A DNA stretch of 64,000 bases from a virus. The DNA is taken from positions 124,001 to 188,000 of IMG/VR virus record IMGVR_UViG_3300042302_000394; one strand, 5' to 3'. The translations under genes were made by a program, and so were the position numbers. The notes under the pieces were generated by a model. The model was given only the letters and a program-made list of their open reading frames with translations, was not told where the DNA came from and did not search any database. This document shows positions 1-64,000 of the stretch, piece after piece. How positions within the stretch are numbered: position 1 is the stretch's first letter; the number at the start of each line of letters is the position of its first letter.

Positions 1-153
1 ATTGTCGTAACCTACTCTATAGTGATCACGAAATTGATTTTTTGGAATATTAGGAATAGGAGGGATTGGATTAATTTTATTTTCCATATTTGTATACCCG
101 TGATTTTGGTTCTCGTCTCTAGAGTTTTTAAAATTTTTAAACCAGTCAAACAT
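1..153 (-). CDS. Unknown protein, 3' end outside window
   Basis: An open frame of 51 codons starts with ATG at 153 and runs off the left edge without a stop, so only the N-terminus is visible. It begins MFDWFKNFKNSRDENQNHG and goes on with a proline/asparagine-rich stretch (PIPPIPNIP). The aromatic and basic start followed by a Pro-rich linker suggests a small structural or accessory protein, but no family is recognised. It follows the 93-residue gene in the same direction with a gap of about 70 bases. Confidence 0.55.
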   Translation of the reverse strand, partial: MFDWFKNFKNSRDENQNHGYTNMENKINPIPPIPNIPKNQFRDHYRVGYDN

Positions 154-222
154 ATTAACGTCCTAGATTATCTTGGTCAGCGGCAGGAATGTCAGACCCA
201 GGCGTTGCCAAATTTATCCAAA

Positions 223-504
223 TTAAGATTCTGGATTAACTACAGAAATACCCTGATTTTGGAAATACATGATTAGAAATCGTTTAGCGGCCTGTGCATC
301 AGATTTGCTTAGATTTTGGATAACTGTTTCAACTCTTACCAATTCTCCTGCTCGAATCTTTTGGTAAGTCTTGCTCATAACATCTAGAGATGCTTGTGCC
401 CAAGACTCGTGAATTTCTACTTTGTTTTCGCCCACGTTTTTGCGGGCGTGAATACCGATTGAGCCGTCTCGGTAGTGACGAATTAATACATTATGTTCTT
501 TCAT
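223..504 (-). CDS. Unknown 93-residue protein
   Basis: Starts with ATG preceded by a good ribosome binding site (AAGGAGAAA) just upstream. The protein is small, charged and probably alpha-helical in its second half, with a basic centre (TYQKIRAGELVRVE). No catalytic motif or membrane segment is visible. I do not recognise the family. It is the first full gene in a run of small minus-strand genes downstream of three tiny basic peptides. Confidence 0.65.
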   Translation of the reverse strand: MKEHNVLIRHYRDGSIGIHARKNVGENKVEIHESWAQASLDVMSKTYQKIRAGELVRVETVIQNLSKSDAQAAKRFLIMYFQNQGISVVNPES

Positions 505-549
505 ACAATTTCTCCTTGTAAAATGCCGTTTCTCACAGCATAAAATTTA

Positions 550-651
550 TTAACGCTTTTTTGCGGCTCGACGAGCCATTTCGTTTACAGTCTTTGGCTT
601 TGGGGGCTTTTTGCCTTTTAAGATTTGACTGACTTTGCGTGGGCTTGGCAT
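550..651 (-). CDS. Tiny Lys/Arg-rich peptide (33 residues)
   Basis: The frame encodes 33 residues beginning MPSPRKVSQILKGKKPPKPK and ending in AARRAAKKR-like basic sequence (MARRAAKKR). It is preceded by AAGGAAAT, a plausible ribosome binding site. About a third of the residues are Lys or Arg. It is third in a series of three very basic miniproteins. The function is unknown; nucleic-acid or ribosome binding is only a guess from charge. Confidence 0.5.
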   Translation of the reverse strand: MPSPRKVSQILKGKKPPKPKTVNEMARRAAKKR

Positions 652-654
652 AAG

Positions 655-732
655 TTATTTCCTTTTTTTGACAATTCGACGTGCAGTAGCACGTACTGAT
701 CGAGGATGATGTGCTCTAAATTTAGCCATCAT
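655..732 (-). CDS. Tiny Arg-rich peptide (25 residues)
   Basis: The start ATG at 732 overlaps the stop of the peptide gene upstream in an ATGA arrangement, which indicates translational coupling. The product (MMAKFRAHHPRSVRATARR then IVKKRK) is almost wholly basic with two histidines. It is too short for a confident gene call on its own, but the coupled start and the two similar neighbours support it. No family recognised. Confidence 0.45.
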   Translation of the reverse strand: MMAKFRAHHPRSVRATARRIVKKRK

Positions 733-803
733 TTTTTCTTTCTAAGTTGGCGGCGAACTGCAACTTTAATTGGACTTGTTGCCCTATCTGATCTACGTGC
801 CAT
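729..803 (-). CDS. Tiny Arg-rich peptide (24 residues)
   Basis: ATG at 803 follows a strong ribosome binding site (AAGGAGATAATC). The product is MARRSDRATSPIKVAVRRQL followed by RKKK, with no acidic residue apart from one Asp. It heads a coupled set of three basic miniproteins downstream of the HNH gene. Size and charge resemble short nucleic-acid-binding tails, but no homologue is recognised. Confidence 0.5.
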   Translation of the reverse strand: MARRSDRATSPIKVAVRRQLRKKK

Positions 804-827
804 GATTATCTCCTTGTGTTTAGTGTA

Positions 828-1367
828 TTATTTATTGTTCAAGTTGTCAATGTTTAATTTACCCAAACTTTCTAGGTAGATGATTAACTTTTGTTGCTCA
901 TCTGACGACATATCTTGATAAAGATCAATGATAGTGGCTCTGCGTTCTTTATCCGAATTAGTATTTCCTCTATTTTCATTCAGACGCCTGCATCGGATAC
1001 GTAGATTTCCTGGAACATCCTTGCCGCCGAGACTTTTTGGAACAATATGGTCTAGATTAGGAACATGCAGATAATCTGAGGTAATCAAATTTTTGCCCTT
1101 GCCCCAATCGTAATAATATTCATTTACTCCGTCAGTCCATTTTATTGAATTCTCTTTATGATCTTCAATAAATTGATCTGCTTGCTCTCTAGTCCATTTA
1201 TATTCTTTTGCGTAATAACCGTAGACTGCTAGTTTAAAAAGAATAAACGGGTCGTCATGGTTATCACATACATAGTCATAAAGCTCGCCTGTAAAATAGG
1301 TACCTTCTTCACGCCCAGTAAAGAGGGACCTATTAGTTATAGCCTTGTTGATATCAATGTGGTTCAT
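828..1367 (-). CDS. HNH-type nuclease-like protein
   Basis: The 179-residue protein carries an HNH-like core in its C-terminal half: LDHIVPKSLGGKDVPGNLR followed by LNENRGN, which supplies the Asp-His pair, the central Asn and a final Asn/Arg patch. The usual zinc CxxC knuckles are absent. The N-terminal half is acidic, aromatic-rich and unassigned. Its start overlaps the stop of the ParB-like gene by four bases (ATGA), so the two are probably made together. It could be a homing-type endonuclease, a packaging-associated nuclease or half of a two-gene nuclease system; the sequence does not decide. Confidence 0.6.
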   Translation of the reverse strand: MNHIDINKAITNRSLFTGREEGTYFTGELYDYVCDNHDDPFILFKLAVYGYYAKEYKWTREQADQFIEDHKENSIKWTDGVNEYYYDWGKGKNLITSDYLHVPNLDHIVPKSLGGKDVPGNLRIRCRRLNENRGNTNSDKERRATIIDLYQDMSSDEQQKLIIYLESLGKLNIDNLNNK

Positions 1368-2584
1368 GGCTTCTTAGGAATTGCTTTAAATCCTGCAAGT
1401 GCAACTTCAACATCTTGTCCATTGTAATTAATTGGTGCCCAATTAATTGTAGGATGTACAATTTTGCACAATTTACCAATACCGGCCGCAAGATATCTTG
1501 GCTCGGAGCAGTCTAGAAACTTACCGGCTTTAGCATTATTTTCCAAAAACTCACGAAATACTTTTTTAATATCTAAGTGCATGCCACTACGAACTGGATC
1601 TGTGTACTTGTAAGTAATTGCTTCCTGAATGTTCCAATCCAACTCCATTGAATCAGAGATGGGTCCGTTGTTTTCTTGTTCACGCAAGTATTCCATAATT
1701 CCCCACGCATTTGCAGTAGAGAACGGTGCTTTGGCAAATATAGAACATACTATTCCCACCGCACGTTCGTAGATGTCGGCTCCGTAAACATCGTAGTATT
1801 TTAGCATGTTACCCACGCCTGTACATTCTTTTGGTAACACATTATCCGTGCCTTTACCTTTTTCTACAAATCGACTTCCGTATCGAGCATGAATGTCAAA
1901 CACATGTTCACATTTGATATCTTCGGCAATTAAATCAGTTCGACCTTCTGCCTTACGTACTTGATTTCGTCGAACCTTAATTCGAAACTCGTCAAAAGGG
2001 CTAGCAGACAATGTATGCAGATTGTCTGTTGCATACAGGTCAACGTCTACACTTTCAAAATCACTAACTTTCCATTCTACCGGAACTTCACGTACCCCAA
2101 TAATAATACATGCAAGTGTTCGATGTTGACCATTATTAAGATTGTAAGTACCGTCACTGAGCTGCCGAGCCAGTCCCATTAATACATGACTAGGCTCAAA
2201 TTCAAAGAGGATGTCCTGCAATAGATGGCGTAACTGAATGCCGCGCTGAACAGAATTGTTTTTATATGCCTTGGCAGTGTGAATATAATGAGAAGGGTCG
2301 CGGAAAATTCCCCCATTTGACAAGGACATACACCAGTTAAGGTCAATACCATTTAGTGCCTTGGTATTCTTTAGTATTAACAGAATCTTGTTTGCAACCT
2401 GATAAAAGCTAGGACGTGGGCCAAGGTCGTCTGTTTCTACATATTCCGGTACTTTATCTAAAATAGCCTCTTTCTCAGCAGGAGTGAGTTTAGAAATATG
2501 TTTTCGAGCAGTGCGTGGTCCAAAAATTTGAATTAAGTCTTGCCCAAAATTATCTTTAGGGTCAGCATGTTGATTAAAAGCCAT
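1364..2584 (-). CDS. ParB/sulfiredoxin-like (DGQHR-type) protein
   Basis: I choose ATG at 2584 because AAAGGA lies six bases upstream; a longer frame back to 2656 needs a TTG start without a good site. The 406-residue protein contains YNLNNGQHRTLACIIIG, which resembles the nucleotide-binding G-Q-H-R motif of ParB-like nuclease and DGQHR-domain proteins. The rest is mixed alpha/beta with no other motif. Such domains bind or hydrolyse nucleotides in partition proteins, DndB-like proteins and phage nucleases. The four-base overlap with the downstream HNH gene suggests a joint role in DNA cleavage or modification. Confidence 0.5.
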   Translation of the reverse strand: MAFNQHADPKDNFGQDLIQIFGPRTARKHISKLTPAEKEAILDKVPEYVETDDLGPRPSFYQVANKILLILKNTKALNGIDLNWCMSLSNGGIFRDPSHYIHTAKAYKNNSVQRGIQLRHLLQDILFEFEPSHVLMGLARQLSDGTYNLNNGQHRTLACIIIGVREVPVEWKVSDFESVDVDLYATDNLHTLSASPFDEFRIKVRRNQVRKAEGRTDLIAEDIKCEHVFDIHARYGSRFVEKGKGTDNVLPKECTGVGNMLKYYDVYGADIYERAVGIVCSIFAKAPFSTANAWGIMEYLREQENNGPISDSMELDWNIQEAITYKYTDPVRSGMHLDIKKVFREFLENNAKAGKFLDCSEPRYLAAGIGKLCKIVHPTINWAPINYNGQDVEVALAGFKAIPKKP

Positions 2585-2657
2585 ATCAAATCCTTTTGTG
2601 TGTAAGTCTTTATTATACAAGAAAAAACCAGTCCTGTCAAGAACTGGTTTATCCAAA

Positions 2658-3188
2658 TTATCTAGGACGGATCTTCATTTTACTGTAGATATTTTGGACA
2701 CCTACTGCTTGTCGGATAGCATCTTGCAGAGCATCGTGTTTCCCACCTTTGGGCATGTCCGGATCAAATCCTAGATCAAACAGAGTGCGAGTGTCGCGTA
2801 ACTGCCAATAATTCCACGGCAACGGCTTACCAAGTTGGCGATAGATGTTTTCGATAATTACTAAGTCAAAGGTAGCACCGTGTGACCAAAATGCATCACA
2901 TCCCCAAGCAAACTTGTGAAACTGGTCCATTGCATCCGCAAGTGGAATTCGATTGTCTGGACTAAAGGCTTCTTCCATAATAACCGGATCTTGTTTACTC
3001 CACCAATCTAGTGTGTTTGGGTCAATTTCTCTACCCAATTTATCTTGGTCGTCGAGGTCAACACGGAAATAAATCTTCTCTCCATATCCGTTGCCCCAGG
3101 GATTAAAGTGTACAGCGCCTAAACTAAGGACAACTGCGTTTGGGGAGACAGCCATAGTCTCCATATCAATCATTAAGTGTTTTGCCAT
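2658..3188 (-). CDS. DEDDh 3'-5' exonuclease, DexA-like
   Basis: The protein opens with MAKHLMIDMETMA, the Exo I motif with Asp8 and Glu10. A central SHGATFDLVIIEN segment supplies the second conserved Asp, and KHDALQDAIRQA supplies the last His and Asp, so the DEDDh active site is complete in 176 residues. This is the RNase T/DexA type of exonuclease, which in T4 degrades DNA from 3' ends. I choose ATG at 3188; a GTG six codons upstream is possible. A consensus sigma70 promoter ends six bases before the ATG, so the mRNA is predicted to have no leader. Confidence 0.75.
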   Translation of the reverse strand: MAKHLMIDMETMAVSPNAVVLSLGAVHFNPWGNGYGEKIYFRVDLDDQDKLGREIDPNTLDWWSKQDPVIMEEAFSPDNRIPLADAMDQFHKFAWGCDAFWSHGATFDLVIIENIYRQLGKPLPWNYWQLRDTRTLFDLGFDPDMPKGGKHDALQDAIRQAVGVQNIYSKMKIRPR

Positions 3189-3194
3189 ACTGTA

Positions 3195-3223
3195 AGTATA
3201 ACACACTTAATGATCTTTGTCAA
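3195..3223 (-). promoter_or_regulatory. Consensus sigma70 promoter for the exonuclease gene
   Basis: On the minus strand TTGACA (3218-3223) and TATACT (3195-3200) are separated by exactly 17 bases. Six bases (TACAGT) separate the -10 box from the ATG at 3188, which puts the expected transcription start on the A of the start codon. The -35 box overlaps the stop codon of the bS21 gene. Confidence 0.7.
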
Positions 3224-3453
3224 TACATTTTTTTAGGTAGTTCGTTATCGCGTAGTTTCTTTTGCCAACGAGATTTAGCTGCGCCTTTTTTTCGCTTTCT
3301 TTCGGTAGTTGGTTTTTCGTAAAACATTTTAGATCGGAGTGTTTCTAGTACTCCACTATCTTCTACCTTTTGTTTGAATTTTCTTAATGCCACATTTAAT
3401 GGCAAGTCGCCAACGATAACTTTATTACCGACTGCTTTATTTTGTTTGCTCAT
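3220..3453 (-). CDS. rpsU: Ribosomal protein bS21
   Basis: The 77-residue product has the bS21 signature: GDLPLNVALRKFKQKVEDSG, then FYEKPTTERKRKKGAAKSR and a basic tail, close in length to bacterial S21 (about 71). bS21 sits near the anti-Shine-Dalgarno end of 16S rRNA in the 30S subunit and aids mRNA engagement. I choose ATG at 3453; an upstream TTG is less likely. The gene overlaps the end of clpX by 17 bases. Phage copies of bS21 are known from environmental phages and are thought to exchange into host ribosomes. The role here is inferred from the family. Confidence 0.88.
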   Translation of the reverse strand: MSKQNKAVGNKVIVGDLPLNVALRKFKQKVEDSGVLETLRSKMFYEKPTTERKRKKGAAKSRWQKKLRDNELPKKMY

Positions 3454-4666
3454 TTTTCTTTTTATCAAAAATCATTATGGCAGGTTTGCCATCAATCGTA
3501 TCTTTACTTATGCGAATAGCTGTTAAACCTCGAGCAACTAAGTCAACTGCATCAAATTGATATGGCAGCAATGTTTTTTCGATGATGTTTTTAAGTCCCC
3601 TAGCATTAGTTTTGAGATCTTTGGCTTTACGGGCAATTTCTTTTAGAGCTTGAATTTCAAATTCTAATTTAATACCATCTAACTCAAACATATACTGATA
3701 TTGTTTAACTGGGCTATTTTTAGTTTCAGTAAGGATATTGACTAGTTGATCCTCTGACAATTCGTCTACATTAGTAATAAGCCCAAATCGTCCTACAAAC
3801 TCGGGAATAAGACCGTATTTGATAAGATCTTTTGTACTGATGTCTTGTAGAACACTTGCGTCTTCGTCGATGTTGTCTACATTTGCATGGAATCCGACTG
3901 ACTTTGCACCCTTACGCTGTTTAATGATTTTGTCCAAGCCTACAAATGCTCCACCGCATATAAACAATATACCCCTAGTGTCAATTTCCTGCATATCACT
4001 TCCGGGATGTTTTCGTTTACCAGTCGATGGCACTCGCATAATCGATCCCTCGATCATTTTCAACAAGGCCTGTTGTACACCTTCTCCACTAACATCTCGG
4101 CTAATACTAACATTTTCGCCCTTCTTGGAAATTTTATCAATTTCGTCAATGTAGACAATGCCACGAGCCGCTTTATCAAGATCACCATCTGCTTCGTTGA
4201 TTAATCTTGTTAAAATGCTCTCAACATCATCACCGACATAACCTGCTTCTGTAATACCTGTGGCATCACATATGGCAAAAGGTAATTCTAAATATTGTGC
4301 AATTTTACGTGCCATCATGGTCTTACCGCAGCCCGTGGGTCCTAACAATAACACGTTGGTTTTCTCGAGCTCAATATCTTTACTAGGATTATTGATGCGT
4401 TTGTAATGCTGACTAACTGCAACACTAAGGCTAATTTTAGCATCATCCTGTCCTATAACGTACTCGTCAAGATAGTCTTTGATAGCAACAGGATTTAGAA
4501 GTTTAGAAGGTTCAGCAACTTTTTCTTTTTTGTCTTTTAGTATATCGACACAAAGGTCTACGCACTCGTTACAAATAGCCGCATGTTCACCTACGATCAG
4601 TTTCTCGACATCTTCTTTGCTCTTTCCGCAGAAGTCACAAGAGTGATCACTTTCTGTTTTGTTCAT
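3437..4666 (-). CDS. clpX: ATP-dependent unfoldase ClpX
   Basis: The 409 residues match full-length ClpX (E. coli 424). An N-terminal zinc domain has Cys10, Cys13, Cys32 and Cys35. Then follow Walker A (GPTGCGKT), the pore loop AGYVGDD, Walker B (IVYIDEID), GVQQALLKMIEG, and the RKH loop (GKRKHPG) that recognises ssrA-type tails in E. coli ClpX. The ClpP-docking tripeptide IGF is present as VGF in a loop of normal context (KSVGFHANV). No ClpP gene is in the window, so the protein may use host ClpP or act as an unfoldase alone. The gene lies between bS21 and a 133-residue unknown gene that overlaps its start. The phage tmRNA nearby makes an LAA tag, the kind ClpX reads. Confidence 0.93.
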   Translation of the reverse strand: MNKTESDHSCDFCGKSKEDVEKLIVGEHAAICNECVDLCVDILKDKKEKVAEPSKLLNPVAIKDYLDEYVIGQDDAKISLSVAVSQHYKRINNPSKDIELEKTNVLLLGPTGCGKTMMARKIAQYLELPFAICDATGITEAGYVGDDVESILTRLINEADGDLDKAARGIVYIDEIDKISKKGENVSISRDVSGEGVQQALLKMIEGSIMRVPSTGKRKHPGSDMQEIDTRGILFICGGAFVGLDKIIKQRKGAKSVGFHANVDNIDEDASVLQDISTKDLIKYGLIPEFVGRFGLITNVDELSEDQLVNILTETKNSPVKQYQYMFELDGIKLEFEIQALKEIARKAKDLKTNARGLKNIIEKTLLPYQFDAVDLVARGLTAIRISKDTIDGKPAIMIFDKKKNEQTK

Positions 4667-5048
4667 TGAATGCCTTTTCTAAAAATGTTTCAATATTAGT
4701 TATCCGATCTTGGTTTATGTAGTGATAAACTGCGGACAGGCTTTCATCATCAACTTTATAGAATGTATTCTTTTTCCCTACAATGTATCCACTGAGTGAT
4801 CGAGTGACATCATTAACTTCGTTGAGATCGATGTATTTGTAATCGCATCTAGCCAACGCATGAAAGAGCCAAGGTAAATCTATTTCGTGATCGTAGAAGT
4901 ATACATTAATATGTTCTTCGATGTCTGATTCAGCTAACCATTTACTAACTAATTGTTGATCGGAATCGCTTAGATGCATAAACAGTACACTATACGAATC
5001 ATTTTCAAAAATGTCGGGAGGGGTGATGAGTGTAATTTTTCCGTTCAT
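4647..5048 (-). CDS. Unknown 133-residue acidic protein
   Basis: An acidic, aromatic-rich soluble protein. The start ATG overlaps the stop of the membrane-protein gene upstream (TAATG) and has a purine-rich site (GAGAAGA); its end overlaps clpX by 20 bases. Co-translation with ClpX is therefore likely, and an adaptor role is conceivable but only from position. No known domain is recognised; the C-terminal third (ITNIETFLEKAFNEQNRK) looks helical. Confidence 0.65.
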   Translation of the reverse strand: MNGKITLITPPDIFENDSYSVLFMHLSDSDQQLVSKWLAESDIEEHINVYFYDHEIDLPWLFHALARCDYKYIDLNEVNDVTRSLSGYIVGKKNTFYKVDDESLSAVYHYINQDRITNIETFLEKAFNEQNRK

Positions 5049-6322
5049 TATCTTCTCGCTCTGATATCTAATAAAAGATGTTCTGGAATATCTGCCATTG
5101 TAATTTCTTTGTTTCTAAGTTTTGTCAACCACTCGTTAAGTGTTGCTTCCTGTCTGCTAATTTCTGTATATTCTTCCTGACTAATAGCTTTAGCTGTTTT
5201 AGTCCATAGGCCACTATTTGACTGTTCTTCGTTTTGAACAAATAGCGGTTCTTCTAGAACCTGTAATTCTGTTTCGGGCGCAACTGCTGAGCGATCATTC
5301 ATTCTTTCTAGTTCGGGCTTATACACCATAGGTGCTAGATCTTTGAAATGTACAAACGGCTCTAACAGATAAGGATGGTGTGCTAAAATAGATGTGACAG
5401 TGGTTGCCGTGGAGACTACGTCATCAATCGGACCTGTTGGGCTGTCACCCTCCGTAGTCTCTTGTTGTTCTGTAACAGTAGGCGGCTCTGGGTCTACGAC
5501 CTCGGTGGTCCCTCCGGGGCTGTTACCCTCCACTAATTCCTTTTTACGGTCACGGAAATTCTGGAAACTGATCTGACTAGCTAACAATAAGATAACTGCC
5601 AACGGATCAAATACCACAATAAGAACAATAATTACCCATGTAACTGCTTTTTCCAAAATTGTAGGATCTGTTTCACCGTAGACAAACTGTGCAATATATT
5701 TTATCGGACCAACTTCTGCTTCAACCTTGCGTACTTCGGCTGCAATTGGCGCACGTTCTTCGCTAATAGAGGTAATAGTTTTCTGTTCGGCTTGGATCTC
5801 AGATTGAAGGCGGGCACGCTCTTTTTGTTGTGCGCGGCGTATAGCAACTGCCTTGTCGGCACCCGTTTCCGAACTGCTTCTTGCCATGACTTGGTCCACA
5901 GCCTCATCCATCTGTTTAAGCGCCTTACGGTTTGCATCTATATTTTCCTTTGCGGTTTTTATCTTTTCATCGTAGACTGCAATCTTACTCTGCACGTCAC
6001 CCGACACTAAACTTTGGTCACTGTGAGCCTGGCTGAGGAATCCAAAAATTCCCATCGAAGTAACGCCCATGAGAACAGCAATGGCAGTCAGCAGGTATGT
6101 TCTAACTAACCAGTGTGCAATTTTCCAATTTTGTTTGAGCCAAAGAGTAGCAGCAATCTTACCAATGCCCAATACAATGCCCATAATGATTACGGGAATT
6201 TGGGCGGCGGCAAAGATTGCAGTAAAGCCGATGATACTGTAGAATTCGGCGACTAGGCTGATAGCGAGACCGCTAAACAGTGCAAGATAGGCTATTAGTT
6301 TTTCATTTAATGTTACAGGCAT
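5048..6322 (-). CDS. Membrane protein with periplasmic or cytosolic coiled coil
   Basis: The 424-residue protein has hydrophobic segments at about residues 9-27, 31-60, 76-96 and 227-249, a long charged heptad-rich coiled coil at about 108-208, and an acidic, Pro/Thr-rich tail from about 260 to the end. Such membrane/coiled-coil proteins occur in large phages with no assigned role; envelope remodelling, lysis control or superinfection exclusion are possible. A GATAAATATC box lies four bases before the ATG, placing the predicted late transcription start one base ahead of the start codon. Confidence 0.65.
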   Translation of the reverse strand: MPVTLNEKLIAYLALFSGLAISLVAEFYSIIGFTAIFAAAQIPVIIMGIVLGIGKIAATLWLKQNWKIAHWLVRTYLLTAIAVLMGVTSMGIFGFLSQAHSDQSLVSGDVQSKIAVYDEKIKTAKENIDANRKALKQMDEAVDQVMARSSSETGADKAVAIRRAQQKERARLQSEIQAEQKTITSISEERAPIAAEVRKVEAEVGPIKYIAQFVYGETDPTILEKAVTWVIIVLIVVFDPLAVILLLASQISFQNFRDRKKELVEGNSPGGTTEVVDPEPPTVTEQQETTEGDSPTGPIDDVVSTATTVTSILAHHPYLLEPFVHFKDLAPMVYKPELERMNDRSAVAPETELQVLEEPLFVQNEEQSNSGLWTKTAKAISQEEYTEISRQEATLNEWLTKLRNKEITMADIPEHLLLDIRARR

Positions 6323-6326
6323 AGAT

Positions 6327-6336
6327 GATATTTATC
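6327..6336 (-). promoter_or_regulatory. Late-type promoter box GATAAATATC
   Basis: Reads GATAAATATC on the minus strand, four bases before the ATG at 6322. It matches the T4 late -10 element TATAAATA except at the first base, and no Shine-Dalgarno sequence lies between it and the ATG. Confidence 0.5.
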
Positions 6337-6724
6337 GACGCATGTTGGCAATGGCCACAGCTTCCTCATCGCTAAAAATAGGCACAGCATTGCTCTTATG
6401 CATAGTACCGATACCTTTAATTTTAGTGCCTGTATAGACCTTAGCTGGTGCCAGTGCGGCAACGCCTGCTCCGGAATTTAAACTTTTGATGTGATGAGTA
6501 TTTGTCCTACCAACAGGTGTCGGTAATGAATATGACAATGTCTCTGCACTCATTGCTCGTTTACGCTTTTTGTCCTCTGCCTCTACTCCCCATTTCTTTT
6601 GGAGGGTGTTCCATTGCTCATCGAGCTCACGTGCCTTACGTGCTTCTTCAGCATTACGGAATTTGACTTTGCCCTTCTTCTTGCCGTTAAGACTAAGGCT
6701 AGGGTGATGCAGATGCATTGACAT
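6332..6724 (-). CDS. Conserved phage-type protein, unknown function
   Basis: A basic 130-residue protein. The N-terminal half is Lys/Arg-rich (NGKKKGKVKFRNAEEARKAR), and the C-terminus ends in TMHKSNAVPIFSDEEAVAIA, a string I associate with unassigned proteins of other large phages. Its start overlaps the stop of the upstream gene (TAATG), so the two are coupled. No enzymatic motif is seen; DNA binding is possible from charge. Confidence 0.6.
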   Translation of the reverse strand: MSMHLHHPSLSLNGKKKGKVKFRNAEEARKARELDEQWNTLQKKWGVEAEDKKRKRAMSAETLSYSLPTPVGRTNTHHIKSLNSGAGVAALAPAKVYTGTKIKGIGTMHKSNAVPIFSDEEAVAIANMRR

Positions 6725-7056
6725 TATGCAAGCTCAGTTTGAGGGAAGTTGATAGGATTGGCAGTATTTGATGCATGTGACTCAAATGTCTTTTGAACCT
6801 TGCTAGGGATACCTGTAAATCGTGCTACAGTACCATTGGGATTAATTTTAAGCGAACCGGCTACTACCCAAATTTGTTTGCCAGCTGGGTCAATACCTGC
6901 TAACTTTCGTACTACACCGTTAATCAATCCAGTTGCGGTATCCTTGCCTCTGTTCCATTGATATGTAGTATCTTTATTAAACCAAATCTGTTCATCTTTA
7001 GATTGGGCAATGCACCAAAGTTTCAATTGTGTAAGTGTATGTTCAGCATTATTCAT
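6724..7056 (-). CDS. Unknown 110-residue protein
   Basis: Starts with ATG after a perfect AGGAGG site. First gene of the unit that runs through the 130-residue protein, the membrane protein, clpX and bS21. Mixed alpha/beta composition with no motif. A sigma70-like promoter sits about 30 bases upstream, so it probably marks the head of an early or middle operon ending with bS21. Confidence 0.65.
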   Translation of the reverse strand: MNNAEHTLTQLKLWCIAQSKDEQIWFNKDTTYQWNRGKDTATGLINGVVRKLAGIDPAGKQIWVVAGSLKINPNGTVARFTGIPSKVQKTFESHASNTANPINFPQTELA

Positions 7057-7086
7057 AGAACCTCCTAATGTGTATGTCTATGCACT

Positions 7087-7115
7087 ACTATACAACAAAA
7101 CTGGTTTTATTGCAA
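7087..7115 (-). promoter_or_regulatory. Sigma70-type promoter for the 7056-to-3220 unit
   Basis: TTGCAA (7110-7115) and TATAGT (7087-7092) on the minus strand are separated by 17 bases, 30 bases upstream of the ATG at 7056. A copy of TTTTACCAAAA lies just upstream at 7123-7133. Confidence 0.65.
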
Positions 7116-7122
7116 CCGAAAA

Positions 7123-7133
7123 TTTTACCAAAA
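7123..7133. promoter_or_regulatory. TTTTACCAAAA motif, copy 1
   Basis: One of four exact copies of an 11-base sequence (TTTTACCAAAA or its complement), all in intergenic promoter regions. Here it is eight bases upstream of a -35 box and overlaps the T-tract of the pstS terminator. Likely a phage operator or activator site; the binding protein is unknown. Confidence 0.45.
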
Positions 7134-7153
7134 GAAAAGCACCCGAAGGTGCC
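7130..7153 (-). terminator. Rho-independent terminator after pstS
   Basis: Minus strand reads GCACC-TTCG-GGTGC followed by TTTTCTTTT. It lies 47 bases beyond the pstS stop and separates pstS from the next promoter. Confidence 0.8.
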
Positions 7154-7199
7154 AGTGCTGACTACTTATCACATTATACGCCGTCAGCCGGCGAGTATC

Positions 7200-8204
7200 T
7201 TATTTGATCTGTGTCCAAACACGTTCACGGATCTGCTTTGTCAAGCTGTCAGGCAATGCCACATAGTCTAGGTCGGCAGCATCTTTCTTACCATTCTTGA
7301 ATGCCCAATCAAAGAACTTTAATACTTCGTCACTAGTAGCTTTGTTAGCAGGAGTTTTGTACATGATGATAAAACTTGCTGAACTCACTGGCCATGCATT
7401 GGGATTCTTTTGATCCACGATGCTAAGTCCCATACCTGGAACACTGAACCAATCAGCACCATCTGCTGCGGCAGCAAATGTCAAGTCGTCCGGGCTTACA
7501 TACTTGCCACTCTTGTTTTGTAGTTGCAGGAATGTCATGTTGTTTTTCTTAACATAAGCATACTCTACATAACCAATTGAACCTTTGATTCTGTTCACAT
7601 TGGCAGCAACACCTTCATTGCCCTTGCCACCTACTGAAGTGGCTGCTGGCCACTTGACTGCGGCGCCACGACCCACACGTTGTAGCCACTCAGGGCTTAC
7701 TGTGGCCAAGTAATCGGTCCAGTTGAATGTTGTACCTGAACCATCAGCACGATGAACAATGGTGATGTTCTCGTTAGGTAGGTTCTTGCCTGGATTTAAT
7801 GCAGCCAGTTTAGGGTCATTCCACTTGGTGATGTTGCCCATAAACACTTCAGCCATAACTGGACCAGTGATGCGTAGTTCTCCGGGTTTGAATCCGTCTA
7901 AGTTTACCACAGGAACTGTGCCGCCAATGATAGCAGGAAATTGAACCTGTCCGTTCTTGTCCAAGTTCTCACCGCTTACCGGAGCATCTGTTGCACCAAA
8001 GTCAACGGTCTTTGCATTGATTTGACGAATGCCACCCGAACTTCCGATGCTTTGATAGTTCATGCCTGTACCTGTGGCTTTTTTGTAGCCTTCAGCCCAC
8101 TTGGCATAGATTGGGAATGGGAAGGTAGCTCCGGCACCTGTAATGTCTGCGGCTTGTGCTGACACTGCTACGGCTGCAAATAGAATAGCAAATAATTTTT
8201 TCAC
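7200..8204 (-). CDS. pstS: Periplasmic phosphate-binding protein PstS
   Basis: I choose the GTG at 8204: AAGGAG lies seven bases upstream and it gives a classic signal peptide (MKKLFAILFAAVAVSAQA) cut before ADITGAG. The 334-residue protein keeps PstS phosphate-site segments: GAGATFPFPIY, SIGSSGGIRQI, DFGATDAPV, RADGSGTTF. It binds inorganic phosphate in the periplasm and delivers it to the host PstCAB transporter. Sequence style resembles betaproteobacterial PstS, suggesting host origin. It has its own terminator and an upstream Pho-box-like repeat, so the host PhoB regulator probably controls it. Phage pstS genes are known from marine cyanophages. Confidence 0.92.
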   Translation of the reverse strand: MKKLFAILFAAVAVSAQAADITGAGATFPFPIYAKWAEGYKKATGTGMNYQSIGSSGGIRQINAKTVDFGATDAPVSGENLDKNGQVQFPAIIGGTVPVVNLDGFKPGELRITGPVMAEVFMGNITKWNDPKLAALNPGKNLPNENITIVHRADGSGTTFNWTDYLATVSPEWLQRVGRGAAVKWPAATSVGGKGNEGVAANVNRIKGSIGYVEYAYVKKNNMTFLQLQNKSGKYVSPDDLTFAAAADGADWFSVPGMGLSIVDQKNPNAWPVSSASFIIMYKTPANKATSDEVLKFFDWAFKNGKKDAADLDYVALPDSLTKQIRERVWTQIK

Positions 8205-8239
8205 TGTAAGTCTCCTTGTGTTTGTGATATTAATATTTA

Positions 8240-8268
8240 AACACAAAACGATTACAATATGATTACAA
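8240..8268 (-). promoter_or_regulatory. Pho-box-like operator of pstS
   Basis: On the minus strand the heptamer TTGTAAT occurs twice (8262-8268 and 8251-8257) separated by four bases, with a weaker third unit TTGTGTT (8240-8246) in the same 11-base register. This is the layout of a PhoB box (CTGTCAT-N4-CTGTCAT). AT-rich -10 candidates (TATTAAT) follow before the ribosome binding site. Confidence 0.7.
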
Positions 8269-8283
8269 TTTTAAGAAATTTTT

Positions 8284-8312
8284 GCCAAAAAGAAACCCGC
8301 CGAAGCGGGTTC
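8284..8312 (-). terminator. Terminator of the tmRNA gene
   Basis: Minus strand reads AACCCGC-TTCG-GCGGGTT followed by TCTTTTT: a seven-pair stem with a stable TTCG loop and a U-tract. Confidence 0.85.
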
Positions 8313-8731
8313 TGCTATTTTGGGTGACAAGGTATAACTACCTCGTGGAGATCACGCTGCTAGGCGGTCTTCTCCAAAGTATGCATCGTTTGCATTTAGG
8401 TTTTTTGCTTCTGCGACCGGGTCACCCCAATCCTAACGGCTTCTACATTGCCGGACTGTCCATTTCAATACTCTTGACCCAATCGATCCTGTGTCAGGCC
8501 CATTATAAAACATACTCACCCGAATGGACATTGTCACCTCCGCCTACTGTCGGAAATATGTTTTATGGTGGACCTGGCGGGCACTGCCCCCGCGTCTTGA
8601 ATCCTTTTCTGTCTACTTCATACAGTCTTAACTTTTAACAGACTTCCCAGGGTGTGTTTGGCCTCTGCTAAGCCTGCAGGAATCTCACCTACTGCATATC
8701 TGCTACGCAAACTTGCCCCTGCGAAAGTCTA
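8313..8731 (-). ncRNA. ssrA: Circularly permuted (two-piece) tmRNA
   Basis: Transcribed from a strong promoter, this RNA first gives the acceptor part, ending GGTCCACCA at 8566, then a spacer (8502-8565), then the coding part that starts GGGCCTG at 8501. GGGCCTG pairs over seven positions with CAGGTCC next to the 3' ACCA, and the third pair is G.U, the alanine identity element. The coding part continues like other tmRNA 5' ends (GACACAGGATCGATTGGG). The spacer ends are a ten-base inverted repeat, ATAAAACATA, that would hold the two acceptor strands together for processing. A stem GCGGG/CCCGC takes the T-arm place, but its loop reads GGCAGTG, not the usual TTCRANN. The tag frame lies at 8352-8393. 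tmRNA with SmpB rescues stalled ribosomes and tags the unfinished protein. Confidence 0.9.
8352..8393 (-). other. tmRNA tag reading frame (ANDAYFGEDRLAA)
   Basis: Fourteen codons from GCA at 8393 to TGA at 8352 encode ANDAYFGEDRLAA. It begins AND and ends LAA like bacterial ssrA tags (E. coli ANDENYALAA). The segment sits inside a long-range stem formed by GGGTGAC near 8421-8428 and GTCACCC near 8322-8328. Confidence 0.88.
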
Positions 8732-8737
8732 TTATTT

Positions 8738-8767
8738 ATTATACAACAGGATTGCCTTGACTGTCAA
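8738..8767 (-). promoter_or_regulatory. Sigma70 promoter of the tmRNA gene
   Basis: TTGACA (8762-8767) and TATAAT (8738-8743), both perfect, with an 18-base spacer. The promoter lies inside the end of the upstream coding gene, whose stop codon (8739-8741) is within the -10 box. Confidence 0.85.
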
Positions 8768-9230
8768 GTTCCATCCAAGTATGATCACCCATATATTTTA
8801 CGTGAGCAATATATTCATAATCTTCAGGAGCACTACTTGACCATCCATCCGGTCCCTGAAACACTAACAATGTTTTTGATTTCCTCTTGTCCCAAGTTAA
8901 CCAGTATGATTGTCCTAGCACAGGGCTGAATTGATATTCAGCGGCATGTACTGCGTCAGTTATTTCTAACCGTCGTTTGATCTGCTGGGCTTGTGTTTCA
9001 AGTACAGATACTAACTGCATAATCCGATCATATTCTTGCTGGGCATATATCCTAGCATGGTTGATCATGATATCTTTTTGCTTAGTTACGGGAACTAGGT
9101 CAAATTTGATACCGCCTGCTTCTGTGGGATATTCACTGACGTTTCTATTGAAGAACGGAATTAACGAACCAGTAGATGTAGAATCATAACTGGTTCTTCC
9201 TTTGGCAAGATTTGAACGTTCATCAGCCAA
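8739..9230 (-). CDS. DUF2452-like protein, unknown function
   Basis: The 163-residue protein starts at a TTG (9230) that overlaps the stop of the gene upstream by eight bases. The centre is helical (about 50-90), and the C-terminal half (FSPVLGQSYWLTWDKRKSKT, then YIAHVKYMGDHTWMEL) resembles DUF2452 proteins, which have no known role. I am only moderately sure of the family. The end of the gene contains the tmRNA promoter. Confidence 0.6.
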   Translation of the reverse strand: MADERSNLAKGRTSYDSTSTGSLIPFFNRNVSEYPTEAGGIKFDLVPVTKQKDIMINHARIYAQQEYDRIMQLVSVLETQAQQIKRRLEITDAVHAAEYQFSPVLGQSYWLTWDKRKSKTLLVFQGPDGWSSSAPEDYEYIAHVKYMGDHTWMELDSQGNPVV

Positions 9231-9369
9231 TTCGGGTCCAGTTTAACACGTTACCTGAACCGTACTGTGCTTCTGCAAGCATCTTGGCCTGCAGGTCATC
9301 GTTAGCATTTACGCGAACGTGTGCGGTTTGATATGCGTTAAGTCGGATCCAAACTTCGTATGTGTACAT
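9223..9369 (-). CDS. Small unknown protein (48 residues)
   Basis: I start it at ATG 9369 (MYTYEVWIRLNAYQTAHVRV), with AAGAAAG upstream; a longer form to 9420 would overlap the cold-shock gene. The beta-strand-like start and NANDDLQAKMLAEAQYG resemble small phage proteins with an alpha/beta fold. Function unknown. It lies between the cold-shock gene and the DUF2452-like gene, in the same transcript. Confidence 0.6.
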   Translation of the reverse strand: MYTYEVWIRLNAYQTAHVRVNANDDLQAKMLAEAQYGSGNVLNWTRIG

Positions 9370-9370
9370 T

Positions 9371-9580
9371 TTAAACTTTCTTAGTTGATCGAATATTTTG
9401 AGCTTGCTTACCTTTGTCACCTTCAGTTAGATCAAATTCTACTTCTTGTCCAACTGCCAGTGTCTTATATCCTTCCATTTGGATTTGACTAAAGTGTGCA
9501 AACACATCATCAGTTGTACCATCTGGAACGATAAATCCAAAACCTTTTGAATTATTAAACCATTTAACTTTTCCCTGCAT
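9371..9580 (-). CDS. Cold-shock domain protein
   Basis: At 69 residues it has the standard length and fold: KGFGFI (RNP1, residues 12-17) and VFAHF (RNP2, 26-30) on a WF-N-N start. CspA-type proteins bind single-stranded RNA and DNA and melt mRNA structure. It is first in a transcript that continues through two small genes towards the tmRNA gene, and has a perfect consensus promoter, so early high expression is likely. Fits with other translation-directed genes here. Confidence 0.92.
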
Positions 9581-9600
9581 ACTGCTTCCTACTTGTTTAT

Positions 9601-9629
9601 ATTATACTGTGATTTTACCAGTTTGTCAA
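9601..9629 (-). promoter_or_regulatory. Perfect consensus sigma70 promoter for the cold-shock gene
   Basis: TTGACA (9624-9629), 17-base spacer, TATAAT (9601-9606). The spacer contains TGGTAAAA, an eight-base part of the recurrent TTTTGGTAAAA motif. Confidence 0.85.
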
Positions 9630-9633
9630 CCGA

Positions 9634-10461
9634 TTATTTGGTAATTCTCCAGCAACTTACCCAACTTGGATTACTTGCCGCTGTACCACCCGGGTATGAA
9701 ATTGTAACATCGCCATCATTTGGATTATTACTTGCTTTTGGACTTTGATTCCCGCCAACAAAAGTAAACTTTCCATTGTTAGCCGTGTAGACAAAGTTTA
9801 CGTGCCTATAACTCCAAAATGCAATATCACCTGGCTGTGCTTGATCTTTAGGTACCTGCACTGCACCCCAACGTTCGGGTGTGGTTGTTATTGCGGCTGC
9901 ACTTGCAGTCTGGACATATTTGTATCCTGAACACTTTAATCCAAAGTTTATGAAACCCATGCACCATGCAGTTTGATCACTGACCCACGGTCCTGAATTA
10001 GGGTATCCTAGATTGGACCATATACCTGTAATATTTTTATTACTAACGCCTCCGGCCTGACCAGTTTCTCTCCACATACCTCGACCTGCTTCTTCCATAG
10101 TGCGTTGCAAGAACGGAACGATATCGGATGCTGAAGTCGATGTGCTAACTGTACCTGTATTGAATGTTTGGTCTTCAATAGGTGCGTAATTTCCTTTTAC
10201 TCCGTCAACTGCTGCCTCTGGAGTATAATATTGATTTTGTCCGGAAGGGTTTGCTATCTGCGCCGCAACAAGATCGTTTGTCTGAGTTGCAATAGCAACT
10301 TCTACATCAGGCGGAATTGTTATTGCACTAGATGCACTTACACCTGCAAAGGCAGAACTGCCCCCGGGTGCAAGCCACAAGGCGACAGGAACATTGTTTA
10401 CATACACATTTCCGCTGCGATATACATCGCTAATTCTACCACCACCAGGAATATAAGGCAT
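9634..10461 (-). CDS. PAAR-like spike tip with CHAP/NlpC-like hydrolase domain
   Basis: The 275-residue protein begins with a glycine-rich PAAR-like segment (GRISDVYRSGNVYVNNVPVA), the kind that forms the cone at the tip of contractile tail spikes. After a Ser/Thr linker, the C-terminal domain has AWCMGFINFGL, PGDIAFWSYRHVNFV and FVGGNQS, which fits the Cys-His layout of CHAP/NlpC-type peptidoglycan peptidases (TIGR02594 style). The protein is likely at the needle tip and cuts cell wall during entry. It is last in the nrd-isc operon. Confidence 0.6.
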   Translation of the reverse strand: MPYIPGGGRISDVYRSGNVYVNNVPVALWLAPGGSSAFAGVSASSAITIPPDVEVAIATQTNDLVAAQIANPSGQNQYYTPEAAVDGVKGNYAPIEDQTFNTGTVSTSTSASDIVPFLQRTMEEAGRGMWRETGQAGGVSNKNITGIWSNLGYPNSGPWVSDQTAWCMGFINFGLKCSGYKYVQTASAAAITTTPERWGAVQVPKDQAQPGDIAFWSYRHVNFVYTANNGKFTFVGGNQSPKASNNPNDGDVTISYPGGTAASNPSWVSCWRITK

Positions 10462-10470
10462 AAGTTTAGT

Positions 10471-10938
10471 TTACAATGGAATAGCGGTACCGGTTATCTT
10501 ATACCAGTTACCGTTAAAATAAAATGCAGGCTTACTATTATCATTGGATACAGCACCTATCATACCGTTATCTGGATCAATGCTAATAGGGGTATCTACA
10601 ATGACAATGTTTTGAGTTACGGCTAATACTGCGCCCGAAGTGTTATTTTCTCTTAATTGGACGATGAAAAATTCTGGACCTTCAGGTGGTGTAGTAGTGT
10701 TTGTCGACATTGTTTTGGTAAAGGTAACTACACCGGATAATAAACTATCCGGTAATGTAATGTCTCCCCAAAGCCCAAAAACATCAGAAAAGTCTGTTGC
10801 ATTAGCAAATGTACTGGTTCCTGATTTAATAGTAACACCGTATGTACTAGTAGAACCGTCAGTTACATCAACCGTAAAAACAACACTGCCGCCTTCATCG
10901 ACTTCTATAATGTCCGGGGTAATAGAATATATCGCCAT
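10471..10938 (-). CDS. Beta-rich virion protein (Calx-beta/Ig-like)
   Basis: 155 residues, Thr/Ser-rich, starting MAIYSITPDIIEVDEGGSVV, which resembles the start of Calx-beta or Ig-like domains, and followed by strand-rich sequence. It ends with FYFNGNWYKITG. It sits just upstream of the PAAR-like gene and is probably a baseplate or spike accessory. A TTAAATAC box lies about 15 bases before the start, with GAGATC as ribosome binding site. No catalytic motif. Confidence 0.55.
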   Translation of the reverse strand: MAIYSITPDIIEVDEGGSVVFTVDVTDGSTSTYGVTIKSGTSTFANATDFSDVFGLWGDITLPDSLLSGVVTFTKTMSTNTTTPPEGPEFFIVQLRENNTSGAVLAVTQNIVIVDTPISIDPDNGMIGAVSNDNSKPAFYFNGNWYKITGTAIPL

Positions 10939-10959
10939 ATTGATCTCTTAAACTAGTAT

Positions 10960-11247
10960 TTAAGCCATTGCTATACCAGTAGTACCTTGCATATATTGAT
11001 CTGCGGCTTCCTTTTGACTAGGTACCATACAAAATACGTGTGCTTTTTGTAATGTGATTATATTTTTTGCACCCAAGAACAACCAAGGAATCATTCCTAA
11101 TCCTTGTGCATTCATAGTCAATGCTTTTGGTCTGTCTAATTTAATCTCAGTGGCTGTTTCGCCTTCAAAACGTGCGATAATTTCGTCACCGTTTAATAAT
11201 TTAAGACTTACTACATCTCCTGTAGCGATTTGTTTTTCTAATAACAT
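10960..11247 (-). CDS. Small Sm-fold-like protein
   Basis: 95 residues with AAAGGA at a good distance from ATG. The first 45 residues (VVSLKLLNGDEIIARFEGE...) alternate strands in the manner of an Sm/Hfq-type barrel, followed by a conserved-looking LGMIPWLFLGAK. I recall similar unassigned proteins in T4-like environmental phages, but I cannot name a function. Sm-like RNA binding is a weak guess. Confidence 0.55.
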   Translation of the reverse strand: MLLEKQIATGDVVSLKLLNGDEIIARFEGETATEIKLDRPKALTMNAQGLGMIPWLFLGAKNIITLQKAHVFCMVPSQKEAADQYMQGTTGIAMA

Positions 11248-11250
11248 GTT

Positions 11251-11409
11251 TTATCCTTTTCGTTGTGCTAAAATGTTTATGTCTTGTTTACGTCGGGCGT
11301 TTTCTCTTTCTATAAAAGAGACACGCTGATTTAATTCTTTAACCTGCTGAGTTAGCCTAGCAAGTTGCTGCTCAAGTGCAGCTATCTTTTGATCTTTAGG
11401 ATCCGTCAT
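11251..11409 (-). CDS. Short coiled-coil protein (52 residues)
   Basis: The frame from ATG 11409 encodes a clean heptad-pattern helix: IAALEQQLARLTQQVKELNQ, then RVSFIERENARRK. GAGAAGAAAG is the ribosome binding site and the start overlaps the end of the preceding gene by 14 bases. Probably a trimeric or dimeric coiled coil; it could be a small chaperone or a structural peptide. Lies within the nrd-isc operon. Confidence 0.6.
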   Translation of the reverse strand: MTDPKDQKIAALEQQLARLTQQVKELNQRVSFIERENARRKQDINILAQRKG

Positions 11410-11842
11410 CTTTCTTCTCAGGTATCTCGCACAGTGCTTCTAGAGTTTTATAATGCTGGTATGCTTTCTGGAGTGCCTCAAAGTGCTCTAACTTGGCCGG
11501 ATCCGGAGTTAGGATAGCCAGTCTCTTTTCAATAGTAGTTAACAGTTCTCCAAGGCTTCGGCCCTTCCATTTAATGTCGCCATCAAACTTAGCATCGCTA
11601 GTAACGTGTAGCCCTGCGTGTGACATGCTTGCTACGCTGGAATTAGCAGTTGTAAAAACATAAGGGTTAGTTGCCCATGTTCCGTTACCCCCTGCTCCAG
11701 TAGATACATAATAAGATCCCGAAGCTCCTGTTGCACCAGTTGATGAAAAAGAGTAGTTCATCGTATTGCTAATGTCTATTGACATGGTATTGTCGAGTGG
11801 ATCATCTAAAGAGATGGATAGTTCATCATCACTATTAGCCAT
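11396..11842 (-). CDS. Structural protein with helical C-terminal domain
   Basis: The 148-residue protein has an acidic start, a Ser/Gly/Thr-rich centre (GATGASGSYYVSTGAGGNG), and a helical end with GDIKWKGRSLGELLTTIEKR and LAILTPDPAKLEHFEALQKA. This C-terminal string looks like that of conserved unassigned virion proteins in T4-like environmental phages. It overlaps the glutaredoxin gene by eight bases. Confidence 0.55.
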   Translation of the reverse strand: MANSDDELSISLDDPLDNTMSIDISNTMNYSFSSTGATGASGSYYVSTGAGGNGTWATNPYVFTTANSSVASMSHAGLHVTSDAKFDGDIKWKGRSLGELLTTIEKRLAILTPDPAKLEHFEALQKAYQHYKTLEALCEIPEKKDDGS

Positions 11843-12059
11843 TTAGTTTTGCCTTTAGTTCGGTGAAGCCGCCAACTAGCTCCCCATCTAAAAAGATTTG
11901 GGGAACTGCTCTAGCTGTTGGTACAGCTTCTAATAATTCTTCTTTGGTATAACCATCACCTATTTTCTTTTCTTCAAAGGCAATGCCTTTCTGTTTTAGT
12001 AATGCCTTTGCTTGATCGCAGTAGGGGCAATGGTACTTAGACCACACAATCGCTTTCAT
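11835..12059 (-). CDS. Glutaredoxin
   Basis: 74 residues with the CPYC active site (Cys11, Cys14), the cis-Pro segment (RAVPQIF) and the glutathione-binding GGFTEL end. Glutaredoxins reduce ribonucleotide reductase and can carry or repair iron-sulfur clusters. It follows nrdA, nrdB, iscU and iscA in the same operon, so it is probably the electron donor for NrdAB, like T4 NrdC. AAAGGAAAT precedes the ATG. Confidence 0.92.
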   Translation of the reverse strand: MKAIVWSKYHCPYCDQAKALLKQKGIAFEEKKIGDGYTKEELLEAVPTARAVPQIFLDGELVGGFTELKAKLNG

Positions 12060-12084
12060 TTTATATTTCCTTTAAACTGATAAT

Positions 12085-12411
12085 TCATACTCTAAAACTT
12101 TCACCGCATCCACATCGGTCACGTTCGTTAGGATTCTTAAATTCAAATCCTTCATTAAGTCCGTTGCGTACCCAGTGTACTTCCAATCCATTAACATACG
12201 GATAAGATTTTCCATCTACCCAAACTTTAACACCGTTGCTTTCGTAGACAAATTGATCGCGAGTTACTGGAACATGATCTACAAATTCTAACGTATAAGC
12301 CAAGCCAGAACACCCTGTGGTTTTTACACCGATACGTATCCCTAGCCCTTTGCCTCTTCGTTCTAGATGTTTCTTAACTTTAGCGGCAGCTTGTTCCATT
12401 AATGTTATCAT
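12085..12411 (-). CDS. iscA: A-type iron-sulfur carrier IscA
   Basis: 108 residues with all three conserved cysteines (Cys34 in TTGCSGLAY; Cys100 and Cys102 in DRCGCGESF). IscA accepts iron or [4Fe-4S] clusters and passes them to target enzymes. Its ATG directly follows the iscU stop, so the two are co-translated. A second A-type protein (ErpA-like) is encoded at 57439-57762. Confidence 0.92.
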
Positions 12412-12786
12412 TTAATGTTTTTTACGATAATCTTCAACAGCAGCTTTAATAGCATCTTCAGCCAATATACTGCAATGTATCTTAACGGGCGGTAGTGCTA
12501 ATTCTTCAGCAATCTGGCTATTACGAATGTTACTAGCATCATCCACATGCATTCCTTTAACCATCTCAGTGACAAGACTGGAGCTGGCGATTGCTGAACC
12601 ACATCCATATGTCTTGAAACGAGCATCTCTAATAATACCATTTTCATCTACCTTTATCTGTAATTTCATTACGTCACCGCAAGCAGGTGCACCGACCATG
12701 CCTGTACCTACAGTGTCGTCTATTTCAAACTTACCTACATTACGAGGGTTTTCGTAATGGTCAATTACTTTATTTGAGTATGCCAT
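12412..12786 (-). CDS. iscU: Iron-sulfur scaffold protein IscU
   Basis: 124 residues (E. coli 128), read from ATG 12786. The ligands Cys36, Asp38, Cys62 and Cys105 are present, with His104 next to the last. The LPPVK motif (98-102) bound by the HscA chaperone is intact. IscU builds [2Fe-2S] and [4Fe-4S] clusters from sulfur supplied by IscS, which is not encoded here and must come from the host. Only five bases separate it from nrdB. Confidence 0.92.
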   Translation of the reverse strand: MAYSNKVIDHYENPRNVGKFEIDDTVGTGMVGAPACGDVMKLQIKVDENGIIRDARFKTYGCGSAIASSSLVTEMVKGMHVDDASNIRNSQIAEELALPPVKIHCSILAEDAIKAAVEDYRKKH

Positions 12787-12790
12787 AGTT

Positions 12791-13891
12791 TTATAAATCC
12801 GGTAATTCGTCGTAACTAACTGCATCACTCATAACACCGATGACATAGTTAGTACTTTCGTTTTCTTGCAAGGCGGTCTGTTTCTTATTGATATTAACGT
12901 GTTTGTTGAACCAAGGGATAGGACTAAACTTAGGATGCTCTCCTTGATACTTAATACCAATTTCCTTTAAACGCACAAACGCAGTGTAGTCAACAAAGTC
13001 AGACAGGATAGTAGCATTAAGGCCAATAACTGGTCCTAGCTTGAACAAATAATCTGCCCACTCTTTTTCTTCTCGGATGACATCCATATAGAGGGTATAG
13101 ACTTCTTCTGCACATTCTTCTTCAAGTTTTACAAAGTCTGTATCATCTTTAGTCACGTTGTTGATCAGCCAGGCAGTCCATTCTGTATGTAACAACTCAT
13201 CTTGTAGAATCAAACTGATGATGTTACCGTTGCCAATATAGATCTTATTCTCTACCATTGCTAGACTTGTGGCAAAACTTACCATGAAGCGTAGAGCCTC
13301 CAATGCATATGATGCGTGTAAGGCCAACCATATGGCTCGCTTATGAGTATGGAGTTCAATTTCCTCGCCCAACTCTTTACGACAGTTGAGCTGATGAAGA
13401 TCCTCATAGTAGCGACCAATGTTAGCAGCCATGCCAACAATTTCAGCCGTGTCGTGAATCTTGTTAAATTCTTCTTTAGGTACGCCATAGACATTACGAA
13501 TAATGTGACTGTAAGATTTTGAGTGAATATTTGTTTCAAAGAAACTCCAATTGCTTACTAATGCTTCTAGTTCAGGAATACTGATAACAGGTTGAAATAC
13601 TTGATTAGGTGCGCGACCTTGAATACTATCTAATGCTGTCTGACGCAGTAAGTTACTAGTAAAAATATGCTTAACTGCATCACTTGCATCCTTGTGATCC
13701 ATCTTGTCTTTAGTAAGACTGATCTCTTCTGGGACCCAAAAGAATCCACGAGCAAGTTCTTCGTACTTGGTAATCTTAGGGTACTTGACTTCTTCAAAGC
13801 GTTGCACAGTAACTGGACCAGCTGGATCCAGAAACATTGTACGTTTTAGATAGTTTGTTTGTTTTGATAGATTGTATTGTTCTTTGCTCAT
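12791..13891 (-). CDS. nrdB: Class I ribonucleotide reductase beta subunit
   Basis: 366 residues of ferritin-like fold. Metal ligands can be placed at Asp88, Glu119, His123, Glu198, Glu232 and His235, and the radical tyrosine at Tyr127 (HSKSYSHIIRN). Between the second ligand Glu and the His there are three residues (ETNIH), one more than the usual ExxH of E. coli NrdB, which may bend the helix at the metal site. The C-terminal tail (SYDELPDL) is the type that docks on NrdA. It supplies the radical used to make deoxyribonucleotides for phage DNA. Confidence 0.94.
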   Translation of the reverse strand: MSKEQYNLSKQTNYLKRTMFLDPAGPVTVQRFEEVKYPKITKYEELARGFFWVPEEISLTKDKMDHKDASDAVKHIFTSNLLRQTALDSIQGRAPNQVFQPVISIPELEALVSNWSFFETNIHSKSYSHIIRNVYGVPKEEFNKIHDTAEIVGMAANIGRYYEDLHQLNCRKELGEEIELHTHKRAIWLALHASYALEALRFMVSFATSLAMVENKIYIGNGNIISLILQDELLHTEWTAWLINNVTKDDTDFVKLEEECAEEVYTLYMDVIREEKEWADYLFKLGPVIGLNATILSDFVDYTAFVRLKEIGIKYQGEHPKFSPIPWFNKHVNINKKQTALQENESTNYVIGVMSDAVSYDELPDL

Positions 13892-13903
13892 GTGTGGTTC
13901 TCT

Positions 13904-16234
13904 TTATAATTTACAGGCTTCGCAATCATCATCGTACAATACTACATTATCTGCGGCATTGATTGCAATGGGGATAGATATGTTAGTGTTTGTTACATCT
14001 GCCTTTGCACCCATTTTATTAATTAAACTGTAATAGATTGTCTTAATGCCCCATTTGTAGGCTAACATTAAATTTTTAGCAATTAATGTACCCGGCACTT
14101 TTCCTCCAGCAAAATGTGCCGGGTTGTAGAATGTATTAGTGCTCAGGCTTTGATCAATGTAGGCAGCAAGCACAGCACTGGTCTTCAAATAGTCAACACA
14201 GTCCTTCTGATCCCACATCAACTGATAACGATTCTTTAGACGTTTGTACTCTGGCACGACTTGTACAAACGATCCAGCTTTCGATTCCTTTACAGAAATC
14301 AATTCCATCGGCATTTCAATTCCGTTGGTAGAGTTTAACACAACTGAACTGGACTCTACTGGTGCCACGGCCATTAAGGTAGCATTACGAATACCGTACT
14401 TGATCATTCTTTCACGTAATGGTTCCCAATCCATACTAGGAGTAAAGTCAGTTAATTCGTTAACTCCAGGTTTACGACGCTCCCAGGGAAACACTCCCTT
14501 ACCATAGTAAGTGTACTGACTACGTCCGCATGGGCCACGTTCTTGGGCAAGCTCGACACTCATTTCGGTTAGGTAGTATGCTTGGTGTTCCGTCCAACGC
14601 TTAACTTCAGCTAATGCTTCATCGGTCCCGTATTTGAAACTTTTACGTGCATGCCAGTAAGCAAGATTAGTAATGCCAACTCCAAGTGGTTCGAAGTCTT
14701 GATTAGCGAGTTTACTTTGTACACTTAAAAAATCTTGATATTGTAGTAAATTACTTAAACTTCGGACCAGCACACGACAGGCTTTTCTCATCTCTTGTGG
14801 GTTACGGAACGCTCCCCAGTTGATGCTGCCAAGAGTGCAAAGAGCAATTCGTCCCTCTGGATCTTCAATTCTCTGGAAAGGGCGGGTGGGTAAAAGTATC
14901 TCCTGGCATAAGTTTGATTGATATATTGGATCCAAGGTTGTATCAAATGGACCCTGGTTAATAACGTTGTCGATATTGACAAGATATATACGCCCCGTAT
15001 CAGTTCGCTCTTTAAGGATTCCATTTTTGAATATCTCATCCGCTGATACAACTTTCTTTTTCTTTGTCTTATCTTGTTCATATTGTAGATACAACTTTTC
15101 AAATTCTGCTGAGTCTCTGTAGTAGGCTTCGTATAGATCCGGAACTTCTGCTGGATCAAACAAACTCATTGTTTCGCCACGCTTATACCGATTCCAGAAC
15201 ATAGCATTAACAACAACACTATAGTCCATTTGGCGTACCCGCACTTCCTCGGTACCTTGGTTGTTCTTTAGAACAATAAGGTCCTCAAACTGATAATGCC
15301 AGATGGGAAAAGTTACTGTACAGCTAGCATTACGAATACCGCCTTGACTGCAACTGCGAAGGTCTGCAAACCATTTCTTTAAGAATGGTATCATACCCGT
15401 ATGCTTGATCTCACCGTTGCGAATAGGGGCCCCTAAGGGGCGGATTCTGCCAATTTCGAGACCAATTCCGGCTCGTTTTGAAGCATATTTGGCCATCATT
15501 TCGCCTGCGGCAAAGATCGAATCAAGAGTATCATCACTACTAATAAGTACGCAACTACTGAATTGTTTAGTTGTGGTGCCAAGGCCAGCAAGGACAGGGG
15601 TAGCTAAAGTAAAGTGGCCATCACTTGCACACTCATAATATTCCTTTACTAATTTTAGTCTTTTATCCTTAGATTCATTGTGAAAAGCTGTTGCGGCGGC
15701 AATAGCATAACGAACCTGAGGAGTTTCATAGATTATACCTGTAGCACGATTTTGTACTAGATACTTTTCAGCCAATTGTGCCACGGCTGCATAGGTATAG
15801 TTTTCATCTTTGCTATGATCAATGAATAGGTCAATAATATCCCATTCTTCTTGTGTATACCATTCTAGCAGATCACTAGTATACATACCTAGCTCTACAT
15901 TCTTTTTAACAATGCTGTATAGTTTAGGAGGATCATACTCTCCGTATACTTCTTTACGTAACATACTGACTTTTTGCCTGCCAGCTACCTGTTGATAGTT
16001 TACATTATTAATTTCTGGATTTTCTGTTTCGTCGATCAAGTCGACCATTGCTTTTAACAGTAGTTCGTCGATGGTTTTAGTGGTCATTCCGTCGTGTAGT
16101 TCAATCTGTGCCTTGATCTCAATCATGGATGGACTTACTCCATCTATACCTCTACACGAATATGCTACCTGTCTTTGTATCTTTGCTATGTCTAAGGGGA
16201 CACGATTCCCATTACGTTTAACCACTGTAATCAT
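13904..16234 (-). CDS. nrdA: Class I ribonucleotide reductase alpha subunit
   Basis: 776 residues. An N-terminal ATP-cone (about 1-90) implies dATP feedback control. The active site is complete: Cys228, Asn441, Cys443 and Glu445 (NLCQE), Cys466, and a C-terminal Cys771/Cys774 pair (CEAC) for reduction by glutaredoxin. The TIYYSLINK segment holds the two tyrosines of radical transfer. The start ATG follows AAAGGA, with a GTAAATAC box about 30 bases further upstream. It is the first gene of the nrdA-nrdB-iscU-iscA-grx operon. Confidence 0.95.
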   Translation of the reverse strand: MITVVKRNGNRVPLDIAKIQRQVAYSCRGIDGVSPSMIEIKAQIELHDGMTTKTIDELLLKAMVDLIDETENPEINNVNYQQVAGRQKVSMLRKEVYGEYDPPKLYSIVKKNVELGMYTSDLLEWYTQEEWDIIDLFIDHSKDENYTYAAVAQLAEKYLVQNRATGIIYETPQVRYAIAAATAFHNESKDKRLKLVKEYYECASDGHFTLATPVLAGLGTTTKQFSSCVLISSDDTLDSIFAAGEMMAKYASKRAGIGLEIGRIRPLGAPIRNGEIKHTGMIPFLKKWFADLRSCSQGGIRNASCTVTFPIWHYQFEDLIVLKNNQGTEEVRVRQMDYSVVVNAMFWNRYKRGETMSLFDPAEVPDLYEAYYRDSAEFEKLYLQYEQDKTKKKKVVSADEIFKNGILKERTDTGRIYLVNIDNVINQGPFDTTLDPIYQSNLCQEILLPTRPFQRIEDPEGRIALCTLGSINWGAFRNPQEMRKACRVLVRSLSNLLQYQDFLSVQSKLANQDFEPLGVGITNLAYWHARKSFKYGTDEALAEVKRWTEHQAYYLTEMSVELAQERGPCGRSQYTYYGKGVFPWERRKPGVNELTDFTPSMDWEPLRERMIKYGIRNATLMAVAPVESSSVVLNSTNGIEMPMELISVKESKAGSFVQVVPEYKRLKNRYQLMWDQKDCVDYLKTSAVLAAYIDQSLSTNTFYNPAHFAGGKVPGTLIAKNLMLAYKWGIKTIYYSLINKMGAKADVTNTNISIPIAINAADNVVLYDDDCEACKL

Positions 16235-16269
16235 GAGGTACTTCCTTTATTTTTCTTCTAAGCTGGTAT

Positions 16270-16704
16270 TTACCTGGGGGCAGTAACTTCAACTAGATTT
16301 TCTATCTTAAATGACCCGTTGACTTTATCAACTGGTACAGGTCCGTTGTCGTCATAATTGACAACCCACTTATCATCAATATAAACTAAATTATACTCTC
16401 TCGTTTGGTTGTTGTCTACTAAAGTGCGGACTTCAATGTTACTATCCTTAAATTTTTTTGTCAATTTAAGCGTCCAGCTAATCATTAGTGCTTTGGTAAA
16501 ATCGTCGTAGACGTTTTCTACAATAATTTCCCAAGGACTGGGCCAGCTTTGTTGATAGTAAGGATCAATTGATCTATTATATGGTATGAAGGGGGCATGG
16601 TGCCAAAAATCCCAAACTACCTGTAAGGGATTCTCAACCTCGTCTAATTTCCTTCTATGATTTGTCCACTCTGTTAATCTGTCATCTACAGGTTGGTTAA
16701 ACAT
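16270..16704 (-). CDS. Unknown aromatic-rich protein
   Basis: 144 residues after AAGGAAAAT. Trp/Tyr-rich N-terminal half (VVWDFWHHAPFIPYNRSIDP, then YYQQSWPSPWEII) and a strand-rich C-terminal half. Probably conserved among large environmental phages, with no known role. Between nrdA and a tail-fibre gene. No motif for catalysis is seen. Confidence 0.6.
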   Translation of the reverse strand: MFNQPVDDRLTEWTNHRRKLDEVENPLQVVWDFWHHAPFIPYNRSIDPYYQQSWPSPWEIIVENVYDDFTKALMISWTLKLTKKFKDSNIEVRTLVDNNQTREYNLVYIDDKWVVNYDDNGPVPVDKVNGSFKIENLVEVTAPR

Positions 16705-16711
16705 ATTTTCC

Positions 16712-18643
16712 TTACAGCATTAATTTATTTTGGAATTCAAGAACTACGGGAACTGTTATAACAGGACCAAAATTTGTGTCTGTATTTAAACTTGCACTAA
16801 TTTCGTAATAGCTTCCTGTATTATTTACGCTGACAAAGAACGCTAGGCCACCGTCTGAATTAATAAAGTTGTAATCGTCAGTGACCAATACATTAGGGTT
16901 TGCACTATCTTGTAGGTAAACACCTAGGTTACCCATTCTATCTAACTGTGAAGCAAAAGCTAAAATGTCAGTTGCCGCCAATGTAACAGTATTTGAAAAT
17001 GTGATCGTATTTGTATCATAATCAACCGCATCAATTACTGTATTAGGTGGAATAACTGAAGTTACTGTAGAAGCTACAAGAATTTCAACGGTAGAAAACT
17101 CTAACACTGAAGTAGTATCATTTATAGTAGCAGTGGTTCCGTTTATTGTGCCAATAATAACAGTAGCAGTACTTGCTCCTGCATTTTGTCTAAATGCACT
17201 GTACTTAATACCTAAATGTTGACTGTTGCCTGTAATAGGTAATCTTAAGAAGGTAGTTGCAGTGTTGCCAGGATAGATAGTTGCAGTGGTAACAAATACT
17301 TCGTCTAGTGTAGTTCTTCCGTCAACTAGAGGTCTATAATATGTAGTTAAAGGAGTGTTGATATATTGCTTATGAACAAGTGCTCGTCTAAAATGATCAT
17401 TGATGCTGGAGTTTTGATCAGATAAGAAACTAATAACCGCGCTGGCGGTTGATCCTATGTCACCGTATTCGTCATCGTGTCGTATGCCAACTCTTTCAAA
17501 AAAGTTGTTCTGACTTATTACATAACTACCTGTGTTAGAACCATTACTACCTACGTAAATAGCTTCTCGTTCTATAACATCAAATCTGTTGTTGGCAATT
17601 TTTACAAAGGTAGGTCCAACTAAGGCTGTTCCGTCTTTAGGATCATTAAATGTTACGCCTCTTACCAATGTATTAAATTCTGAGTTTTGAATCGTAATTG
17701 TTTTAATATCATGATTAGATATAACTCCAGAATAAAGACCATCAAAGGAACAATTGTCAATAATAGAATTAGCATGTGTTCCGTTTTCTGTCTTACCTCG
17801 TAGGTTTAATCCTACGTAACCTGATGTAGTTAATACTCCAGTTCCCGTTGTGTGATTGCCTTTAAACTCTACATTCCTAATTAACGAGTTGTCGGCACAG
17901 TCAAGACTTAACAAACTCATTGCTGATGTAACAGTTGTAGCTGTATTATACTGTAATGTAAGATCACTCATTTGAATGAATCTTGCAGTACCTGTAGTTA
18001 CAAAACCACCTGAGTCGAATGTAAGTGGGTTAAGGCCACTGACGGACCGACTATCCATTGTTTTAATCATAGCAGATGTATTCGTTGTCAAAACAAATAC
18101 AGTCTTTCCAATACCATCACCTATAATATTAGTATAAGCAGGAATATAAACAGTTCCTGTTATGTAATATGTACCGGCTGGAAAATACAACTTTTTAGCC
18201 GGATCAATATTGTACTTTGCATTATTTAAAAACAGCCTATCAATAGTAAATTGTAACCTATCTAGATCCCAATCATTACCATTGCCGTAAACTCCAAAAT
18301 CTCTTACACTAACAATATCATCTAATTTATCTTGTATAGTTCGATCCCATTCGGCACCACCATACTCAGTAATACCGTCAATTCCTGCCACAGCAGAAGC
18401 CGAACCTTCTCTATAGATATAAGTTGATGTTGTGAAACTAACTTGGAAGAAGTTCTTCAGATGATTTTCTGTTAGAATTTCTACATTTGCGTCACGTGAC
18501 CCACCGTCATCTCTTCTTAAGCCGACGAACAGACGTTCTGTATCAGCAGCCCAAGCAAATTCGCCACCTGCAAGTGCAGGTATTCCTGTTTGATTTTCTT
18601 GTCCTCTTCGGACCTGGATTTTTGCAATCTCGATGACAGCCAT
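16712..18643 (-). CDS. Tail fibre/spike with right-handed beta-helix
   Basis: 643 residues. An N-terminal module (IAKIQVRRGQENQTGIPALA, GEFAWAADTERLFVGL) of the kind that heads many phage receptor-binding proteins is followed by a pectate-lyase-like beta-helix (DIVSVRDFGVYGNG; repeated N-x-F/I turns such as NSEFNTLVRGVTF) and a beta-rich C-terminus. It probably binds or cuts a host surface polysaccharide. A GATAAATATC late box and hairpin lie upstream. Confidence 0.75.
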   Translation of the reverse strand: MAVIEIAKIQVRRGQENQTGIPALAGGEFAWAADTERLFVGLRRDDGGSRDANVEILTENHLKNFFQVSFTTSTYIYREGSASAVAGIDGITEYGGAEWDRTIQDKLDDIVSVRDFGVYGNGNDWDLDRLQFTIDRLFLNNAKYNIDPAKKLYFPAGTYYITGTVYIPAYTNIIGDGIGKTVFVLTTNTSAMIKTMDSRSVSGLNPLTFDSGGFVTTGTARFIQMSDLTLQYNTATTVTSAMSLLSLDCADNSLIRNVEFKGNHTTGTGVLTTSGYVGLNLRGKTENGTHANSIIDNCSFDGLYSGVISNHDIKTITIQNSEFNTLVRGVTFNDPKDGTALVGPTFVKIANNRFDVIEREAIYVGSNGSNTGSYVISQNNFFERVGIRHDDEYGDIGSTASAVISFLSDQNSSINDHFRRALVHKQYINTPLTTYYRPLVDGRTTLDEVFVTTATIYPGNTATTFLRLPITGNSQHLGIKYSAFRQNAGASTATVIIGTINGTTATINDTTSVLEFSTVEILVASTVTSVIPPNTVIDAVDYDTNTITFSNTVTLAATDILAFASQLDRMGNLGVYLQDSANPNVLVTDDYNFINSDGGLAFFVSVNNTGSYYEISASLNTDTNFGPVITVPVVLEFQNKLML

Positions 18644-18646
18644 AAA

Positions 18647-18670
18647 AAATATCCCCGTTATGGGATATTT
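18647..18670 (-). terminator. Hairpin between nuclease and fibre genes
   Basis: Minus strand: AAATATCCC-ATAACG-GGGATATTT followed by TTT, a nine-pair AT-rich stem. It lies just after the stop of the RecB-like nuclease and could end that transcript. The 5' arm overlaps GATAAATATC (18664-18673), a late promoter box for the fibre gene. Confidence 0.45.
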
Positions 18671-18673
18671 ATC

Positions 18674-19399
18674 TTACTGAGTGAGCATTTGCTTTAAGCC
18701 CTGCATGCCTTTAGTGTAGTATTCTTCTACTTTTCCTAACCACATGTCTTCGTACTTGTTAAAGTTGTCTTTGTTTAGATCAAACTGCTGATACTGTAAA
18801 TCGCGGCTGCACATAAAAATAACACCCCTACGAATGTTAGTTCCGTAGACTTCATTATGTGCTAATATATAGGCAACTAACTGTACATAATAGTCCTCGA
18901 CCCACTCTGCTTTTTTAGGCTTGTTAGTCTGCTTATGATCGCATACTGCTGGCTCATCCTCGAATACTCCAACTAGGTCAGTAGTACCACTGTATAGTCC
19001 CGGGAAATACAGGCTCTGTTCCATGGCCCATACTTCGTTCATTTTACTCAGTCCGTTTTCAATGATGATATCAGCCATTTTATTAGCCTGCACATGCACT
19101 GGGTTATTACCGGGCTGTCGCTGTTCACCAATTAGGAATCGTTCTAAATTGGCGTGCATGGCTGTACCTACGCCTGCTGCCTCTGTGGTGATCTGTTGCG
19201 CTTTCTCAGCACCTACTCGTTTACGCCATTCAATCAAGTGCGTCTGATCTTTGGTGGCACTGAGGATAGTAGTTACGCTGGGTAGCTTTTCACCGTCAGG
19301 TGTTTGATAAACTCGTTTCCGTGTTACGGGATCATTTATCTGCTGACAATTTTTGTATTGGAATCGTTCAATGAACGGGGGAGGAGTATAAACTTGCAT
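18674..19399 (-). CDS. PD-(D/E)XK (RecB-like) exonuclease
   Basis: 241 residues with the family landmarks GVGTAMHANLERFL, YSGTTDLVGVFEDEPAVCDH, and KQTNKPKKAEWVEDYYVQLV; the Asp of TDLVG and DHK form the PD-(D/E)XK metal site, and the QLVAY helix follows. Such nucleases in T4-like environmental phages act in recombination or host DNA breakdown. The start lies seven bases after the -10 of a strong sigma70 promoter, so the mRNA should be almost leaderless. Confidence 0.75.
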   Translation of the reverse strand: MQVYTPPPFIERFQYKNCQQINDPVTRKRVYQTPDGEKLPSVTTILSATKDQTHLIEWRKRVGAEKAQQITTEAAGVGTAMHANLERFLIGEQRQPGNNPVHVQANKMADIIIENGLSKMNEVWAMEQSLYFPGLYSGTTDLVGVFEDEPAVCDHKQTNKPKKAEWVEDYYVQLVAYILAHNEVYGTNIRRGVIFMCSRDLQYQQFDLNKDNFNKYEDMWLGKVEEYYTKGMQGLKQMLTQ

Positions 19400-19406
19400 T
19401 ACTATA

Positions 19407-19435
19407 ATTATAGCATCGCAAGTTTATAAGGTCAA
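19407..19435 (-). promoter_or_regulatory. Sigma70 promoter abutting the RecB-like nuclease start
   Basis: TTGACC (19430-19435), 17-base spacer, TATAAT (19407-19412), then TATAGTA and the ATG. The expected transcription start is one base before the ATG. Confidence 0.75.
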
Positions 19436-19770
19436 ATATTTGGCGATAATTGTTTGGCGTTGCTAGATGCCATTGCATCTACTGCCGGGGAACCTGTGGG
19501 TTCTTGTGGTTGATTTGGATTTGCTTCGCCTGTATTAAGGATAACATTTCCTTGATCATCAATGTCTTGAATAACATCTCCTGCTGGATCTACTTCATTT
19601 TTAAGAGCAATTAACCCGTCTGGAGTACTAATTCCCAAACCAAATGGTCTAATTAGTTTTATGACAACAGCAAAAGGCAAAGTTGAACTTTGCCCTGCTC
19701 TATTTGCCTGTCCTTGAAGAACTGCTAAGACATCCCTAGCACTTCCTAAGTCTACTTCAAATAATCTCAT
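19432..19770 (-). CDS. Unknown 112-residue virion-type protein
   Basis: Begins MRLFEVDLGSARDVLAVLQG; the C-terminal half is Asn/Pro/Gln-rich and low in complexity. Its start overlaps the stop of the 437-residue gene by four bases. The N-terminus belongs loosely to the set of MR-x-x-E starts in this genome. Probably a capsid-internal or tail accessory protein; not recognised. Confidence 0.55.
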   Translation of the reverse strand: MRLFEVDLGSARDVLAVLQGQANRAGQSSTLPFAVVIKLIRPFGLGISTPDGLIALKNEVDPAGDVIQDIDDQGNVILNTGEANPNQPQEPTGSPAVDAMASSNAKQLSPNI

Positions 19771-21080
19771 TTTGCCAATTTAGACATAATGCTGTGAGAC
19801 TCGGCCAACTTGCGGGCAAAACGGCTTTCACGCATTTCTCGACCTGTTGTGCCCATGCCTGCTGCTGCATCACTAGCACCAAACTCGTCACCGGCCGGTG
19901 CAGGTGCATTCATATCGTCTGGTGCCGCAATATCCATGCTTGGATCATCTGTTGGCATACCTGCGTCCATGCCTGGCTCCATTCCCATATTGCCCATGTC
20001 TGGAGTAGCTTCGCCTGCCAACACTGCAACTGCGCCGCTTACTGCTTCACGCTGTTGTGTCAATACTTCTAGTGTTGCGCTCAGTGCCGGGCCTACGGAT
20101 GCCTTGAATGCTTCTGCTTCTTGTGCTCCAAAGTCTGCCTTGATAGCATCAGCCAATTCAATCATTGTCTTTGTCTGATATTGACCAACACGTTGCATCC
20201 AACTTGTAAAGTCATTGACCATGTCGCCTGCGGCTGTGATAGCCTTGGCCTTGCCTTCTTCGTCTTCTTGCAATAAGAACTGTAGGCTCTCATTTACAAA
20301 GTGAACGTTGTGGTTAAATTGGCTTTCTTTCATAGCCTTCTTAGCTTTCTTATCGCTGTCTGGTGCTTTAGGAGCATCCTTACCACCGTAGTTCTTGCCT
20401 GCTGTGTGCTTTAGACCTGTAGCAGTTTTAGTAATCTCGCCACCTGTGCTTGACTTCTTCTTCTCGCCTGCTTTCATACTGGCTGTACCAGCGGCTGCTT
20501 TCTTAGCATCGTCAACAGTTGGGAAACCTTCTTTGACTTTTTTGTCTTTAACGGCTTTCTTCATCGGTTCTTTTTTATTACCGTCTTTGTCCATGTCGAG
20601 GAAGTCTGGCTTAGATCCTTTACCTTCTTCAAATGGCTTGCCTGACTTGGCAGCAGCTTTAGCACGACTACCCCAGACTTCGTCCTTAGGGCTTTCTTTC
20701 TTGCCATCGCCGTCGTAGTCTTTAGCAGAGGTACCCTGTGAGTGAATCTTGTACTTAGGTGCTTTGACGCCCTTTTTAGCTTCACTTAGCTCTGTCATTT
20801 TGTCACGTAGTTTTTTGATGTCTTCACCTAGCATTTCTTTAATCCTTGTGTTGAGCAAGTCCAACATGGCCTTGTCTTTTTGGTATGTTTCGTTAGTTAG
20901 CAGATCGTTAATACCTGCACGTCCTTCTTGTTGGAACACCCTTGTGCGTAGTTTGTTACGCATATCTTCTAGCTGCTCTCTGTCATATTTGTCAAGATGA
21001 ACGTTAAGGCCAAACATTTTATTCATGTTTTCCTTTAGTTTAAAACTAGTAATTGTAGCTGAAAAATCTGTTGTCTTCAT
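19767..21080 (-). CDS. Large charged virion or scaffold-like protein
   Basis: 437 residues. A helical N-terminal part (to about 105) is followed by a long Lys/Asp/Gly-rich low-complexity region (DYDGDGKKESPKDEVWGSRA, FLDMDKDGNKKEP) resembling EF-hand-like loops, then a helical domain (about 255-345) and a Met/Pro/Gly/Asp-rich tail. Similar proteins in T4-like environmental phages are virion-associated. A second start at 21026 (MNKMFGLNVH) has the better ribosome binding site (AAAGGAAAAC); I keep the longer form. A prohead core or internal protein is plausible. Confidence 0.55.
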   Translation of the reverse strand: MKTTDFSATITSFKLKENMNKMFGLNVHLDKYDREQLEDMRNKLRTRVFQQEGRAGINDLLTNETYQKDKAMLDLLNTRIKEMLGEDIKKLRDKMTELSEAKKGVKAPKYKIHSQGTSAKDYDGDGKKESPKDEVWGSRAKAAAKSGKPFEEGKGSKPDFLDMDKDGNKKEPMKKAVKDKKVKEGFPTVDDAKKAAAGTASMKAGEKKKSSTGGEITKTATGLKHTAGKNYGGKDAPKAPDSDKKAKKAMKESQFNHNVHFVNESLQFLLQEDEEGKAKAITAAGDMVNDFTSWMQRVGQYQTKTMIELADAIKADFGAQEAEAFKASVGPALSATLEVLTQQREAVSGAVAVLAGEATPDMGNMGMEPGMDAGMPTDDPSMDIAAPDDMNAPAPAGDEFGASDAAAGMGTTGREMRESRFARKLAESHSIMSKLAK

Positions 21081-21110
21081 AGTGGTTCCGAAAGAATTGG
21101 TTAAATTTAT

Positions 21111-21581
21111 TTATCTAAACCGCATTAGTTTCTCGAAGACTTTCTTAACTTCAAACATGTGCTGATTCTTTTTGTGTCTTGCAATAATTGACTTTGTGTA
21201 CATCATTTCGGCTTTGTCTAGGTCTTTTTTACCTAGGCTGCGCTCAGCTAAATGAGTATGCAATTCTTCATCGAAATGTGCATGGCCATATTTTGTATCT
21301 GCCTGCATTATATTGTCATCTATATACTTGCCCAGTGCTAACCTGTTGGCCTGTATTGCTGCGGTTTGCGGTAAGTTTATACGATTAAGTATAACTTCAT
21401 TTTTAAAATCCAGTATGGAGTAAAATCCAGACCCTTCTTTTTTGATGCTGTACGAACCTATTTGAATAGATCCATCACGTTTCTTTACAGGAACAACAAT
21501 GCCCTGACGTTTAAGTGTTTCCTTAACATCAGTGCTGATTTGTTGAATCTTTAAATAAATTTCATCTGAAGTTATTTTCAT
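21111..21581 (-). CDS. Unknown 156-residue protein
   Basis: Alpha/beta protein starting MKITSDEIYLKIQQISTDVK. The middle contains a strand pair around KKRDGSIQIGSYSIKKEGSG; the end is helical and basic (KKVFEKLMRFR). It overlaps the 69-residue gene by 20 bases. It lies in a series of small genes that probably encode virion parts. No known family. Confidence 0.6.
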   Translation of the reverse strand: MKITSDEIYLKIQQISTDVKETLKRQGIVVPVKKRDGSIQIGSYSIKKEGSGFYSILDFKNEVILNRINLPQTAAIQANRLALGKYIDDNIMQADTKYGHAHFDEELHTHLAERSLGKKDLDKAEMMYTKSIIARHKKNQHMFEVKKVFEKLMRFR

Positions 21582-21771
21582 CTAATTTCTTTATAATTGA
21601 TCGGCTGTCATTACTTAGTTCATAGATGCCCTTGCGTACAAGGTTCTGAGCAATCCATTTATCTCGCTCGTCTAGTGCGTTGATAGTGGCTTCAGGGAAA
21701 CGCTTTACAAATTTTTGTTCTTCATTTGTAAGTGCAATTGAAACACCGTCTAAAAGTTGTGCAATTTTCAT
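21562..21771 (-). CDS. Unknown 69-residue protein
   Basis: Small helical protein (MKIAQLLDGVSIALTNEEQK...) of the type common in phage structural operons. GGAAC lies upstream of the ATG. The final codons overlap the next gene. No domain recognised. Confidence 0.55.
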   Translation of the reverse strand: MKIAQLLDGVSIALTNEEQKFVKRFPEATINALDERDKWIAQNLVRKGIYELSNDSRSIIKKLDENNFR

Positions 21772-21772
21772 A

Positions 21773-22189
21773 TTACATTGTTCCCTGTGCAGGAGTTGTT
21801 TGGCCTGGCAGGGTAGCAGGCTTTTGTCCCATTGGCTGACCTGGCTTTTGTGCAGATAATTGTTTTAGAGCAGTTGCAAATCCTTGATTCTTCATCATAG
21901 GATTAACTAGTTTACCTAACAGCTCTTGCTGATCAGGCCTTAATTGTTTAGGATTCTGCATGGCAACTTGCAGAGCGGATGTGGCATTGTTTAGATCTTC
22001 CGGGTTTGTAATACCCTGTGGCATCAACAACTTGGCCATCTTTTCTTGATCGGGATTTGTGGTTGCCTTATTATCAGTATTGGTCGGTGCAGATGATTGA
22101 CTAACTTGAGGAACCTGACCAGGAGTGCCTGCAGTTGAGCCCACACTGCCAATTGGTTGAATCTGCTCTAGAAGTTCGAATATACGCAT
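21773..22189 (-). CDS. Gln/Pro-rich unknown protein
   Basis: 138 residues starting MRIFELLEQIQPIGSVGSTA. The N-terminal helix with LLE resembles the capsid-targeting-like starts found elsewhere in the window; the rest is rich in Gln, Pro, Thr and Met, with a short helical part (about 55-110). Likely virion-associated. No Shine-Dalgarno sequence is evident; TATAAAATAAC directly precedes the ATG. Confidence 0.55.
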   Translation of the reverse strand: MRIFELLEQIQPIGSVGSTAGTPGQVPQVSQSSAPTNTDNKATTNPDQEKMAKLLMPQGITNPEDLNNATSALQVAMQNPKQLRPDQQELLGKLVNPMMKNQGFATALKQLSAQKPGQPMGQKPATLPGQTTPAQGTM

Positions 22190-22190
22190 G

Positions 22191-22496
22191 TTATTTTATA
22201 AATTTTAAGATAGTGTCAGCATGTGCTGTTGCCCAACCTAATACTATCATTCCGCCGGCAAACGTATACATCCACCTGTCTTTTAATCTTTCCATGGCAG
22301 ATATTTTTTTAGCCAGTTCCTCGTGCTGCTGGCAACTGGCCTGATACATAGTATCAAGTTTAACTCCTAGTTCATCACGAGTTTTATCTAGACAATCGTG
22401 CATTTCTTTTACATCGACTTTAAGATTGTCTAATTTTTCATCTAAGTTAGTGACCTTGGTCTCTACTATACCAAGTCGCTCTACTGTTGTTGCCAT
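22191..22496 (-). CDS. Coiled-coil plus membrane-anchor protein (holin-like)
   Basis: 101 residues: a heptad-rich coiled coil (about 5-72) and one C-terminal membrane segment (YTFAGGMIVLGWATAHADTI). This resembles XhlA-type haemolysin/holin partner proteins. It could anchor a complex at the inner membrane or support lysis. The gene starts after an AAGGAGAGC site. Confidence 0.55.
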   Translation of the reverse strand: MATTVERLGIVETKVTNLDEKLDNLKVDVKEMHDCLDKTRDELGVKLDTMYQASCQQHEELAKKISAMERLKDRWMYTFAGGMIVLGWATAHADTILKFIK

Positions 22497-22534
22497 TGAG
22501 GCTCTCCTTAATTTTTAAAACTGAAACTTACTAC

Positions 22535-22960
22535 TTAGTTATTGCCTTGGATTGCCTTGATGATGGTATTTTTAGTGGCGGCGTTTTTTAACTCAAACAT
22601 GGCCGTATCCATATTTATAGTTTCTGTCAATTTTTGGATAACGGGGACTCCGTTGACATCGTCGAGTAGTGCGCCAACTTCGTTGTTTCCTTCTATGTAA
22701 GCCCCACTACGATCTGGATAGAATCGGAATGTCCATACCCTGTGTTTGCCCTTGTATTGTGATCCAAATCCTAGATCCTTGATGTCGACTGTTTCCACAG
22801 TTGGACTAGCGTCATAGCTGATAATAGATCTAATCTCAACACATTGTCTCAGTGTTGTAAAGTTTCGATATTGATCGTGTGCTAGAACAGATCCTTGATT
22901 GGGTCTAGCGACTTTAGTGTCTGTAATGTCTACAAGTGTTTGAATTTCGATGGTTTGCAT
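22535..22960 (-). CDS. Conserved phage protein, unknown function
   Basis: 141 residues, strand-rich, starting MQTIEIQTLVDITDTKVARP. FRFYPDRSGAY and the C-terminal helix are typical of an unassigned group I recall in T4-like environmental phages. A CATAAATATC late box lies about 20 bases upstream. Structural or regulatory role unknown. Confidence 0.6.
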   Translation of the reverse strand: MQTIEIQTLVDITDTKVARPNQGSVLAHDQYRNFTTLRQCVEIRSIISYDASPTVETVDIKDLGFGSQYKGKHRVWTFRFYPDRSGAYIEGNNEVGALLDDVNGVPVIQKLTETINMDTAMFELKNAATKNTIIKAIQGNN

Positions 22961-22994
22961 AAAGTACCTATTTAATTACAGATATTTATGTCAA

Positions 22995-23020
22995 AGAAAA
23001 AGGACGCTAAAAAACGTCCT
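22995..23020 (-). terminator. Terminator downstream of the 134-residue gene
   Basis: Minus strand AGGACG-loop-CGTCCT followed by TTTTCTTT; it ends the transcript of the gene at 23042-23446 before the next late box. Confidence 0.8.
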
Positions 23021-23041
23021 TCTCTTATCTAAGTAATTAGA

Positions 23042-23446
23042 TTATAGTGCGTAAGCAACTACGGTAGCATTTGCAAGGTTAACACCCTGGTGTGTACCAG
23101 CGGCAATAACTAGGTCTTCTAGGTGAACAGCGAAAGCTTCGCTGTTTGTACCGTCATATGTGTCAGCACCGTATGCACCGCCGATTGCTGCAACAGCAAT
23201 ACGTAGGCCATTACCAGCACCGCCAGTTGCATCACCTGCACCGATAATTTCGATGCTAGCAACTTGTGCAATTGCTTCTAGAGCAACAGCAACTGGGCTG
23301 CGTGGAGCATTTGGGAATCCAACTGGGTCAGAATCGAACATTGCAGATACGTCTGCGCCGAAGTCAATTTGGAAGAACTGTAGTGTTACGCCGTTCTTGT
23401 AAAAAGGTGCTACTACCTTTTCGTTTTTGTTTGTTAATGTTGCCAT
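23042..23446 (-). CDS. Abundant small virion-type protein
   Basis: 134 residues, rich in Ala, Gly and Val, with no charged clusters (VAVALEAIAQVASIEIIGAG; IAVAAIGGAYGADTYDGT). The composition suggests a capsid decoration or tail protein. It has its own late-type promoter, a leader with a stem-loop, a strong AAGGAG site and its own terminator, so it appears to be a single-gene, highly expressed unit. Family not recognised. Confidence 0.6.
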   Translation of the reverse strand: MATLTNKNEKVVAPFYKNGVTLQFFQIDFGADVSAMFDSDPVGFPNAPRSPVAVALEAIAQVASIEIIGAGDATGGAGNGLRIAVAAIGGAYGADTYDGTNSEAFAVHLEDLVIAAGTHQGVNLANATVVAYAL

Positions 23447-23471
23447 TTTAATGGTCTCCTTAATCGTTTTT

Positions 23472-23508
23472 GAACTCCCCTATGGAGCTCGTTATGTTTT
23501 TATTTAGT
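23472..23508 (-). promoter_or_regulatory. Late box and 5' stem-loop leader
   Basis: ACTAAATA (23501-23508) is a late-type -10 box. The predicted transcript starts near 23495 and folds at once into GAGCTCC-ATAG-GGAGTTC (23490-23472), about 30 bases before the AAGGAG site. A 5' stem-loop of this kind often stabilises phage mRNAs. Confidence 0.45.
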
Positions 23509-23539
23509 CTCTTTGAAAAAAATTTACTCAAATGACTGA

Positions 23540-23839
23540 TTAATCGTCATCTTTTAGGTCACCCTCGATAACTTTTAACCCTTTAGCAGTTTCTTTACTA
23601 TCACGTAACTTACGTATACCCCTAGTAAATTTAGTAGGATCACCTGCTTTGATGCTGTTTAAGAGGCGCCGCTCTAACTCATACGCCTGCTCAGGTGGGA
23701 AATTTTCCTTAATGATTGCTAAAAGATTAATTGCGCTATTAATGACATGAGCAGCTCTACTTTCTACAATAGCTTCGCCGTCTTTCTTAAGCGTAATTGA
23801 ATTTAGTTCTTCTAATAGGCTTTTTGTGGCTCTTTTCAA
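23540..23839 (-). CDS. Unknown basic helical protein
   Basis: About 99 residues. I prefer the TTG at 23839 (KRATKSLLEELNS) because AAAGGA lies seven bases before it; a TTG at 23869 extends the frame by ten codons without a site. The product is charged and helical, with FPPEQAYELERRLLNSIKAG in the centre. No domain recognised. First minus-strand gene at the divergent promoter region near 23870-23990. Confidence 0.5.
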   Translation of the reverse strand: MKRATKSLLEELNSITLKKDGEAIVESRAAHVINSAINLLAIIKENFPPEQAYELERRLLNSIKAGDPTKFTRGIRKLRDSKETAKGLKVIEGDLKDDD

Positions 23840-23886
23840 GTTAGTATCCTTTGCAATATTTAGTTTCAAATAAAGTATAATAGATA

Positions 23887-23956
23887 TTTTGGTAAAATAC
23901 TATCTTGTTTTAACTCAGTAGAAACACTAATATATAAATACAGAGTCAGTAGAAAC
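23887..23956. promoter_or_regulatory. Divergent control region
   Basis: Contains TTTTGGTAAAA (23887-23897, the recurrent 11-base motif), an 11-base direct repeat TCAGTAGAAAC (23915-23925 and 23946-23956), and between the repeats a plus-strand TATAAATA (23933-23940), an exact T4 late -10 box, 50 bases before the next ATG. Confidence 0.5.
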
Positions 23957-23989
23957 CATGAGTCTACCCACACTTACAGAGGAAAAAAT

Positions 23990-24166
23990 ATGAAAATTAT
24001 ATCAGAATTTATGCTAGGACTAATGGAACGTTTAAGTGAGATGTTTCCGGGATCTAGTTATCAAAGCCGCTTAGACGCATATCTAAGCACCAAAGGCATT
24101 ACCGATGCCGCACAGTTGGAAACTTACGTCCGACAATTTAATTCTCAAAAGGAAAACTATCTATGA
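23990..24166 (+). CDS. Small DUF3563-like protein (58 residues)
   Basis: ATG after GAGGAAAAAAT. The protein starts MKIISEFMLGLMERLSEMFP and continues with SYQSRLDAYLSTKG, a layout like the short DUF3563 proteins of Burkholderiales (hydrophobic start, then a Leu-Tyr-Leu helix). Its stop overlaps the next start (ATGA). The role is unknown; the resemblance is tentative but would fit a betaproteobacterial host. Confidence 0.5.
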   Translation: MKIISEFMLGLMERLSEMFPGSSYQSRLDAYLSTKGITDAAQLETYVRQFNSQKENYL

Positions 24167-24285
24167 AAAAATTACTAAACATTCTATACGAAATTGGCCT
24201 AAGCATTGGTCAAGCTCGTGCTGCTTCTGCTATGGTTCGTGCAGGCATGCACAAAGAAGCACAGACATTACTGGCTGGCAAGTAA
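24163..24285 (+). CDS. Small amphipathic-helix protein (40 residues)
   Basis: Encodes MKKLLNILYEIGLSIGQARA followed by ASAMVRAGMHKEAQTLLAGK. AAAAGGAAAAC precedes the ATG, which overlaps the upstream stop. Probably two short helices. No family known; host-like in style. Confidence 0.5.
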   Translation: MKKLLNILYEIGLSIGQARAASAMVRAGMHKEAQTLLAGK

Positions 24286-24306
24286 TATCGTATTTTGTCA
24301 GATCGC

Positions 24307-24335
24307 TTTACACAGCGTAACAAGATCTATATAAT
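24307..24335 (+). promoter_or_regulatory. Sigma70 promoter for the phasin-like gene
   Basis: TTTACA (24307-24312), 17-base spacer, TATAAT (24330-24335), 56 bases before the ATG at 24392. Confidence 0.7.
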
Positions 24336-24391
24336 AAATACTTAGGCAGTAATGATACTGCTTATACAAACATACACACAAGGAGAAAAAT

Positions 24392-24646
24392 ATGTTTTCA
24401 GCATTTGCACCATACTTTACGCTCGAGGCACAGATCGATGCGTTTCAAACTACCAAGCGTGGTTTAACAGATAAGATCATCACTGATCCTACATTGAACA
24501 AAGCGGCACACCAATACATCGATGCTCAGACTACATTTGCCAAGATGTTGTCTAAGAACTTCGCTGATCTTGCCAAGTATTCCGTGGATTCTTTTGCCAA
24601 CAAGGCATTTCCACAGACTAAAGAAAAAGCCACTACTAAGGCTTAA
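24392..24646 (+). CDS. Phasin-like helical protein
   Basis: 84 residues after AAGGAGAAAAAT. All-helical with aromatic positions (FAPYFTLEAQIDAFQTTKRG; FAKMLSKNFADLAKYSVDSF) that resemble phasins, proteins that coat polyhydroxyalkanoate granules, and it ends in a Lys/Thr-rich tail. A host-acquired phasin-type protein would be unusual for a phage. The similarity is by eye only. Confidence 0.5.
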   Translation: MFSAFAPYFTLEAQIDAFQTTKRGLTDKIITDPTLNKAAHQYIDAQTTFAKMLSKNFADLAKYSVDSFANKAFPQTKEKATTKA

Positions 24647-24668
24647 TACACACATACAGGAAAAAAAT

Positions 24669-24938
24669 ATGACAGACTTTAATACACCAAAGCTACCAGA
24701 AGTTAAATTTAATAAGAACGGCTACGAAATCCGTACAGACATTCTAGGCATGGCAAAAAGCCTAGTACAAGAAGATTTCCATGCTAAATTTCAAGGCTGG
24801 GAAATGACTGCTACTCGTGACGAGAAGACTGGTCAGATCGTCAGTACTGTTGCAATGCCGACTTTTCCAGGACTAGACAAAGTTCTTGAAACAGCAGAAA
24901 AAATGTACGCATTTGTCAACGCTGGCGCCAAGAAATAA
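24669..24938 (+). CDS. Small conserved protein, copy 1 of a duplicated gene
   Basis: 89 residues from ATG 24669 ([20 protein letters not shown]), with AGGAAAAAAAT upstream. The C-terminal part is helical (KVLETAEKMYAFVNAGAKK). A near-identical copy lacking the first residues lies at 29053-29298. Follows the phasin-like gene by 22 bases in the same transcript. Not recognised beyond that. Confidence 0.65.
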   Translation: MTDFNTPKLPEVKFNKNGYEIRTDILGMAKSLVQEDFHAKFQGWEMTATRDEKTGQIVSTVAMPTFPGLDKVLETAEKMYAFVNAGAKK

Positions 24939-24984
24939 TTTATAATAATATTAGGGCATAGCCCATAAAATAATATACTAGAAA

Positions 24985-25013
24985 ATAAAAAAGGACCTTC
25001 GGGTCCTTTTTTT
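24985..25013. terminator. Bidirectional terminator
   Basis: AAAGGACC-TTCG-GGTCCTTT with A-tract before and T-tract after serves the convergent genes on both sides. A related copy follows the duplicated gene at 29351-29375. Confidence 0.85.
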
Positions 25014-25416
25014 ATAGTGGCTTGCTTCTTAGATAGTTAGGATATCGTTTATTGAAGTTACGCATAATAACTCCTGCTATCTCATGTGCTTGATTTTCAT
25101 GCGGACTACCTGTTTCACCACTAGTATCCGTTAGCTCACCTTGCTGATCTTGTTTGTAATGAACCAGCTCGTGTGCCACTGTTCTCAGTATGTCAACAGG
25201 GTGACGGTTCTTTAAGGCAACTAACAGCATATTCTCACTCGGCACGTATGCACCAAAGCTGGGCTGCTCGCCTGTATTTAGATCCGGGGCAAACTGCATC
25301 TTAGGCAACTGATCTATTTCAAGGATCTCCATAGCTAGAGGTAGAAACTTTTGAAACATTTCCACAACGTTGGCATTTTCCTCTGCGCCTTCAACAATAA
25401 ACTGACGTGCTCTCAT
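25012..25416 (-). CDS. Zinc metallopeptidase with capsid-targeting-like start
   Basis: 134 residues with HELVH at 82-86, the zinc-binding motif of gluzincin-type peptidases, and a downstream GSPHENQAHEIAGV that supplies a possible third ligand. The N-terminus MRARQFIVE-G resembles the T4 internal-protein capsid-targeting peptide (MKTYQEFIAE) and ends in an (I/L)xE-G site, the cut site of the T4 gp21 protease. It could be packaged in the head and injected. A CTAAATAC box four bases before ATG replaces a ribosome binding site. Confidence 0.65.
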   Translation of the reverse strand: MRARQFIVEGAEENANVVEMFQKFLPLAMEILEIDQLPKMQFAPDLNTGEQPSFGAYVPSENMLLVALKNRHPVDILRTVAHELVHYKQDQQGELTDTSGETGSPHENQAHEIAGVIMRNFNKRYPNYLRSKPL

Positions 25417-25420
25417 AGCA

Positions 25421-25428
25421 GTATTTAG
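25421..25428 (-). promoter_or_regulatory. Late-type box CTAAATAC before the metallopeptidase
   Basis: CTAAATAC-TGCT-ATG on the minus strand. By the T4 late promoter geometry, transcription would begin on the A of the ATG. Confidence 0.5.
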
Positions 25429-28400
25429 CGCCGAACAAAATGATAATCACCGTCGGGTCCGTTGTTGCTAAAGATACCCAAACAGTCGAACCCTTGTGTG
25501 TCCATATATGCTATTACATCATCTTTTAACGGGGCACCTTTATTGTATTCTACAACCTGTAGTTCTAGAATAACATGTTTCACTGTGGATAATGTTTCTA
25601 CAGCACCCTTTAGCACATCTAACTCTGCACCTTGTACATCCATTTTAATCATATCTGGGGGAGGAAAGTTTTTAAGGCGGCGTACAGCATCTAGGGTCAC
25701 TGTCTTTAGCCTACGACGATGTGTTTCGTTAAAGTAGTTGACTGTTTCGGGATTTACTTCTTCGTTTTCTTTGTAATAACTGTTGCCACCCGGATGTACA
25801 TCATTTTGATAGAAGTCAACTTCTTTGCCACTCTGGTCACTTAGCACACCCATATGATATTGCAAATTACGTTCTTTATATAGGAACTCGCTACTGTCCA
25901 TTGCTTCAAATACAACATACTTTGCTCGATCCCAAATACGTTGTGCTTCGTTAGTCCAGTGCAGAACACATGCACCGATATCGTATATAACCTTTGGTTC
26001 AAACCCTTCATTCTTGAGTTTGGCAAGATAATCTACATGGTTACGAGGAATCAGTCGTTGACTTCCTAACTCCCGTAAACGATCCTGTATGTTAAACGGT
26101 GTTACATCTGGGGCAGCAGTAATGGCATTATCTACATTAAAAGTAAAGCTGCCAGTATGGCTGCATAACACACTGGGATCTGCCCAAATTTTAAATCCTT
26201 TGTCCCGGGCCTTGCGACAGAAATCTACATCTTCTGAAACAGTGTTCCTATGATCGATAGCACTATAATACTTAAATTGTGGATAACCTATTTCACACAT
26301 AACTTCTGCTTTGACTAGAGCACAACCAAATCCACAGCCGGCAATTTCAACTAAAGGTCTACCCTTTAGCTTTTCATACGGCATATTGCTTACTCCGCCA
26401 TTCTGATTGTGTTCATATATTTCTAAAATATGTAATCCAGGTTTACGTTGTATGTATAAACCGCTGACAACATCCTTATCGTGCGATAGCAACTTTGACA
26501 GTGTGTTAGGAGGGAAGCTAATATCACTATCTACACTGAATAGATAATCAAATCCTTTTACTACCCAGTCGGCAATCAAGTTGCGTACCTGATCAATATT
26601 GTATCCGTAAAAATATTGGAACGTTGCTTCGTAGCCCTCGGGGATGATTAAGTCATAGATACTTTTAAAAGTTTCCGGTTCAATATTACGAGCTGTTGGA
26701 ATTGCTATGAGAATCTTTTTTTTAGATGGATTCATTTTTTTAATAATAGATTTAGCTGCTACGTTTTGTTCAATAGCATTTACTTTGTAATCGTTGAGTG
26801 GATTAACATCATTGTAATTATATACAATATCTTGTAGACATTTAACTTTACTAGGATCAGCATTTTCGATTAGTGCATAGAAAATACTGCCGTCACCGCC
26901 TGCCTTATACCATGCACCTGTGTCATCTTGGAATAGGCTATCGTCTAGACCGTCAATTAACTGTTGTTTAAATGTGCGTAGGTGTGTGTAAGGTAAGATC
27001 CAATTAAAGTGATGATTCCTGTATTCTTTGCTGTTCTTTACGTGCTCGGGATAAGGCTGACTAATCAATGGAATATTATCAACCATTGACCAGCAACTAC
27101 CGTAGGTAAATTCTGTTGTGCCGTCATACACATTGTTATAGTAGCTGAACACAGTGTTGTCATTAACTAGACTGTCGTCACCGTCGAGTATCATTACAAT
27201 AGCATTGGGATCTTGTAGACTTCTAAATGTATCTATTTGATTTTTTACTGCGCCTACGTTATTTTGATTTTCAATAACTTCAAACTTGGCTCGAATGTGT
27301 GCAGGATAGGCTGACAGTGCAGTGTACAATGCTTCCAGTGTATTATCAGTACTTGCATCGTCTACCAAAATACATCGATAGTTGTCGTAGTCTTGTGTAG
27401 CAATACTGTTGATGCAACGTGCAATATAATTTTTGCAATTGTAGAATGTGCTAACAACCACAATAGGTTGCTCTGTTCCCGGCTTGTAATCTTCTAATTC
27501 AACTGTATTATGAAACTTGCGATTGTAAATCTTGTGCAGTCTGTGGTTGATTTTGCTAACAGCACGATAGTCACTGCTGCTTAGATAATGTCCTGTCTTT
27601 TTATAAAAATGCTGCTTCCATTGCAGTGCTACACTGTCCCAACCCGCAATGTCTTTAACAATGTTGCAATAGTATTGTTTCTGTTGATGTAGATACGGAT
27701 TACGATATGCTTCTACCGTGGTCTTGACAAACTGTTCAACCTGTGTTGGTACACTGATATCCGGAAACAGTCCATTGGGTTCAATAGCATAGTCAATTAA
27801 GTAACAAGCACCTGCCACTGCAATTTCTTCTAATGCACCAAAGCGGCAAGTTATGATAGGAGTGTTGTAGCATAAACTCTCCATTGATGAAATGCCGTAG
27901 GTTTCCGGAAACGCTGCCGGATACAGCATGAAGTTAGCAGTAGTTAGTATATCGGCAATTTCTTTCTGCGGTATAACACCTGTAAATTCTATACCTTGTG
28001 CTGCTAGCTGCGGATCAGCAGCCATCTCGCGCCAATCTTTTTCTTGTTGATCAGGTTCTGCATTTGTGCTAAATCTATAGTAGCCGCCTATGACTTTTAG
28101 TTTAGCTTCAGGTATATGTCGCTTGACATGTGGCCAGATCATTTTAACCAGCGGAATCATTCCTTTGGTCACTGATGCATTATAAACAAACAAATTCTTA
28201 TCTTTGGCTTTGATATCCACTTCGCGATTATAGATGCGTACACCGTTACGTGTGATGAACATCTTACGCTTTAGTACTTCGAAGTTTCGTCTGCGGCCAT
28301 GATGACAGTTAGTAACATAGGTTAGGTGGAAATCGCTTAGTGTAAAGATGTCTGTAATTCTATCTGCAACAGCAAGCTCTTCGATCAAGTTATCGCCTAG

Positions 28401-28793
28401 ACAGAATGTGTCGTGCATCCACAATACTCGCATTTTAGCTTTACTGATAATCCTGTCGTATAGATTCATAGACATGAATGGTACACTGCGATTATCGTTT
28501 AATCTCGGATAATCTTTCGGATCAGTGAATGGAATAATTGTGCGACTGCTTATAACAATATCAAACTCGTGATTGTTAGCTAGATCTGTAAGTGGCCTAT
28601 AAGTTACTGTGTCGTACTTGCCAGGTACTGCATGATCAATGTTACAGTTATTGAACACTGTAACATCAAATCCAATTTGTGCGAGTTCCCTACTCATTAG
28701 GATAACAGCACTTTCGCTGCCTCCTAGTCCTTGTTTGAATACCGTAGTTCCGTCGTATGGGATGCCGATAATATCTATAATAGCTAGCTTCAT
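25425..28793 (-). CDS. Four-domain glycosyltransferase-methyltransferase fusion
   Basis: 1122 residues. Domain 1 (about 1-395) is GT4-like (GT-B) with GGSESAV near the start and a Glu-x7-Glu pair (297, 305). Domain 2 (about 442-680) is GT2-like: ILVDDAS (475-481) and the metal motif DGDD (538-541). Domain 3 (about 692-900) is a second GT-A unit with VDSDISFPP (754-762). Domain 4 (about 925-1122) is an FkbM-type methyltransferase: YDIGA, and IKMDVQGAELDVLKG. It could build and methyl-cap a glycan on virion or host surface. It lies beside the metallopeptidase, in an insert bracketed by a duplicated gene. Confidence 0.82.
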   Translation of the reverse strand: MKLAIIDIIGIPYDGTTVFKQGLGGSESAVILMSRELAQIGFDVTVFNNCNIDHAVPGKYDTVTYRPLTDLANNHEFDIVISSRTIIPFTDPKDYPRLNDNRSVPFMSMNLYDRIISKAKMRVLWMHDTFCLGDNLIEELAVADRITDIFTLSDFHLTYVTNCHHGRRRNFEVLKRKMFITRNGVRIYNREVDIKAKDKNLFVYNASVTKGMIPLVKMIWPHVKRHIPEAKLKVIGGYYRFSTNAEPDQQEKDWREMAADPQLAAQGIEFTGVIPQKEIADILTTANFMLYPAAFPETYGISSMESLCYNTPIITCRFGALEEIAVAGACYLIDYAIEPNGLFPDISVPTQVEQFVKTTVEAYRNPYLHQQKQYYCNIVKDIAGWDSVALQWKQHFYKKTGHYLSSSDYRAVSKINHRLHKIYNRKFHNTVELEDYKPGTEQPIVVVSTFYNCKNYIARCINSIATQDYDNYRCILVDDASTDNTLEALYTALSAYPAHIRAKFEVIENQNNVGAVKNQIDTFRSLQDPNAIVMILDGDDSLVNDNTVFSYYNNVYDGTTEFTYGSCWSMVDNIPLISQPYPEHVKNSKEYRNHHFNWILPYTHLRTFKQQLIDGLDDSLFQDDTGAWYKAGGDGSIFYALIENADPSKVKCLQDIVYNYNDVNPLNDYKVNAIEQNVAAKSIIKKMNPSKKKILIAIPTARNIEPETFKSIYDLIIPEGYEATFQYFYGYNIDQVRNLIADWVVKGFDYLFSVDSDISFPPNTLSKLLSHDKDVVSGLYIQRKPGLHILEIYEHNQNGGVSNMPYEKLKGRPLVEIAGCGFGCALVKAEVMCEIGYPQFKYYSAIDHRNTVSEDVDFCRKARDKGFKIWADPSVLCSHTGSFTFNVDNAITAAPDVTPFNIQDRLRELGSQRLIPRNHVDYLAKLKNEGFEPKVIYDIGACVLHWTNEAQRIWDRAKYVVFEAMDSSEFLYKERNLQYHMGVLSDQSGKEVDFYQNDVHPGGNSYYKENEEVNPETVNYFNETHRRRLKTVTLDAVRRLKNFPPPDMIKMDVQGAELDVLKGAVETLSTVKHVILELQVVEYNKGAPLKDDVIAYMDTQGFDCLGIFSNNGPDGDYHFVRR

Positions 28794-28915
28794 GCTATTA
28801 ATTATACAGTATATCTTAGTAGGGTCAATGATATTGATTTTTACTCATTGATCGGATAATGCTCGTGAAATTAATCTTTTAATAATCTAGGTAAGACTCT
28901 GTCAGTGCTGTAAAG

Positions 28916-29049
28916 TTAAGAAGTTTGGAAAGGACCTGCAGGTGCCGTGAAGTTAGCAGTGTAACGTGCTACACCATTGGTAATTCTGAAGTCACTAATG
29001 TATCCGTTCAAATAATCACCAGCCTGGCCTCCAAAGTTTTGAAACCCCA
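28916..29049 (-). pseudogene. 3' remnant of a LamG tail-fibre gene
   Basis: In frame on the minus strand this reads [20 protein letters not shown], then [20 protein letters not shown] and a stop. It is closely similar to the end of the large fibre gene ([10 protein letters not shown]...[10 protein letters not shown]) whose stop is at 29391. No start or upstream domains remain; it joins directly to the truncated gene copy at 29053. Confidence 0.7.
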
Positions 29050-29052
29050 AAA

Positions 29053-29298
29053 TTGCCAGAAGTTAAATTCAACAAAAACGGATACGAAATCCGTACAGAT
29101 ATCCTAGATATGGCAAAGGGACTAGTAAGCGAAGAATTTCATTCCAAATTTCAAGGTTGGGAAATGACTGCTACTCGTGACGAGAAGACTGGTCAGATCG
29201 TTACCAAAGTTGGTATGCCAGAGTTTCCAGGACTTGAAAAAGTTCTTGAGACAGCGGAAAAAATGTATAGTTTTGTCAATGCTGGTGCTAAGAAATAA
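29053..29298 (+). pseudogene. 5'-truncated copy 2 of the small conserved gene
   Basis: From [17 protein letters not shown] onward it matches copy 1 (24669-24938) with few changes, and the downstream sequence (TTAGGGCATAGCCC and a GGACC/GGTCC terminator) is duplicated too. The first residues, ATG, ribosome binding site and promoter are replaced by fibre remnant sequence; only a TTG at 29053 could start it. Possibly unexpressed. Confidence 0.6.
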
Positions 29299-29350
29299 TT
29301 TTATAATAATAATATTAGGGCATAGCCCAAACATAATATAGTAAGTAATG

Positions 29351-29375
29351 AAAAAGGACCCGAAGGTCCTTTTTC
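29351..29375. terminator. Bidirectional terminator (duplicate)
   Basis: AAAAAGGACC-CGAA-GGTCCTTTTT between converging genes; its stem matches the terminator at 24985-25013. Confidence 0.8.
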
Positions 29376-29390
29376 TATAGTATTTCGCTG

Positions 29391-32300
29391 TTACTGAGTC
29401 AGGGAAACACCTGTAGGTGGTGTAAAGTTAGCAGTGTAACGGGCAATACCTAGGGTGATTCTAAAGTCACTAATATAACCATTGACACTATGAGCAGCAC
29501 TAAAGCTACTGCCACCTATATATATAAGACCGGTAGCAGATGCAAAATTAGTTGAATTAGAAGTAGTGGAGCCAACTTGTGTTCCGTTAACAAATAATCT
29601 CAGTGATGTGCCTGATCTGGTAGCTGCTATATGAGTCCAAGTATTTGCTACTACTGCTGTGGTCGTCACATTTAATATAACCGCGTTTCTTGCGTCAAGC
29701 TTCAGTTGGGTGGTGCTCCAATCGTAACCAAATGACACTACCGATCCTCCATCGTCAGGTCGTAAAAACGAAGAAAATGTACTAGTGTTTGCCATGTTTA
29801 CCCAAAGTTCTATAGTAAAGTCGCCTGTACCAAAATTTATAGAGGCACCGCCTATATAAGTCAAACTATCCCCATTACCGTCAAACTTCACGCTTTCTGT
29901 GCCGGTGAATTTAACTACTGTGGTGTCAATTTTAGCATCACCCACAGTTTCATAATTGTTCATTCCCGAACTGTCATAGACACCAGCACCGGTTCCGTTG
30001 ATCAATAATACAGTGTTTCTAACTGCTGTTAATGGTGTGTTTTGTGGTACGAAATTTGAGGTGTAGAGTGCGGTACCTTTGACATATCTAAAATCGCTGA
30101 TGTAACCAGTAACACCTACTGGGTTAAAAGCAGTCCAATTGGTTGAATTAACGCCTAACCATAATCCGTTAGGTCCAGCTAAATCATATCGACTACTCAA
30201 TGGTTGTGCTGCACCAGGTGCGCTGACCGCTGTTCCTCCTACTCCATTTACATACACTTTAATAAAATTACTCGAACGAACTAGCGCAATGTGGTTCCAG
30301 CTATTAGTTGATAAAGTAGCCGACGACGGAAATAGCGCGGTATATTGTACAGAGCTCGTATTACTGCCGCCGCTGATAAAGATACTTGCGCTTTTGTTAG
30401 TAATCCAAATAACCCGCTCACTGTTATATGCTTCTTTGTAAGTGCCGTAGTTTGCTATTGTGTAATCTGCCAAACCGCTAGTTGAGTAAACCCATAACTC
30501 CATAGTGAAGTCTTGACCGGAAGCAAAATTCATTACGGATGTGGTATTGGTCTGAGCAGAACCAATCCAATCATTGGTACCATCAAAGCGTGAACTACCG
30601 CCAAACACTTGTGGTGTATAACGTTGTCTAGTAGTGTAAGCGACGTTGAATGGTGCGAATTGGGATGGTATCGTGTTACCAACCGCAGTTATTGCAAAAT
30701 TGTTTGTACTGTTATCTATGAAAGTATTAGATTGGCAAGTCAATAAACTTGTACCTGCGATAGCAGTTAGTGGTTCAGTAGGTACTGTTATCGTAGTAGA
30801 TGTAGCAGCGTAGGGAGCAGAACCAGTAGCACCATTATAAATCCTAACGTTACTAATATACCCCACATGGCCTCCGCCCCCAGCAATGATGCCAAAACCA
30901 ATATATAAAGCACTGGCACTGGTTTTTGCAGCAGTGTTCAATCCGTTGAAAGATGTTGCCCTAGTGCCATTGATGAACAAAGCCCAGTCTGCATTTGTTT
31001 TGACCAATGCCAAGTGATACCACTGACCTGCAACAGGAACGGTACTAGAAGGAAGAACGCCGATCCCCGAGCTGCCAGGTGCACCAGAAGCTCCCCAATT
31101 TATAGCAATTTGACTAGATGCATTTAAATATATTGCCCAGTTTGAAAAAGAGACAGTATCTAATCCGCCGTTGTCAATGATAGTTCGGTTGGCACTAACA
31201 GTAGCAAAGTTTACCCAAAGCTCGCAACTAAAAGAATCTGTGCTACCCGAAGTGATATTAAATGCAGCATTTGATGGTACAGTTAAATAATCCCCAGTAC
31301 CATCAAAGTAGTTGCTATAATAAGGTGTAGGTAATGAGGTTTCTGTAAAAGGACTGAACTTTTGCACACTGACATCACCCGCCTTGGTGACGGCAAAGTT
31401 GTTGGGGCTGGCATCGACGAGTCGATTGCGAGCACAGGTCAACAAACTTGTTCCAGCTATGGGTTGCAGTGGGGCGGTGCTTGGTGTAAAGTTAGCGGTA
31501 TAAAGTGCGGTGCCTTTGACTAACCTTAAATTACTAATATAACCGGTAACATATTCAGATGTTCCGTCTGAATATGCTCCAACAGTCACTTGGCTTGCAC
31601 CGTCGGTTAGTGCTCCTATTGTGCCGGTAGTTGCATCTAATACTCCGTTCACAAACAATCTAACAGTACTGCTGGATCGTGTAATTGCAACGTGATTCCA
31701 TTGGTTGATGACTACCGCAGTGGTAGTTCCTGTTACATTGGTAGCAGCCCCTGAAAATTGTAGTCGACCAGCAGCAACATATCTAAAGATCCATGCATTA
31801 CCGGTACCCCATTGTGCCAATATATTATTATTTCCTGAAGTAATAGAAGTTGGATACACCCAGCATTCAAAAGTAAAGTCATTAGTGCCCAATGTGAACG
31901 CAGCGTTGTCCGGAATACTTAAATAATCGCCAGTACCATCAAAGTAGTTGCTCCATCCACCACCGTAGGGACTGAATGTTCCTTGTGTAGTATTACCATT
32001 TCTTGTTATCAAGAAATTGTTAGTGCTGTTGTCAATGAACACATTGTTGTTGACTGGTTGATTGGTTTGGCAAGTCAATAAACTTGTACCTGCGATAGCA
32101 GTTAGTGGTTCAGTAGGTACAGTTAATGTAGTTTGTGTCGGATCGTAAACTGCTGTACCTATAACAACTCTAAAATTACTAATATAACCAAAAAACATCT
32201 GTGAAGCTGCACCGCCTATAGTTGCTGGTCCTGCTACATAATTTGTGCTGACTGTACCATTGACATTACGAACACCGTTAAAAAATATACTTGTTTGGTT

Positions 32301-33971
32301 TGCACCTGTTCCACTTCTTACAGCCACAATATGTAACCATCTATTTGTAACAAACGGACTTCCCGATGTTGCTATAGTATTGCCTACGCCGTATGTACCA
32401 ATATTTAAATTTCCACCGCTATCTGTTTGTAATTGTATACCTCCGTTTGTAGTGGTACCAAATATAATAGCGTTTGTTGGTATTGATGTAGGATAAGCCC
32501 AAAACTCTATAGTAAAGGCACTAGTTCCGAGCGTCATTGATTGTGCCGTTAAAAAGTCCCCAGTACCATCAAAGTAAGTACTGCCGTATCCACTATAACT
32601 AGTATTGGGTACAAACGGATCAAACCCTGATATAGCCAAATTTCCATTTACTGTTAGTGCAAAATTGTTTGTACTGTTATCAATAAATCTATTGCTCTGA
32701 CAAGTTAATAAAGTAGTACCTGCAATAGCAGTTAGTGGTACCGTAGGCGGTGTAAAGTTAGCTGTATAAACAGCAGAACCTTTGACTATTCTTACATTAG
32801 AAATATATCCGTTGAAGTCCCATCCACTGCCTGCATCTGGATTTCTACCAATGTAAAATGTACTTGCATTATCGGAGCCCGGGACAAGTGCGCCAGTAGC
32901 TGTTTGCGCTACACCGTTTAAGTACAGTATATTTGTTGTTCCGTCGTAACACATGGCAACATGATTCCACTGGTTCAAAGGAGCAGTATTGTTTGATAGT
33001 TGACTACTGCCAGTATTAAATAACCAAGTCACTTGTTGAGATGTGTTTACATCAAGTCGCCATCTTGCGGCGCCTGATGAAATTAATTGAACTTGTTTTG
33101 AGCTTGTTTGATAAAACCAACATTCAACAGTCCACGACCCGGAGCTTAGGTTAAATGCTACATTTCCCGGATTAGATATAAAATCACCAGTACCATCAAA
33201 GAAATTACTGTAATATCCAGGTGTATATGGACCGAAGTTATTTGGTCTAGTATCGCCAAATATAGATACTGGGAAGTTGTTTGTACTTGCATCGTCGACA
33301 AATACACTAGTTGCAGGGGAATTTGCACTAATCAATGTAGTGACATTTTTAAAGAAAGGGTCAGCGATCGTTATAGTAACAGTAAAGGCTCTGGGGCTTT
33401 CTTGTAATTCCACATCAATTGCTTCTATAGTAAAATTATAAAGTGTTTCAACACCCACTGCAACTAATCCAGTAATTAATCCACTGCTGGACAATGAAAC
33501 ACCGCTCGGTAAACTACTACCGGCTTGAACCGCATATGTTAGTGGTGAATCTCCGGTTGTTTCTAGTTGTATAGAGATGGCAGTATTTGCCGGTTGATCG
33601 GGCAATGTACTACCTGTTACCCAAGTAGGGTTTCCACTATAGGTTAACCCATTAACTCGTATTGCGACTCCACCATCGGGATTGACTACATACACTACAT
33701 ATGTACCCGCAACCTGTGCAGGAACCTGTACATTTAGGGTAGTACTATTTACAAATGTAACTGATGTTGCGTTTGCACTGCCTAAAATAACTTGACATCC
33801 TGAAACAAACTTAGTTCCTGTGAGTTTTATGTAACCACCGGATAGTAATACAGCGGTATCATCAATAATAGCATAACTGGCATCTGTTATTTGTACGTTG
33901 GTTAACGTAGGGCCGCCCAACGCGGCTAATGTTGCAGGTTGTATGTTGTCTTGACTAATTTGAGTAGGCAT
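29391..33971 (-). CDS. Giant tail fibre with six LamG domains
   Basis: 1526 residues. The start is an IPT/TIG-like Ig domain (about 20-115) like that of the next gene, then a putative Ig domain (LPSGVSLSSSGLITG), then six LamG/concanavalin-type lectin repeats, each opening with a Y/F-FDGTGD-like string and ending with GYISN(F/V)R...Y-x-A-x-F-x-P-P. Spacers carry LLTCQ(S/T)N and DNSTNNF. Such repeats bind glycans, so this is a receptor-binding or adhesive fibre. It is the last gene of the 25-kb fibre block. Confidence 0.8.
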   Translation of the reverse strand: MPTQISQDNIQPATLAALGGPTLTNVQITDASYAIIDDTAVLLSGGYIKLTGTKFVSGCQVILGSANATSVTFVNSTTLNVQVPAQVAGTYVVYVVNPDGGVAIRVNGLTYSGNPTWVTGSTLPDQPANTAISIQLETTGDSPLTYAVQAGSSLPSGVSLSSSGLITGLVAVGVETLYNFTIEAIDVELQESPRAFTVTITIADPFFKNVTTLISANSPATSVFVDDASTNNFPVSIFGDTRPNNFGPYTPGYYSNFFDGTGDFISNPGNVAFNLSSGSWTVECWFYQTSSKQVQLISSGAARWRLDVNTSQQVTWLFNTGSSQLSNNTAPLNQWNHVAMCYDGTTNILYLNGVAQTATGALVPGSDNASTFYIGRNPDAGSGWDFNGYISNVRIVKGSAVYTANFTPPTVPLTAIAGTTLLTCQSNRFIDNSTNNFALTVNGNLAISGFDPFVPNTSYSGYGSTYFDGTGDFLTAQSMTLGTSAFTIEFWAYPTSIPTNAIIFGTTTNGGIQLQTDSGGNLNIGTYGVGNTIATSGSPFVTNRWLHIVAVRSGTGANQTSIFFNGVRNVNGTVSTNYVAGPATIGGAASQMFFGYISNFRVVIGTAVYDPTQTTLTVPTEPLTAIAGTSLLTCQTNQPVNNNVFIDNSTNNFLITRNGNTTQGTFSPYGGGWSNYFDGTGDYLSIPDNAAFTLGTNDFTFECWVYPTSITSGNNNILAQWGTGNAWIFRYVAAGRLQFSGAATNVTGTTTAVVINQWNHVAITRSSSTVRLFVNGVLDATTGTIGALTDGASQVTVGAYSDGTSEYVTGYISNLRLVKGTALYTANFTPSTAPLQPIAGTSLLTCARNRLVDASPNNFAVTKAGDVSVQKFSPFTETSLPTPYYSNYFDGTGDYLTVPSNAAFNITSGSTDSFSCELWVNFATVSANRTIIDNGGLDTVSFSNWAIYLNASSQIAINWGASGAPGSSGIGVLPSSTVPVAGQWYHLALVKTNADWALFINGTRATSFNGLNTAAKTSASALYIGFGIIAGGGGHVGYISNVRIYNGATGSAPYAATSTTITVPTEPLTAIAGTSLLTCQSNTFIDNSTNNFAITAVGNTIPSQFAPFNVAYTTRQRYTPQVFGGSSRFDGTNDWIGSAQTNTTSVMNFASGQDFTMELWVYSTSGLADYTIANYGTYKEAYNSERVIWITNKSASIFISGGSNTSSVQYTALFPSSATLSTNSWNHIALVRSSNFIKVYVNGVGGTAVSAPGAAQPLSSRYDLAGPNGLWLGVNSTNWTAFNPVGVTGYISDFRYVKGTALYTSNFVPQNTPLTAVRNTVLLINGTGAGVYDSSGMNNYETVGDAKIDTTVVKFTGTESVKFDGNGDSLTYIGGASINFGTGDFTIELWVNMANTSTFSSFLRPDDGGSVVSFGYDWSTTQLKLDARNAVILNVTTTAVVANTWTHIAATRSGTSLRLFVNGTQVGSTTSNSTNFASATGLIYIGGSSFSAAHSVNGYISDFRITLGIARYTANFTPPTGVSLTQ

Positions 33972-33973
33972 AG

Positions 33974-34321
33974 TTATACTATTGTTATTCCATTCGGTTT
34001 TACTGCAACTTTTCCATTGTCAGTGGTTGTGACATAAACAATGTAATTTCCCACAGCTAGTGCAGGTACTTGAATATTTATTCTAACAGAGCTTACAAAT
34101 GTAACTGTGCTGGCCAGTGCTGTACCTATCACAACATTGATGTTACTTGAAAAATTAGATCCGTTGATGATTGCAAACCCACCTGTTGTGCCTATTGTGG
34201 TTCCGCCTGTTGCAATATAAGAACCATTAGCAACCTGCACGCTGGTAATTTTAGGGCCAGATATATATATAATATCCAATGTACTGGGCTGAATATTGTT
34301 CGATGATATTTGAGTAGTCAT
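33974..34321 (-). CDS. IPT/TIG domain fibre accessory
   Basis: 115 residues: MTTQISSNNIQPSTLD... followed by one IPT/TIG-type Ig domain (INGSNFSSNINVVIG). It is a paralogue of the first 115 residues of the LamG fibre, which starts MPTQISQDNIQPATLAALG; the pair probably arose by duplication. Two bases separate the genes. It may form a base or adaptor for the fibre. Confidence 0.7.
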   Translation of the reverse strand: MTTQISSNNIQPSTLDIIYISGPKITSVQVANGSYIATGGTTIGTTGGFAIINGSNFSSNINVVIGTALASTVTFVSSVRINIQVPALAVGNYIVYVTTTDNGKVAVKPNGITIV

Positions 34322-34348
34322 TTATTTAAATTTTGATCAAATAACGTT

Positions 34349-34714
34349 TCAAGACAGCGTGAGTAGAATCCAAGATTGTGTATCTTCGTCCCATGTATAT
34401 GTTTCACCGTCAGTTGGATACGGTACTGGAGCAGTCCATTGGCTGGTATCTGTGTCAAGAACCCAACTTGGATAGGGACTGGGAGGTATAAATGCGTCTA
34501 ATTCTAGATCATATGTATGGCCCGTGCCCGCATAATTTTTTCTAAAATTAGCATTGTAACTGGTTTGAACCCAATTTCCACCCAATAACTGTGTACAAAA
34601 TTCTTGACCCAATTGTTCACTTTCATTACCGTTAGCATCCAATAAAACATCGTTGTTTACTACGATTACTTGAATTACTGAATTATTTTCATCTAGTTGG
34701 GCAAAATGTGCCAT
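34349..34714 (-). CDS. Conserved small tail-associated protein
   Basis: 121 residues starting MAHFAQLDENNSVIQVIVVN, with AAAGGAAAAGAT upstream. The whole sequence, including GGNWVQTSYNANFRKNYAG, looks like a small protein common in cyanophages and other T4-like environmental phages beside fibre genes. Role in tail or fibre structure is likely; no catalysis. Confidence 0.7.
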   Translation of the reverse strand: MAHFAQLDENNSVIQVIVVNNDVLLDANGNESEQLGQEFCTQLLGGNWVQTSYNANFRKNYAGTGHTYDLELDAFIPPSPYPSWVLDTDTSQWTAPVPYPTDGETYTWDEDTQSWILLTLS

Positions 34715-34731
34715 ATCTTTTCCTTTAATAT

Positions 34732-35670
34732 TTAAAATGTAATAGAGCCTGAGCCAATGAAGGAGTAGATTCTAAAACCGTTCAATAATGTAATAGTTGG
34801 ACCACCAGTAGTAGATGTGGCCGCCGGGTACGCACTTGAGTATCTAAGTACCACAACTCCGGACGAACCGGCGGTACCTGTCGAACCTGTGCCACCACCA
34901 CCACCGCCACCACCCGTGTTTGCATCGCCAGCAACTGGTCTATTACCTGCGGCGGTTGGAGCGCCTTGGCCACCTGGTGAATAAGTTACAGCAGAGCCCC
35001 TAATACCATTAGATAACCCTGCACCTCCGGCGGCCAGCACTATACCAGCACCGTTTGCGCCCACGCCGCCAGCTCCACCACCACCTGCGCCGCCGCCGCC
35101 GCTGGTGCCAGTTTCTGCTGTAGATCCACCGTTTCTACCGTAAACTCCGCCTGCACCAGCAGCGCCACTGGAGTTGGCGCCACCGCCTCCAGACCCATTT
35201 CCGGAACTATTTCCGGCACGAGTTGCAGCATAACTAGAGCCAGTACCACCGGCAGTTCCACCAAAACCTCCTCCATTGGCTGTGACAGAATACGCAACTG
35301 CTCCTGCTGTTGTAATACTGCTATTACCTCCGTTGGTTTGAGTTCTACTGGCCACGCCTCCAATTGTGCCGCCGCCGCCTACTGTGATGATATAGGTTTG
35401 GCCAATCTCAAAATTCTGAGAAGACAATGTTAAGTATGCGCCGCCGCCGCCACCTCCGCCGCCACGTGCATTATTTGCTCCGGCACCGCCCGCTCCACCC
35501 CCTCCGACTATAAGTATATCATCAACAGGTATACGAAACAGCGGCGGCCAGGTATTAGTTTGTCTAGCCTGCATTTGCTGAGTAACATTAAAAACTCCAT
35601 TTATCGCCGCTACTGCGCTAATAGTTGGGGGTGTAGCCGATATTATTCCGCCAAGGTACCGTTTTACCAT
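34732..35670 (-). CDS. Glycine-rich adhesin, cassette copy 2
   Basis: 312 residues with many Gly-rich loops (GGGGAGGAGANNARGGGGGG) between strand segments, like the polyglycine-sandwich adhesin gp38 of T-even phages. It ends GFRIYSFIGSGSITF, shared with the paralogue at 36551-37465. Likely the receptor-binding tip for the collagen-like fibre. Third gene of a duplicated three-gene cassette. Confidence 0.75.
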   Translation of the reverse strand: MVKRYLGGIISATPPTISAVAAINGVFNVTQQMQARQTNTWPPLFRIPVDDILIVGGGGAGGAGANNARGGGGGGGGAYLTLSSQNFEIGQTYIITVGGGGTIGGVASRTQTNGGNSSITTAGAVAYSVTANGGGFGGTAGGTGSSYAATRAGNSSGNGSGGGGANSSGAAGAGGVYGRNGGSTAETGTSGGGGAGGGGAGGVGANGAGIVLAAGGAGLSNGIRGSAVTYSPGGQGAPTAAGNRPVAGDANTGGGGGGGGTGSTGTAGSSGVVVLRYSSAYPAATSTTGGPTITLLNGFRIYSFIGSGSITF

Positions 35671-35671
35671 G

Positions 35672-36043
35672 TTAACTTATATCCTCATAACTACAAGTAA
35701 CTATCAATGAATTTCCTGTCGCCGCCGCAGCGCCTAGACTATTGTTTTCTTCTAAATAGTACTGACTAGTTTTGTCAATAACGTTCAATGTTGCTCCCGC
35801 CGGCACCGCTGCATTACTTATAATTGCAAACGCAGCACCTCCTATGCTTGCAGTATTATACCAACTTACAGTTACATTGGTTGCTGTGGCTCCATAATTT
35901 GCCACGTTCAATGTGTTGACTTTCAAACATTTTCCACTATCTGATGGATTATTCAACACTGTAGTAGTTGATGTTGTGGTAAGACTAGTTCCGGTGGTCT
36001 TACCTGTAATTGTTGTTGCGCCGATTAAGTTTGGTGCTGTCAT
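35672..36043 (-). CDS. Small beta-rich fibre protein, cassette copy 2
   Basis: 123 residues from ATG 36043, which has a GGAGGATAAT site. Starts MTAPNLIGATTITGKTTGTS and ends with LIVTCSYEDIS. Paralogue of 37465-37818 (ends LQAVCSYEEIQ). The fold is probably a jelly-roll or Ig type; it may link fibre and adhesin. Confidence 0.65.
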   Translation of the reverse strand: MTAPNLIGATTITGKTTGTSLTTTSTTTVLNNPSDSGKCLKVNTLNVANYGATATNVTVSWYNTASIGGAAFAIISNAAVPAGATLNVIDKTSQYYLEENNSLGAAAATGNSLIVTCSYEDIS

Positions 36044-36044
36044 A

Positions 36045-36506
36045 TTATCCTCCAAAGACTAAATTGTATCCTGCTATTGCTGCGTTGCTAGTTCCGCCGG
36101 ATCCACCAGAGCCACCAGAGCCACTAATGATTATTTCTCTTATCTGTATGGCCATATTTGTTGTAGGTGCTGTGACAAATATTAAGTTTGTGCCACTAAC
36201 AGTATAATCAGTTGTGGGAAACTGCATAATACCGTTTTCAAATACAAACACACTGTTTACAGTCAATCCGTTCGTAATGGTAAAGGTTGTATTACTACCA
36301 TTACCTGTGTAATTTCTAGTTACAAAATTTATTGATGCGCTGCTGCCTTGACTACCTGTATATCCAATATCACCCTTTGAACCAGTATATCCCAATTCTC
36401 CCTGGGGTGGAACAACTTCCCAGCCCTCGCCATTAAACTTCCATGTTCTAGTTCCTAGAGTATAGAGAGCGTCGAGGGCCGGTGATGATGGAAAATTTAA
36501 TGACAT
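36045..36506 (-). CDS. Short collagen-like fibre protein, cassette copy 2
   Basis: 153 residues. SLNFPSSPALDALYTLGTRT, then a short G-x-y run ([16 protein letters not shown]), a strand-rich domain and a Gly/Ser-rich end (NLVFGG). Matches in layout the longer 659-residue fibre of cassette copy 1. Likely a trimeric fibre segment. Confidence 0.7.
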   Translation of the reverse strand: MSLNFPSSPALDALYTLGTRTWKFNGEGWEVVPPQGELGYTGSKGDIGYTGSQGSSASINFVTRNYTGNGSNTTFTITNGLTVNSVFVFENGIMQFPTTDYTVSGTNLIFVTAPTTNMAIQIREIIISGSGGSGGSGGTSNAAIAGYNLVFGG

Positions 36507-36550
36507 AATATTGTATACTTATCTGTTGTTTGATAACTGATTGTTACTTT

Positions 36551-37465
36551 TTAGAATGTTATGCTACCGGACCCGGTGAAGGTATAGATTCTAAATCCAC
36601 CAACTGTGGTAATTGTAGGGCTTCCTGTTGTGGCTGATGCTGCATTGAATCTGTCTGGATAGCGAATGATGACAATGCCAGATCCACCACCACCGCCAGC
36701 ACTGGTAGTGTTGCCGGCGCCACCGCCGCCACCACCTGTATTAGAAGTTCCCGGGGCAAACCCGCCGCTAGCTCTACCACCTTGGCCACCACCGCCAGCG
36801 CCTCCTGCAGGAAAAAAGCCAGCCGTTCCAGCAAAATGTCCGCCGCCTCCGCCGCCTGCATAGGTTACGGCATTTCCTGAAATAGCCGATGATGTTCCTG
36901 CGCCGCCAGCGCCGCCGCCAGTAGTATTGCCGGCAAATCCAGTACCACCTGCTCCACCACCACCACCAGCTGAAAACTGTGGGCTACCGGGACCTCCTTG
37001 TCCACCATTACTACCTTGAGACGGAGTTGTAGACGGGGTATTACCGTCGCCGGCAGCTCCACTAGTATAGGAGCCACCTCCTCCTGAACCACCCGCAGCA
37101 CCTGCTCCGGCATTGCTAACACCACCTCTACCTCCACCGGTAGAAGTTATAGAAGAAAACACAGAGTTCACTCCGCTTGCAGCAGTAGTGCCGCCACTAC
37201 CTCCTGCACCTACTGTTATTGTATAACTTACTTGACTTGCAATACTTAAAGTTCCGGTTCTAAATCCTCCTGCGCCACCACCACCATAATTGCTGCCGCC
37301 GCCGCCGCCAGCAACAACTAGATATTCAACTTCAGATACGATAAACCCCGGTGGCCATCTATTAAAGTTTTGCTGTTGTTCACTAATAGACCATATACCT
37401 GAAGATCCTAGCAGAGGATCTGGTGTATTCAACGAACCTATAAGGCCGCCATTATTCCTGCCCAT
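36551..37465 (-). CDS. Glycine-rich adhesin, cassette copy 1
   Basis: 304 residues with repeated Gly-rich loops and short strands (GVNSVFSSITSTGGGRGG). It ends GFRIYTFTGSGSITF like its paralogue at 34732-35670. Comparable to T-even gp38 adhesins. Overlaps the upstream gene at its start. Variation in the Gly-rich loops between the two copies would give different receptor ranges. Confidence 0.75.
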   Translation of the reverse strand: MGRNNGGLIGSLNTPDPLLGSSGIWSISEQQQNFNRWPPGFIVSEVEYLVVAGGGGGSNYGGGGAGGFRTGTLSIASQVSYTITVGAGGSGGTTAASGVNSVFSSITSTGGGRGGVSNAGAGAAGGSGGGGSYTSGAAGDGNTPSTTPSQGSNGGQGGPGSPQFSAGGGGGAGGTGFAGNTTGGGAGGAGTSSAISGNAVTYAGGGGGGHFAGTAGFFPAGGAGGGGQGGRASGGFAPGTSNTGGGGGGAGNTTSAGGGGGSGIVIIRYPDRFNAASATTGSPTITTVGGFRIYTFTGSGSITF

Positions 37466-37818
37466 TACTGAATTTCCTCATATGAGCACACTGCCTGTAG
37501 ACGAGAATTGACCCCAGCAGTCAATCTCAATGTATCACCTTCTTCTAGATAAATTGATTTATTAATTACATCTAGTGTTGCATCAGCAGGTACAACTACA
37601 GTTTTGGCAATGTGATATGCAACACTGCTTCTAAACACATCTACAGTGACGGATTCATTATTTGTACCATCCACATTACTAATGTATAATGCGCTGATTT
37701 TCAACACAGTGTTGCTGGCAGTGCTGTTGGTAACAATAGCAGTTGCGGCAGTTGTTATTGATTGAACTGCGGTTTTTGGTGTAATTGTTGTTAAACTTAA
37801 TAAATTTGGTGTTGCCAT
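37465..37818 (-). CDS. Small beta-rich fibre protein, cassette copy 1
   Basis: 117 residues from ATG 37818 (MATPNLLSLTTITPKTAVQS), preceded by GGAGGATAAC. Paralogue of the gene at 35672-36043. Beta-rich with no motif. Lies between collagen-like fibre and adhesin genes in the same order as in the other cassette. Confidence 0.65.
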   Translation of the reverse strand: MATPNLLSLTTITPKTAVQSITTAATAIVTNSTASNTVLKISALYISNVDGTNNESVTVDVFRSSVAYHIAKTVVVPADATLDVINKSIYLEEGDTLRLTAGVNSRLQAVCSYEEIQ

Positions 37819-37819
37819 G

Positions 37820-39799
37820 TTATCCTCCAAAACTAAACACTGTGCCTAGTCCATAAACTTGTGAAGCGGTTAAGCCGCCCCCGCTGCCTGTCCCTACACT
37901 TCCAGTAAATCCAAGAGTACCTGGATTACTGAACTCTACCCACTGAGTAGAATTGCCGTCATCTATATAAAAATATTGTATGCCCGTGTCAGTATCAATC
38001 CAAACATCACCTAATGATGGTGTGACTGGTGGCGTCGCAGATATTGTTGCTACTACTGCTCCTCGACTACCAGTGAATCCGACTCCTTGACTACCAGTGA
38101 ATCCAACTCCCTGACTACCAGTGAATCCTTGACTACCCACAAATCCATTAATACCTTGACTACCAGTGAATCCAACTCCCTGACTACCAGTGAATCCTTG
38201 ACTTCCGTCATATCCATTAATACCTTGACTACCAGTGAATCCAACTCCCTGACTACCAGTGAATCCTTGACTTCCCACAAATCCAACACTGCCAGTAAAT
38301 CCCTGACTACCGGTATAGCCAATATCCCCCTGCGGCCCAACAATGCTGCCAACTGCATTCCATGTTGAACCAGTCCAAACATTAAGATATCCATTGTCTG
38401 TTGTAATGTATCCGTCGCCTATATTGCCTGAATAAGGATCAGGTAACGCAGTGTAAGTAGAAGTAGACCCAACGATAGCCACAGAAGTTCCGTCATTTCC
38501 TTGACTACCAGTATATCCTTGACTACCAGTATATCCAATAACAGTGCTTGCCGAACCAGTGAATCCGACTCCTTGTGATCCAGTATAGCCAATATCTCCT
38601 TGACTACCTGTATAACCTTGACTGCCAGTAAATCCTTGACTTCCGGTATAGCCAATATCTCCTTGACTACCCACAAATCCAACACTGCCAGTAAATCCTT
38701 GACTCCCGGTATAGCCAATATCTCCTTGACTACCCACAAATCCAACACTGCCAGTAAATCCTTGACTTCCGGTATAGCCAATATCTCCTTGACTACCTGT
38801 ATAACCTTGACTACCAGTAAATCCTTGACTTCCGGTATAGCCAATATCTCCTTGACTACCTGTATAACCTTGACTACCAGTGAACCCCTGACTACCAGTA
38901 AATCCCTGACTACCAGTAAATCCCTGACTACCAGTATAGCCAATATCTCCCTGACTGCCAGTATAACCATCAGCGCCATCTGAGCCATTAGTACCGTCTG
39001 TACCCGGGTCTCCTTGGCTACCTGTATATCCCGTATCGCCTTGACTACCAGTATACCCTTGTGATCCGTCATAGCCTCTAGATCCAGTATATCCGTAGCC
39101 TACACTGATTCCATTTCTGAATATCTCTCCGGCAATTTGTAGATCCTTACCAATGCCCGCGCCACCGGCAACTACTAACGCACCAGTTTCTGTTGATACG
39201 GAGTTAGTATCATTGTCCACTGTGAATACATCATCAGTGACAATAGATGTTGTAGTAATTGTAGTCAGCTGTATTGTTAACTTTTCAGCAACAATCTCAC
39301 CACCTACATATAGGTTTCCGCCGATGCCCACTCCGCCTGCTACTACTAATGAGCCCGTAACAGTTGATGTTGACTGTGTTGCAGTTGTCAACACTATGCT
39401 GGCAGCAGTTATAGTAGAATTGGCATTTATTCCACTAGTGAATAACGTTCCATTCTGATATAGGTCACCGCCAAAGTATATATTGCCACCGACTCCTAGG
39501 CCGCCAGAAATAACCAATGCACCCGTTGTAGTGCTAGTAGATTCTGTGTCATTGACTATTGATAGGATACCGCTTACAGTTCCTGTAGTTATTGTAACAA
39601 AATCTAAAGTTAGATTAGTTAATGTTTGTGACCAATATCTTAAACCATCGATACTACCTAATAATACAGAATTGTCATCGTTGGGTAGACCCAAGTCAGG
39701 TTCCGCTTGACTTACATCTAAATATTCGTAGCGATCAACGGAGAGTTGCCCTCCGCTTAACTTTTTTATCTTACCGCTGAAGAGTCTGCTCTTACTCAT
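37820..39799 (-). CDS. Collagen-like tail fibre, cassette copy 1
   Basis: 659 residues. A beta-helical N-terminal part with three similar repeats (TGALVVAGGVGIGGNLYVGG) is followed by a long G-x-y collagen-like stretch of GYTGSQG, GFTGSQG and [10 protein letters not shown] units, interrupted by a [20 protein letters not shown] domain, and an FGG end. Such sequences form trimeric rods. The gene overlaps the upstream one by eight bases. Confidence 0.78.
   Translation of the reverse strand: MSKSRLFSGKIKKLSGGQLSVDRYEYLDVSQAEPDLGLPNDDNSVLLGSIDGLRYWSQTLTNLTLDFVTITTGTVSGILSIVNDTESTSTTTGALVISGGLGVGGNIYFGGDLYQNGTLFTSGINANSTITAASIVLTTATQSTSTVTGSLVVAGGVGIGGNLYVGGEIVAEKLTIQLTTITTTSIVTDDVFTVDNDTNSVSTETGALVVAGGAGIGKDLQIAGEIFRNGISVGYGYTGSRGYDGSQGYTGSQGDTGYTGSQGDPGTDGTNGSDGADGYTGSQGDIGYTGSQGFTGSQGFTGSQGFTGSQGYTGSQGDIGYTGSQGFTGSQGYTGSQGDIGYTGSQGFTGSVGFVGSQGDIGYTGSQGFTGSVGFVGSQGDIGYTGSQGFTGSQGYTGSQGDIGYTGSQGVGFTGSASTVIGYTGSQGYTGSQGNDGTSVAIVGSTSTYTALPDPYSGNIGDGYITTDNGYLNVWTGSTWNAVGSIVGPQGDIGYTGSQGFTGSVGFVGSQGFTGSQGVGFTGSQGINGYDGSQGFTGSQGVGFTGSQGINGFVGSQGFTGSQGVGFTGSQGVGFTGSRGAVVATISATPPVTPSLGDVWIDTDTGIQYFYIDDGNSTQWVEFSNPGTLGFTGSVGTGSGGGLTASQVYGLGTVFSFGG
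38041..39080 (-). repeat. Coding tandem repeats (GYTGSQG collagen-like)
   Basis: Imperfect repeats of 9 to about 60 bases encode G-x-y triplets. Long near-identical blocks (for example at 38640-38780) offer sites for length change by recombination or slippage. Confidence 0.8.
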
Positions 39800-40127
39800 T
39801 GCTTGTTTCTAGAATACTTAGAATTAAATTTACACTGTTATTGGCACCGGCGCTGGCAGTAACAGATGAACCTGTTTCGATTACCAATTTACCTGTAGTT
39901 ACTTCAGCCGCATCATTAACAGGGATTTCAAAATCTTTTAACATGACAAAATTTGTATCATTTTTAATCAAGGTAAATCTAACAGTAACTGGGTCATTAC
40001 CTATGTTGTTTGCCTGAGCGCCTAGTACGATGGTAGTAATATCAGCCGGCGTTTCATATATTGTCTGCGTCGATGTTGTTAACTCGAATGCCATAGTTTT
40101 AAACGAATTTAAGGGTAGCGTTGCCAT
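39792..40127 (-). CDS. Small beta-rich virion protein
   Basis: 111 residues starting MATLPLNSFKTMAFELTTST. Beta-rich, with TIYETPADITTIVLGAQANN, a type I recall near tail genes in T4-like environmental phages. AGGATCC lies upstream. Probably structural; no catalytic motif. Confidence 0.6.
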   Translation of the reverse strand: MATLPLNSFKTMAFELTTSTQTIYETPADITTIVLGAQANNIGNDPVTVRFTLIKNDTNFVMLKDFEIPVNDAAEVTTGKLVIETGSSVTASAGANNSVNLILSILETSNE

Positions 40128-40130
40128 TTT

Positions 40131-42374
40131 TTAGGATCCTATTGCCAGTATATATGGCGTCATTACTGCGAACAGACTCTTGGTAAATGTTCTACCAGAT
40201 ATTGTTCCTATGCTGTTATTTATAACCAGGTCATTACCAATACGGAAATCTCCCTGCTGGTCTGTACCGGTATAGTAGACTTTCCCCCCATCTAATGCCA
40301 CTGCTTGATTATCACTGTTGGGTTCACCGCCTAGATAGGGCAAGGCCGAATTGATGTTTATACCTGCACCAATCCATTCAAAGTTGTGTGCCGAACTCTG
40401 TATTTGACTGTATTGATGGAATGATACCACAGTGTTGTCCGCAACAGCCGGACTAACTGACGACTGTAAGGTAACTGTGCTCGAGTAAGCGTTTTCTAAT
40501 ATGTTAGATACGATTGCTACTAATGCCTGTGCTCTTGCTGATTCAGTAGATGTTCCTGCTGTGGTACTAGTATTCTGCACTACACTAGACTGCAATGGAG
40601 TAACGGCTGTTGCTAATATACAATCATCTACAATTGTACTGATAAAATCATATGCTGCAATAGTAGCAGGTTTTTCTTCTAATGGTATTCTAAACACTGC
40701 TCCGTCGTAGTAGGAATCGGCAGCATCGGCAGTCTGACTATTGCCCCCGTATAATACATCGTAACTTACTGCATCTATAATATATCCTACATCTCTCTTG
40801 CAGGTGCCTGTATTGTAGACAAGAGAAGGATATTCATCAGCAATATAGGCTATAGTTTCTTCTGCAATGAATGCTCTATTAGACTGAAGTAAAGTAACTG
40901 CATTAACAGTAGAAGTACTTGCACCTGTTGGTGTATTATAAGCCAGTGCAGGCGCTGCCGATTCGCCATTCTCTAATATGTTTAATAATATATCAAACAG
41001 ATTAGATGTGCGTGTATAGGCAGTAGTTGCCGGAGTTAATAAAGCCAGTGTCTTGGTTTTTAAGAAACTGATAGCACTTAATGTTTCAGTTAATTGATCT
41101 TCTACGACTACTAAACTTGCTGCTCTATAATAACTCGTGCCTGCTTTCACAGTTTGATAGTTAGTGTTTAACACCATGTCGTATGCCACAGCATTTAAAA
41201 TGTCACCTACGTCTCTACTGCACTTGAATTGATTAAAATCAAATCCTGGAAATGTTTCAAGAACATGATTAATAGTCATCACCTGTAATTTTGGCTTTTC
41301 GTTGAGTATAACTTGTCTAGAATTTCTTAAACCTGCATCTTCTGCTGTTAATATAGGATAGACAATGTCTGTGTTGCCCGTTTTAAATGCAGTTGCACTG
41401 ACAATGGTATAGTATGTACTAGTACCGAAACTGATAGCATCTCCCACGGATGGTTTAATACTTAAATTATCAATAGTAATTGTTCTACCACTAGATGTGC
41501 TGACTACCTTGCCTGTGTATTTTGCGGGACTTACTCCTACTGCTTTTAATGCATAGTTACCGAAACTGCTGTTACTGTTGGTAATAGAACAGAATCCGCC
41601 TGTTTCACACAAAAATCCCACATCGCAGCAAATGGTAAACACTGACACTAAAGATGCATATCCACTGTTTAACATATGTATGCCGATGCCGCCCTGGTTA
41701 TACTGCGTGAACGCATCAACCATCATACTCTTTGTACCCAGTGCATGATCCCCGTCAACACGCATACCAGTACCGCTGCTGGTCATACTGGTGCAGTTTT
41801 GCACATATGGACTAGTAGATATAACACCTGCACTACCGTCCGGATCAAATGCCACTGCTGCGGAGGGGCTTACATGATCCTTAAATGTCATGTGTGCTAG
41901 GTAAGATCCATTGTTTACGTAGAATAAGTCGTTAGTGGGAGTTTGTGGACGAACTGTAACAGATCTTAAATTATCACCAATTACAGATACAAAATCTGGT
42001 ACTGTGATAGGATTTGCTTCAGTGTAGTCCCCGCTCTTGACAAAAACTGTAGTACCGCGAGTAGCAATAGCTAACGCTGCTTTGATAGTTCTTTTGCTTA
42101 AATTTAGTGCAGTTCCAGAATTTGCATCGTTGCCGCTTTCACTAACATACAGAACATTATCGACTGCAATGTTGCCCACGCTACCTGCATAACCTACACT
42201 ACCTGTATAGCCGCGAATCCCGCCGTAGTCTAAATCTAGCCAGTTGTCCTGGCCGTTACCTATTTTAAACAGATCAGTATCTGTTTCTATACCCATTTCG
42301 GCTACAGCTAGGGCAGGGTTAACGCTAGCCCATTCCGCTGCTGTCCCCCTTTTAAATTGAATCTGTATTGCCAT
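40131..42374 (-). CDS. Large beta-helix tail fibre protein
   Basis: 747 residues. N-terminal MAIQIQFKRGTAAEWASVNP module as in many fibre proteins, a few collagen-like triplets (GYTGSVGYAGSVG), then a pectate-lyase-like beta-helix (SESGNDANSGTALNLSKRTI; TISTSP...NCTSM). The rest is helical and repetitive (two blocks with CKRDVGYIIDAVSYD / CSRDVGDILNAVAYD) with a C-terminal domain (DQQGDFRIGNDLVINNSIG). Widely found in T4-like environmental phages. Likely virion fibre. Confidence 0.75.
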   Translation of the reverse strand: MAIQIQFKRGTAAEWASVNPALAVAEMGIETDTDLFKIGNGQDNWLDLDYGGIRGYTGSVGYAGSVGNIAVDNVLYVSESGNDANSGTALNLSKRTIKAALAIATRGTTVFVKSGDYTEANPITVPDFVSVIGDNLRSVTVRPQTPTNDLFYVNNGSYLAHMTFKDHVSPSAAVAFDPDGSAGVISTSPYVQNCTSMTSSGTGMRVDGDHALGTKSMMVDAFTQYNQGGIGIHMLNSGYASLVSVFTICCDVGFLCETGGFCSITNSNSSFGNYALKAVGVSPAKYTGKVVSTSSGRTITIDNLSIKPSVGDAISFGTSTYYTIVSATAFKTGNTDIVYPILTAEDAGLRNSRQVILNEKPKLQVMTINHVLETFPGFDFNQFKCSRDVGDILNAVAYDMVLNTNYQTVKAGTSYYRAASLVVVEDQLTETLSAISFLKTKTLALLTPATTAYTRTSNLFDILLNILENGESAAPALAYNTPTGASTSTVNAVTLLQSNRAFIAEETIAYIADEYPSLVYNTGTCKRDVGYIIDAVSYDVLYGGNSQTADAADSYYDGAVFRIPLEEKPATIAAYDFISTIVDDCILATAVTPLQSSVVQNTSTTAGTSTESARAQALVAIVSNILENAYSSTVTLQSSVSPAVADNTVVSFHQYSQIQSSAHNFEWIGAGININSALPYLGGEPNSDNQAVALDGGKVYYTGTDQQGDFRIGNDLVINNSIGTISGRTFTKSLFAVMTPYILAIGS

Positions 42375-42406
42375 TTTTATATATTCCAGTTGACAGGATA
42401 TTTATT

Positions 42407-45400
42407 CTAAACAATGTAGCCTGCATCTAAGGCAGTAATGCCCACATGATTTGAGTCCGGAGTCCCGCCATCGTAATTACCGGATGCGCCGCTGCCACCC
42501 GATATAGTAACTACGACGGCTCCTGTGCCACTTGACACAGCAGACACTCCGTCCCCTAAGAATGTGATACTTGTAACGGTGTTAGTTATAGTAGTTGTTT
42601 GATCGACAATTTTAATAGAAGATCCTGATCCGGCGCTACCAGTGTAACCAACAGCAGCATATTCACCCGGGATACCTTGGCTACCAGTGTATCCTAGATC
42701 GCCCTTACTTCCGGTAAATCCAGTTTCACCTTGACTACCGGTAAATCCAGATCCTTGACTGCCGGTGTATCCAATACTGCCAATAAATCCAACTGATCCC
42801 ACAAATCCAGTTTCACCTTGACTACCTGTGAATCCGGTTCCTTGACTGCCGGTGTATCCAACTGATCCCACAAATCCAGTTTCACCTTGACTACCTGTAA
42901 ATCCAGCTCCTTGGCTACCAGTAAATCCAATACTGCCAGTGTATCCAACTGATCCCACAAATCCAGATTCGCCTCGACTACCTGTAAATCCAACTCCTTG
43001 ACTACCTGTGTAACCTAAATCGCCGGCAATACCCTGACTACCAGTGAAACCTGTAATGCCTTGACTACCTGTAAATCCAATACTGCCTGTATAACCTTTA
43101 CTACCCGTAAAGCCCTTGCCGCCGGCAACAGGTGTAAACACAACAATTAAATTAAACGTTGCTGATGCTGTTTGTGGAACTGTGTCTTGCACTGTCACAG
43201 TAAAAGCAGCAGAATTCGTCAGTACAGTAGGAATACCAGTGATAAATCCTGTAGCAGTGTTGAAACTTAGACCTGCAGGAAGATTAGGACTGATAGAATA
43301 AGTAACTGCACCAAAGCCCCCGGACACGATCACTGGCTGAAATTCTGTTTCAGCGTTTAATTCTAAAGCAACATCGCTGTTTTGCGGTGCAGCAACTAAC
43401 GACGGAGGAACAGCATCATTTACTACTAAGTTAAAGTTAGCCGACGCAGTTATGCCCACACTGTCCAATGCAGTTACTGTATAAGTTGCTGAGGATTCAG
43501 TAGTAGGGGTTCCTGTAATTTGTCCGCTGGCGGTGTTAAATGTCAATCCGATAGGAAGCGAAGGACTAATGCTATATGTTTTAGATCCAGTGCCGCCTGT
43601 AGCAGTGACAGGGCTGACTGCTGTAATTTGAACATACTCTGTCAATACAATAGTTGGATTATTAACTACGGCAACTAACGGTTGTGCGATTACAGATAGA
43701 CTAAAAGTGTTACTGCTGGTTTGCGATAAACTATCAGTTACTGTAACAGTAAAATTAGTAGAAGTTAATAGTGCAACAGGTGTTCCTGTTATTCTTCCTG
43801 TGCTGCTGGCAAATTGTAAACCAGTTGGCAAACTCGGGCTGATAGAAAATACTAGTGTACCATCGCCGCCTGTGGCAGTAACTGGAATAACGGGTGTGAT
43901 CGTTTGACTTATAACTAGCTCAACTGACGCAGTACTCAACACAGTGTTAACTGGCGGAGGATCTATTACAGTTAACAAGAATGTGGAAGAATTTGAAGAC
44001 CCTACACTGTCAGACACAATAACAGTAAAAGATGTAGCTGTCAACAAAGAATTAGGTTTACCGCCAACGAGTCCAGTGTTGACATTTAATGTCATTGTTG
44101 CAGGTAATGAAGGGCTTATGCTGTAAACCAAAGGAGCAATACCTCCAGCGCCGTTCACTGGTTTAAATGCTGTTGTTTCTTTTGTTCTTGTTGCAGTAGT
44201 TGAAGCAATCACCGTTGTTGCAGTAACAGGTGGATTGTTCAACGTTAAATTAAATTGTTTACTACTGACTTGTGCAATAGAATCATTTGCCGTAATAGTA
44301 TAAGTTTGGTTAACTAATACTGTGGCAACACCGCTGATTCTACCGTTGCCACTGTTAAAACTTAATCCTGCGGGCAAACTTGGGCTAATAGCAAAACTTA
44401 TTGAACCAAAGCCGCCGGATGCGCTTACCGGGACTATGCTGATTGTGTCGGTTACTCTGTTAAATGTAGCAGACGATATAACCAAAGTGGTAGTTAATGG
44501 TGGCGGCTCATTTACTGTTATTTTAAATGTGTTGCTGGCTGTTTGACTTAAACTGTCTGTAACAGTAACTGTATAAGTTGTTTCTGTTGATACAACTGTA
44601 GGGGTTCCAGTGATCTGTCCAGTTGAAGTGCTAAATGCTAGCCCTGCAGACAAATTTGGTGCTACGCCGTAAGAATAAATTAAAGACCCGCCTGTAGCAG
44701 TCACTGGTGTAAATGCTGAAATTGGTACAGTTCTAATCAGTGTCGAACCTGCAACAGATTGTTGTGCTTGTAATGGAGGCGTTTCAACTGTTAAACTAAA
44801 ACTCTCGCTAGCAGACTGTGTAGCCTGATCTGAGACTGTTACAGTATGATTGGTAGCAGTACGGAAAATAGTAGCGGTGCCTGATACCTGTCCAGTTGCT
44901 GCGTTAAAATTTAAACCTGTAGGGAGTGCTGGATTAATTGCAAATGTCAGTGTACCAAATCCGCCAGTTGCAGTTATTGGAATAAAAGGAGTGTCTGCTA
45001 GATTTTGAACCAGTGTCTTAGTACCAATACTGGAAATTATCAATATAGGTGCAGGGTCTACTTTAAGACTAAATGTTTTGCTGCTAGTCTGTGGGGTACT
45101 ATTACTGTCAGTTACTGTAACAGTGTTGTTGGTGTTAGCACTTACAACTGTAGAAGATCCTGTTATTTGTCCAGTCGCAGTATTAAATGACAATCCTGAG
45201 GGCAAGCTAGGACTAATTGCAAATGTCAGTGTACCTTCGCCACCACTTGCAGTTACCGGTGTAAAGGGAGCACTAACTTGCGAATTCTGAATCAATGTTC
45301 TAGAAGAAATCGCCAGTGTCGTTGATAATACAGGTGGGCCAACTAGAATAGTAAACTGTTTTGATGTAGTTTGTGTTGCTTGATCCGTTATGGTAACTGT

Positions 45401-47029
45401 ATACTGCGTCTGAGTAGAAGTAACAGTAGGACGACCAGATATTTGACCAGTTGTAGTACTGAATGTTAATCCAGCAGGTAGTGCCGGACTAATTGCATAA
45501 GATAAAGTTAAATACCCACCGCTAGCAGATACTGGAGTAAATGCCGTAATGGTAGTATTTTTAATGAATGTACTAGTTGCAACTAGTAGTGTTGAATTAA
45601 GAGCAGGTAATGCTTCAACTGTTAAACTAAAAGTTTTGCTGCTAACTTGTGAAGGACTACTAGAGTCAGTAACTGATACAGTGTAAGTCGAAGCTGCAAT
45701 GGCTTCAGTGGCCGTGCCCGATACTACCCCAGTTGATGTGTTAAAACTTAACCCAGCAGGCAATGCTGGACTAATTGAAAATGCTAAAGGCGTTATACCA
45801 CCGCTAGCAGTTACTGGAGTAAATGCTGTGAACGCAATAGTTCTAATTAGAGTTCTACTAGAAACATTTTGTACAGTAATTAGCGCCGGAGGAAGTATTT
45901 CTAAACTAAAAGTCTTACTGCTAGTAGCACCAGAACTGTCGCTAACAGTAATAACAAAATTATTCTGTGCAAAAGATACAGATGGTGTTCCTGAAATAAA
46001 TCCTGTTGCAGTATTAAATGTTAGTCCTGCAGGTAATGCAGGATTGATAGAATATGTTAAAGTTCCAATTCCGCCTGTACCATTAACTGGTTTAAATGCG
46101 GTAATAGATAAATTTTGTGTAAGTGTTCTACTTGCCGTGTCTAGTGTAGAACCCAATTGGGTTGCTCCTGCGGCAACAGCTAATGTAAATGTTGCACTGC
46201 CTGTTTGACCGCTAGCATCTGTAAAAGTCATTACATATGAAGTAGATGGCGATGCTACTGTAGGAGTTCCGGCGATAACAATATCAAGATAGTTGTACCA
46301 GTAATTAACTGTGTCCGCTGCTGTTATCGATTTAACAGTAGCATCAGTGATACTAACAGTTGCACCTGTATTCCACGCAACCTGTCCTATCGGTGATGTT
46401 CCTCCGCTTAGACTAGGATTAGCATTATATCTAAGCGTGATTGTGGATACTGTAACAGCAGTACATTCCCATATTCCGTTGTAGCTGGTTTTAGTTTGTC
46501 CTCTTACTGCGTAAAAACTTCCAGCAACAGGAGTTTGTCCGTTAGAAGTATATTGATATGTTACAGACCACGAAGTTCCAGATCCTGATATAGTAGGAGC
46601 AGTGCCAGAGACATTTAGATCAACTCTAGTTTTTTTAATAGCAAGTCCAGCAGGCAGTGCAGGATTGATACTAACATTTAAAATTTCAGTTGGTATCGCA
46701 CTTCCGCCGTACACACTTACCGGATTAAAGGTGGCCAGTGTGCCTTGTGTAAAATTCAATGTAGGAACTAAGGTCGTTGCTACAATATTAGGCGGAGTAG
46801 GAGGTGAAGCTAGACCGGGAAATCTAGAACCTGTTACGCCCAGGTAAGGTTTTGTTAAATCGTAGTTGCCCAGTGTAATCTTACCAGCAGACAACCCAGT
46901 ACCTAATACGCCCGTTCTGGCAGCGCCGTTTTGGTTGATATAAGCGTCTTGAGCACCGAAGTAATTGTCACCTGCTACAGTAGCGGGTGCAGGTTGAGCT
47001 GTTGGATAGGGAAAGTAATAAATGGTCAC
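42407..47029 (-). CDS. Giant fibre with eleven Ig-like repeats and collagen-like end
   Basis: 1540 residues from a GTG at 47029. After a short N-terminal domain come about eleven putative Ig (He_PIG-type) repeats of roughly 85-90 residues, each with SPSLPAGLSFNTATGQITGT or a close variant. A collagen-like G-x-y tract of about 150 residues follows, then a small C-terminal domain. The shape would be a long flexible chain, suited to reach for receptors. GTAAATAT lies six bases before the start, without a Shine-Dalgarno sequence. Confidence 0.78.
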   Translation of the reverse strand: MTIYYFPYPTAQPAPATVAGDNYFGAQDAYINQNGAARTGVLGTGLSAGKITLGNYDLTKPYLGVTGSRFPGLASPPTPPNIVATTLVPTLNFTQGTLATFNPVSVYGGSAIPTEILNVSINPALPAGLAIKKTRVDLNVSGTAPTISGSGTSWSVTYQYTSNGQTPVAGSFYAVRGQTKTSYNGIWECTAVTVSTITLRYNANPSLSGGTSPIGQVAWNTGATVSITDATVKSITAADTVNYWYNYLDIVIAGTPTVASPSTSYVMTFTDASGQTGSATFTLAVAAGATQLGSTLDTASRTLTQNLSITAFKPVNGTGGIGTLTYSINPALPAGLTFNTATGFISGTPSVSFAQNNFVITVSDSSGATSSKTFSLEILPPALITVQNVSSRTLIRTIAFTAFTPVTASGGITPLAFSISPALPAGLSFNTSTGVVSGTATEAIAASTYTVSVTDSSSPSQVSSKTFSLTVEALPALNSTLLVATSTFIKNTTITAFTPVSASGGYLTLSYAISPALPAGLTFSTTTGQISGRPTVTSTQTQYTVTITDQATQTTSKQFTILVGPPVLSTTLAISSRTLIQNSQVSAPFTPVTASGGEGTLTFAISPSLPSGLSFNTATGQITGSSTVVSANTNNTVTVTDSNSTPQTSSKTFSLKVDPAPILIISSIGTKTLVQNLADTPFIPITATGGFGTLTFAINPALPTGLNFNAATGQVSGTATIFRTATNHTVTVSDQATQSASESFSLTVETPPLQAQQSVAGSTLIRTVPISAFTPVTATGGSLIYSYGVAPNLSAGLAFSTSTGQITGTPTVVSTETTYTVTVTDSLSQTASNTFKITVNEPPPLTTTLVISSATFNRVTDTISIVPVSASGGFGSISFAISPSLPAGLSFNSGNGRISGVATVLVNQTYTITANDSIAQVSSKQFNLTLNNPPVTATTVIASTTATRTKETTAFKPVNGAGGIAPLVYSISPSLPATMTLNVNTGLVGGKPNSLLTATSFTVIVSDSVGSSNSSTFLLTVIDPPPVNTVLSTASVELVISQTITPVIPVTATGGDGTLVFSISPSLPTGLQFASSTGRITGTPVALLTSTNFTVTVTDSLSQTSSNTFSLSVIAQPLVAVVNNPTIVLTEYVQITAVSPVTATGGTGSKTYSISPSLPIGLTFNTASGQITGTPTTESSATYTVTALDSVGITASANFNLVVNDAVPPSLVAAPQNSDVALELNAETEFQPVIVSGGFGAVTYSISPNLPAGLSFNTATGFITGIPTVLTNSAAFTVTVQDTVPQTASATFNLIVVFTPVAGGKGFTGSKGYTGSIGFTGSQGITGFTGSQGIAGDLGYTGSQGVGFTGSRGESGFVGSVGYTGSIGFTGSQGAGFTGSQGETGFVGSVGYTGSQGTGFTGSQGETGFVGSVGFIGSIGYTGSQGSGFTGSQGETGFTGSKGDLGYTGSQGIPGEYAAVGYTGSAGSGSSIKIVDQTTTITNTVTSITFLGDGVSAVSSGTGAVVVTISGGSGASGNYDGGTPDSNHVGITALDAGYIV
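42640..43120 (-). repeat. Coding tandem repeats (collagen-like)
   Basis: Repeated G-x-y codons (GYTGSQG, GETGFVGSVG) near the C-terminus of the Ig-repeat fibre, similar in DNA to repeats in the neighbouring fibre genes. Confidence 0.7.
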
Positions 47030-47035
47030 AGTATT

Positions 47036-47043
47036 ATATTTAC
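47036..47043 (-). promoter_or_regulatory. Late-type box GTAAATAT
   Basis: GTAAATAT-AATACT-GTG on the minus strand, directly before the giant fibre start. Confidence 0.45.
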
Positions 47044-47052
47044 CCTATTTTA

Positions 47053-48744
47053 TTATGCTCTCACTGTCAAGTCTAATATGTCAAAATATCCTAATCCAGT
47101 ATCGTAACAAATGAATATAGCAGCATTGACATCATCATAGTAATAGTCACCGGGTTTAAGATCGCTTAGGCTTAATCCGTTTGCAGCATCTGCATTGGTA
47201 TACATTCTAGGTGCAGCTGACAGTTGTCCCGAGCCATCTGGAAATACTAGGGTGTAACCCGATTGTATAGTAATAGAACCGATACCGTCTGAAACAAGAC
47301 CTTCTACGGCACTACCTGTATAGCCAATGTCCCCTTGACTACCTGTATAACCATCACGTCCTATTACACCGTCAACACCTGCACTACCTGTGAATCCAAT
47401 ACTACCTGTATAACCTAGATCACCGGCGCTGCCTACATCACCTTTTTCTCCTTGCGAACCTACATAACCTACGTTGCCTCTCGAACCTACATAGCCCACA
47501 TCGCCTTGTGAACCTACATAGCCCACATCGCCTTTTTCTCCCTGCGAACCTACATAACCTACGTTGCCTCTCGAACCTACATAGCCCACATCGCCTTGTG
47601 AACCAGTATATCCATCTATGCCTTGGCTACCAGTAAAACCAATACTTCCAGTATACCCTAACTCTCCCTGCGGTCCTACAATATTTCCAACATCTAACCA
47701 ATCATCACCGACCCAAATGTTTAAGTGGCCATTATCAGATGTAATGTATCCATCACCGATATTTCCTAGATAGGACCCGGGGAGAGTTGCGTAGGTAGAA
47801 GTACTACCTAAAATCTGTACACTAGTACCGTCAGTACCTCGACTACCCACATAGCCCACATTTCCCTGACTACCTGTAAATCCTAATTCTCCTTGTGAAC
47901 CCGAGTATCCAATGCTTCCAGTAAAACCTAGATCACCTTGACTACCTGTAAATCCTAATTCACCTTGTGATCCGGTAAAACCTTGTGATCCAGTATATCC
48001 ACGACTTCCAGTAAATCCTATATCGCCTTGACTACCAGTAAATCCAGTATCACCAACTGATCCATCAACACCGGCACTTCCAGTAAATCCTATATCGCCT
48101 TGACTACCAGTAAATCCAGTATCACCAACTGATCCATCAACACCGGCACTTCCAGTAAATCCAGTATTGCCTTGACTACCAGTAAATCCAGTATCACCAA
48201 CTGATCCATCAACACCGGCACTTCCAGTAAATCCAGTATTGCCTTGACTACCAGTAAATCCAGTATCACCAACTGATCCAGTATAACCTACATTCCCTTG
48301 ACTACCTGTAAAACCTTGACTGCCTGTGTAGCCCGTATATCCGAGATTTCCCTGAGATCCAGTGTACCCGGTATCTCCACGCGAGCCTGTATAGCCAATA
48401 TTACCCTGCGAACCTGTATAGCCTGTAGGGCCTTGTATTTTTCCTACATCAACCCAAACTGTCCCGTCCCATACCCATAAATTTCCAGTGGCTTCTTCAA
48501 TAAATCCATCACCGGAATCGCCTGCGTAACTAGTTTCCAATTGAGTACTATTAGATACGCTGCCTGTAATAGTAACGCCACTACCCGAACCATTAAATTG
48601 CAGTAATCTGCCGCCAGGGGTAACGCCGTCACCTATGCGTAGGTCCCCTAATGTCTCATCATACCAAATTGTGCCCTTGTCCCCTACCCAGTCGTAAGAA
48701 TTGACAGTTATTATTCTACCGGCTTGTATTTTATAGATTGGCAT
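47053..48744 (-). CDS. Collagen-like tail fibre
   Basis: 563 residues. The N-terminus ([20 protein letters not shown]) resembles fibre-base modules; [19 protein letters not shown] is the same type of fold as in the other fibres. A long G-x-y region ([19 protein letters not shown] etc.) is broken by a [19 protein letters not shown] domain, also found in the fibre at 37820-39799. The C-terminal 60 residues form a small domain. GATAAATATC precedes the ATG by three bases. Confidence 0.78.
47320..48440 (-). repeat. Coding tandem repeats (collagen-like)
   Basis: Blocks of about 87 bases near 48040-48290 repeat with few changes and encode [20 protein letters not shown] units. Related repeats lie at 38041-39080. 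Confidence 0.75.
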
Positions 48745-48747
48745 AAC

Positions 48748-48757
48748 GATATTTATC
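48748..48757 (-). promoter_or_regulatory. Late-type box GATAAATATC
   Basis: GATAAATATC-GTT-ATG before the collagen-like fibre gene. T4 late geometry puts the transcript start on the A of the ATG. Confidence 0.5.
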
Positions 48758-48765
48758 GTATGCTG

Positions 48766-49056
48766 TTATCTTGACATTAATGCTTTTAGTTGTTGAATAA
48801 TGTCGTTCTGCTCAGGGGGCTCTTCGCCCACTGTTTCCTGACCTGTTAGTTTGTCTATAACAGGGCTGTCTTTGCCTGCTGCGGCTTTAGCAAGTTCTAG
48901 TTCTTGCTGCTGTGGGCTGATCATCACAGGATTTTGCTGCAATTCTGTATCGGCTTCCTCGGGTGGGTTTTGACCAGCAGCATTAACCACAGGATCTTCA
49001 TCACCATTAATTGTAATGGTAATAGGTACATTAATGGTGAATTCTTTTGCTCTCAT
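48766..49056 (-). CDS. Unknown acidic protein with MRAKEF start
   Basis: 96 residues, acidic and Gln/Pro-rich: MRAKEFTINVPITITINGDE, then EEADTELQQNPVMISPQQQE. The first codons (ATGAGAGCA) and the CTAAATAC box upstream match those at the metallopeptidase and the gene at 51651-51953. No domain recognised. Probably a virion or internal protein. Confidence 0.55.
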   Translation of the reverse strand: MRAKEFTINVPITITINGDEDPVVNAAGQNPPEEADTELQQNPVMISPQQQELELAKAAAGKDSPVIDKLTGQETVGEEPPEQNDIIQQLKALMSR

Positions 49057-49194
49057 GATGTATTTAGTTGCCGGTTACTTAATCCGGCGCCGAATTTTTT
49101 ATGGCTCAGCAGTGTAATTACGCCGGCAATTTACGTTTGCTAGACGGACGCCTGCCCGGTGGGCTAACCGTTACGACAACGGACCTAAGGTGGT
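49057..49194. other. GC-rich intergenic segment with hairpins
   Basis: 138 bases between the secreted nuclease and the MRAKEF gene. Contains CCGTT-GTCGT-AACGG, GCCC-ACC-GGGC and CCGG-repeat hairpins (GCCGGCG, CGGCGCCGG). No tRNA fold, no T-tract and no open frame was found. CTAAATAC (49060-49067) stands at its left end. Confidence 0.5.
49060..49067 (-). promoter_or_regulatory. Late-type box CTAAATAC
   Basis: CTAAATAC-ATC-ATGAGAGCA on the minus strand, upstream of the gene ending at 48766; no Shine-Dalgarno sequence. Confidence 0.5.
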
Positions 49195-49635
49195 TTAGTT
49201 ACACCAACTTTGTTTAGCATCGCCGTAATATTCGCGTGCTAGACCGTTGGCAATTAATCCTTGACGAATGCTCTGTCCATTGACTAAGATGTCTCCTAGA
49301 ATGCGACCGCCAAACTTGTCCCAACCGTAGATGATAACTTGATGTTTAGGGTGGGATTGAATCGCATGTGTGGTAAATTTGCTGGCCACTAATGCTCTCT
49401 CGTTTTCTTGCGGGCACTGTGCTCTGTGTCCTTTTTCCGGAGTATCAACACCAAATATACGAACTGCTAGTTCTGGCTTTAGTGGAGCAGGAAGGAATGG
49501 TGCTGCAATCACAATAGTGTCACCGTCGCTTACACGTATAATCTGTGCGTCATAAGTTGCACCTTTAGGTGTCTTTTGTGCTAGAGCAGGAACTGCCGCC
49601 ACTGCTAATAATAGGGTTAATAATAGTTTTTTCAT
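49195..49635 (-). CDS. Secreted thermonuclease-like (SNase) nuclease
   Basis: 146 residues from ATG 49635. A signal peptide (MKKLLLTLLLAVAAVPALAQ) precedes the SNase fold: IRVSDGDTIVI, VRIFGVDTPEKGHRAQCPQE (with the conserved Arg and Asp), and GLAREYYGDAKQSW. It would act in the periplasm or outside the cell on DNA or RNA. A start ten codons earlier is possible. It sits among fibre genes. TTAAATAC lies three bases before the ATG. Confidence 0.8.
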   Translation of the reverse strand: MKKLLLTLLLAVAAVPALAQKTPKGATYDAQIIRVSDGDTIVIAAPFLPAPLKPELAVRIFGVDTPEKGHRAQCPQENERALVASKFTTHAIQSHPKHQVIIYGWDKFGGRILGDILVNGQSIRQGLIANGLAREYYGDAKQSWCN

Positions 49636-49638
49636 AAT

Positions 49639-49646
49639 GTATTTAA
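49639..49646 (-). promoter_or_regulatory. Late-type box TTAAATAC
   Basis: TTAAATAC-ATT-ATG on the minus strand before the secreted nuclease gene; no ribosome binding site lies between. Confidence 0.45.
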
Positions 49647-51355
49647 GTAATTTCTTGCCAGCCAATTTGTGCCAGCACGTCTGCGTTGTTTGATGTTGCT
49701 GCCATAGTTAGTGTCACAATATCGCTGACTCCTGCCAATGTTCTGCCTAACTGAAACGCAAACGCATCTGCTCCTAGTTCCGATAGTTCTCTACTGCTGA
49801 CATAACCAGTTTGTAGTTCTATACCGCCCGAAACTCCTGTGGCGGCCGTGTCATATTCAACAGTTCCTGAAGTACTGGTTCCTGCCCAAGTAGCACCAGT
49901 TAGGGTAGGGTTTAGCACCAATCTCCAACGATAGTAATTCACTGTGGGACTCAGCACATCCACTTGTCTGGGCAACACAATAGCATCTAATCTTGTGCTG
50001 GCCAATCTAATGCTGACCAACGGATAGTATGTTCCGGCATTGACCAATCTCAACACACTGGTGCCACGTCCTGCTGATTCGCTGTAGGTAAATGCGTTGT
50101 AGCCACCTTCGCTGATTACAGTGGAGCATATCTGTCTCATCATACTGGATGAAGCAGTGGCTCCAGTATTGGTTATTTCATAACGCACTGGCAGTACAGC
50201 CGTGGTCATATAAGTGGTGGTATTATTCACAACATTGGCATGATGGAATGTGTGGCAAAGCACATAAGCACCGTTGACAACAAATCCACAGCGAACACTT
50301 CCCACGCCCAACCACTCAATGTCTGTCCAAAATATCTGTGTCCTGTCTACATTTAATGCGGCGAATGGATTGTCCCAAGCGTCTTGTCTTATCCTATCTT
50401 CAACCAACGCACCTGTACTATAACTTCTTATTACCAAATAGTTATATGCGCCATCATTTTCAAAATAGACTCCGTTGTTGGTGGTAAAATATCCCACACG
50501 CTGACGCAGGTTGGCCTTGGGAGTGTTCATGGCAAAAGTGGCCAACACCAGCAGACTCTTGCCTGGCTGATAAGGAAAAACTCTTTTGGTTTCTCGTATG
50601 ACACTGGATCCATTACTTGTGCTCACTGCCAGTCTAAATGTAGAACTGTCTGTTTCGTAGACCACTGTGCCGCCAGTGCTGGTGCTACTGCTAAAATCAT
50701 TGTGGTCGTAATATCTTGCTCTACTGTCAAACAGTGTATAAGGCTCACTGACTCGCAGTCTACCAAACGCATCAGTAGATCCTGTGCCCAATGTAAATGT
50801 GTTAGTGCCAGTTAGTGTGGCAGTTACCGTACCACTGACGGGTATAGGATTACCTGAATCGTTTTTAATCTCTACTTCCGGAAGGCTTGAGATAGCAACT
50901 GTGCCAGTTATAGTCCACGGTATTGTACCTTGGTATACTGTGGAGGTGGTTGGAAAGTTAGTTACAGCAAAACTGGTGTTGCTGATTGTCAGTGTATTGC
51001 TTACAAATACAGTTGAAGTAAAATTACTTACTGTGACTGTTCCTGTGATAGCAGGTAGAGAAGAAATATTTACAGTTGATGTAAAATTGCTGACTACAAC
51101 TTGTCCGTTGGTTCCTATGCTAACTGTCCAGGTGCCTTCTTGACGAACACTAATGCTTTCTAATGCAGCCAGTGTTGATGTACTTAAACTTACAGTGTCA
51201 ACAATAACATCACCTTCAAGATTGATACCATCAACATGTACACGAGCCACGGGTTGCCCCTGGCTGTTGTACTGCATAGTCTTATGAATATTTAGAAGAT
51301 TGCTCTCCTGTGGATGTTCATAGGCTGTGCTGTTCTGATAGCGATCAACCGCCAT
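49643..51355 (-). CDS. Large virion protein, tail or fibre associated
   Basis: 570 residues. N-terminal MAVDRYQNSTAYEHPQESNL, a middle of repeating strand motifs (VVSNFTSTVNISSLP, TVTVSNFTSTVFVSN), then a C-terminal globular part with FGRLRVSEPYTLFDSRARYY. This last string is common in unassigned large virion proteins of T4-like environmental phages. Beta-rich. Likely structural. Confidence 0.65.
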   Translation of the reverse strand: MAVDRYQNSTAYEHPQESNLLNIHKTMQYNSQGQPVARVHVDGINLEGDVIVDTVSLSTSTLAALESISVRQEGTWTVSIGTNGQVVVSNFTSTVNISSLPAITGTVTVSNFTSTVFVSNTLTISNTSFAVTNFPTTSTVYQGTIPWTITGTVAISSLPEVEIKNDSGNPIPVSGTVTATLTGTNTFTLGTGSTDAFGRLRVSEPYTLFDSRARYYDHNDFSSSTSTGGTVVYETDSSTFRLAVSTSNGSSVIRETKRVFPYQPGKSLLVLATFAMNTPKANLRQRVGYFTTNNGVYFENDGAYNYLVIRSYSTGALVEDRIRQDAWDNPFAALNVDRTQIFWTDIEWLGVGSVRCGFVVNGAYVLCHTFHHANVVNNTTTYMTTAVLPVRYEITNTGATASSSMMRQICSTVISEGGYNAFTYSESAGRGTSVLRLVNAGTYYPLVSIRLASTRLDAIVLPRQVDVLSPTVNYYRWRLVLNPTLTGATWAGTSTSGTVEYDTAATGVSGGIELQTGYVSSRELSELGADAFAFQLGRTLAGVSDIVTLTMAATSNNADVLAQIGWQEIT

Positions 51356-51357
51356 AA

Positions 51358-51648
51358 TTAATCAGCGTCGATAAGTGTAACGTAACCTAAACCCGTTGGA
51401 CTGATAAACGCAACGTGCGTTCCTGTAGTAACATTAAAATCCATCATAGAGTTTGCAGGAACTACACAGCTGGCAGTCGTTGCAGCAACAGTTCCTGTAC
51501 CGAATGACATGAACTGGCTAGTACCGTTGGTTACTACAGTAATACGTCTTGCGGTAATTGCTGTATTAACACTGGCTGCACCTGTTTGCAGTGTGGTGAA
51601 TTTTGGAGTGGCGCTATTGCTAGCATAAAGGGTGTGATATCTACTCAT
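51358..51648 (-). CDS. Small beta-rich virion protein
   Basis: 96 residues (MSRYHTLYASNSATPKFTTL) after AAGGAATAAC. The sequence suggests an Ig- or jelly-roll-like domain. Two bases separate it from the next gene. Probably structural; not recognised in detail. Confidence 0.6.
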   Translation of the reverse strand: MSRYHTLYASNSATPKFTTLQTGAASVNTAITARRITVVTNGTSQFMSFGTGTVAATTASCVVPANSMMDFNVTTGTHVAFISPTGLGYVTLIDAD

Positions 51649-51650
51649 TG

Positions 51651-51953
51651 TTATTCCTTGGTTTGAAAGTTTGGATACATGCTTACGCTGTCTGATCTAA
51701 TGTCACTAGGGTTTTTAGGACCGTTTAGTCCGCCTAGCCCTGCGGCTGTGGTCACGCTGTCAATGCCTTGTACATGCACGTCTGGACTGTTGTCATACAT
51801 GCCAGCAGATTTAACTTCTACAGGTTCTGCTGATAATTGTGCAAACAGTTGTGCAAAGGCACCACCGATCGGATCTTGCTGTGTAGATTGTTGGGCGCAC
51901 TCAACTTGATCAATAAGATCCAGTACGCCACGAATAATTTCAGTTGCTCTCAT
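51651..51953 (-). CDS. Unknown protein with MRATEI start
   Basis: 100 residues: MRATEIIRGVLDLIDQVECA, then a Gln-rich stretch and a Gly/Ser/Asp-rich end. The GTAAATAC box and ATGAGAGCA start match two other genes here. Likely a virion or internal protein with a short amphipathic N-terminal helix. Confidence 0.55.
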   Translation of the reverse strand: MRATEIIRGVLDLIDQVECAQQSTQQDPIGGAFAQLFAQLSAEPVEVKSAGMYDNSPDVHVQGIDSVTTAAGLGGLNGPKNPSDIRSDSVSMYPNFQTKE

Positions 51954-51958
51954 AATGT

Positions 51959-51966
51959 GTATTTAC
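51959..51966 (-). promoter_or_regulatory. Late-type box GTAAATAC
   Basis: GTAAATAC-ACATT-ATGAGAGCA on the minus strand. Confidence 0.5.
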
Positions 51967-51983
51967 TCGTAAGTTAACACTGA

Positions 51984-54683
51984 TTAGACTATGTTGATAA
52001 CATTACCCATTACGCCATGGATAGTGCATTGATAATACAGTGTAGATGGTGCATTCATTGGCACAGTAAATGTCTGTGTGCCTGCTTGACTGCCTGAAAC
52101 GCCGTCAGTATAAGCTGCGCCGCCGTCACTTACTCTAATAGCAAAGGGATGACTGCCACCCGTAGTGTTGATAAAAGTATAGGTAAATCCTCTGTATAGA
52201 TATAGCACAGGATCATTAGTGTTGCCTGCAACTACACCGGGTCCGCTGAATACGTAATCACTAGTTCCAGTAGATGATACTGACCACGTAATAGAAGCAC
52301 TAGGGCCAGTTGGCCCTGTATCGCCTTGTGGTCCTTGTGGTCCAGTTACTCCTTGTGGACCAGTTGGACCTACGTTTCCTTGAACGCCTTGTGAACCACT
52401 TGGCCCAGTTGGCCCTGATGGTCCAATAAATCCTATGCCGTTTGCTCCACTAGGTCCTGATGGCCCGGTTGGCCCGGTGGGTCCTGTGGCCCCGTCGACT
52501 CCTGTGGGTCCCGATGGCCCAGTAGGACCCGAAGGTCCTGCTACTGCGCTTGCCGGTCCTGCTGGTCCAGTGGCGCCTGATGGGCCAGTAGGTCCTGTAT
52601 CACCAGATGGTCCTTGTGGACCAGTTGGGCCTGCACCTGTAGGTCCTGTATCGCCTGGAATTCCTTGAGCACCTGATGGTCCAGTTGGACCAGTTGGACC
52701 TACAGCTCCTTGAACACCCTGTGGGCCAGTTGGACCCACGTCTCCTTGAACGCCTTGTGGACCTTGCGGGCCACCGGATGGGCCAGTTGGACCCACGTCT
52801 CCTTGAACGCCTTGTGGACCAGCAGGGCCAGTTGCACCAGTAGGCCCCTGTGGACCTACGTCTCCTTGAACGCCTTGTGGACCTTGCGGGCCACCGGATG
52901 GGCCAGTTGGACCCACGTCTCCTTGAACGCCTTGTGGACCAGCAGGGCCAGTTGCACCTACCGATCCTTGACCACCGGCAGGGCCAGTTGGACCCACGTC
53001 TCCTTGAACGCCTTGTGGACCAGCAGGACCAGTTGGACCTACAGCTCCTTGACCACCAGCAGGTCCTTGTGGGCCAGTTAGTCCTTGTGATCCGGTACTT
53101 GCAACTACAATACCATTTACACTTATATCACCTTCGAGTGTAACTTGCAAAGGAATACCGCCAAAATATACGGTGCTAGTCCCAACATACAAACTACGCC
53201 ATTGTTTATCAGCACTACCTAAATCAAATCTTATATCATCTGTTGGAATTAAACTGTTTTGCACTTGTAAGTCTGTACCTGTTGCCAGTGACCCTATCTT
53301 TGTAAACTTAAATGTTCCTGTTGATGAAAGCTCCGATGAAACTATGCTAGTAGTAGTAGTTCCGGAGTTAGTAAAAAACATAAACTTGGCAGTGGGGAAA
53401 GTCCCTGTGTTTTCAACTCGAACGTGTATTCTTGCGGGAGCCATGAATTGTGTTGGAGTTCGAGTTGAAAACACAAGCTCTGCAATATTATCATTTTCTA
53501 ACAAAGGTGTTGGTGCAGTTGCTGTTCCTCTAGTTCTAACCCATCTAAAATCTAATGCATCTGGTTGATCAAAGTGTTGTGAAAATGACCAACCTGCGGC
53601 ACCTGGTATAAAAAGTTCTCTAGACCAAGCAACACTTGTACCAGTATTAGAGGTAGCACCACCAATAAAAATTACCTGACTATCGAAATTGTAAGACATT
53701 GCTAAACTAGGAGAAATTTCTGTATTATTAGTTGTTCCGTAGAGTGCAAATCTTCCAAATTGACCAGGATTTACTCTTCCTTGTCTAATACCATCTATAC
53801 TAATTCCGGTTGTTGGATCTACAGATACTTGGTAATTGTCAAAGTACATGGATGTAGATGCTACATGTATCGTTCCACTGTTTAGGTATAGATTGCCTTG
53901 TCCAGTTAGTTCTAACTTTTTAACCCAGGTAGTTTCCTGTCCGGTGGTAGGGACTGTATAGGTTTCAAATGAATTGTCAGCAACACCGATACCGAATAAT
54001 GTCTGTGAATCACCCGGTCCCGTATCCCCTAGAAATAAAACTTGATTTATGTTTGCATCTTCATTTACTAAAACTGTTGATTGCTCGTATGCCGAGGCGA
54101 ATCCGTATGCTCGATATTCACCTCCGGTAAATGGAGTTGATTCTAAGTGACGTATTCTACTATAATTGTCACTATCATAACCTCCAACAACAATAGCTTG
54201 ACGAATGGTAAGTGTGTTAACATAGACGGTATTCCATCTACGTAGGTCAGATCCTAAGTTAAATTGGTTACTAGCATTGGGTAATACATTACCGGAAGTT
54301 ACTAAGTTTCCAAAGCTATTTAGACTAGTAACAAAAGATCCGTTAACCAGAGACGACGTGGTTGAAAATCCGCCCCCGGTACCGGCAGGGCCAGTTGGGC
54401 CAGTCTCACCTTGTGGCCCAGCAGGGCCGGTAGGACCGGCAGCTACAGTAAATTGAACAATATTTAATGCATCATTATATACAGCAGTCATGCCACTATG
54501 ACTACTATGAACTAATAGCGTAGCACCAGCGTCTGCTACTGCTTCTGTAAAATCAGTACCAGTTGTTCCTAGCAGTGTGGCAATTTCTGTAAAATTTTGA
54601 TTTACTTTGATAAATGCAGATCGTATGCTGTCACCGTCGCCTGAGTTTGCATTAGAACCTGTATTGATAACTTGAATGGTCAT
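51984..54683 (-). CDS. Collagen-like fibre with cupredoxin-like tip
   Basis: 899 residues. A small N-terminal domain ([20 protein letters not shown]) and a short GPTGPAG tract precede a large beta domain (about 130-520). A long true collagen-type G-P-x/G-x-y region of about 250 residues follows ([20 protein letters not shown]). The last 100 residues look like a cupredoxin: SHPFAIRV and [12 protein letters not shown] give the His, Cys, His and Met ligands of a type 1 copper site. The tip could bind copper or just use the fold for adhesion. Confidence 0.75.
52300..53090 (-). repeat. Coding tandem repeats (G-P-T collagen-like)
   Basis: Repeats of about 18-150 bases, including a near-identical pair at 52720-52830 and 52840-52950, encode G-P-x triplets. 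Base composition is higher in GC than the surroundings. Confidence 0.75.
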
Positions 54684-54685
54684 TT

Positions 54686-54973
54686 TTATAATCCTGCTAG
54701 TTTTCTAATTGACTCTAACTGATCCGGTTTCTCTAGAATCTTGTCATAATCTTGCATAGTGAGTACACCCTTGTTCTTAATAGCCAAAATGTTAGTGATA
54801 ACAAAGTGCAGGTCTGCATCCGATTTTACGTCCTCGCGGGCTAGTTCTAAAATTCGAGTAAGTAATGGAATATCCAATGTTACTGTATCAACAGCATCTG
54901 CGGACTCCTTTACTGTAATATTTGGTTTGGCAGGGTTTACAATGCCGGAATGTATAAAAGTTGAGTGACTCAT
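54686..54973 (-). CDS. Unknown 95-residue protein
   Basis: [20 protein letters not shown] followed by [20 protein letters not shown] and a C-terminal helix; similar small helical proteins occur near tail genes in T4-like environmental phages. Leader-free start: CTAAATAG four bases before ATG. It heads the large fibre block on the minus strand. Confidence 0.55.
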
Positions 54974-54977
54974 ATGA

Positions 54978-54985
54978 CTATTTAG
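54978..54985 (-). promoter_or_regulatory. Late-type box CTAAATAG
   Basis: CTAAATAG-TCAT-ATG on the minus strand; it is in the divergent region with the plus-strand HNH promoter. Confidence 0.45.
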
Positions 54986-55014
54986 TTGCTCTTTATGGTA
55001 AATGACTGTATAAT
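54986..55014 (+). promoter_or_regulatory. Sigma70-type promoter for the HNH gene
   Basis: TTGCTC (54986-54991), 17-base spacer, TATAAT (55009-55014), 36 bases before the ATG at 55050. Confidence 0.6.
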
Positions 55015-55049
55015 AAATACTGGGTCACAACAACCTTTGAAAGTAGTAA

Positions 55050-55562
55050 ATGAGTTCGACATTATTGTTAAATGCAGACGGAGCCCCGATTTCTTGGCTA
55101 CCGTTGAGCACAATTTCCTGGGAAGAATCTATTAAGTTCATAGTGCTTGAAAAAGCCACTGTGTTAGATGTCTACGATAATTGGGTCGTGCATAGTGCAA
55201 ACTGGGAAACACAGGTTCCTGCCGTTATGATTCTTCGCGAGTACGAAAAGCGCAAGACTGCAATTCGTTATTCCAAACATAATGTGTTCCTTCGTGATGG
55301 CTATACATGCCAGTACTGTGGGGATGATGTAAGCCGTAAAACAGCCACGTTAGACCACGTGCTGCCAGTTAGTCACGGTGGTAAGACTACCTTTGAAAAC
55401 ACTGTCTGCGCCTGCGCGAGCTGTAATGCAAACAAGGGTAACGACAAGAAGATTGTGCCAAAGCACAAGCCAGTTAAGCCCACCTACTATCAATTAGTAG
55501 ACAAGCGTAGACAGCAAAAGTGGGATATACCACACCCATCGTGGGCCAACTACTTAGGATAA
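55050..55562 (+). CDS. HNH endonuclease
   Basis: 170 residues of the 5-methylcytosine-restriction-like HNH family: CQYCGDDVSRKTATLDHVLP, VSHGGKTTFENTVCACASCN and NKG give CxxC zinc pairs, His, Asn and His/Asn of the active site. The N-terminal 60 residues match the usual leader domain of these single-gene phage HNH proteins. It has its own promoter and terminator. Homing or host-DNA cutting is likely. Confidence 0.85.
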   Translation: MSSTLLLNADGAPISWLPLSTISWEESIKFIVLEKATVLDVYDNWVVHSANWETQVPAVMILREYEKRKTAIRYSKHNVFLRDGYTCQYCGDDVSRKTATLDHVLPVSHGGKTTFENTVCACASCNANKGNDKKIVPKHKPVKPTYYQLVDKRRQQKWDIPHPSWANYLG

Positions 55563-55564
55563 AA

Positions 55565-55590
55565 GAAAAGCACCGTAAGGTGCTTTTTTT
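55565..55590. terminator. Terminator between HNH and IF-1 genes
   Basis: AAAGCACC-GTAA-GGTGCTTT followed by TTTT on the plus strand; it can also stop the converging infA transcript. Confidence 0.8.
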
Positions 55591-55602
55591 ATGACCCAAA
55601 TT

Positions 55603-55821
55603 TTATTTTGAACGATATACTATACGACATTTAGTTAAGTCGTATGGGCTCATTTCTACCCTAACTCTATCCCCTAACAGTATTTGAATTCTGTTCTGTC
55701 GCATCTTGCCCGAGATGAATCCCAGAACTGCGGAACCTTGTTCCAACCTTACCCGAAACATTGCGTTGGGTAGTACTTCTTCGATCCTGCCCTCAAGGCT
55801 GATCATATCTTCTTTAGCCAC
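55603..55821 (-). CDS. infA: Translation initiation factor IF-1
   Basis: 72 residues, the same as E. coli IF-1, with high similarity throughout: [65 protein letters not shown]-1 binds the A site of the 30S subunit, helps IF-2 and IF-3 and influences start-site choice. It starts with GTG, overlapping the end region of the preceding gene. It lies downstream of the ligase in one transcript. A phage copy is rare. Confidence 0.93.
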
Positions 55822-55823
55822 GA

Positions 55824-56066
55824 TTAAACACTTTCTCCTTTAAGTCCTTTAATGACCATTTCTTTAGCTCTCCTATCTAAATCAGCTACTTCAGCTTTGT
55901 GTATATTTACTGCCATTTGAATCATAAAGTCCGTTATGGCAATCTTGCCCCGATCAGTAAAATAACAGTATTCTGGACCTACGGCACTGCGGTGGTAGAA
56001 TCGATCGTCCCTGGCCAACTCGCAGAAGCCTCCGAACATTAAATTTTTAACAGCTTCTTTATCCAT
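55824..56066 (-). CDS. Unknown 80-residue protein
   Basis: I read it from ATG 56066 ([20 protein letters not shown]); a longer frame would lie inside the ligase gene in another frame and has no support. It contains [20 protein letters not shown] and a helical end. No family recognised. It sits between the ligase and IF-1 genes with overlaps of a few bases, so all three are co-expressed. Confidence 0.6.
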
Positions 56067-56067
56067 A

Positions 56068-57360
56068 TTATAGTTTCTCACCTGCTTTAAAACCTCGGAA
56101 TCGAAGAGCCCGTGGAAATCGGAGGCTGTATACGTCTTCACTATCTTGGCTCCGAGTAATTGCATCTGCTCGCACTTCCAAGACTTGACCAATAACCTCA
56201 TCGTCAACTTCGGCTCTCTGATCATCTGTCCAGCCAGAGCCAACATTAACACGGATGAACTTGCCATCCTCTTCGCCTTCGCAGATAACTGCGCCCATTT
56301 TGCCTTCATTTTTACCTGTTCCTGGCTCGATGCCCACAATGGTTAAACTTACTTCGATAAATGGCTTTTGTTTGAGCCACGCCACATGACGCTTACAGAC
56401 ATAAGGTGCATCAATGTCTTTGATCATAATGCCTTCAAACCCTGCATCAATGGCATCTTTGTTATATTGTTTAAATTGCATTTCACCAACTGCTGTGTCT
56501 AGATCCACTTCAAGTTGAGGAATAATATCAATGTTCCCAATCTTATCCAGTACAGACTGCATACTGCGTAGGAGATTACTACGACGGCGTTGTCCCAGAA
56601 TGCTTTTACCTTTTCGGAATTCACTAAGTGGAAGAACATCAAAGGCCATCAGTCGTGCATCGCTGGCATCTGCATCGCTTTTACGATGTACCTGTTTCAT
56701 TAGTGCTTGGAAGCTAGAGCTAACCACTTCACCGTCAATGACAATACTGCGATCAAACAGTTCGATGTTATCTTCAATGCCTTTGGTAATGTGTCCAAAG
56801 TTTTCTAAAATTTTGCCATTGCGGCTGTAGACAGTTGCAGTCTTAGCATCGGCATCAACAATCAACACAGCACGAACACCGTCCAGTTTAGGCTCAAGCA
56901 GTTTCTTACCTGCGACTTTGCTTTCGTGGTTGGCGCCGTCGTGAGCCAACATGCACTCGAACAATGGTACAGCGTCTTTCTTAATCTTATTGATAGTCTT
57001 TTCACTAACACCGCAACGGAGATCCTTGATTAGGATACGACGATACCAATCATTCCATTGCTTCTGTGTGCTTGCACTCAATGCCAATTCGATTGCATCA
57101 CGTGCGGCATCGCCTGTTAGTTGTCGAGTGCGTAGAAGTTCGCACAGTTCTTTAAATGCAACCCAAGGCAGACCCTGTCCGCTACCACCTGTGCTGGTAG
57201 GTACTTTCTTTACACCAAATGTAATAAATGGACTTAGAGCCAGTTGAAAGCCTTCAAACAACTCTACGTTGTCGATTTCTGCTTCTAGGATTGCTTCTTT
57301 GTTTAGTCGGCTGGAGTGTTCTTCCAGACTGCGGATTACTGCATCGCAAGGAGTTGTCAT
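56068..57360 (-). CDS. ATP-dependent DNA ligase, T4 type
   Basis: 430 residues. Motif I is EPKLDGVRA with the adenylated Lys158; motif III DGEVV, motif IV EGIMIKD, motif V WLKQKP; an OB-fold C-terminal domain follows. An N-terminal helical domain contains IKDLRCGVSEKTINKIKK, as in T4 gp30. It seals nicks in replication and recombination. A perfect consensus promoter stands upstream, so it is probably early. Confidence 0.93.
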   Translation of the reverse strand: MTTPCDAVIRSLEEHSSRLNKEAILEAEIDNVELFEGFQLALSPFITFGVKKVPTSTGGSGQGLPWVAFKELCELLRTRQLTGDAARDAIELALSASTQKQWNDWYRRILIKDLRCGVSEKTINKIKKDAVPLFECMLAHDGANHESKVAGKKLLEPKLDGVRAVLIVDADAKTATVYSRNGKILENFGHITKGIEDNIELFDRSIVIDGEVVSSSFQALMKQVHRKSDADASDARLMAFDVLPLSEFRKGKSILGQRRRSNLLRSMQSVLDKIGNIDIIPQLEVDLDTAVGEMQFKQYNKDAIDAGFEGIMIKDIDAPYVCKRHVAWLKQKPFIEVSLTIVGIEPGTGKNEGKMGAVICEGEEDGKFIRVNVGSGWTDDQRAEVDDEVIGQVLEVRADAITRSQDSEDVYSLRFPRALRFRGFKAGEKL

Positions 57361-57391
57361 GTGTGTTTCATTAGTGTGTTACGATAAGACA

Positions 57392-57420
57392 ATTATACAA
57401 CATTTTTGGAACAGTGTCAA
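57392..57420 (-). promoter_or_regulatory. Perfect consensus sigma70 promoter for the ligase operon
   Basis: TTGACA (57415-57420), 17-base spacer, TATAAT (57392-57397). TTTTACCAAAA (57427-57437) lies six bases upstream of the -35 box. Confidence 0.85.
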
Positions 57421-57426
57421 TGGACA

Positions 57427-57437
57427 TTTTACCAAAA
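57427..57437. promoter_or_regulatory. TTTTACCAAAA motif, copy 3
   Basis: Exact copy of the recurrent 11-base motif next to the -35 box of the ligase promoter and before the erpA stop. Confidence 0.45.
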
Positions 57438-57438
57438 T

Positions 57439-57762
57439 TTAAATGGAGAAGCTACTGCCGCAGCCGCAAGTGGATTGAGCGTTTGGATTTTTTATTGAAA
57501 AGCTAGATCCGGAAAGATCTTCTTTGTAATCAATTTCGGCACCTTGTAGATACTGCATACTCATAGCATCTACTACGACTTTAAATTCACCAATTGGAAA
57601 TTGGAAATCATCTTCGTTAAATTCTTCATCAAAGGTAAATCCGTAACTAAATCCAGAACAGCCGCCACCTTGTACAAAGGTTCTTAAGGCAAGTTTTGGA
57701 TTATTTTCCTCCATTAGGAGGTCTGTAATCTTTGTCTTAGCATTTGATGTTATGTTGATCAT
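57439..57762 (-). CDS. erpA: A-type iron-sulfur carrier ErpA-like
   Basis: 107 residues from ATG 57762. The three ligands are Cys35 ([10 protein letters not shown]), Cys99 and Cys101 ([11 protein letters not shown]). The [11 protein letters not shown] segment and the [19 protein letters not shown] run fit ErpA more than IscA. ErpA hands clusters to essential [4Fe-4S] enzymes. GTAAATAG-TAGT-ATG marks a late-type start without Shine-Dalgarno. Divergent from a Cys-rich miniprotein gene. Confidence 0.9.
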
Positions 57763-57766
57763 ACTA

Positions 57767-57784
57767 CTATTTACACTATAAATA
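57767..57784. promoter_or_regulatory. Divergent late-type boxes
   Basis: On the minus strand GTAAATAG (57767-57774) serves erpA. On the plus strand TATAAATA (57777-57784), an exact T4 late -10 box, serves the Cys-rich miniprotein at 57803. Confidence 0.55.
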
Positions 57785-57802
57785 TCCAAGCAGGAGAAAA
57801 AC

Positions 57803-57967
57803 ATGGAACAATACATGGATGACTTTCAAAACTACAAACGATTTACAGCTAAATGCAAATGCGGATGTCCTGCACACTGCAATCATAGTTGTACTGAATG
57901 CGAATACTGCCCGGACTGCGAATGTCCAGAGTGCATAGAATTAGATAATAGCAGAGGGTACAATTAA
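57803..57967 (+). CDS. Cys-rich, metallothionein-like miniprotein
   Basis: 54 residues after AGGAG. Ten cysteines lie within about 30 residues: [17 protein letters not shown], then [11 protein letters not shown], giving many CxC and CxxC pairs and two histidines. This spacing suits binding of several zinc or copper ions, as in metallothioneins or a double zinc knuckle. Its stop overlaps the next gene (TAATG). It faces erpA across a shared promoter region. Confidence 0.65.
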
Positions 57968-58320
57968 TGGCATACTGGTCTAGAGATGATACTAAAGAAT
58001 GGATCATACAGTTAGAGCATCGTATTGACGACATCGACTACTATTTGAATAAAACTTTAGAATGGTGCGAAGAATACGGTATAGAAAATCAACGTGTGAT
58101 TTTTATGTGCAGTTTCTTAACCTGTATTTGGGTTAGCCAGGTTCGGGGAGAGACTATAACGTTTACAGAACTAATGGAAATGTTAGGCGTTTCGGAATGG
58201 GAAACTAATTTTAATAACGAAGAAAAAATATATGAACTCGACAAGTGTTTCGCCGAGTTAGATCATCACGAGTTGTTAGAAACGGCCGTGCTGAAACTCA
58301 ATCAGAATGACGAGTGGTAA
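57967..58320 (+). CDS. Unknown 117-residue acidic protein
   Basis: Helical, acidic protein ([20 protein letters not shown]) with hydrophobic centre VIFMCSFLTCIWVSQV, possibly a buried helix. Coupled to the Cys-rich miniprotein by the TAATG overlap. No family recognised. Confidence 0.6.
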   Translation: MAYWSRDDTKEWIIQLEHRIDDIDYYLNKTLEWCEEYGIENQRVIFMCSFLTCIWVSQVRGETITFTELMEMLGVSEWETNFNNEEKIYELDKCFAELDHHELLETAVLKLNQNDEW

Positions 58321-58572
58321 TCATTTACTGTCGTAGTCTTTAACAGGGCCGCCGTGTAATTCACTCTTAGACTTTTTGCCTTTGAGTCTTACACCGCTGC
58401 CTGCCTTGCCCTGTGTACCCGTACCGTCAGTATGATTGCTATCATGTTTAAGCATGCCGCGGCTCACGCATTGTGAATAGCGCACATTACTCAATCTAGA
58501 ACGCCCAATAGAGCATTGGCTAGCAGTAGGTGCGGCTATTTTCTTTTCGGCAAGTAGTTCTGTGATTCGCAT
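58321..58572 (-). CDS. Unknown basic protein with capsid-targeting-like start
   Basis: 83 residues: MRITELLAE-KKIAAPTAS at the start resembles T4 internal-protein targeting peptides, with LxE before a possible cut. The rest is basic and Gly/Ser-rich (GTQGKAGSGVRLKGKKSKSE), suited to DNA contact inside a head. TAAATA lies five bases before the ATG. Likely an internal or packaged protein. Confidence 0.55.
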   Translation of the reverse strand: MRITELLAEKKIAAPTASQCSIGRSRLSNVRYSQCVSRGMLKHDSNHTDGTGTQGKAGSGVRLKGKKSKSELHGGPVKDYDSK

Positions 58573-58580
58573 AGATTTAT

Positions 58581-58901
58581 TTATTTGAATAGGATCAAAC
58601 TCATAATTACTGTCTGTGCCGCAAAGCCCAAACAGATAGTAGCAATGTACAAGAAGTTACGTTCAATAAGAGCTTTAAAAAACAGCGTGATCAATGCACT
58701 CCAAACAAATACCATTAAATCTACAGGAGGCAGCTTATCGCTCTGCGCCATCAATACTGCTACAAGAGTAGGAATACTAGACAGATGCAGTAGGATAATT
58801 GTAACCCAACCTAATGTATGGGCACTTACATGCCCAAGGTGATCTTTAGCAAATTTAACAAGAAATAATACTGCGTCTTTAATTTGATCAATGATAAACA
58901 T
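58581..58901 (-). CDS. Small membrane protein (three helices), possible holin
   Basis: 106 residues with hydrophobic stretches at about 31-53, 63-80 and 85-104 and a charged amphipathic start. Size and topology suit a class I holin, and the lysin gene is directly upstream in the same unit. The sequence alone does not confirm it. Confidence 0.6.
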   Translation of the reverse strand: MFIIDQIKDAVLFLVKFAKDHLGHVSAHTLGWVTIILLHLSSIPTLVAVLMAQSDKLPPVDLMVFVWSALITLFFKALIERNFLYIATICLGFAAQTVIMSLILFK

Positions 58902-58909
58902 ACTTGTCC

Positions 58910-59491
58910 TTACTTGTAAAAAATGTGATTGCCGATTTTAGTGATACGTTCTCTCTTCCAGCCTGGATTGATATAATCACCGTGGAAGTACATGGCCTCT
59001 TTTAGGCTAGGAAGGCGAAATCCTTCTAGTAGAACTTTCTTAGCGACTTCTTCGCTTTCTTTAAAAGAAGCCTTGTTCACTGCCCTAGTTGGAACAGTCC
59101 TGTCACAGACCCAACTAAATTGGCATAGGACCTTTTCATAGACAATGTTCTTTTGATAGATTGTCTTGCAGATATCGCTTGGATACTGCCCGCTTTCAGT
59201 TCTGTTTATTGTAACTTGTGCAACTGCAACCTTGCCCTCAAACGGCTGATTGCCTGCTTCATAATAGATGTTCTTGGCGAGACAAGCTAATTGTCTTTCG
59301 CGAACTTCTGTTGTAATTTGGGAACTATCTGTTACTTGATAATTAGATTGCTTGTTAGCAATGGCCCATTGTAATAGAGATACAGATCCATAAGCAGCTA
59401 CAATCATCAACAATAATGTGATGATCTTCAACAAAGTCGAAGAAACTTGCACCTGTGTATCTTGATCCCTATCTAGCGTTAACTCAGTCAT
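58910..59491 (-). CDS. SleB-type cell-wall hydrolase with signal anchor
   Basis: 193 residues. One membrane segment near residues 20-42 (LLKIITLLLMIVAAYGSVSL) precedes a hydrolase_2/SleB domain: ACLAKNIYYEAGNQPFEGKV, AVAQVTINR, CQFSWVCD, AMYFHGDYINPGWKR. These enzymes cut peptidoglycan glycan strands. The anchor suggests export by the Sec system (signal-arrest-release type), making a likely endolysin. AAGGAGG precedes the start. Confidence 0.85.
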   Translation of the reverse strand: MTELTLDRDQDTQVQVSSTLLKIITLLLMIVAAYGSVSLLQWAIANKQSNYQVTDSSQITTEVRERQLACLAKNIYYEAGNQPFEGKVAVAQVTINRTESGQYPSDICKTIYQKNIVYEKVLCQFSWVCDRTVPTRAVNKASFKESEEVAKKVLLEGFRLPSLKEAMYFHGDYINPGWKRERITKIGNHIFYK

Positions 59492-59512
59492 ATAGACCTC
59501 CTTTTTCGTTAG

Positions 59513-59583
59513 TGGTAAAATAATTATACAACAATGACTATTATACAGTCAAAGTTGGTAAAAAGCAACCGGTTTTGGTAAAA
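59513..59583 (-). promoter_or_regulatory. Double sigma70 promoter with three TGGTAAAA boxes
   Basis: Promoter A: TTGACT (59547-59552), 18-base spacer, TATAAT (59523-59528). Promoter B: TTGCTT (59563-59568), 17 bases, TATAAT (59540-59545). TGGTAAAA on the plus strand occurs at 59513-59520, 59556-59563 and 59576-59583; the last is part of an exact TTTTGGTAAAA copy. Drives the SleB lysin and following genes. Confidence 0.65.
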
Positions 59584-59590
59584 TCTAGGA

Positions 59591-60142
59591 TTACTTAATG
59601 CCAATAAGCATAAATCTTGAGAACTTCCAAGTGGGGTACTCAAAGTCTTTTTGGCCGCGGTACAGTAGGTTACTAACTGGATAAGTCCCGATGAACTCGT
59701 CTAAACTACTGCTGTGTATGTGGTGGTCTTCGTGCGGCATATTGTTGCCTTGAAGTACTACAGTGGTTCCTTTTGGGATACTGTTCCACCAATCCAAACT
59801 TTCGAAGTGTTCGGTGCTTGTATTTATAACCAAATCTGGGCCGTGCCAGTCCAGATCAAGTAGATTACAGTCCTGGGTTTTAGCTTTAAACTTCCAGTTA
59901 TCTATAACCCAATTCTCGTTGATCATGTCCGCCACAGCTTCGCATTTTGGATCAACGTCGTAACTGCGTATCTTTCCAATCTGTATATTGCCTCGACTGT
60001 TTAATAGGAACGCTGTTACTCCATACCATCCGCCGTAGATCCAAATACTATCGACAGAATCAAAAAGTTTTTCTAATTCTTCGCAGAGCCAAATCTTACT
60101 TCCTATTTGACCGCTACTAAATGCATCCTTATTCACTATCAT
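59591..60142 (-). CDS. Class I methyltransferase-like protein
   Basis: 183 residues. IWIYGGWYGVTAFLLN matches the glycine loop of class I SAM-binding folds (replacing E-x-G-x-G-x-G), followed by IRSYDVDPKCEAV (acidic end of strand 2) and DLVINTSTEHFESLDWWNSI. I recall similar proteins in cyanophages. Target unknown; glycan or protein methylation is possible given the surface-glycan enzymes nearby. Confidence 0.65.
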   Translation of the reverse strand: MIVNKDAFSSGQIGSKIWLCEELEKLFDSVDSIWIYGGWYGVTAFLLNSRGNIQIGKIRSYDVDPKCEAVADMINENWVIDNWKFKAKTQDCNLLDLDWHGPDLVINTSTEHFESLDWWNSIPKGTTVVLQGNNMPHEDHHIHSSSLDEFIGTYPVSNLLYRGQKDFEYPTWKFSRFMLIGIK

Positions 60143-60238
60143 ACTTTAATTTCAATATTTTTTTCAAGACTAGGAACCCTAAATATAGCATCTATTTACT
60201 GAGAGATCAAATGTTGTTAATATAACAGTATTTTATTT

Positions 60239-60247
60239 AATAAATAC
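60239..60247 (+). promoter_or_regulatory. Late-type box AATAAATAC
   Basis: AATAAATAC-CGCT-ATG on the plus strand directly before the B12-type radical SAM gene; no Shine-Dalgarno sequence is present. Confidence 0.5.
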
Positions 60248-60251
60248 CGCT

Positions 60252-62216
60252 ATGCCTGATAGATCTATACAATTACTAACTGATGTTTTTCCAAATTCAA
60301 CTACAAATCATGGTAATTTGAACAATCCCGATATAATACTAGTCCAGGCACCTGGATGGGGAGTGCAAACAGCTCCGCTTTCTTTAGCATCACTTTCAGC
60401 CTATGTTCGGCAGAAAGGATACAAGATTTTACCATTAGATTTAAATGTTGAATTTTTTGCTATTAGACCTGAGAAATTTTCCATAATGTGGGACATAGAT
60501 CAATCTCAGTGGTTTTGGGAATCTAAAGACTGCGTTAATGACCTGTTAACCGAATACAAAAAAGAAATTGATGACTTTGTCGAGTTAGTGGTGTCGACTA
60601 ATACACCATTAGTTGGATTTAGTTTATACAACACTTCAATGCATACTTCGATGCATCTTATCAAACTGCTCAAAGCACGTAAGCCTGAGCTAAAGATTAT
60701 TGTCGGTGGTCCTCATGCCCACCGATATCTAGCTGGTAATGTTTTGGCAAAAAATCCGTTAATAGATGCAGTCGCCCAGGCTGAGGGAGAAGAAACATTA
60801 GTAGACATAATTGAGCGTGTTCGAAAAAATCAATCATTGCTCGATTGCCCTGGATTGTTAGTGTTTAAAGACGGAGCAGTACATGCTACTCCAACAAGGC
60901 CAATGATTCCAAAAATCGACACTCTTCCGATACCCCACTACAGTGATTTTTCATTAGCTCCTTACCTATCCCCAACACGATTACCAATGGCGTCTAGTCG
61001 AGGGTGTCCTAATAAATGTATATTCTGTAATGAGCAACCTTATTGGGAATCATATCGATTTCGGTCTGCAGAAAGCATGATTGAAGAAGTTAAGTACCAA
61101 TTAAAATTATATCCTGAAATTGACTTTATTGACTTTCAAGATAGTTTATGTAACGGGAAGATAAGCGCAATTGAAAAGTTTGCCGAATACCTCATTGAAA
61201 ATAAAATTAAAATACAATGGGCCGGACAGGCAGTTATTAGAAAAGAAATGACCGAAGAACTGATGATAAAATTAAAACAGTCCGGATGTGTGGTCATGGC
61301 CTACGGATTAGAAACTCCAAACCCTACACTTATGAGGAGTGTAGGAAAGTTATTATCAAAAGGTGCCGATATTGATAAAATTGCTGAATCTCATGCAAGG
61401 ACCGGACTTAATGCAGTTTACAATGTCATGTTTGGGTTACCGGGAGAAACTGAAGAAGATTCATTAATGGTCTTAGAGTTTTTAAGACGTAATTCAAAAA
61501 ATAAATTATATGTAAATCCCAGTGCAGCATTTTGCGGATTTGCTAACGGAACTCCTGGATGGGAGAACGCAGAAAAATTCGGTATTGACAAAACACTCGG
61601 CGGAACTTTTTGGAAAAGTGTAGATGGTAATAACACATTCCTAGTTCGATTAAAAAGATTTGAAGATTTTTGTCGATTAGTTTCCGACTTAGGTATAAAA
61701 ACCACTTATCCGTCGACATATCTTCTCAATAGAAATCAAGTCATTGCCCAATATTATATTGCAATAGGTCAACCAGAAAAAGCAATATACTATTACACAG
61801 AATGGGTTAAAGATCATCCCGAAGATCAAATAGCTAAAAAGTTTTTATTCGAATATTCAGGTTTCTTAAAAAGTACCCCAAGTTCAAATGTTTATGCAAT
61901 TAGCCGGCATTCGGATGAGAATTGGTTAAATGGTGTTGCTAGAAATTGGGGGCCTGCAATATTATTTTCACATGTTCCTTACATTTTAGAAGAATTAACA
62001 GTTGGTAAAATTGTACAGTTTTCAGATCTTCAAACAAGAAAAATAATTAGAGTTGAAGATAATTTTGAAAATGATTGTATTGTAATACACCTCGACGGCA
62101 CTCATTTAGATGGAGATCAAGTTGGTTGGCCAAAACTAATAACTGTTTTAGAGGAGCCTAGCAAAGTTATCCCTATTAAGATAGTTAATTACACAGAAAT
62201 AGATTTTAAAAAATGA
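60252..62216 (+). CDS. B12-binding-domain radical SAM enzyme
   Basis: 654 residues. A cobalamin-binding-like Rossmann domain (about 28-190; LVGFSLYNTSMH, IIVGGPHAHRY) is followed by a radical SAM barrel with RGCPNKCIFCNE, ligands Cys252, Cys256 and Cys259, and YGLETPNPTLMRSVGK. The His of the DxHxxG cobalamin motif is not seen, as in many members. A TPR-like helix pair (IAIGQPEKAIYYYTEW) and a C-terminal domain follow. It may catalyse methylation or another C-C/C-S reaction on a glycan or lipid. Its four-base overlap with the methyltransferase suggests they work together. Confidence 0.82.
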   Translation: MPDRSIQLLTDVFPNSTTNHGNLNNPDIILVQAPGWGVQTAPLSLASLSAYVRQKGYKILPLDLNVEFFAIRPEKFSIMWDIDQSQWFWESKDCVNDLLTEYKKEIDDFVELVVSTNTPLVGFSLYNTSMHTSMHLIKLLKARKPELKIIVGGPHAHRYLAGNVLAKNPLIDAVAQAEGEETLVDIIERVRKNQSLLDCPGLLVFKDGAVHATPTRPMIPKIDTLPIPHYSDFSLAPYLSPTRLPMASSRGCPNKCIFCNEQPYWESYRFRSAESMIEEVKYQLKLYPEIDFIDFQDSLCNGKISAIEKFAEYLIENKIKIQWAGQAVIRKEMTEELMIKLKQSGCVVMAYGLETPNPTLMRSVGKLLSKGADIDKIAESHARTGLNAVYNVMFGLPGETEEDSLMVLEFLRRNSKNKLYVNPSAAFCGFANGTPGWENAEKFGIDKTLGGTFWKSVDGNNTFLVRLKRFEDFCRLVSDLGIKTTYPSTYLLNRNQVIAQYYIAIGQPEKAIYYYTEWVKDHPEDQIAKKFLFEYSGFLKSTPSSNVYAISRHSDENWLNGVARNWGPAILFSHVPYILEELTVGKIVQFSDLQTRKIIRVEDNFENDCIVIHLDGTHLDGDQVGWPKLITVLEEPSKVIPIKIVNYTEIDFKK

Positions 62217-62995
62217 AAAGTTTTTTAAATCAATATAATGTTATATCTGAAGATATACCAGGGTCCTTACAATTTCCCAGTGCATTAGTATGGGACTCGT
62301 TATTAGGTTATCAAACCGAAAATAAAGTTGTGCGTAATTTTTTAGAAATAGGTGTATTACATGGAAAGTCTGCAATGCTAAGTGGGCTATATGCACAGGC
62401 CAACAACACACAGCAGGTGATTGTAGATCCCGGTGAATGGATGGACACAACTTATTCAAATTTACTATCAAAGATTGAGGGATTAAATCTAAGATTAATA
62501 AATGATTATTCTAACAGTTTGGTGCATTTTCATTATTCTATTTTTCAAGAACATTCTCGCGATTATTCATGGTTTCATATTGATGGCGATCATAGTTATG
62601 CACAATGCTATAAAGATTTAATTTTAGCTGATCATTTTTTGTCTGACTATGGAGTTGTTATTGTTGATGATTTCTTTTCAACCATGTTTCCTCAGGTTAC
62701 AGCTAGCACTTTTTCATATTTAGAAAAACATCCATTAAATTTAAAAATGTTTTTAGTTGGTCAATGTAATAAAGCATATCTATGCAGACCGCCAGCATTT
62801 GATTTTTATAAAACGTTTTGCATAGATGTATTATCTAAAGATATGAAAGACCGAAAATATCCTGTAACTATAACTAAAACAACTTATCCTCAGGATTTTG
62901 ATTGTTACGGGTATCAACCCATAGGATGGACTGATGACAGAATGGAGTTTCGTGGTCCGGACTGGGATAGAACTAATTTTATAAAATATACCTAA
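62213..62995 (+). CDS. Class I SAM-dependent methyltransferase
   Basis: 260 residues. NFLEIGVLHGKSAMLSGLYA is the SAM-binding glycine loop; IVDPGEWMD and WFHIDGDHSYAQCYKDL plus GVVIVDDFFS fit Methyltransf_24 members such as those acting on sugars. Its ATG overlaps the stop of the radical SAM gene (ATGA). AT-rich codon use is stronger than in the fibre genes, hinting at separate acquisition. Confidence 0.75.
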   Translation: MKSFLNQYNVISEDIPGSLQFPSALVWDSLLGYQTENKVVRNFLEIGVLHGKSAMLSGLYAQANNTQQVIVDPGEWMDTTYSNLLSKIEGLNLRLINDYSNSLVHFHYSIFQEHSRDYSWFHIDGDHSYAQCYKDLILADHFLSDYGVVIVDDFFSTMFPQVTASTFSYLEKHPLNLKMFLVGQCNKAYLCRPPAFDFYKTFCIDVLSKDMKDRKYPVTITKTTYPQDFDCYGYQPIGWTDDRMEFRGPDWDRTNFIKYT

Positions 62996-62998
62996 CAG

Positions 62999-64000
62999 TT
63001 AATTTTTCCACCACGGCAAATATTTTTCTGTATTGTGATTTCGATAAGCATCCATCTTTTTTATTATCGAAACACTGTTTTTAAAATTTATATCTGACTC
63101 AGGTGTTCCGATTAAAAATGTAATCATTGCACTCAATATGTTAGCCTTTTCTTTAACTGCATCTTTTTCAAGTAGTTCTCTATTGTTTTCAAACCAGGTT
63201 GCAATTTCTTGATACACTGTATTTTTATAAGCTGTTGGTAAATTACTCGGGGATGCATAGCTTGGATCGTAGATATAATTTATGTGAGGAAAGTTTAAAA
63301 TATTCTTTCCTTCCAACCTCACAATATAATCTAACAATTCTGTAAATTTATGTGTATTAAAAATAGAAAACACAGTGTGAAACTCGATACCAATATTTTC
63401 GTTTTCATTCGAATATTGAACTATGCTATCAATATTATCTTTAACAATGTTCCATTTTCCAGGATATCTAATATATTCGTACATATCAGCAACAGCATCA
63501 ATACTTACTTTAATAGTCATAGTCTTAAAATGGCTCCAGATGTCAAACCATTTTGACGGTGTCACAGTTAAATTTGTATGTATAGATAAGTCAACCTGTT
63601 TAGATAAACCTGAACTAATTAGTTCTTTACAAAATGTATAAAAATCGTTGTTGATTAATGGTTCACCACCGGTTACTAATATCTGCACTAATCCGTCAGT
63701 CTTTACTAGGTCAAGGATATGTTTAATTTGATCATAGTTCCATTGAGCTTTATAATCACTTTCTTTTTCACCCCATGGTTTAATGTTGAGGAATTTAAAT
63801 TCTTTTATTAGTTGATCGCTAGCTCCCGGGGTACACATCTTGCATTGTAGATTACACTTATTCGACCAACTTAAATCTAAGTAATTTACATCAACAGATT
63901 CTAACTTGCCCGTATGCATTTCAGTGTTTGTTATAATATCTTCAATCGGCCATCTCTTTACAAACCAATTTCTAACACTTTCACCCCCATTGTCCTCAAC
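62999..64000 (-). CDS. Radical SAM (twitch-type) enzyme, 5' end outside window
   Basis: The frame continues without a stop from the Met at 63919 to the right edge (upstream residues VEDNGGESVRNWFVKRW), so the true start lies beyond 64000. The cluster motif is NKCNLQCKMC (Cys-x3-Cys-x2-Cys), followed by ILVTGGEPL and SIHTNLTV as in radical SAM barrels. This looks like the twitch-domain enzymes of cyanophages. It ends four bases from the converging methyltransferase. Substrate unknown. Confidence 0.82.
   Translation of the reverse strand, partial: VEDNGGESVRNWFVKRWPIEDIITNTEMHTGKLESVDVNYLDLSWSNKCNLQCKMCTPGASDQLIKEFKFLNIKPWGEKESDYKAQWNYDQIKHILDLVKTDGLVQILVTGGEPLINNDFYTFCKELISSGLSKQVDLSIHTNLTVTPSKWFDIWSHFKTMTIKVSIDAVADMYEYIRYPGKWNIVKDNIDSIVQYSNENENIGIEFHTVFSIFNTHKFTELLDYIVRLEGKNILNFPHINYIYDPSYASPSNLPTAYKNTVYQEIATWFENNRELLEKDAVKEKANILSAMITFLIGTPESDINFKNSVSIIKKMDAYRNHNTEKYLPWWKN

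Follow-up and report, generated by a model that had tools for sequence, protein, structure and literature searches.

A circularly permuted phage tmRNA kept near clpX and preceded by a conserved pseudoknotted RNA element

A phage genome fragment carries, on its minus strand, a gene for a circularly permuted tmRNA which lies about 4 kb upstream of a phage clpX gene and directly behind a conserved pseudoknotted RNA element. The same record also encodes ClpP, and the locus is probably a phage-supplied module for ribosome rescue and protein disposal. Neither the tmRNA-clpX linkage nor the RNA element was found described in the open PubMed Central text. The window analyzed is a 64-kb stretch, bases 124,001-188,000 of a 207,813-base IMG/VR virus record, and positions given here without another label are positions in it. 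The neighboring genes have a phage character and code for ribonucleotide reductase, collagen-like tail fibres, PstS and a T4-type baseplate/tail-fibre connector domain. The named relative closest in ribonucleotide reductase is Xanthomonas phage X1, with 60% identity. About ten identical contigs represent the same population, and in one relative the tmRNA is syntenic within flanking DNA that is 69-75% alike. We call this large phage freshwater-type only as a label, taken from the kind of its relatives and the aquatic bias in PMC9004378 and not from a sample record. Relatives have beta-type tmRNAs and tags like ANDERFALAA, a hint that the host may belong to Betaproteobacteria. Phage IscA-like and NifU/IscU genes were also seen, at 12085-12828 of the window and at L235:4125-4514.

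The permuted tmRNA gene and its phage counterparts

In an Rfam covariance search the permuted tmRNA model RF04321 matched 8627-8352 (minus strand) over the complete model (1-213) with 101.9 bits, the cut-off being 47. The alpha_tmRNA model RF01849 scored 55.5 bits (cut-off 50) in a partial match, model positions 40-240 of 355, and the beta_tmRNA model scored 59 bits, below its cut-off of 84. ARAGORN finds no tmRNA gene at the locus matched by RF04321, and DNA relatives in named phages were limited to short matches. A first-pass annotation, made from the letters alone, had proposed a phage-encoded circularly permuted tmRNA and had suggested covariance models as its check; this proposal is borne out by the two models above their cut-offs. 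It is nearly certain that the RNA at 8627-8352 is, as an RNA, a functional tmRNA supplied by the phage.

The acceptor piece (8627-8566, minus strand, delimited by the RF04321 match and the pairing table) ends in an encoded CCA (8568-8566) and precedes the coding piece, which is the gene order by which permutation is recognized. The coding piece extends from its 5' end at 8501 to about 8320, the RF04321 match reaching 8352 and the 3' end being approximate. Across the cut, the acceptor 5' strand GGGCCTG (8501-8495) and the 3' strand CAGGTCC (8576-8570), followed by the discriminator A8569, can be read directly as seven pairs with G3.U70 (G8499.U8572), exactly as annotated before. Between the two pieces lies a spacer (8565-8502) predicted to be removed on processing, whose ends prolong the acceptor stem with 12 bp, TAAAACATATTT / GAGTATGTTTTA. 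Acceptor strands and spacer together fold at -32.1 kcal/mol (z -4.5). This fold agrees with the processing stem that had been claimed for the spacer, as does the comparison of nine viral sequences whose tags are of the family found here. A spacer stem of 9-13 bp, the position of which was not fixed beforehand, is found in them at identical offset in 9/9 with differing letters, and the acceptor stem has two-sided changes at positions 2, 4, 5 and 6; the search for these sequences required seven pairs and G3.U70, so both of the latter features are conditioned in the nine. Within the coding piece the frame GCA...GCG TGA (8393-8352) translates to the tag already read there, ANDAYFGEDRLAA followed by a stop, 13 amino acids that end in RLAA and are hydrophobic at the terminus. 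One earlier remark fell: the loop of the T arm GCGGG GGCAGTG CCCGC (8593-8577), which lies within the acceptor piece, had been taken for deviant, but the RF01849 consensus at that place is GGCgGUA. The supposed anomaly is rejected, as GGCAGTG is close to the alphaproteobacterial consensus.

The claim of an own promoter and terminator also holds. A sigma70-type promoter, TTGACA-18-TATAAT, matches at 12/12 positions (8767-8738, minus strand), with its -10 box overlapping the end of the upstream ORF 8739-9230 and a predicted transcription start at about 8731. In the whole window only four sites score perfectly, every one of them on the coding strand, against about 0.1 expected by our own estimate from base composition. 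In the ClpX lineage and its relatives, 11 of 33 loci have a strong promoter (at least 11/12) just upstream of the tmRNA, compared with 11 of 170 control windows. Downstream, the sequence and its fold give an intrinsic terminator, GAACCCGC-TTCG-GCGGGTTT followed by CTTTTT (8312-8293). Beyond it, at about 8246-8270 on the same strand, two direct repeats TTGTAATC with 11-base spacing resemble a Pho box and stand before the start of pstS, which is probably a GTG near 8204.

A permuted, independently transcribed phage tmRNA had been called unusual. The permuted phage tmRNA stands but is no novelty: that of methylophage Melnitz was published in 2022 (PMC9004378) and more are present in named phages; taken alone, the gene is a further case of a published phage type. 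Among 133 structures of phage tmRNAs, 53 are two-piece, and 50 of these are aquatic (PMC9004378); 79 phage tmRNAs are listed in another report (PMC11915505). We found permuted tmRNAs above cut-off in named phages of Xanthomonas, Stenotrophomonas, Pseudomonas, Acinetobacter, Caulobacter, Mesorhizobium, Erythrobacter and Synechococcus and in one crAss-like phage, several of them unannotated. Xanthomonas phage XacN1 (AP018399) has two permuted matches of equal score, one near each end, at 37,231 and 356,026, possibly a pair situated in a terminal repeat, and in Erythrobacter phage XM05 (L003) the permuted tmRNA adjoins a gene for an HslV-family peptidase, a possible further pairing of tag and protease. 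With the tmRNAs described by RF04321 and RF01849 the present one shares the order of acceptor piece, spacer and coding piece, G3.U70, the encoded CCA, a T-loop of the form GGCRGTN and a tag beginning with AND. It differs from RF01849 tmRNAs in scoring only 55.5 bits, in being phage-borne and in its RLAA-ending tag of 13 residues, present in no cellular genome scanned. Melnitz and pelagiphage Mosig (PMC9004378) likewise carry a permuted tmRNA in a T4-like aquatic phage, but unlike the present phage they lack ClpX and ClpP. The Melnitz tag, ANDNYVPVDYALAA, is a different one, and its ssrA is reportedly associated with a glutamine riboswitch (PMC9004378), while the leader element of the present phage (8732-8632) is not a glnA motif, with no Rfam match to a glnA or glutamine riboswitch.

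Tag peptide, ClpX and ClpP

The tag was sought by a degenerate pattern. The family ANDAYFG[ED][ED]R turned up in 22 viral contigs, and a scan of 84,980 bacterial and archaeal (GTDB) genomes, which would miss a host outside GTDB or a tag on a contig shorter than 3 kb, gave no match; a cellular source of the tag is ruled out as far as these genomes go. The exact T-arm was met in genomes only in two standard tmRNAs from CPR MAGs. Variation within the tag family is confined to E/D swaps and synonymous codon changes, and the family sits on both alpha-like and beta-like tmRNA backbones. Tags vary across the ClpX lineage, yet LAA closes 19 of the 26 distinct sequences. LAA is the classical ClpX degron. 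Because the amino acids are conserved across backbones with synonymous changes and most tags end in LAA, the tag is under selection.

Phage ClpX, full-length (409 amino acids, 4666-3437, minus strand) and overlooked in the first-pass annotation, was identified by NCBIfam, Pfam and alignment to solved ClpX. It scores 530 bits with the NCBIfam ClpX equivalog (cut-off 359) and 502 with TIGR00382 (cut-off 371), and it retains intact the zinc-binding domain, the Walker motifs A (GPTGCGKT) and B (YIDEID), the GYVG pore loop, the RKH loop, the arginine finger, sensor 2 and VGF, a ClpP-docking loop of the IGF type. ClpP is encoded at G000:C1:38178-38762 of the same record (PF00574, 255 bits), with the Ser-His-Asp triad intact (GQACSMG, MIHQP, DRDTFMSADEA) and a mature N-terminus LVPMVVE. 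The record gave no PF01668 match for SmpB, so only the RNA and the protease parts are phage-borne and the phage depends on SmpB of the host; the SspB adaptor is absent from the phage as well. Also present are 39 tRNA genes, which together serve all 20 amino acids, at G000:C1:83,000-92,500 (L142, L143) and in the last kb of L145.

Relatives of the phage ClpX were found in 186 viral contigs. When whole records of 50 other viral contigs with a ClpX relative were searched, 39 had a permuted tmRNA above cut-off, always upstream of clpX and on the same strand, in 38 cases within 12 kb and at a median distance of 4.7 kb. Ten had no tmRNA match and one more had a match only below cut-off. Two of the records without tmRNA end just upstream of clpX, and around seven such loci Rfam matched nothing at all within 10 kb. 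The scaffolds are mostly of beta type, the alpha type being found in the present phage, G024 and G063, while the tmRNA of G057 is intermediate, with a weak match to both models; differing scaffolds at a kept position mean that the scaffold has been exchanged. In L055, L071 and L080, from a related phage, the tmRNA acceptor piece is encoded with a final ACCT where ACCA would be expected; its last A would have to come from a CCA-adding enzyme. ClpP is also present in two large relatives (229 and 323 kb); the portions of G103 and G097 that were read yielded none.

The linkage could be attributed to inherited gene order, since clpX belongs to a gene block conserved across the lineage (67-76 of 76 loci). 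In such a case the tmRNA would only rescue and recycle ribosomes, its tag would be functionally unrelated to phage ClpX, and ClpX and ClpP would serve replication, head assembly or host takeover. We consider this unlikely, although several observations speak for it. Many phages with a permuted tmRNA have no ClpX, which means that a phage tmRNA can do without ClpX; PA5oct and Atu_ph07 possess ClpX and ClpP without a clear tmRNA; and PHROGs assigns ClpP-like proteins mostly to head proteases. Against it, the ClpP found here is full-length, cellular-like and away from capsid genes. Gene order alone also fits poorly with the flanks of the tmRNA, where pstS and a DUF2452-like ORF are present at the same place in only 15 of 76 loci while the tmRNA was kept in 39 of 50, two counts with different denominators. 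The constancy of the tag residues across backbones and the prevalence of LAA endings, as signs of selection on the tag, likewise count against it.

Two further explanations concern the tmRNA itself. It could interfere with the tmRNA system of the host, as a decoy or an inhibitor; a precedent is phage DS6A, whose tmRNA has no tag and reportedly inhibits the endogenous tmRNA (PMC11915505). The scaffold of foreign, alpha type in a mostly beta-type lineage would suit such a role, but the complete tag ORF with its stop, needless for a decoy, is conserved at the amino-acid level, and we regard the decoy as very improbable. That the gene is functionless captured host DNA, for example left by integration at ssrA, can be practically dismissed: tmRNA genes are common integration sites (PMC9004378), but the identical population of contigs, the synteny in a diverged relative, the covariation, the constraint on the tag, its absence from the GTDB genomes scanned and the own promoter all stand against it.

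The combination of ClpX, ClpP and tmRNA in one phage has arisen independently in unrelated jumbo phages, namely Bacillus phage G, Sinorhizobium phage Phosso, Lak-A1 and LR756511, and has been reported for AP-J-162 (PMC11242549). ClpX of these jumbo phages is about 47-51% identical to the present one; their tmRNAs, however, are not beside clpX and are mostly of standard form, unlike the permuted tmRNA described here. Prevotella phage Lak-A1 (W19, MK250016) encodes SmpB (184 bits), ClpX and ClpP and has a standard tmRNA match of 54 bits, apparently a complete set for trans-translation and ClpXP. In huge phages tRNAs, tmRNA and SmpB have been reported (PMC7162821), in a text which makes no mention of Clp proteins and describes no linkage.

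The pseudoknotted RNA element upstream of the tmRNA

The tmRNA had initially been extended to 8731, but 8732-8632 (minus strand) is a separate conserved RNA element at the 5' end of the transcript. To read 8731-8632 as the 5' part of the acceptor piece is rejected, as homologues can be as much as 3.9 kb away from the tmRNA, and some stand at loci that give no tmRNA match. The element consists of five helices, defined by covariance model and alignment, and folds with z -4.3. Homologues were found at over 30 loci, and the covariance model R1, built partly from this very sequence, gives it 85.8 bits (E 1e-20). In an alignment of 27 sequences RNAalifold predicts P1-P4; the pseudoknot, columns 68-73 with 98-103 (8669-8664 and 8642-8637 in the window), is beyond its prediction and is among the best covarying columns. 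With the pseudoknot included, 97.8% of cells are paired and 15 of 25 pairs have two-sided changes, values reached by 0 of 500 shuffles, and slid partners pair at 40-48%. Rfam at E<=5 gives nothing on 8632-8732 except the edge of the sub-threshold beta_tmRNA match, nor does it match the element in six relatives, and BLAST detects none in named phages.

By the covariance model the element is present in 44 of 77 ClpX loci, in all of them upstream of clpX and on the same strand; it occurs once in the window and once in each of the stretches of G078 and G103 that were read, and the tested tmRNA phages that lack ClpX gave no match. Its distance from the tmRNA ranges from 5 bases in the present phage, where it directly precedes the tmRNA, to 3.9 kb. 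Elsewhere it often stands 10-50 bases before the start codon of IscU (directly so in L235) or of a small signal-peptide, His-rich or glycine-zipper protein, a position as for a riboswitch that controls translation. Such placement suggests that the leader is most likely a cis-regulatory, riboswitch-like RNA, and possibly a new riboswitch class.

A role for tmRNA and ClpXP in infection

The preferred reading, a phage-supplied module for ribosome rescue and protein disposal, can be arranged as follows. The sigma70-type promoter would give a single transcript of pseudoknotted leader, permuted tmRNA precursor and terminator. In the precursor the spacer is predicted to fold as a hairpin continuing the acceptor stem, which RNase P and 3' processing would excise, leaving two parts that would remain joined by base pairing: an acceptor piece with ...ACCA at its end and, from 8501 on, a coding piece. 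Host AlaRS could charge this tmRNA through G3.U70, and host SmpB would bring it to ribosomes stalled during infection. Work in trans-translation with the SmpB of the host is likely. The stalled chain would gain the tag (A)ANDAYFGEDRLAA, and it is plausible that tagged chains go to ClpXP, partly supplied by the phage, to be unfolded by phage and/or host ClpX and then degraded by ClpP. Together with the 39 tRNAs this would keep translation running and recycle ribosomes and amino acids during infection. A stronger form, in which a new pseudoknotted riboswitch controls the tmRNA and the phage-only tag is preferred by phage ClpXP as a tag-and-destroy pathway of its own, is doubtful at present; if true, the infection gains a degradation channel separate from that of the host.

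The RNA element is in any case new as a structured RNA; it covaries strongly, likely has a part in regulation and could represent a new class of riboswitches. Published ideas on why phages carry tmRNAs range from ribosome rescue to recycling of host proteins. In this lineage the tmRNA has stayed near clpX through exchanges of its scaffold and tag, and ClpP is aboard too; this points towards ClpXP tagging as what has been selected, and through the linkage of tmRNA and clpX the selected function of a phage tmRNA becomes testable.
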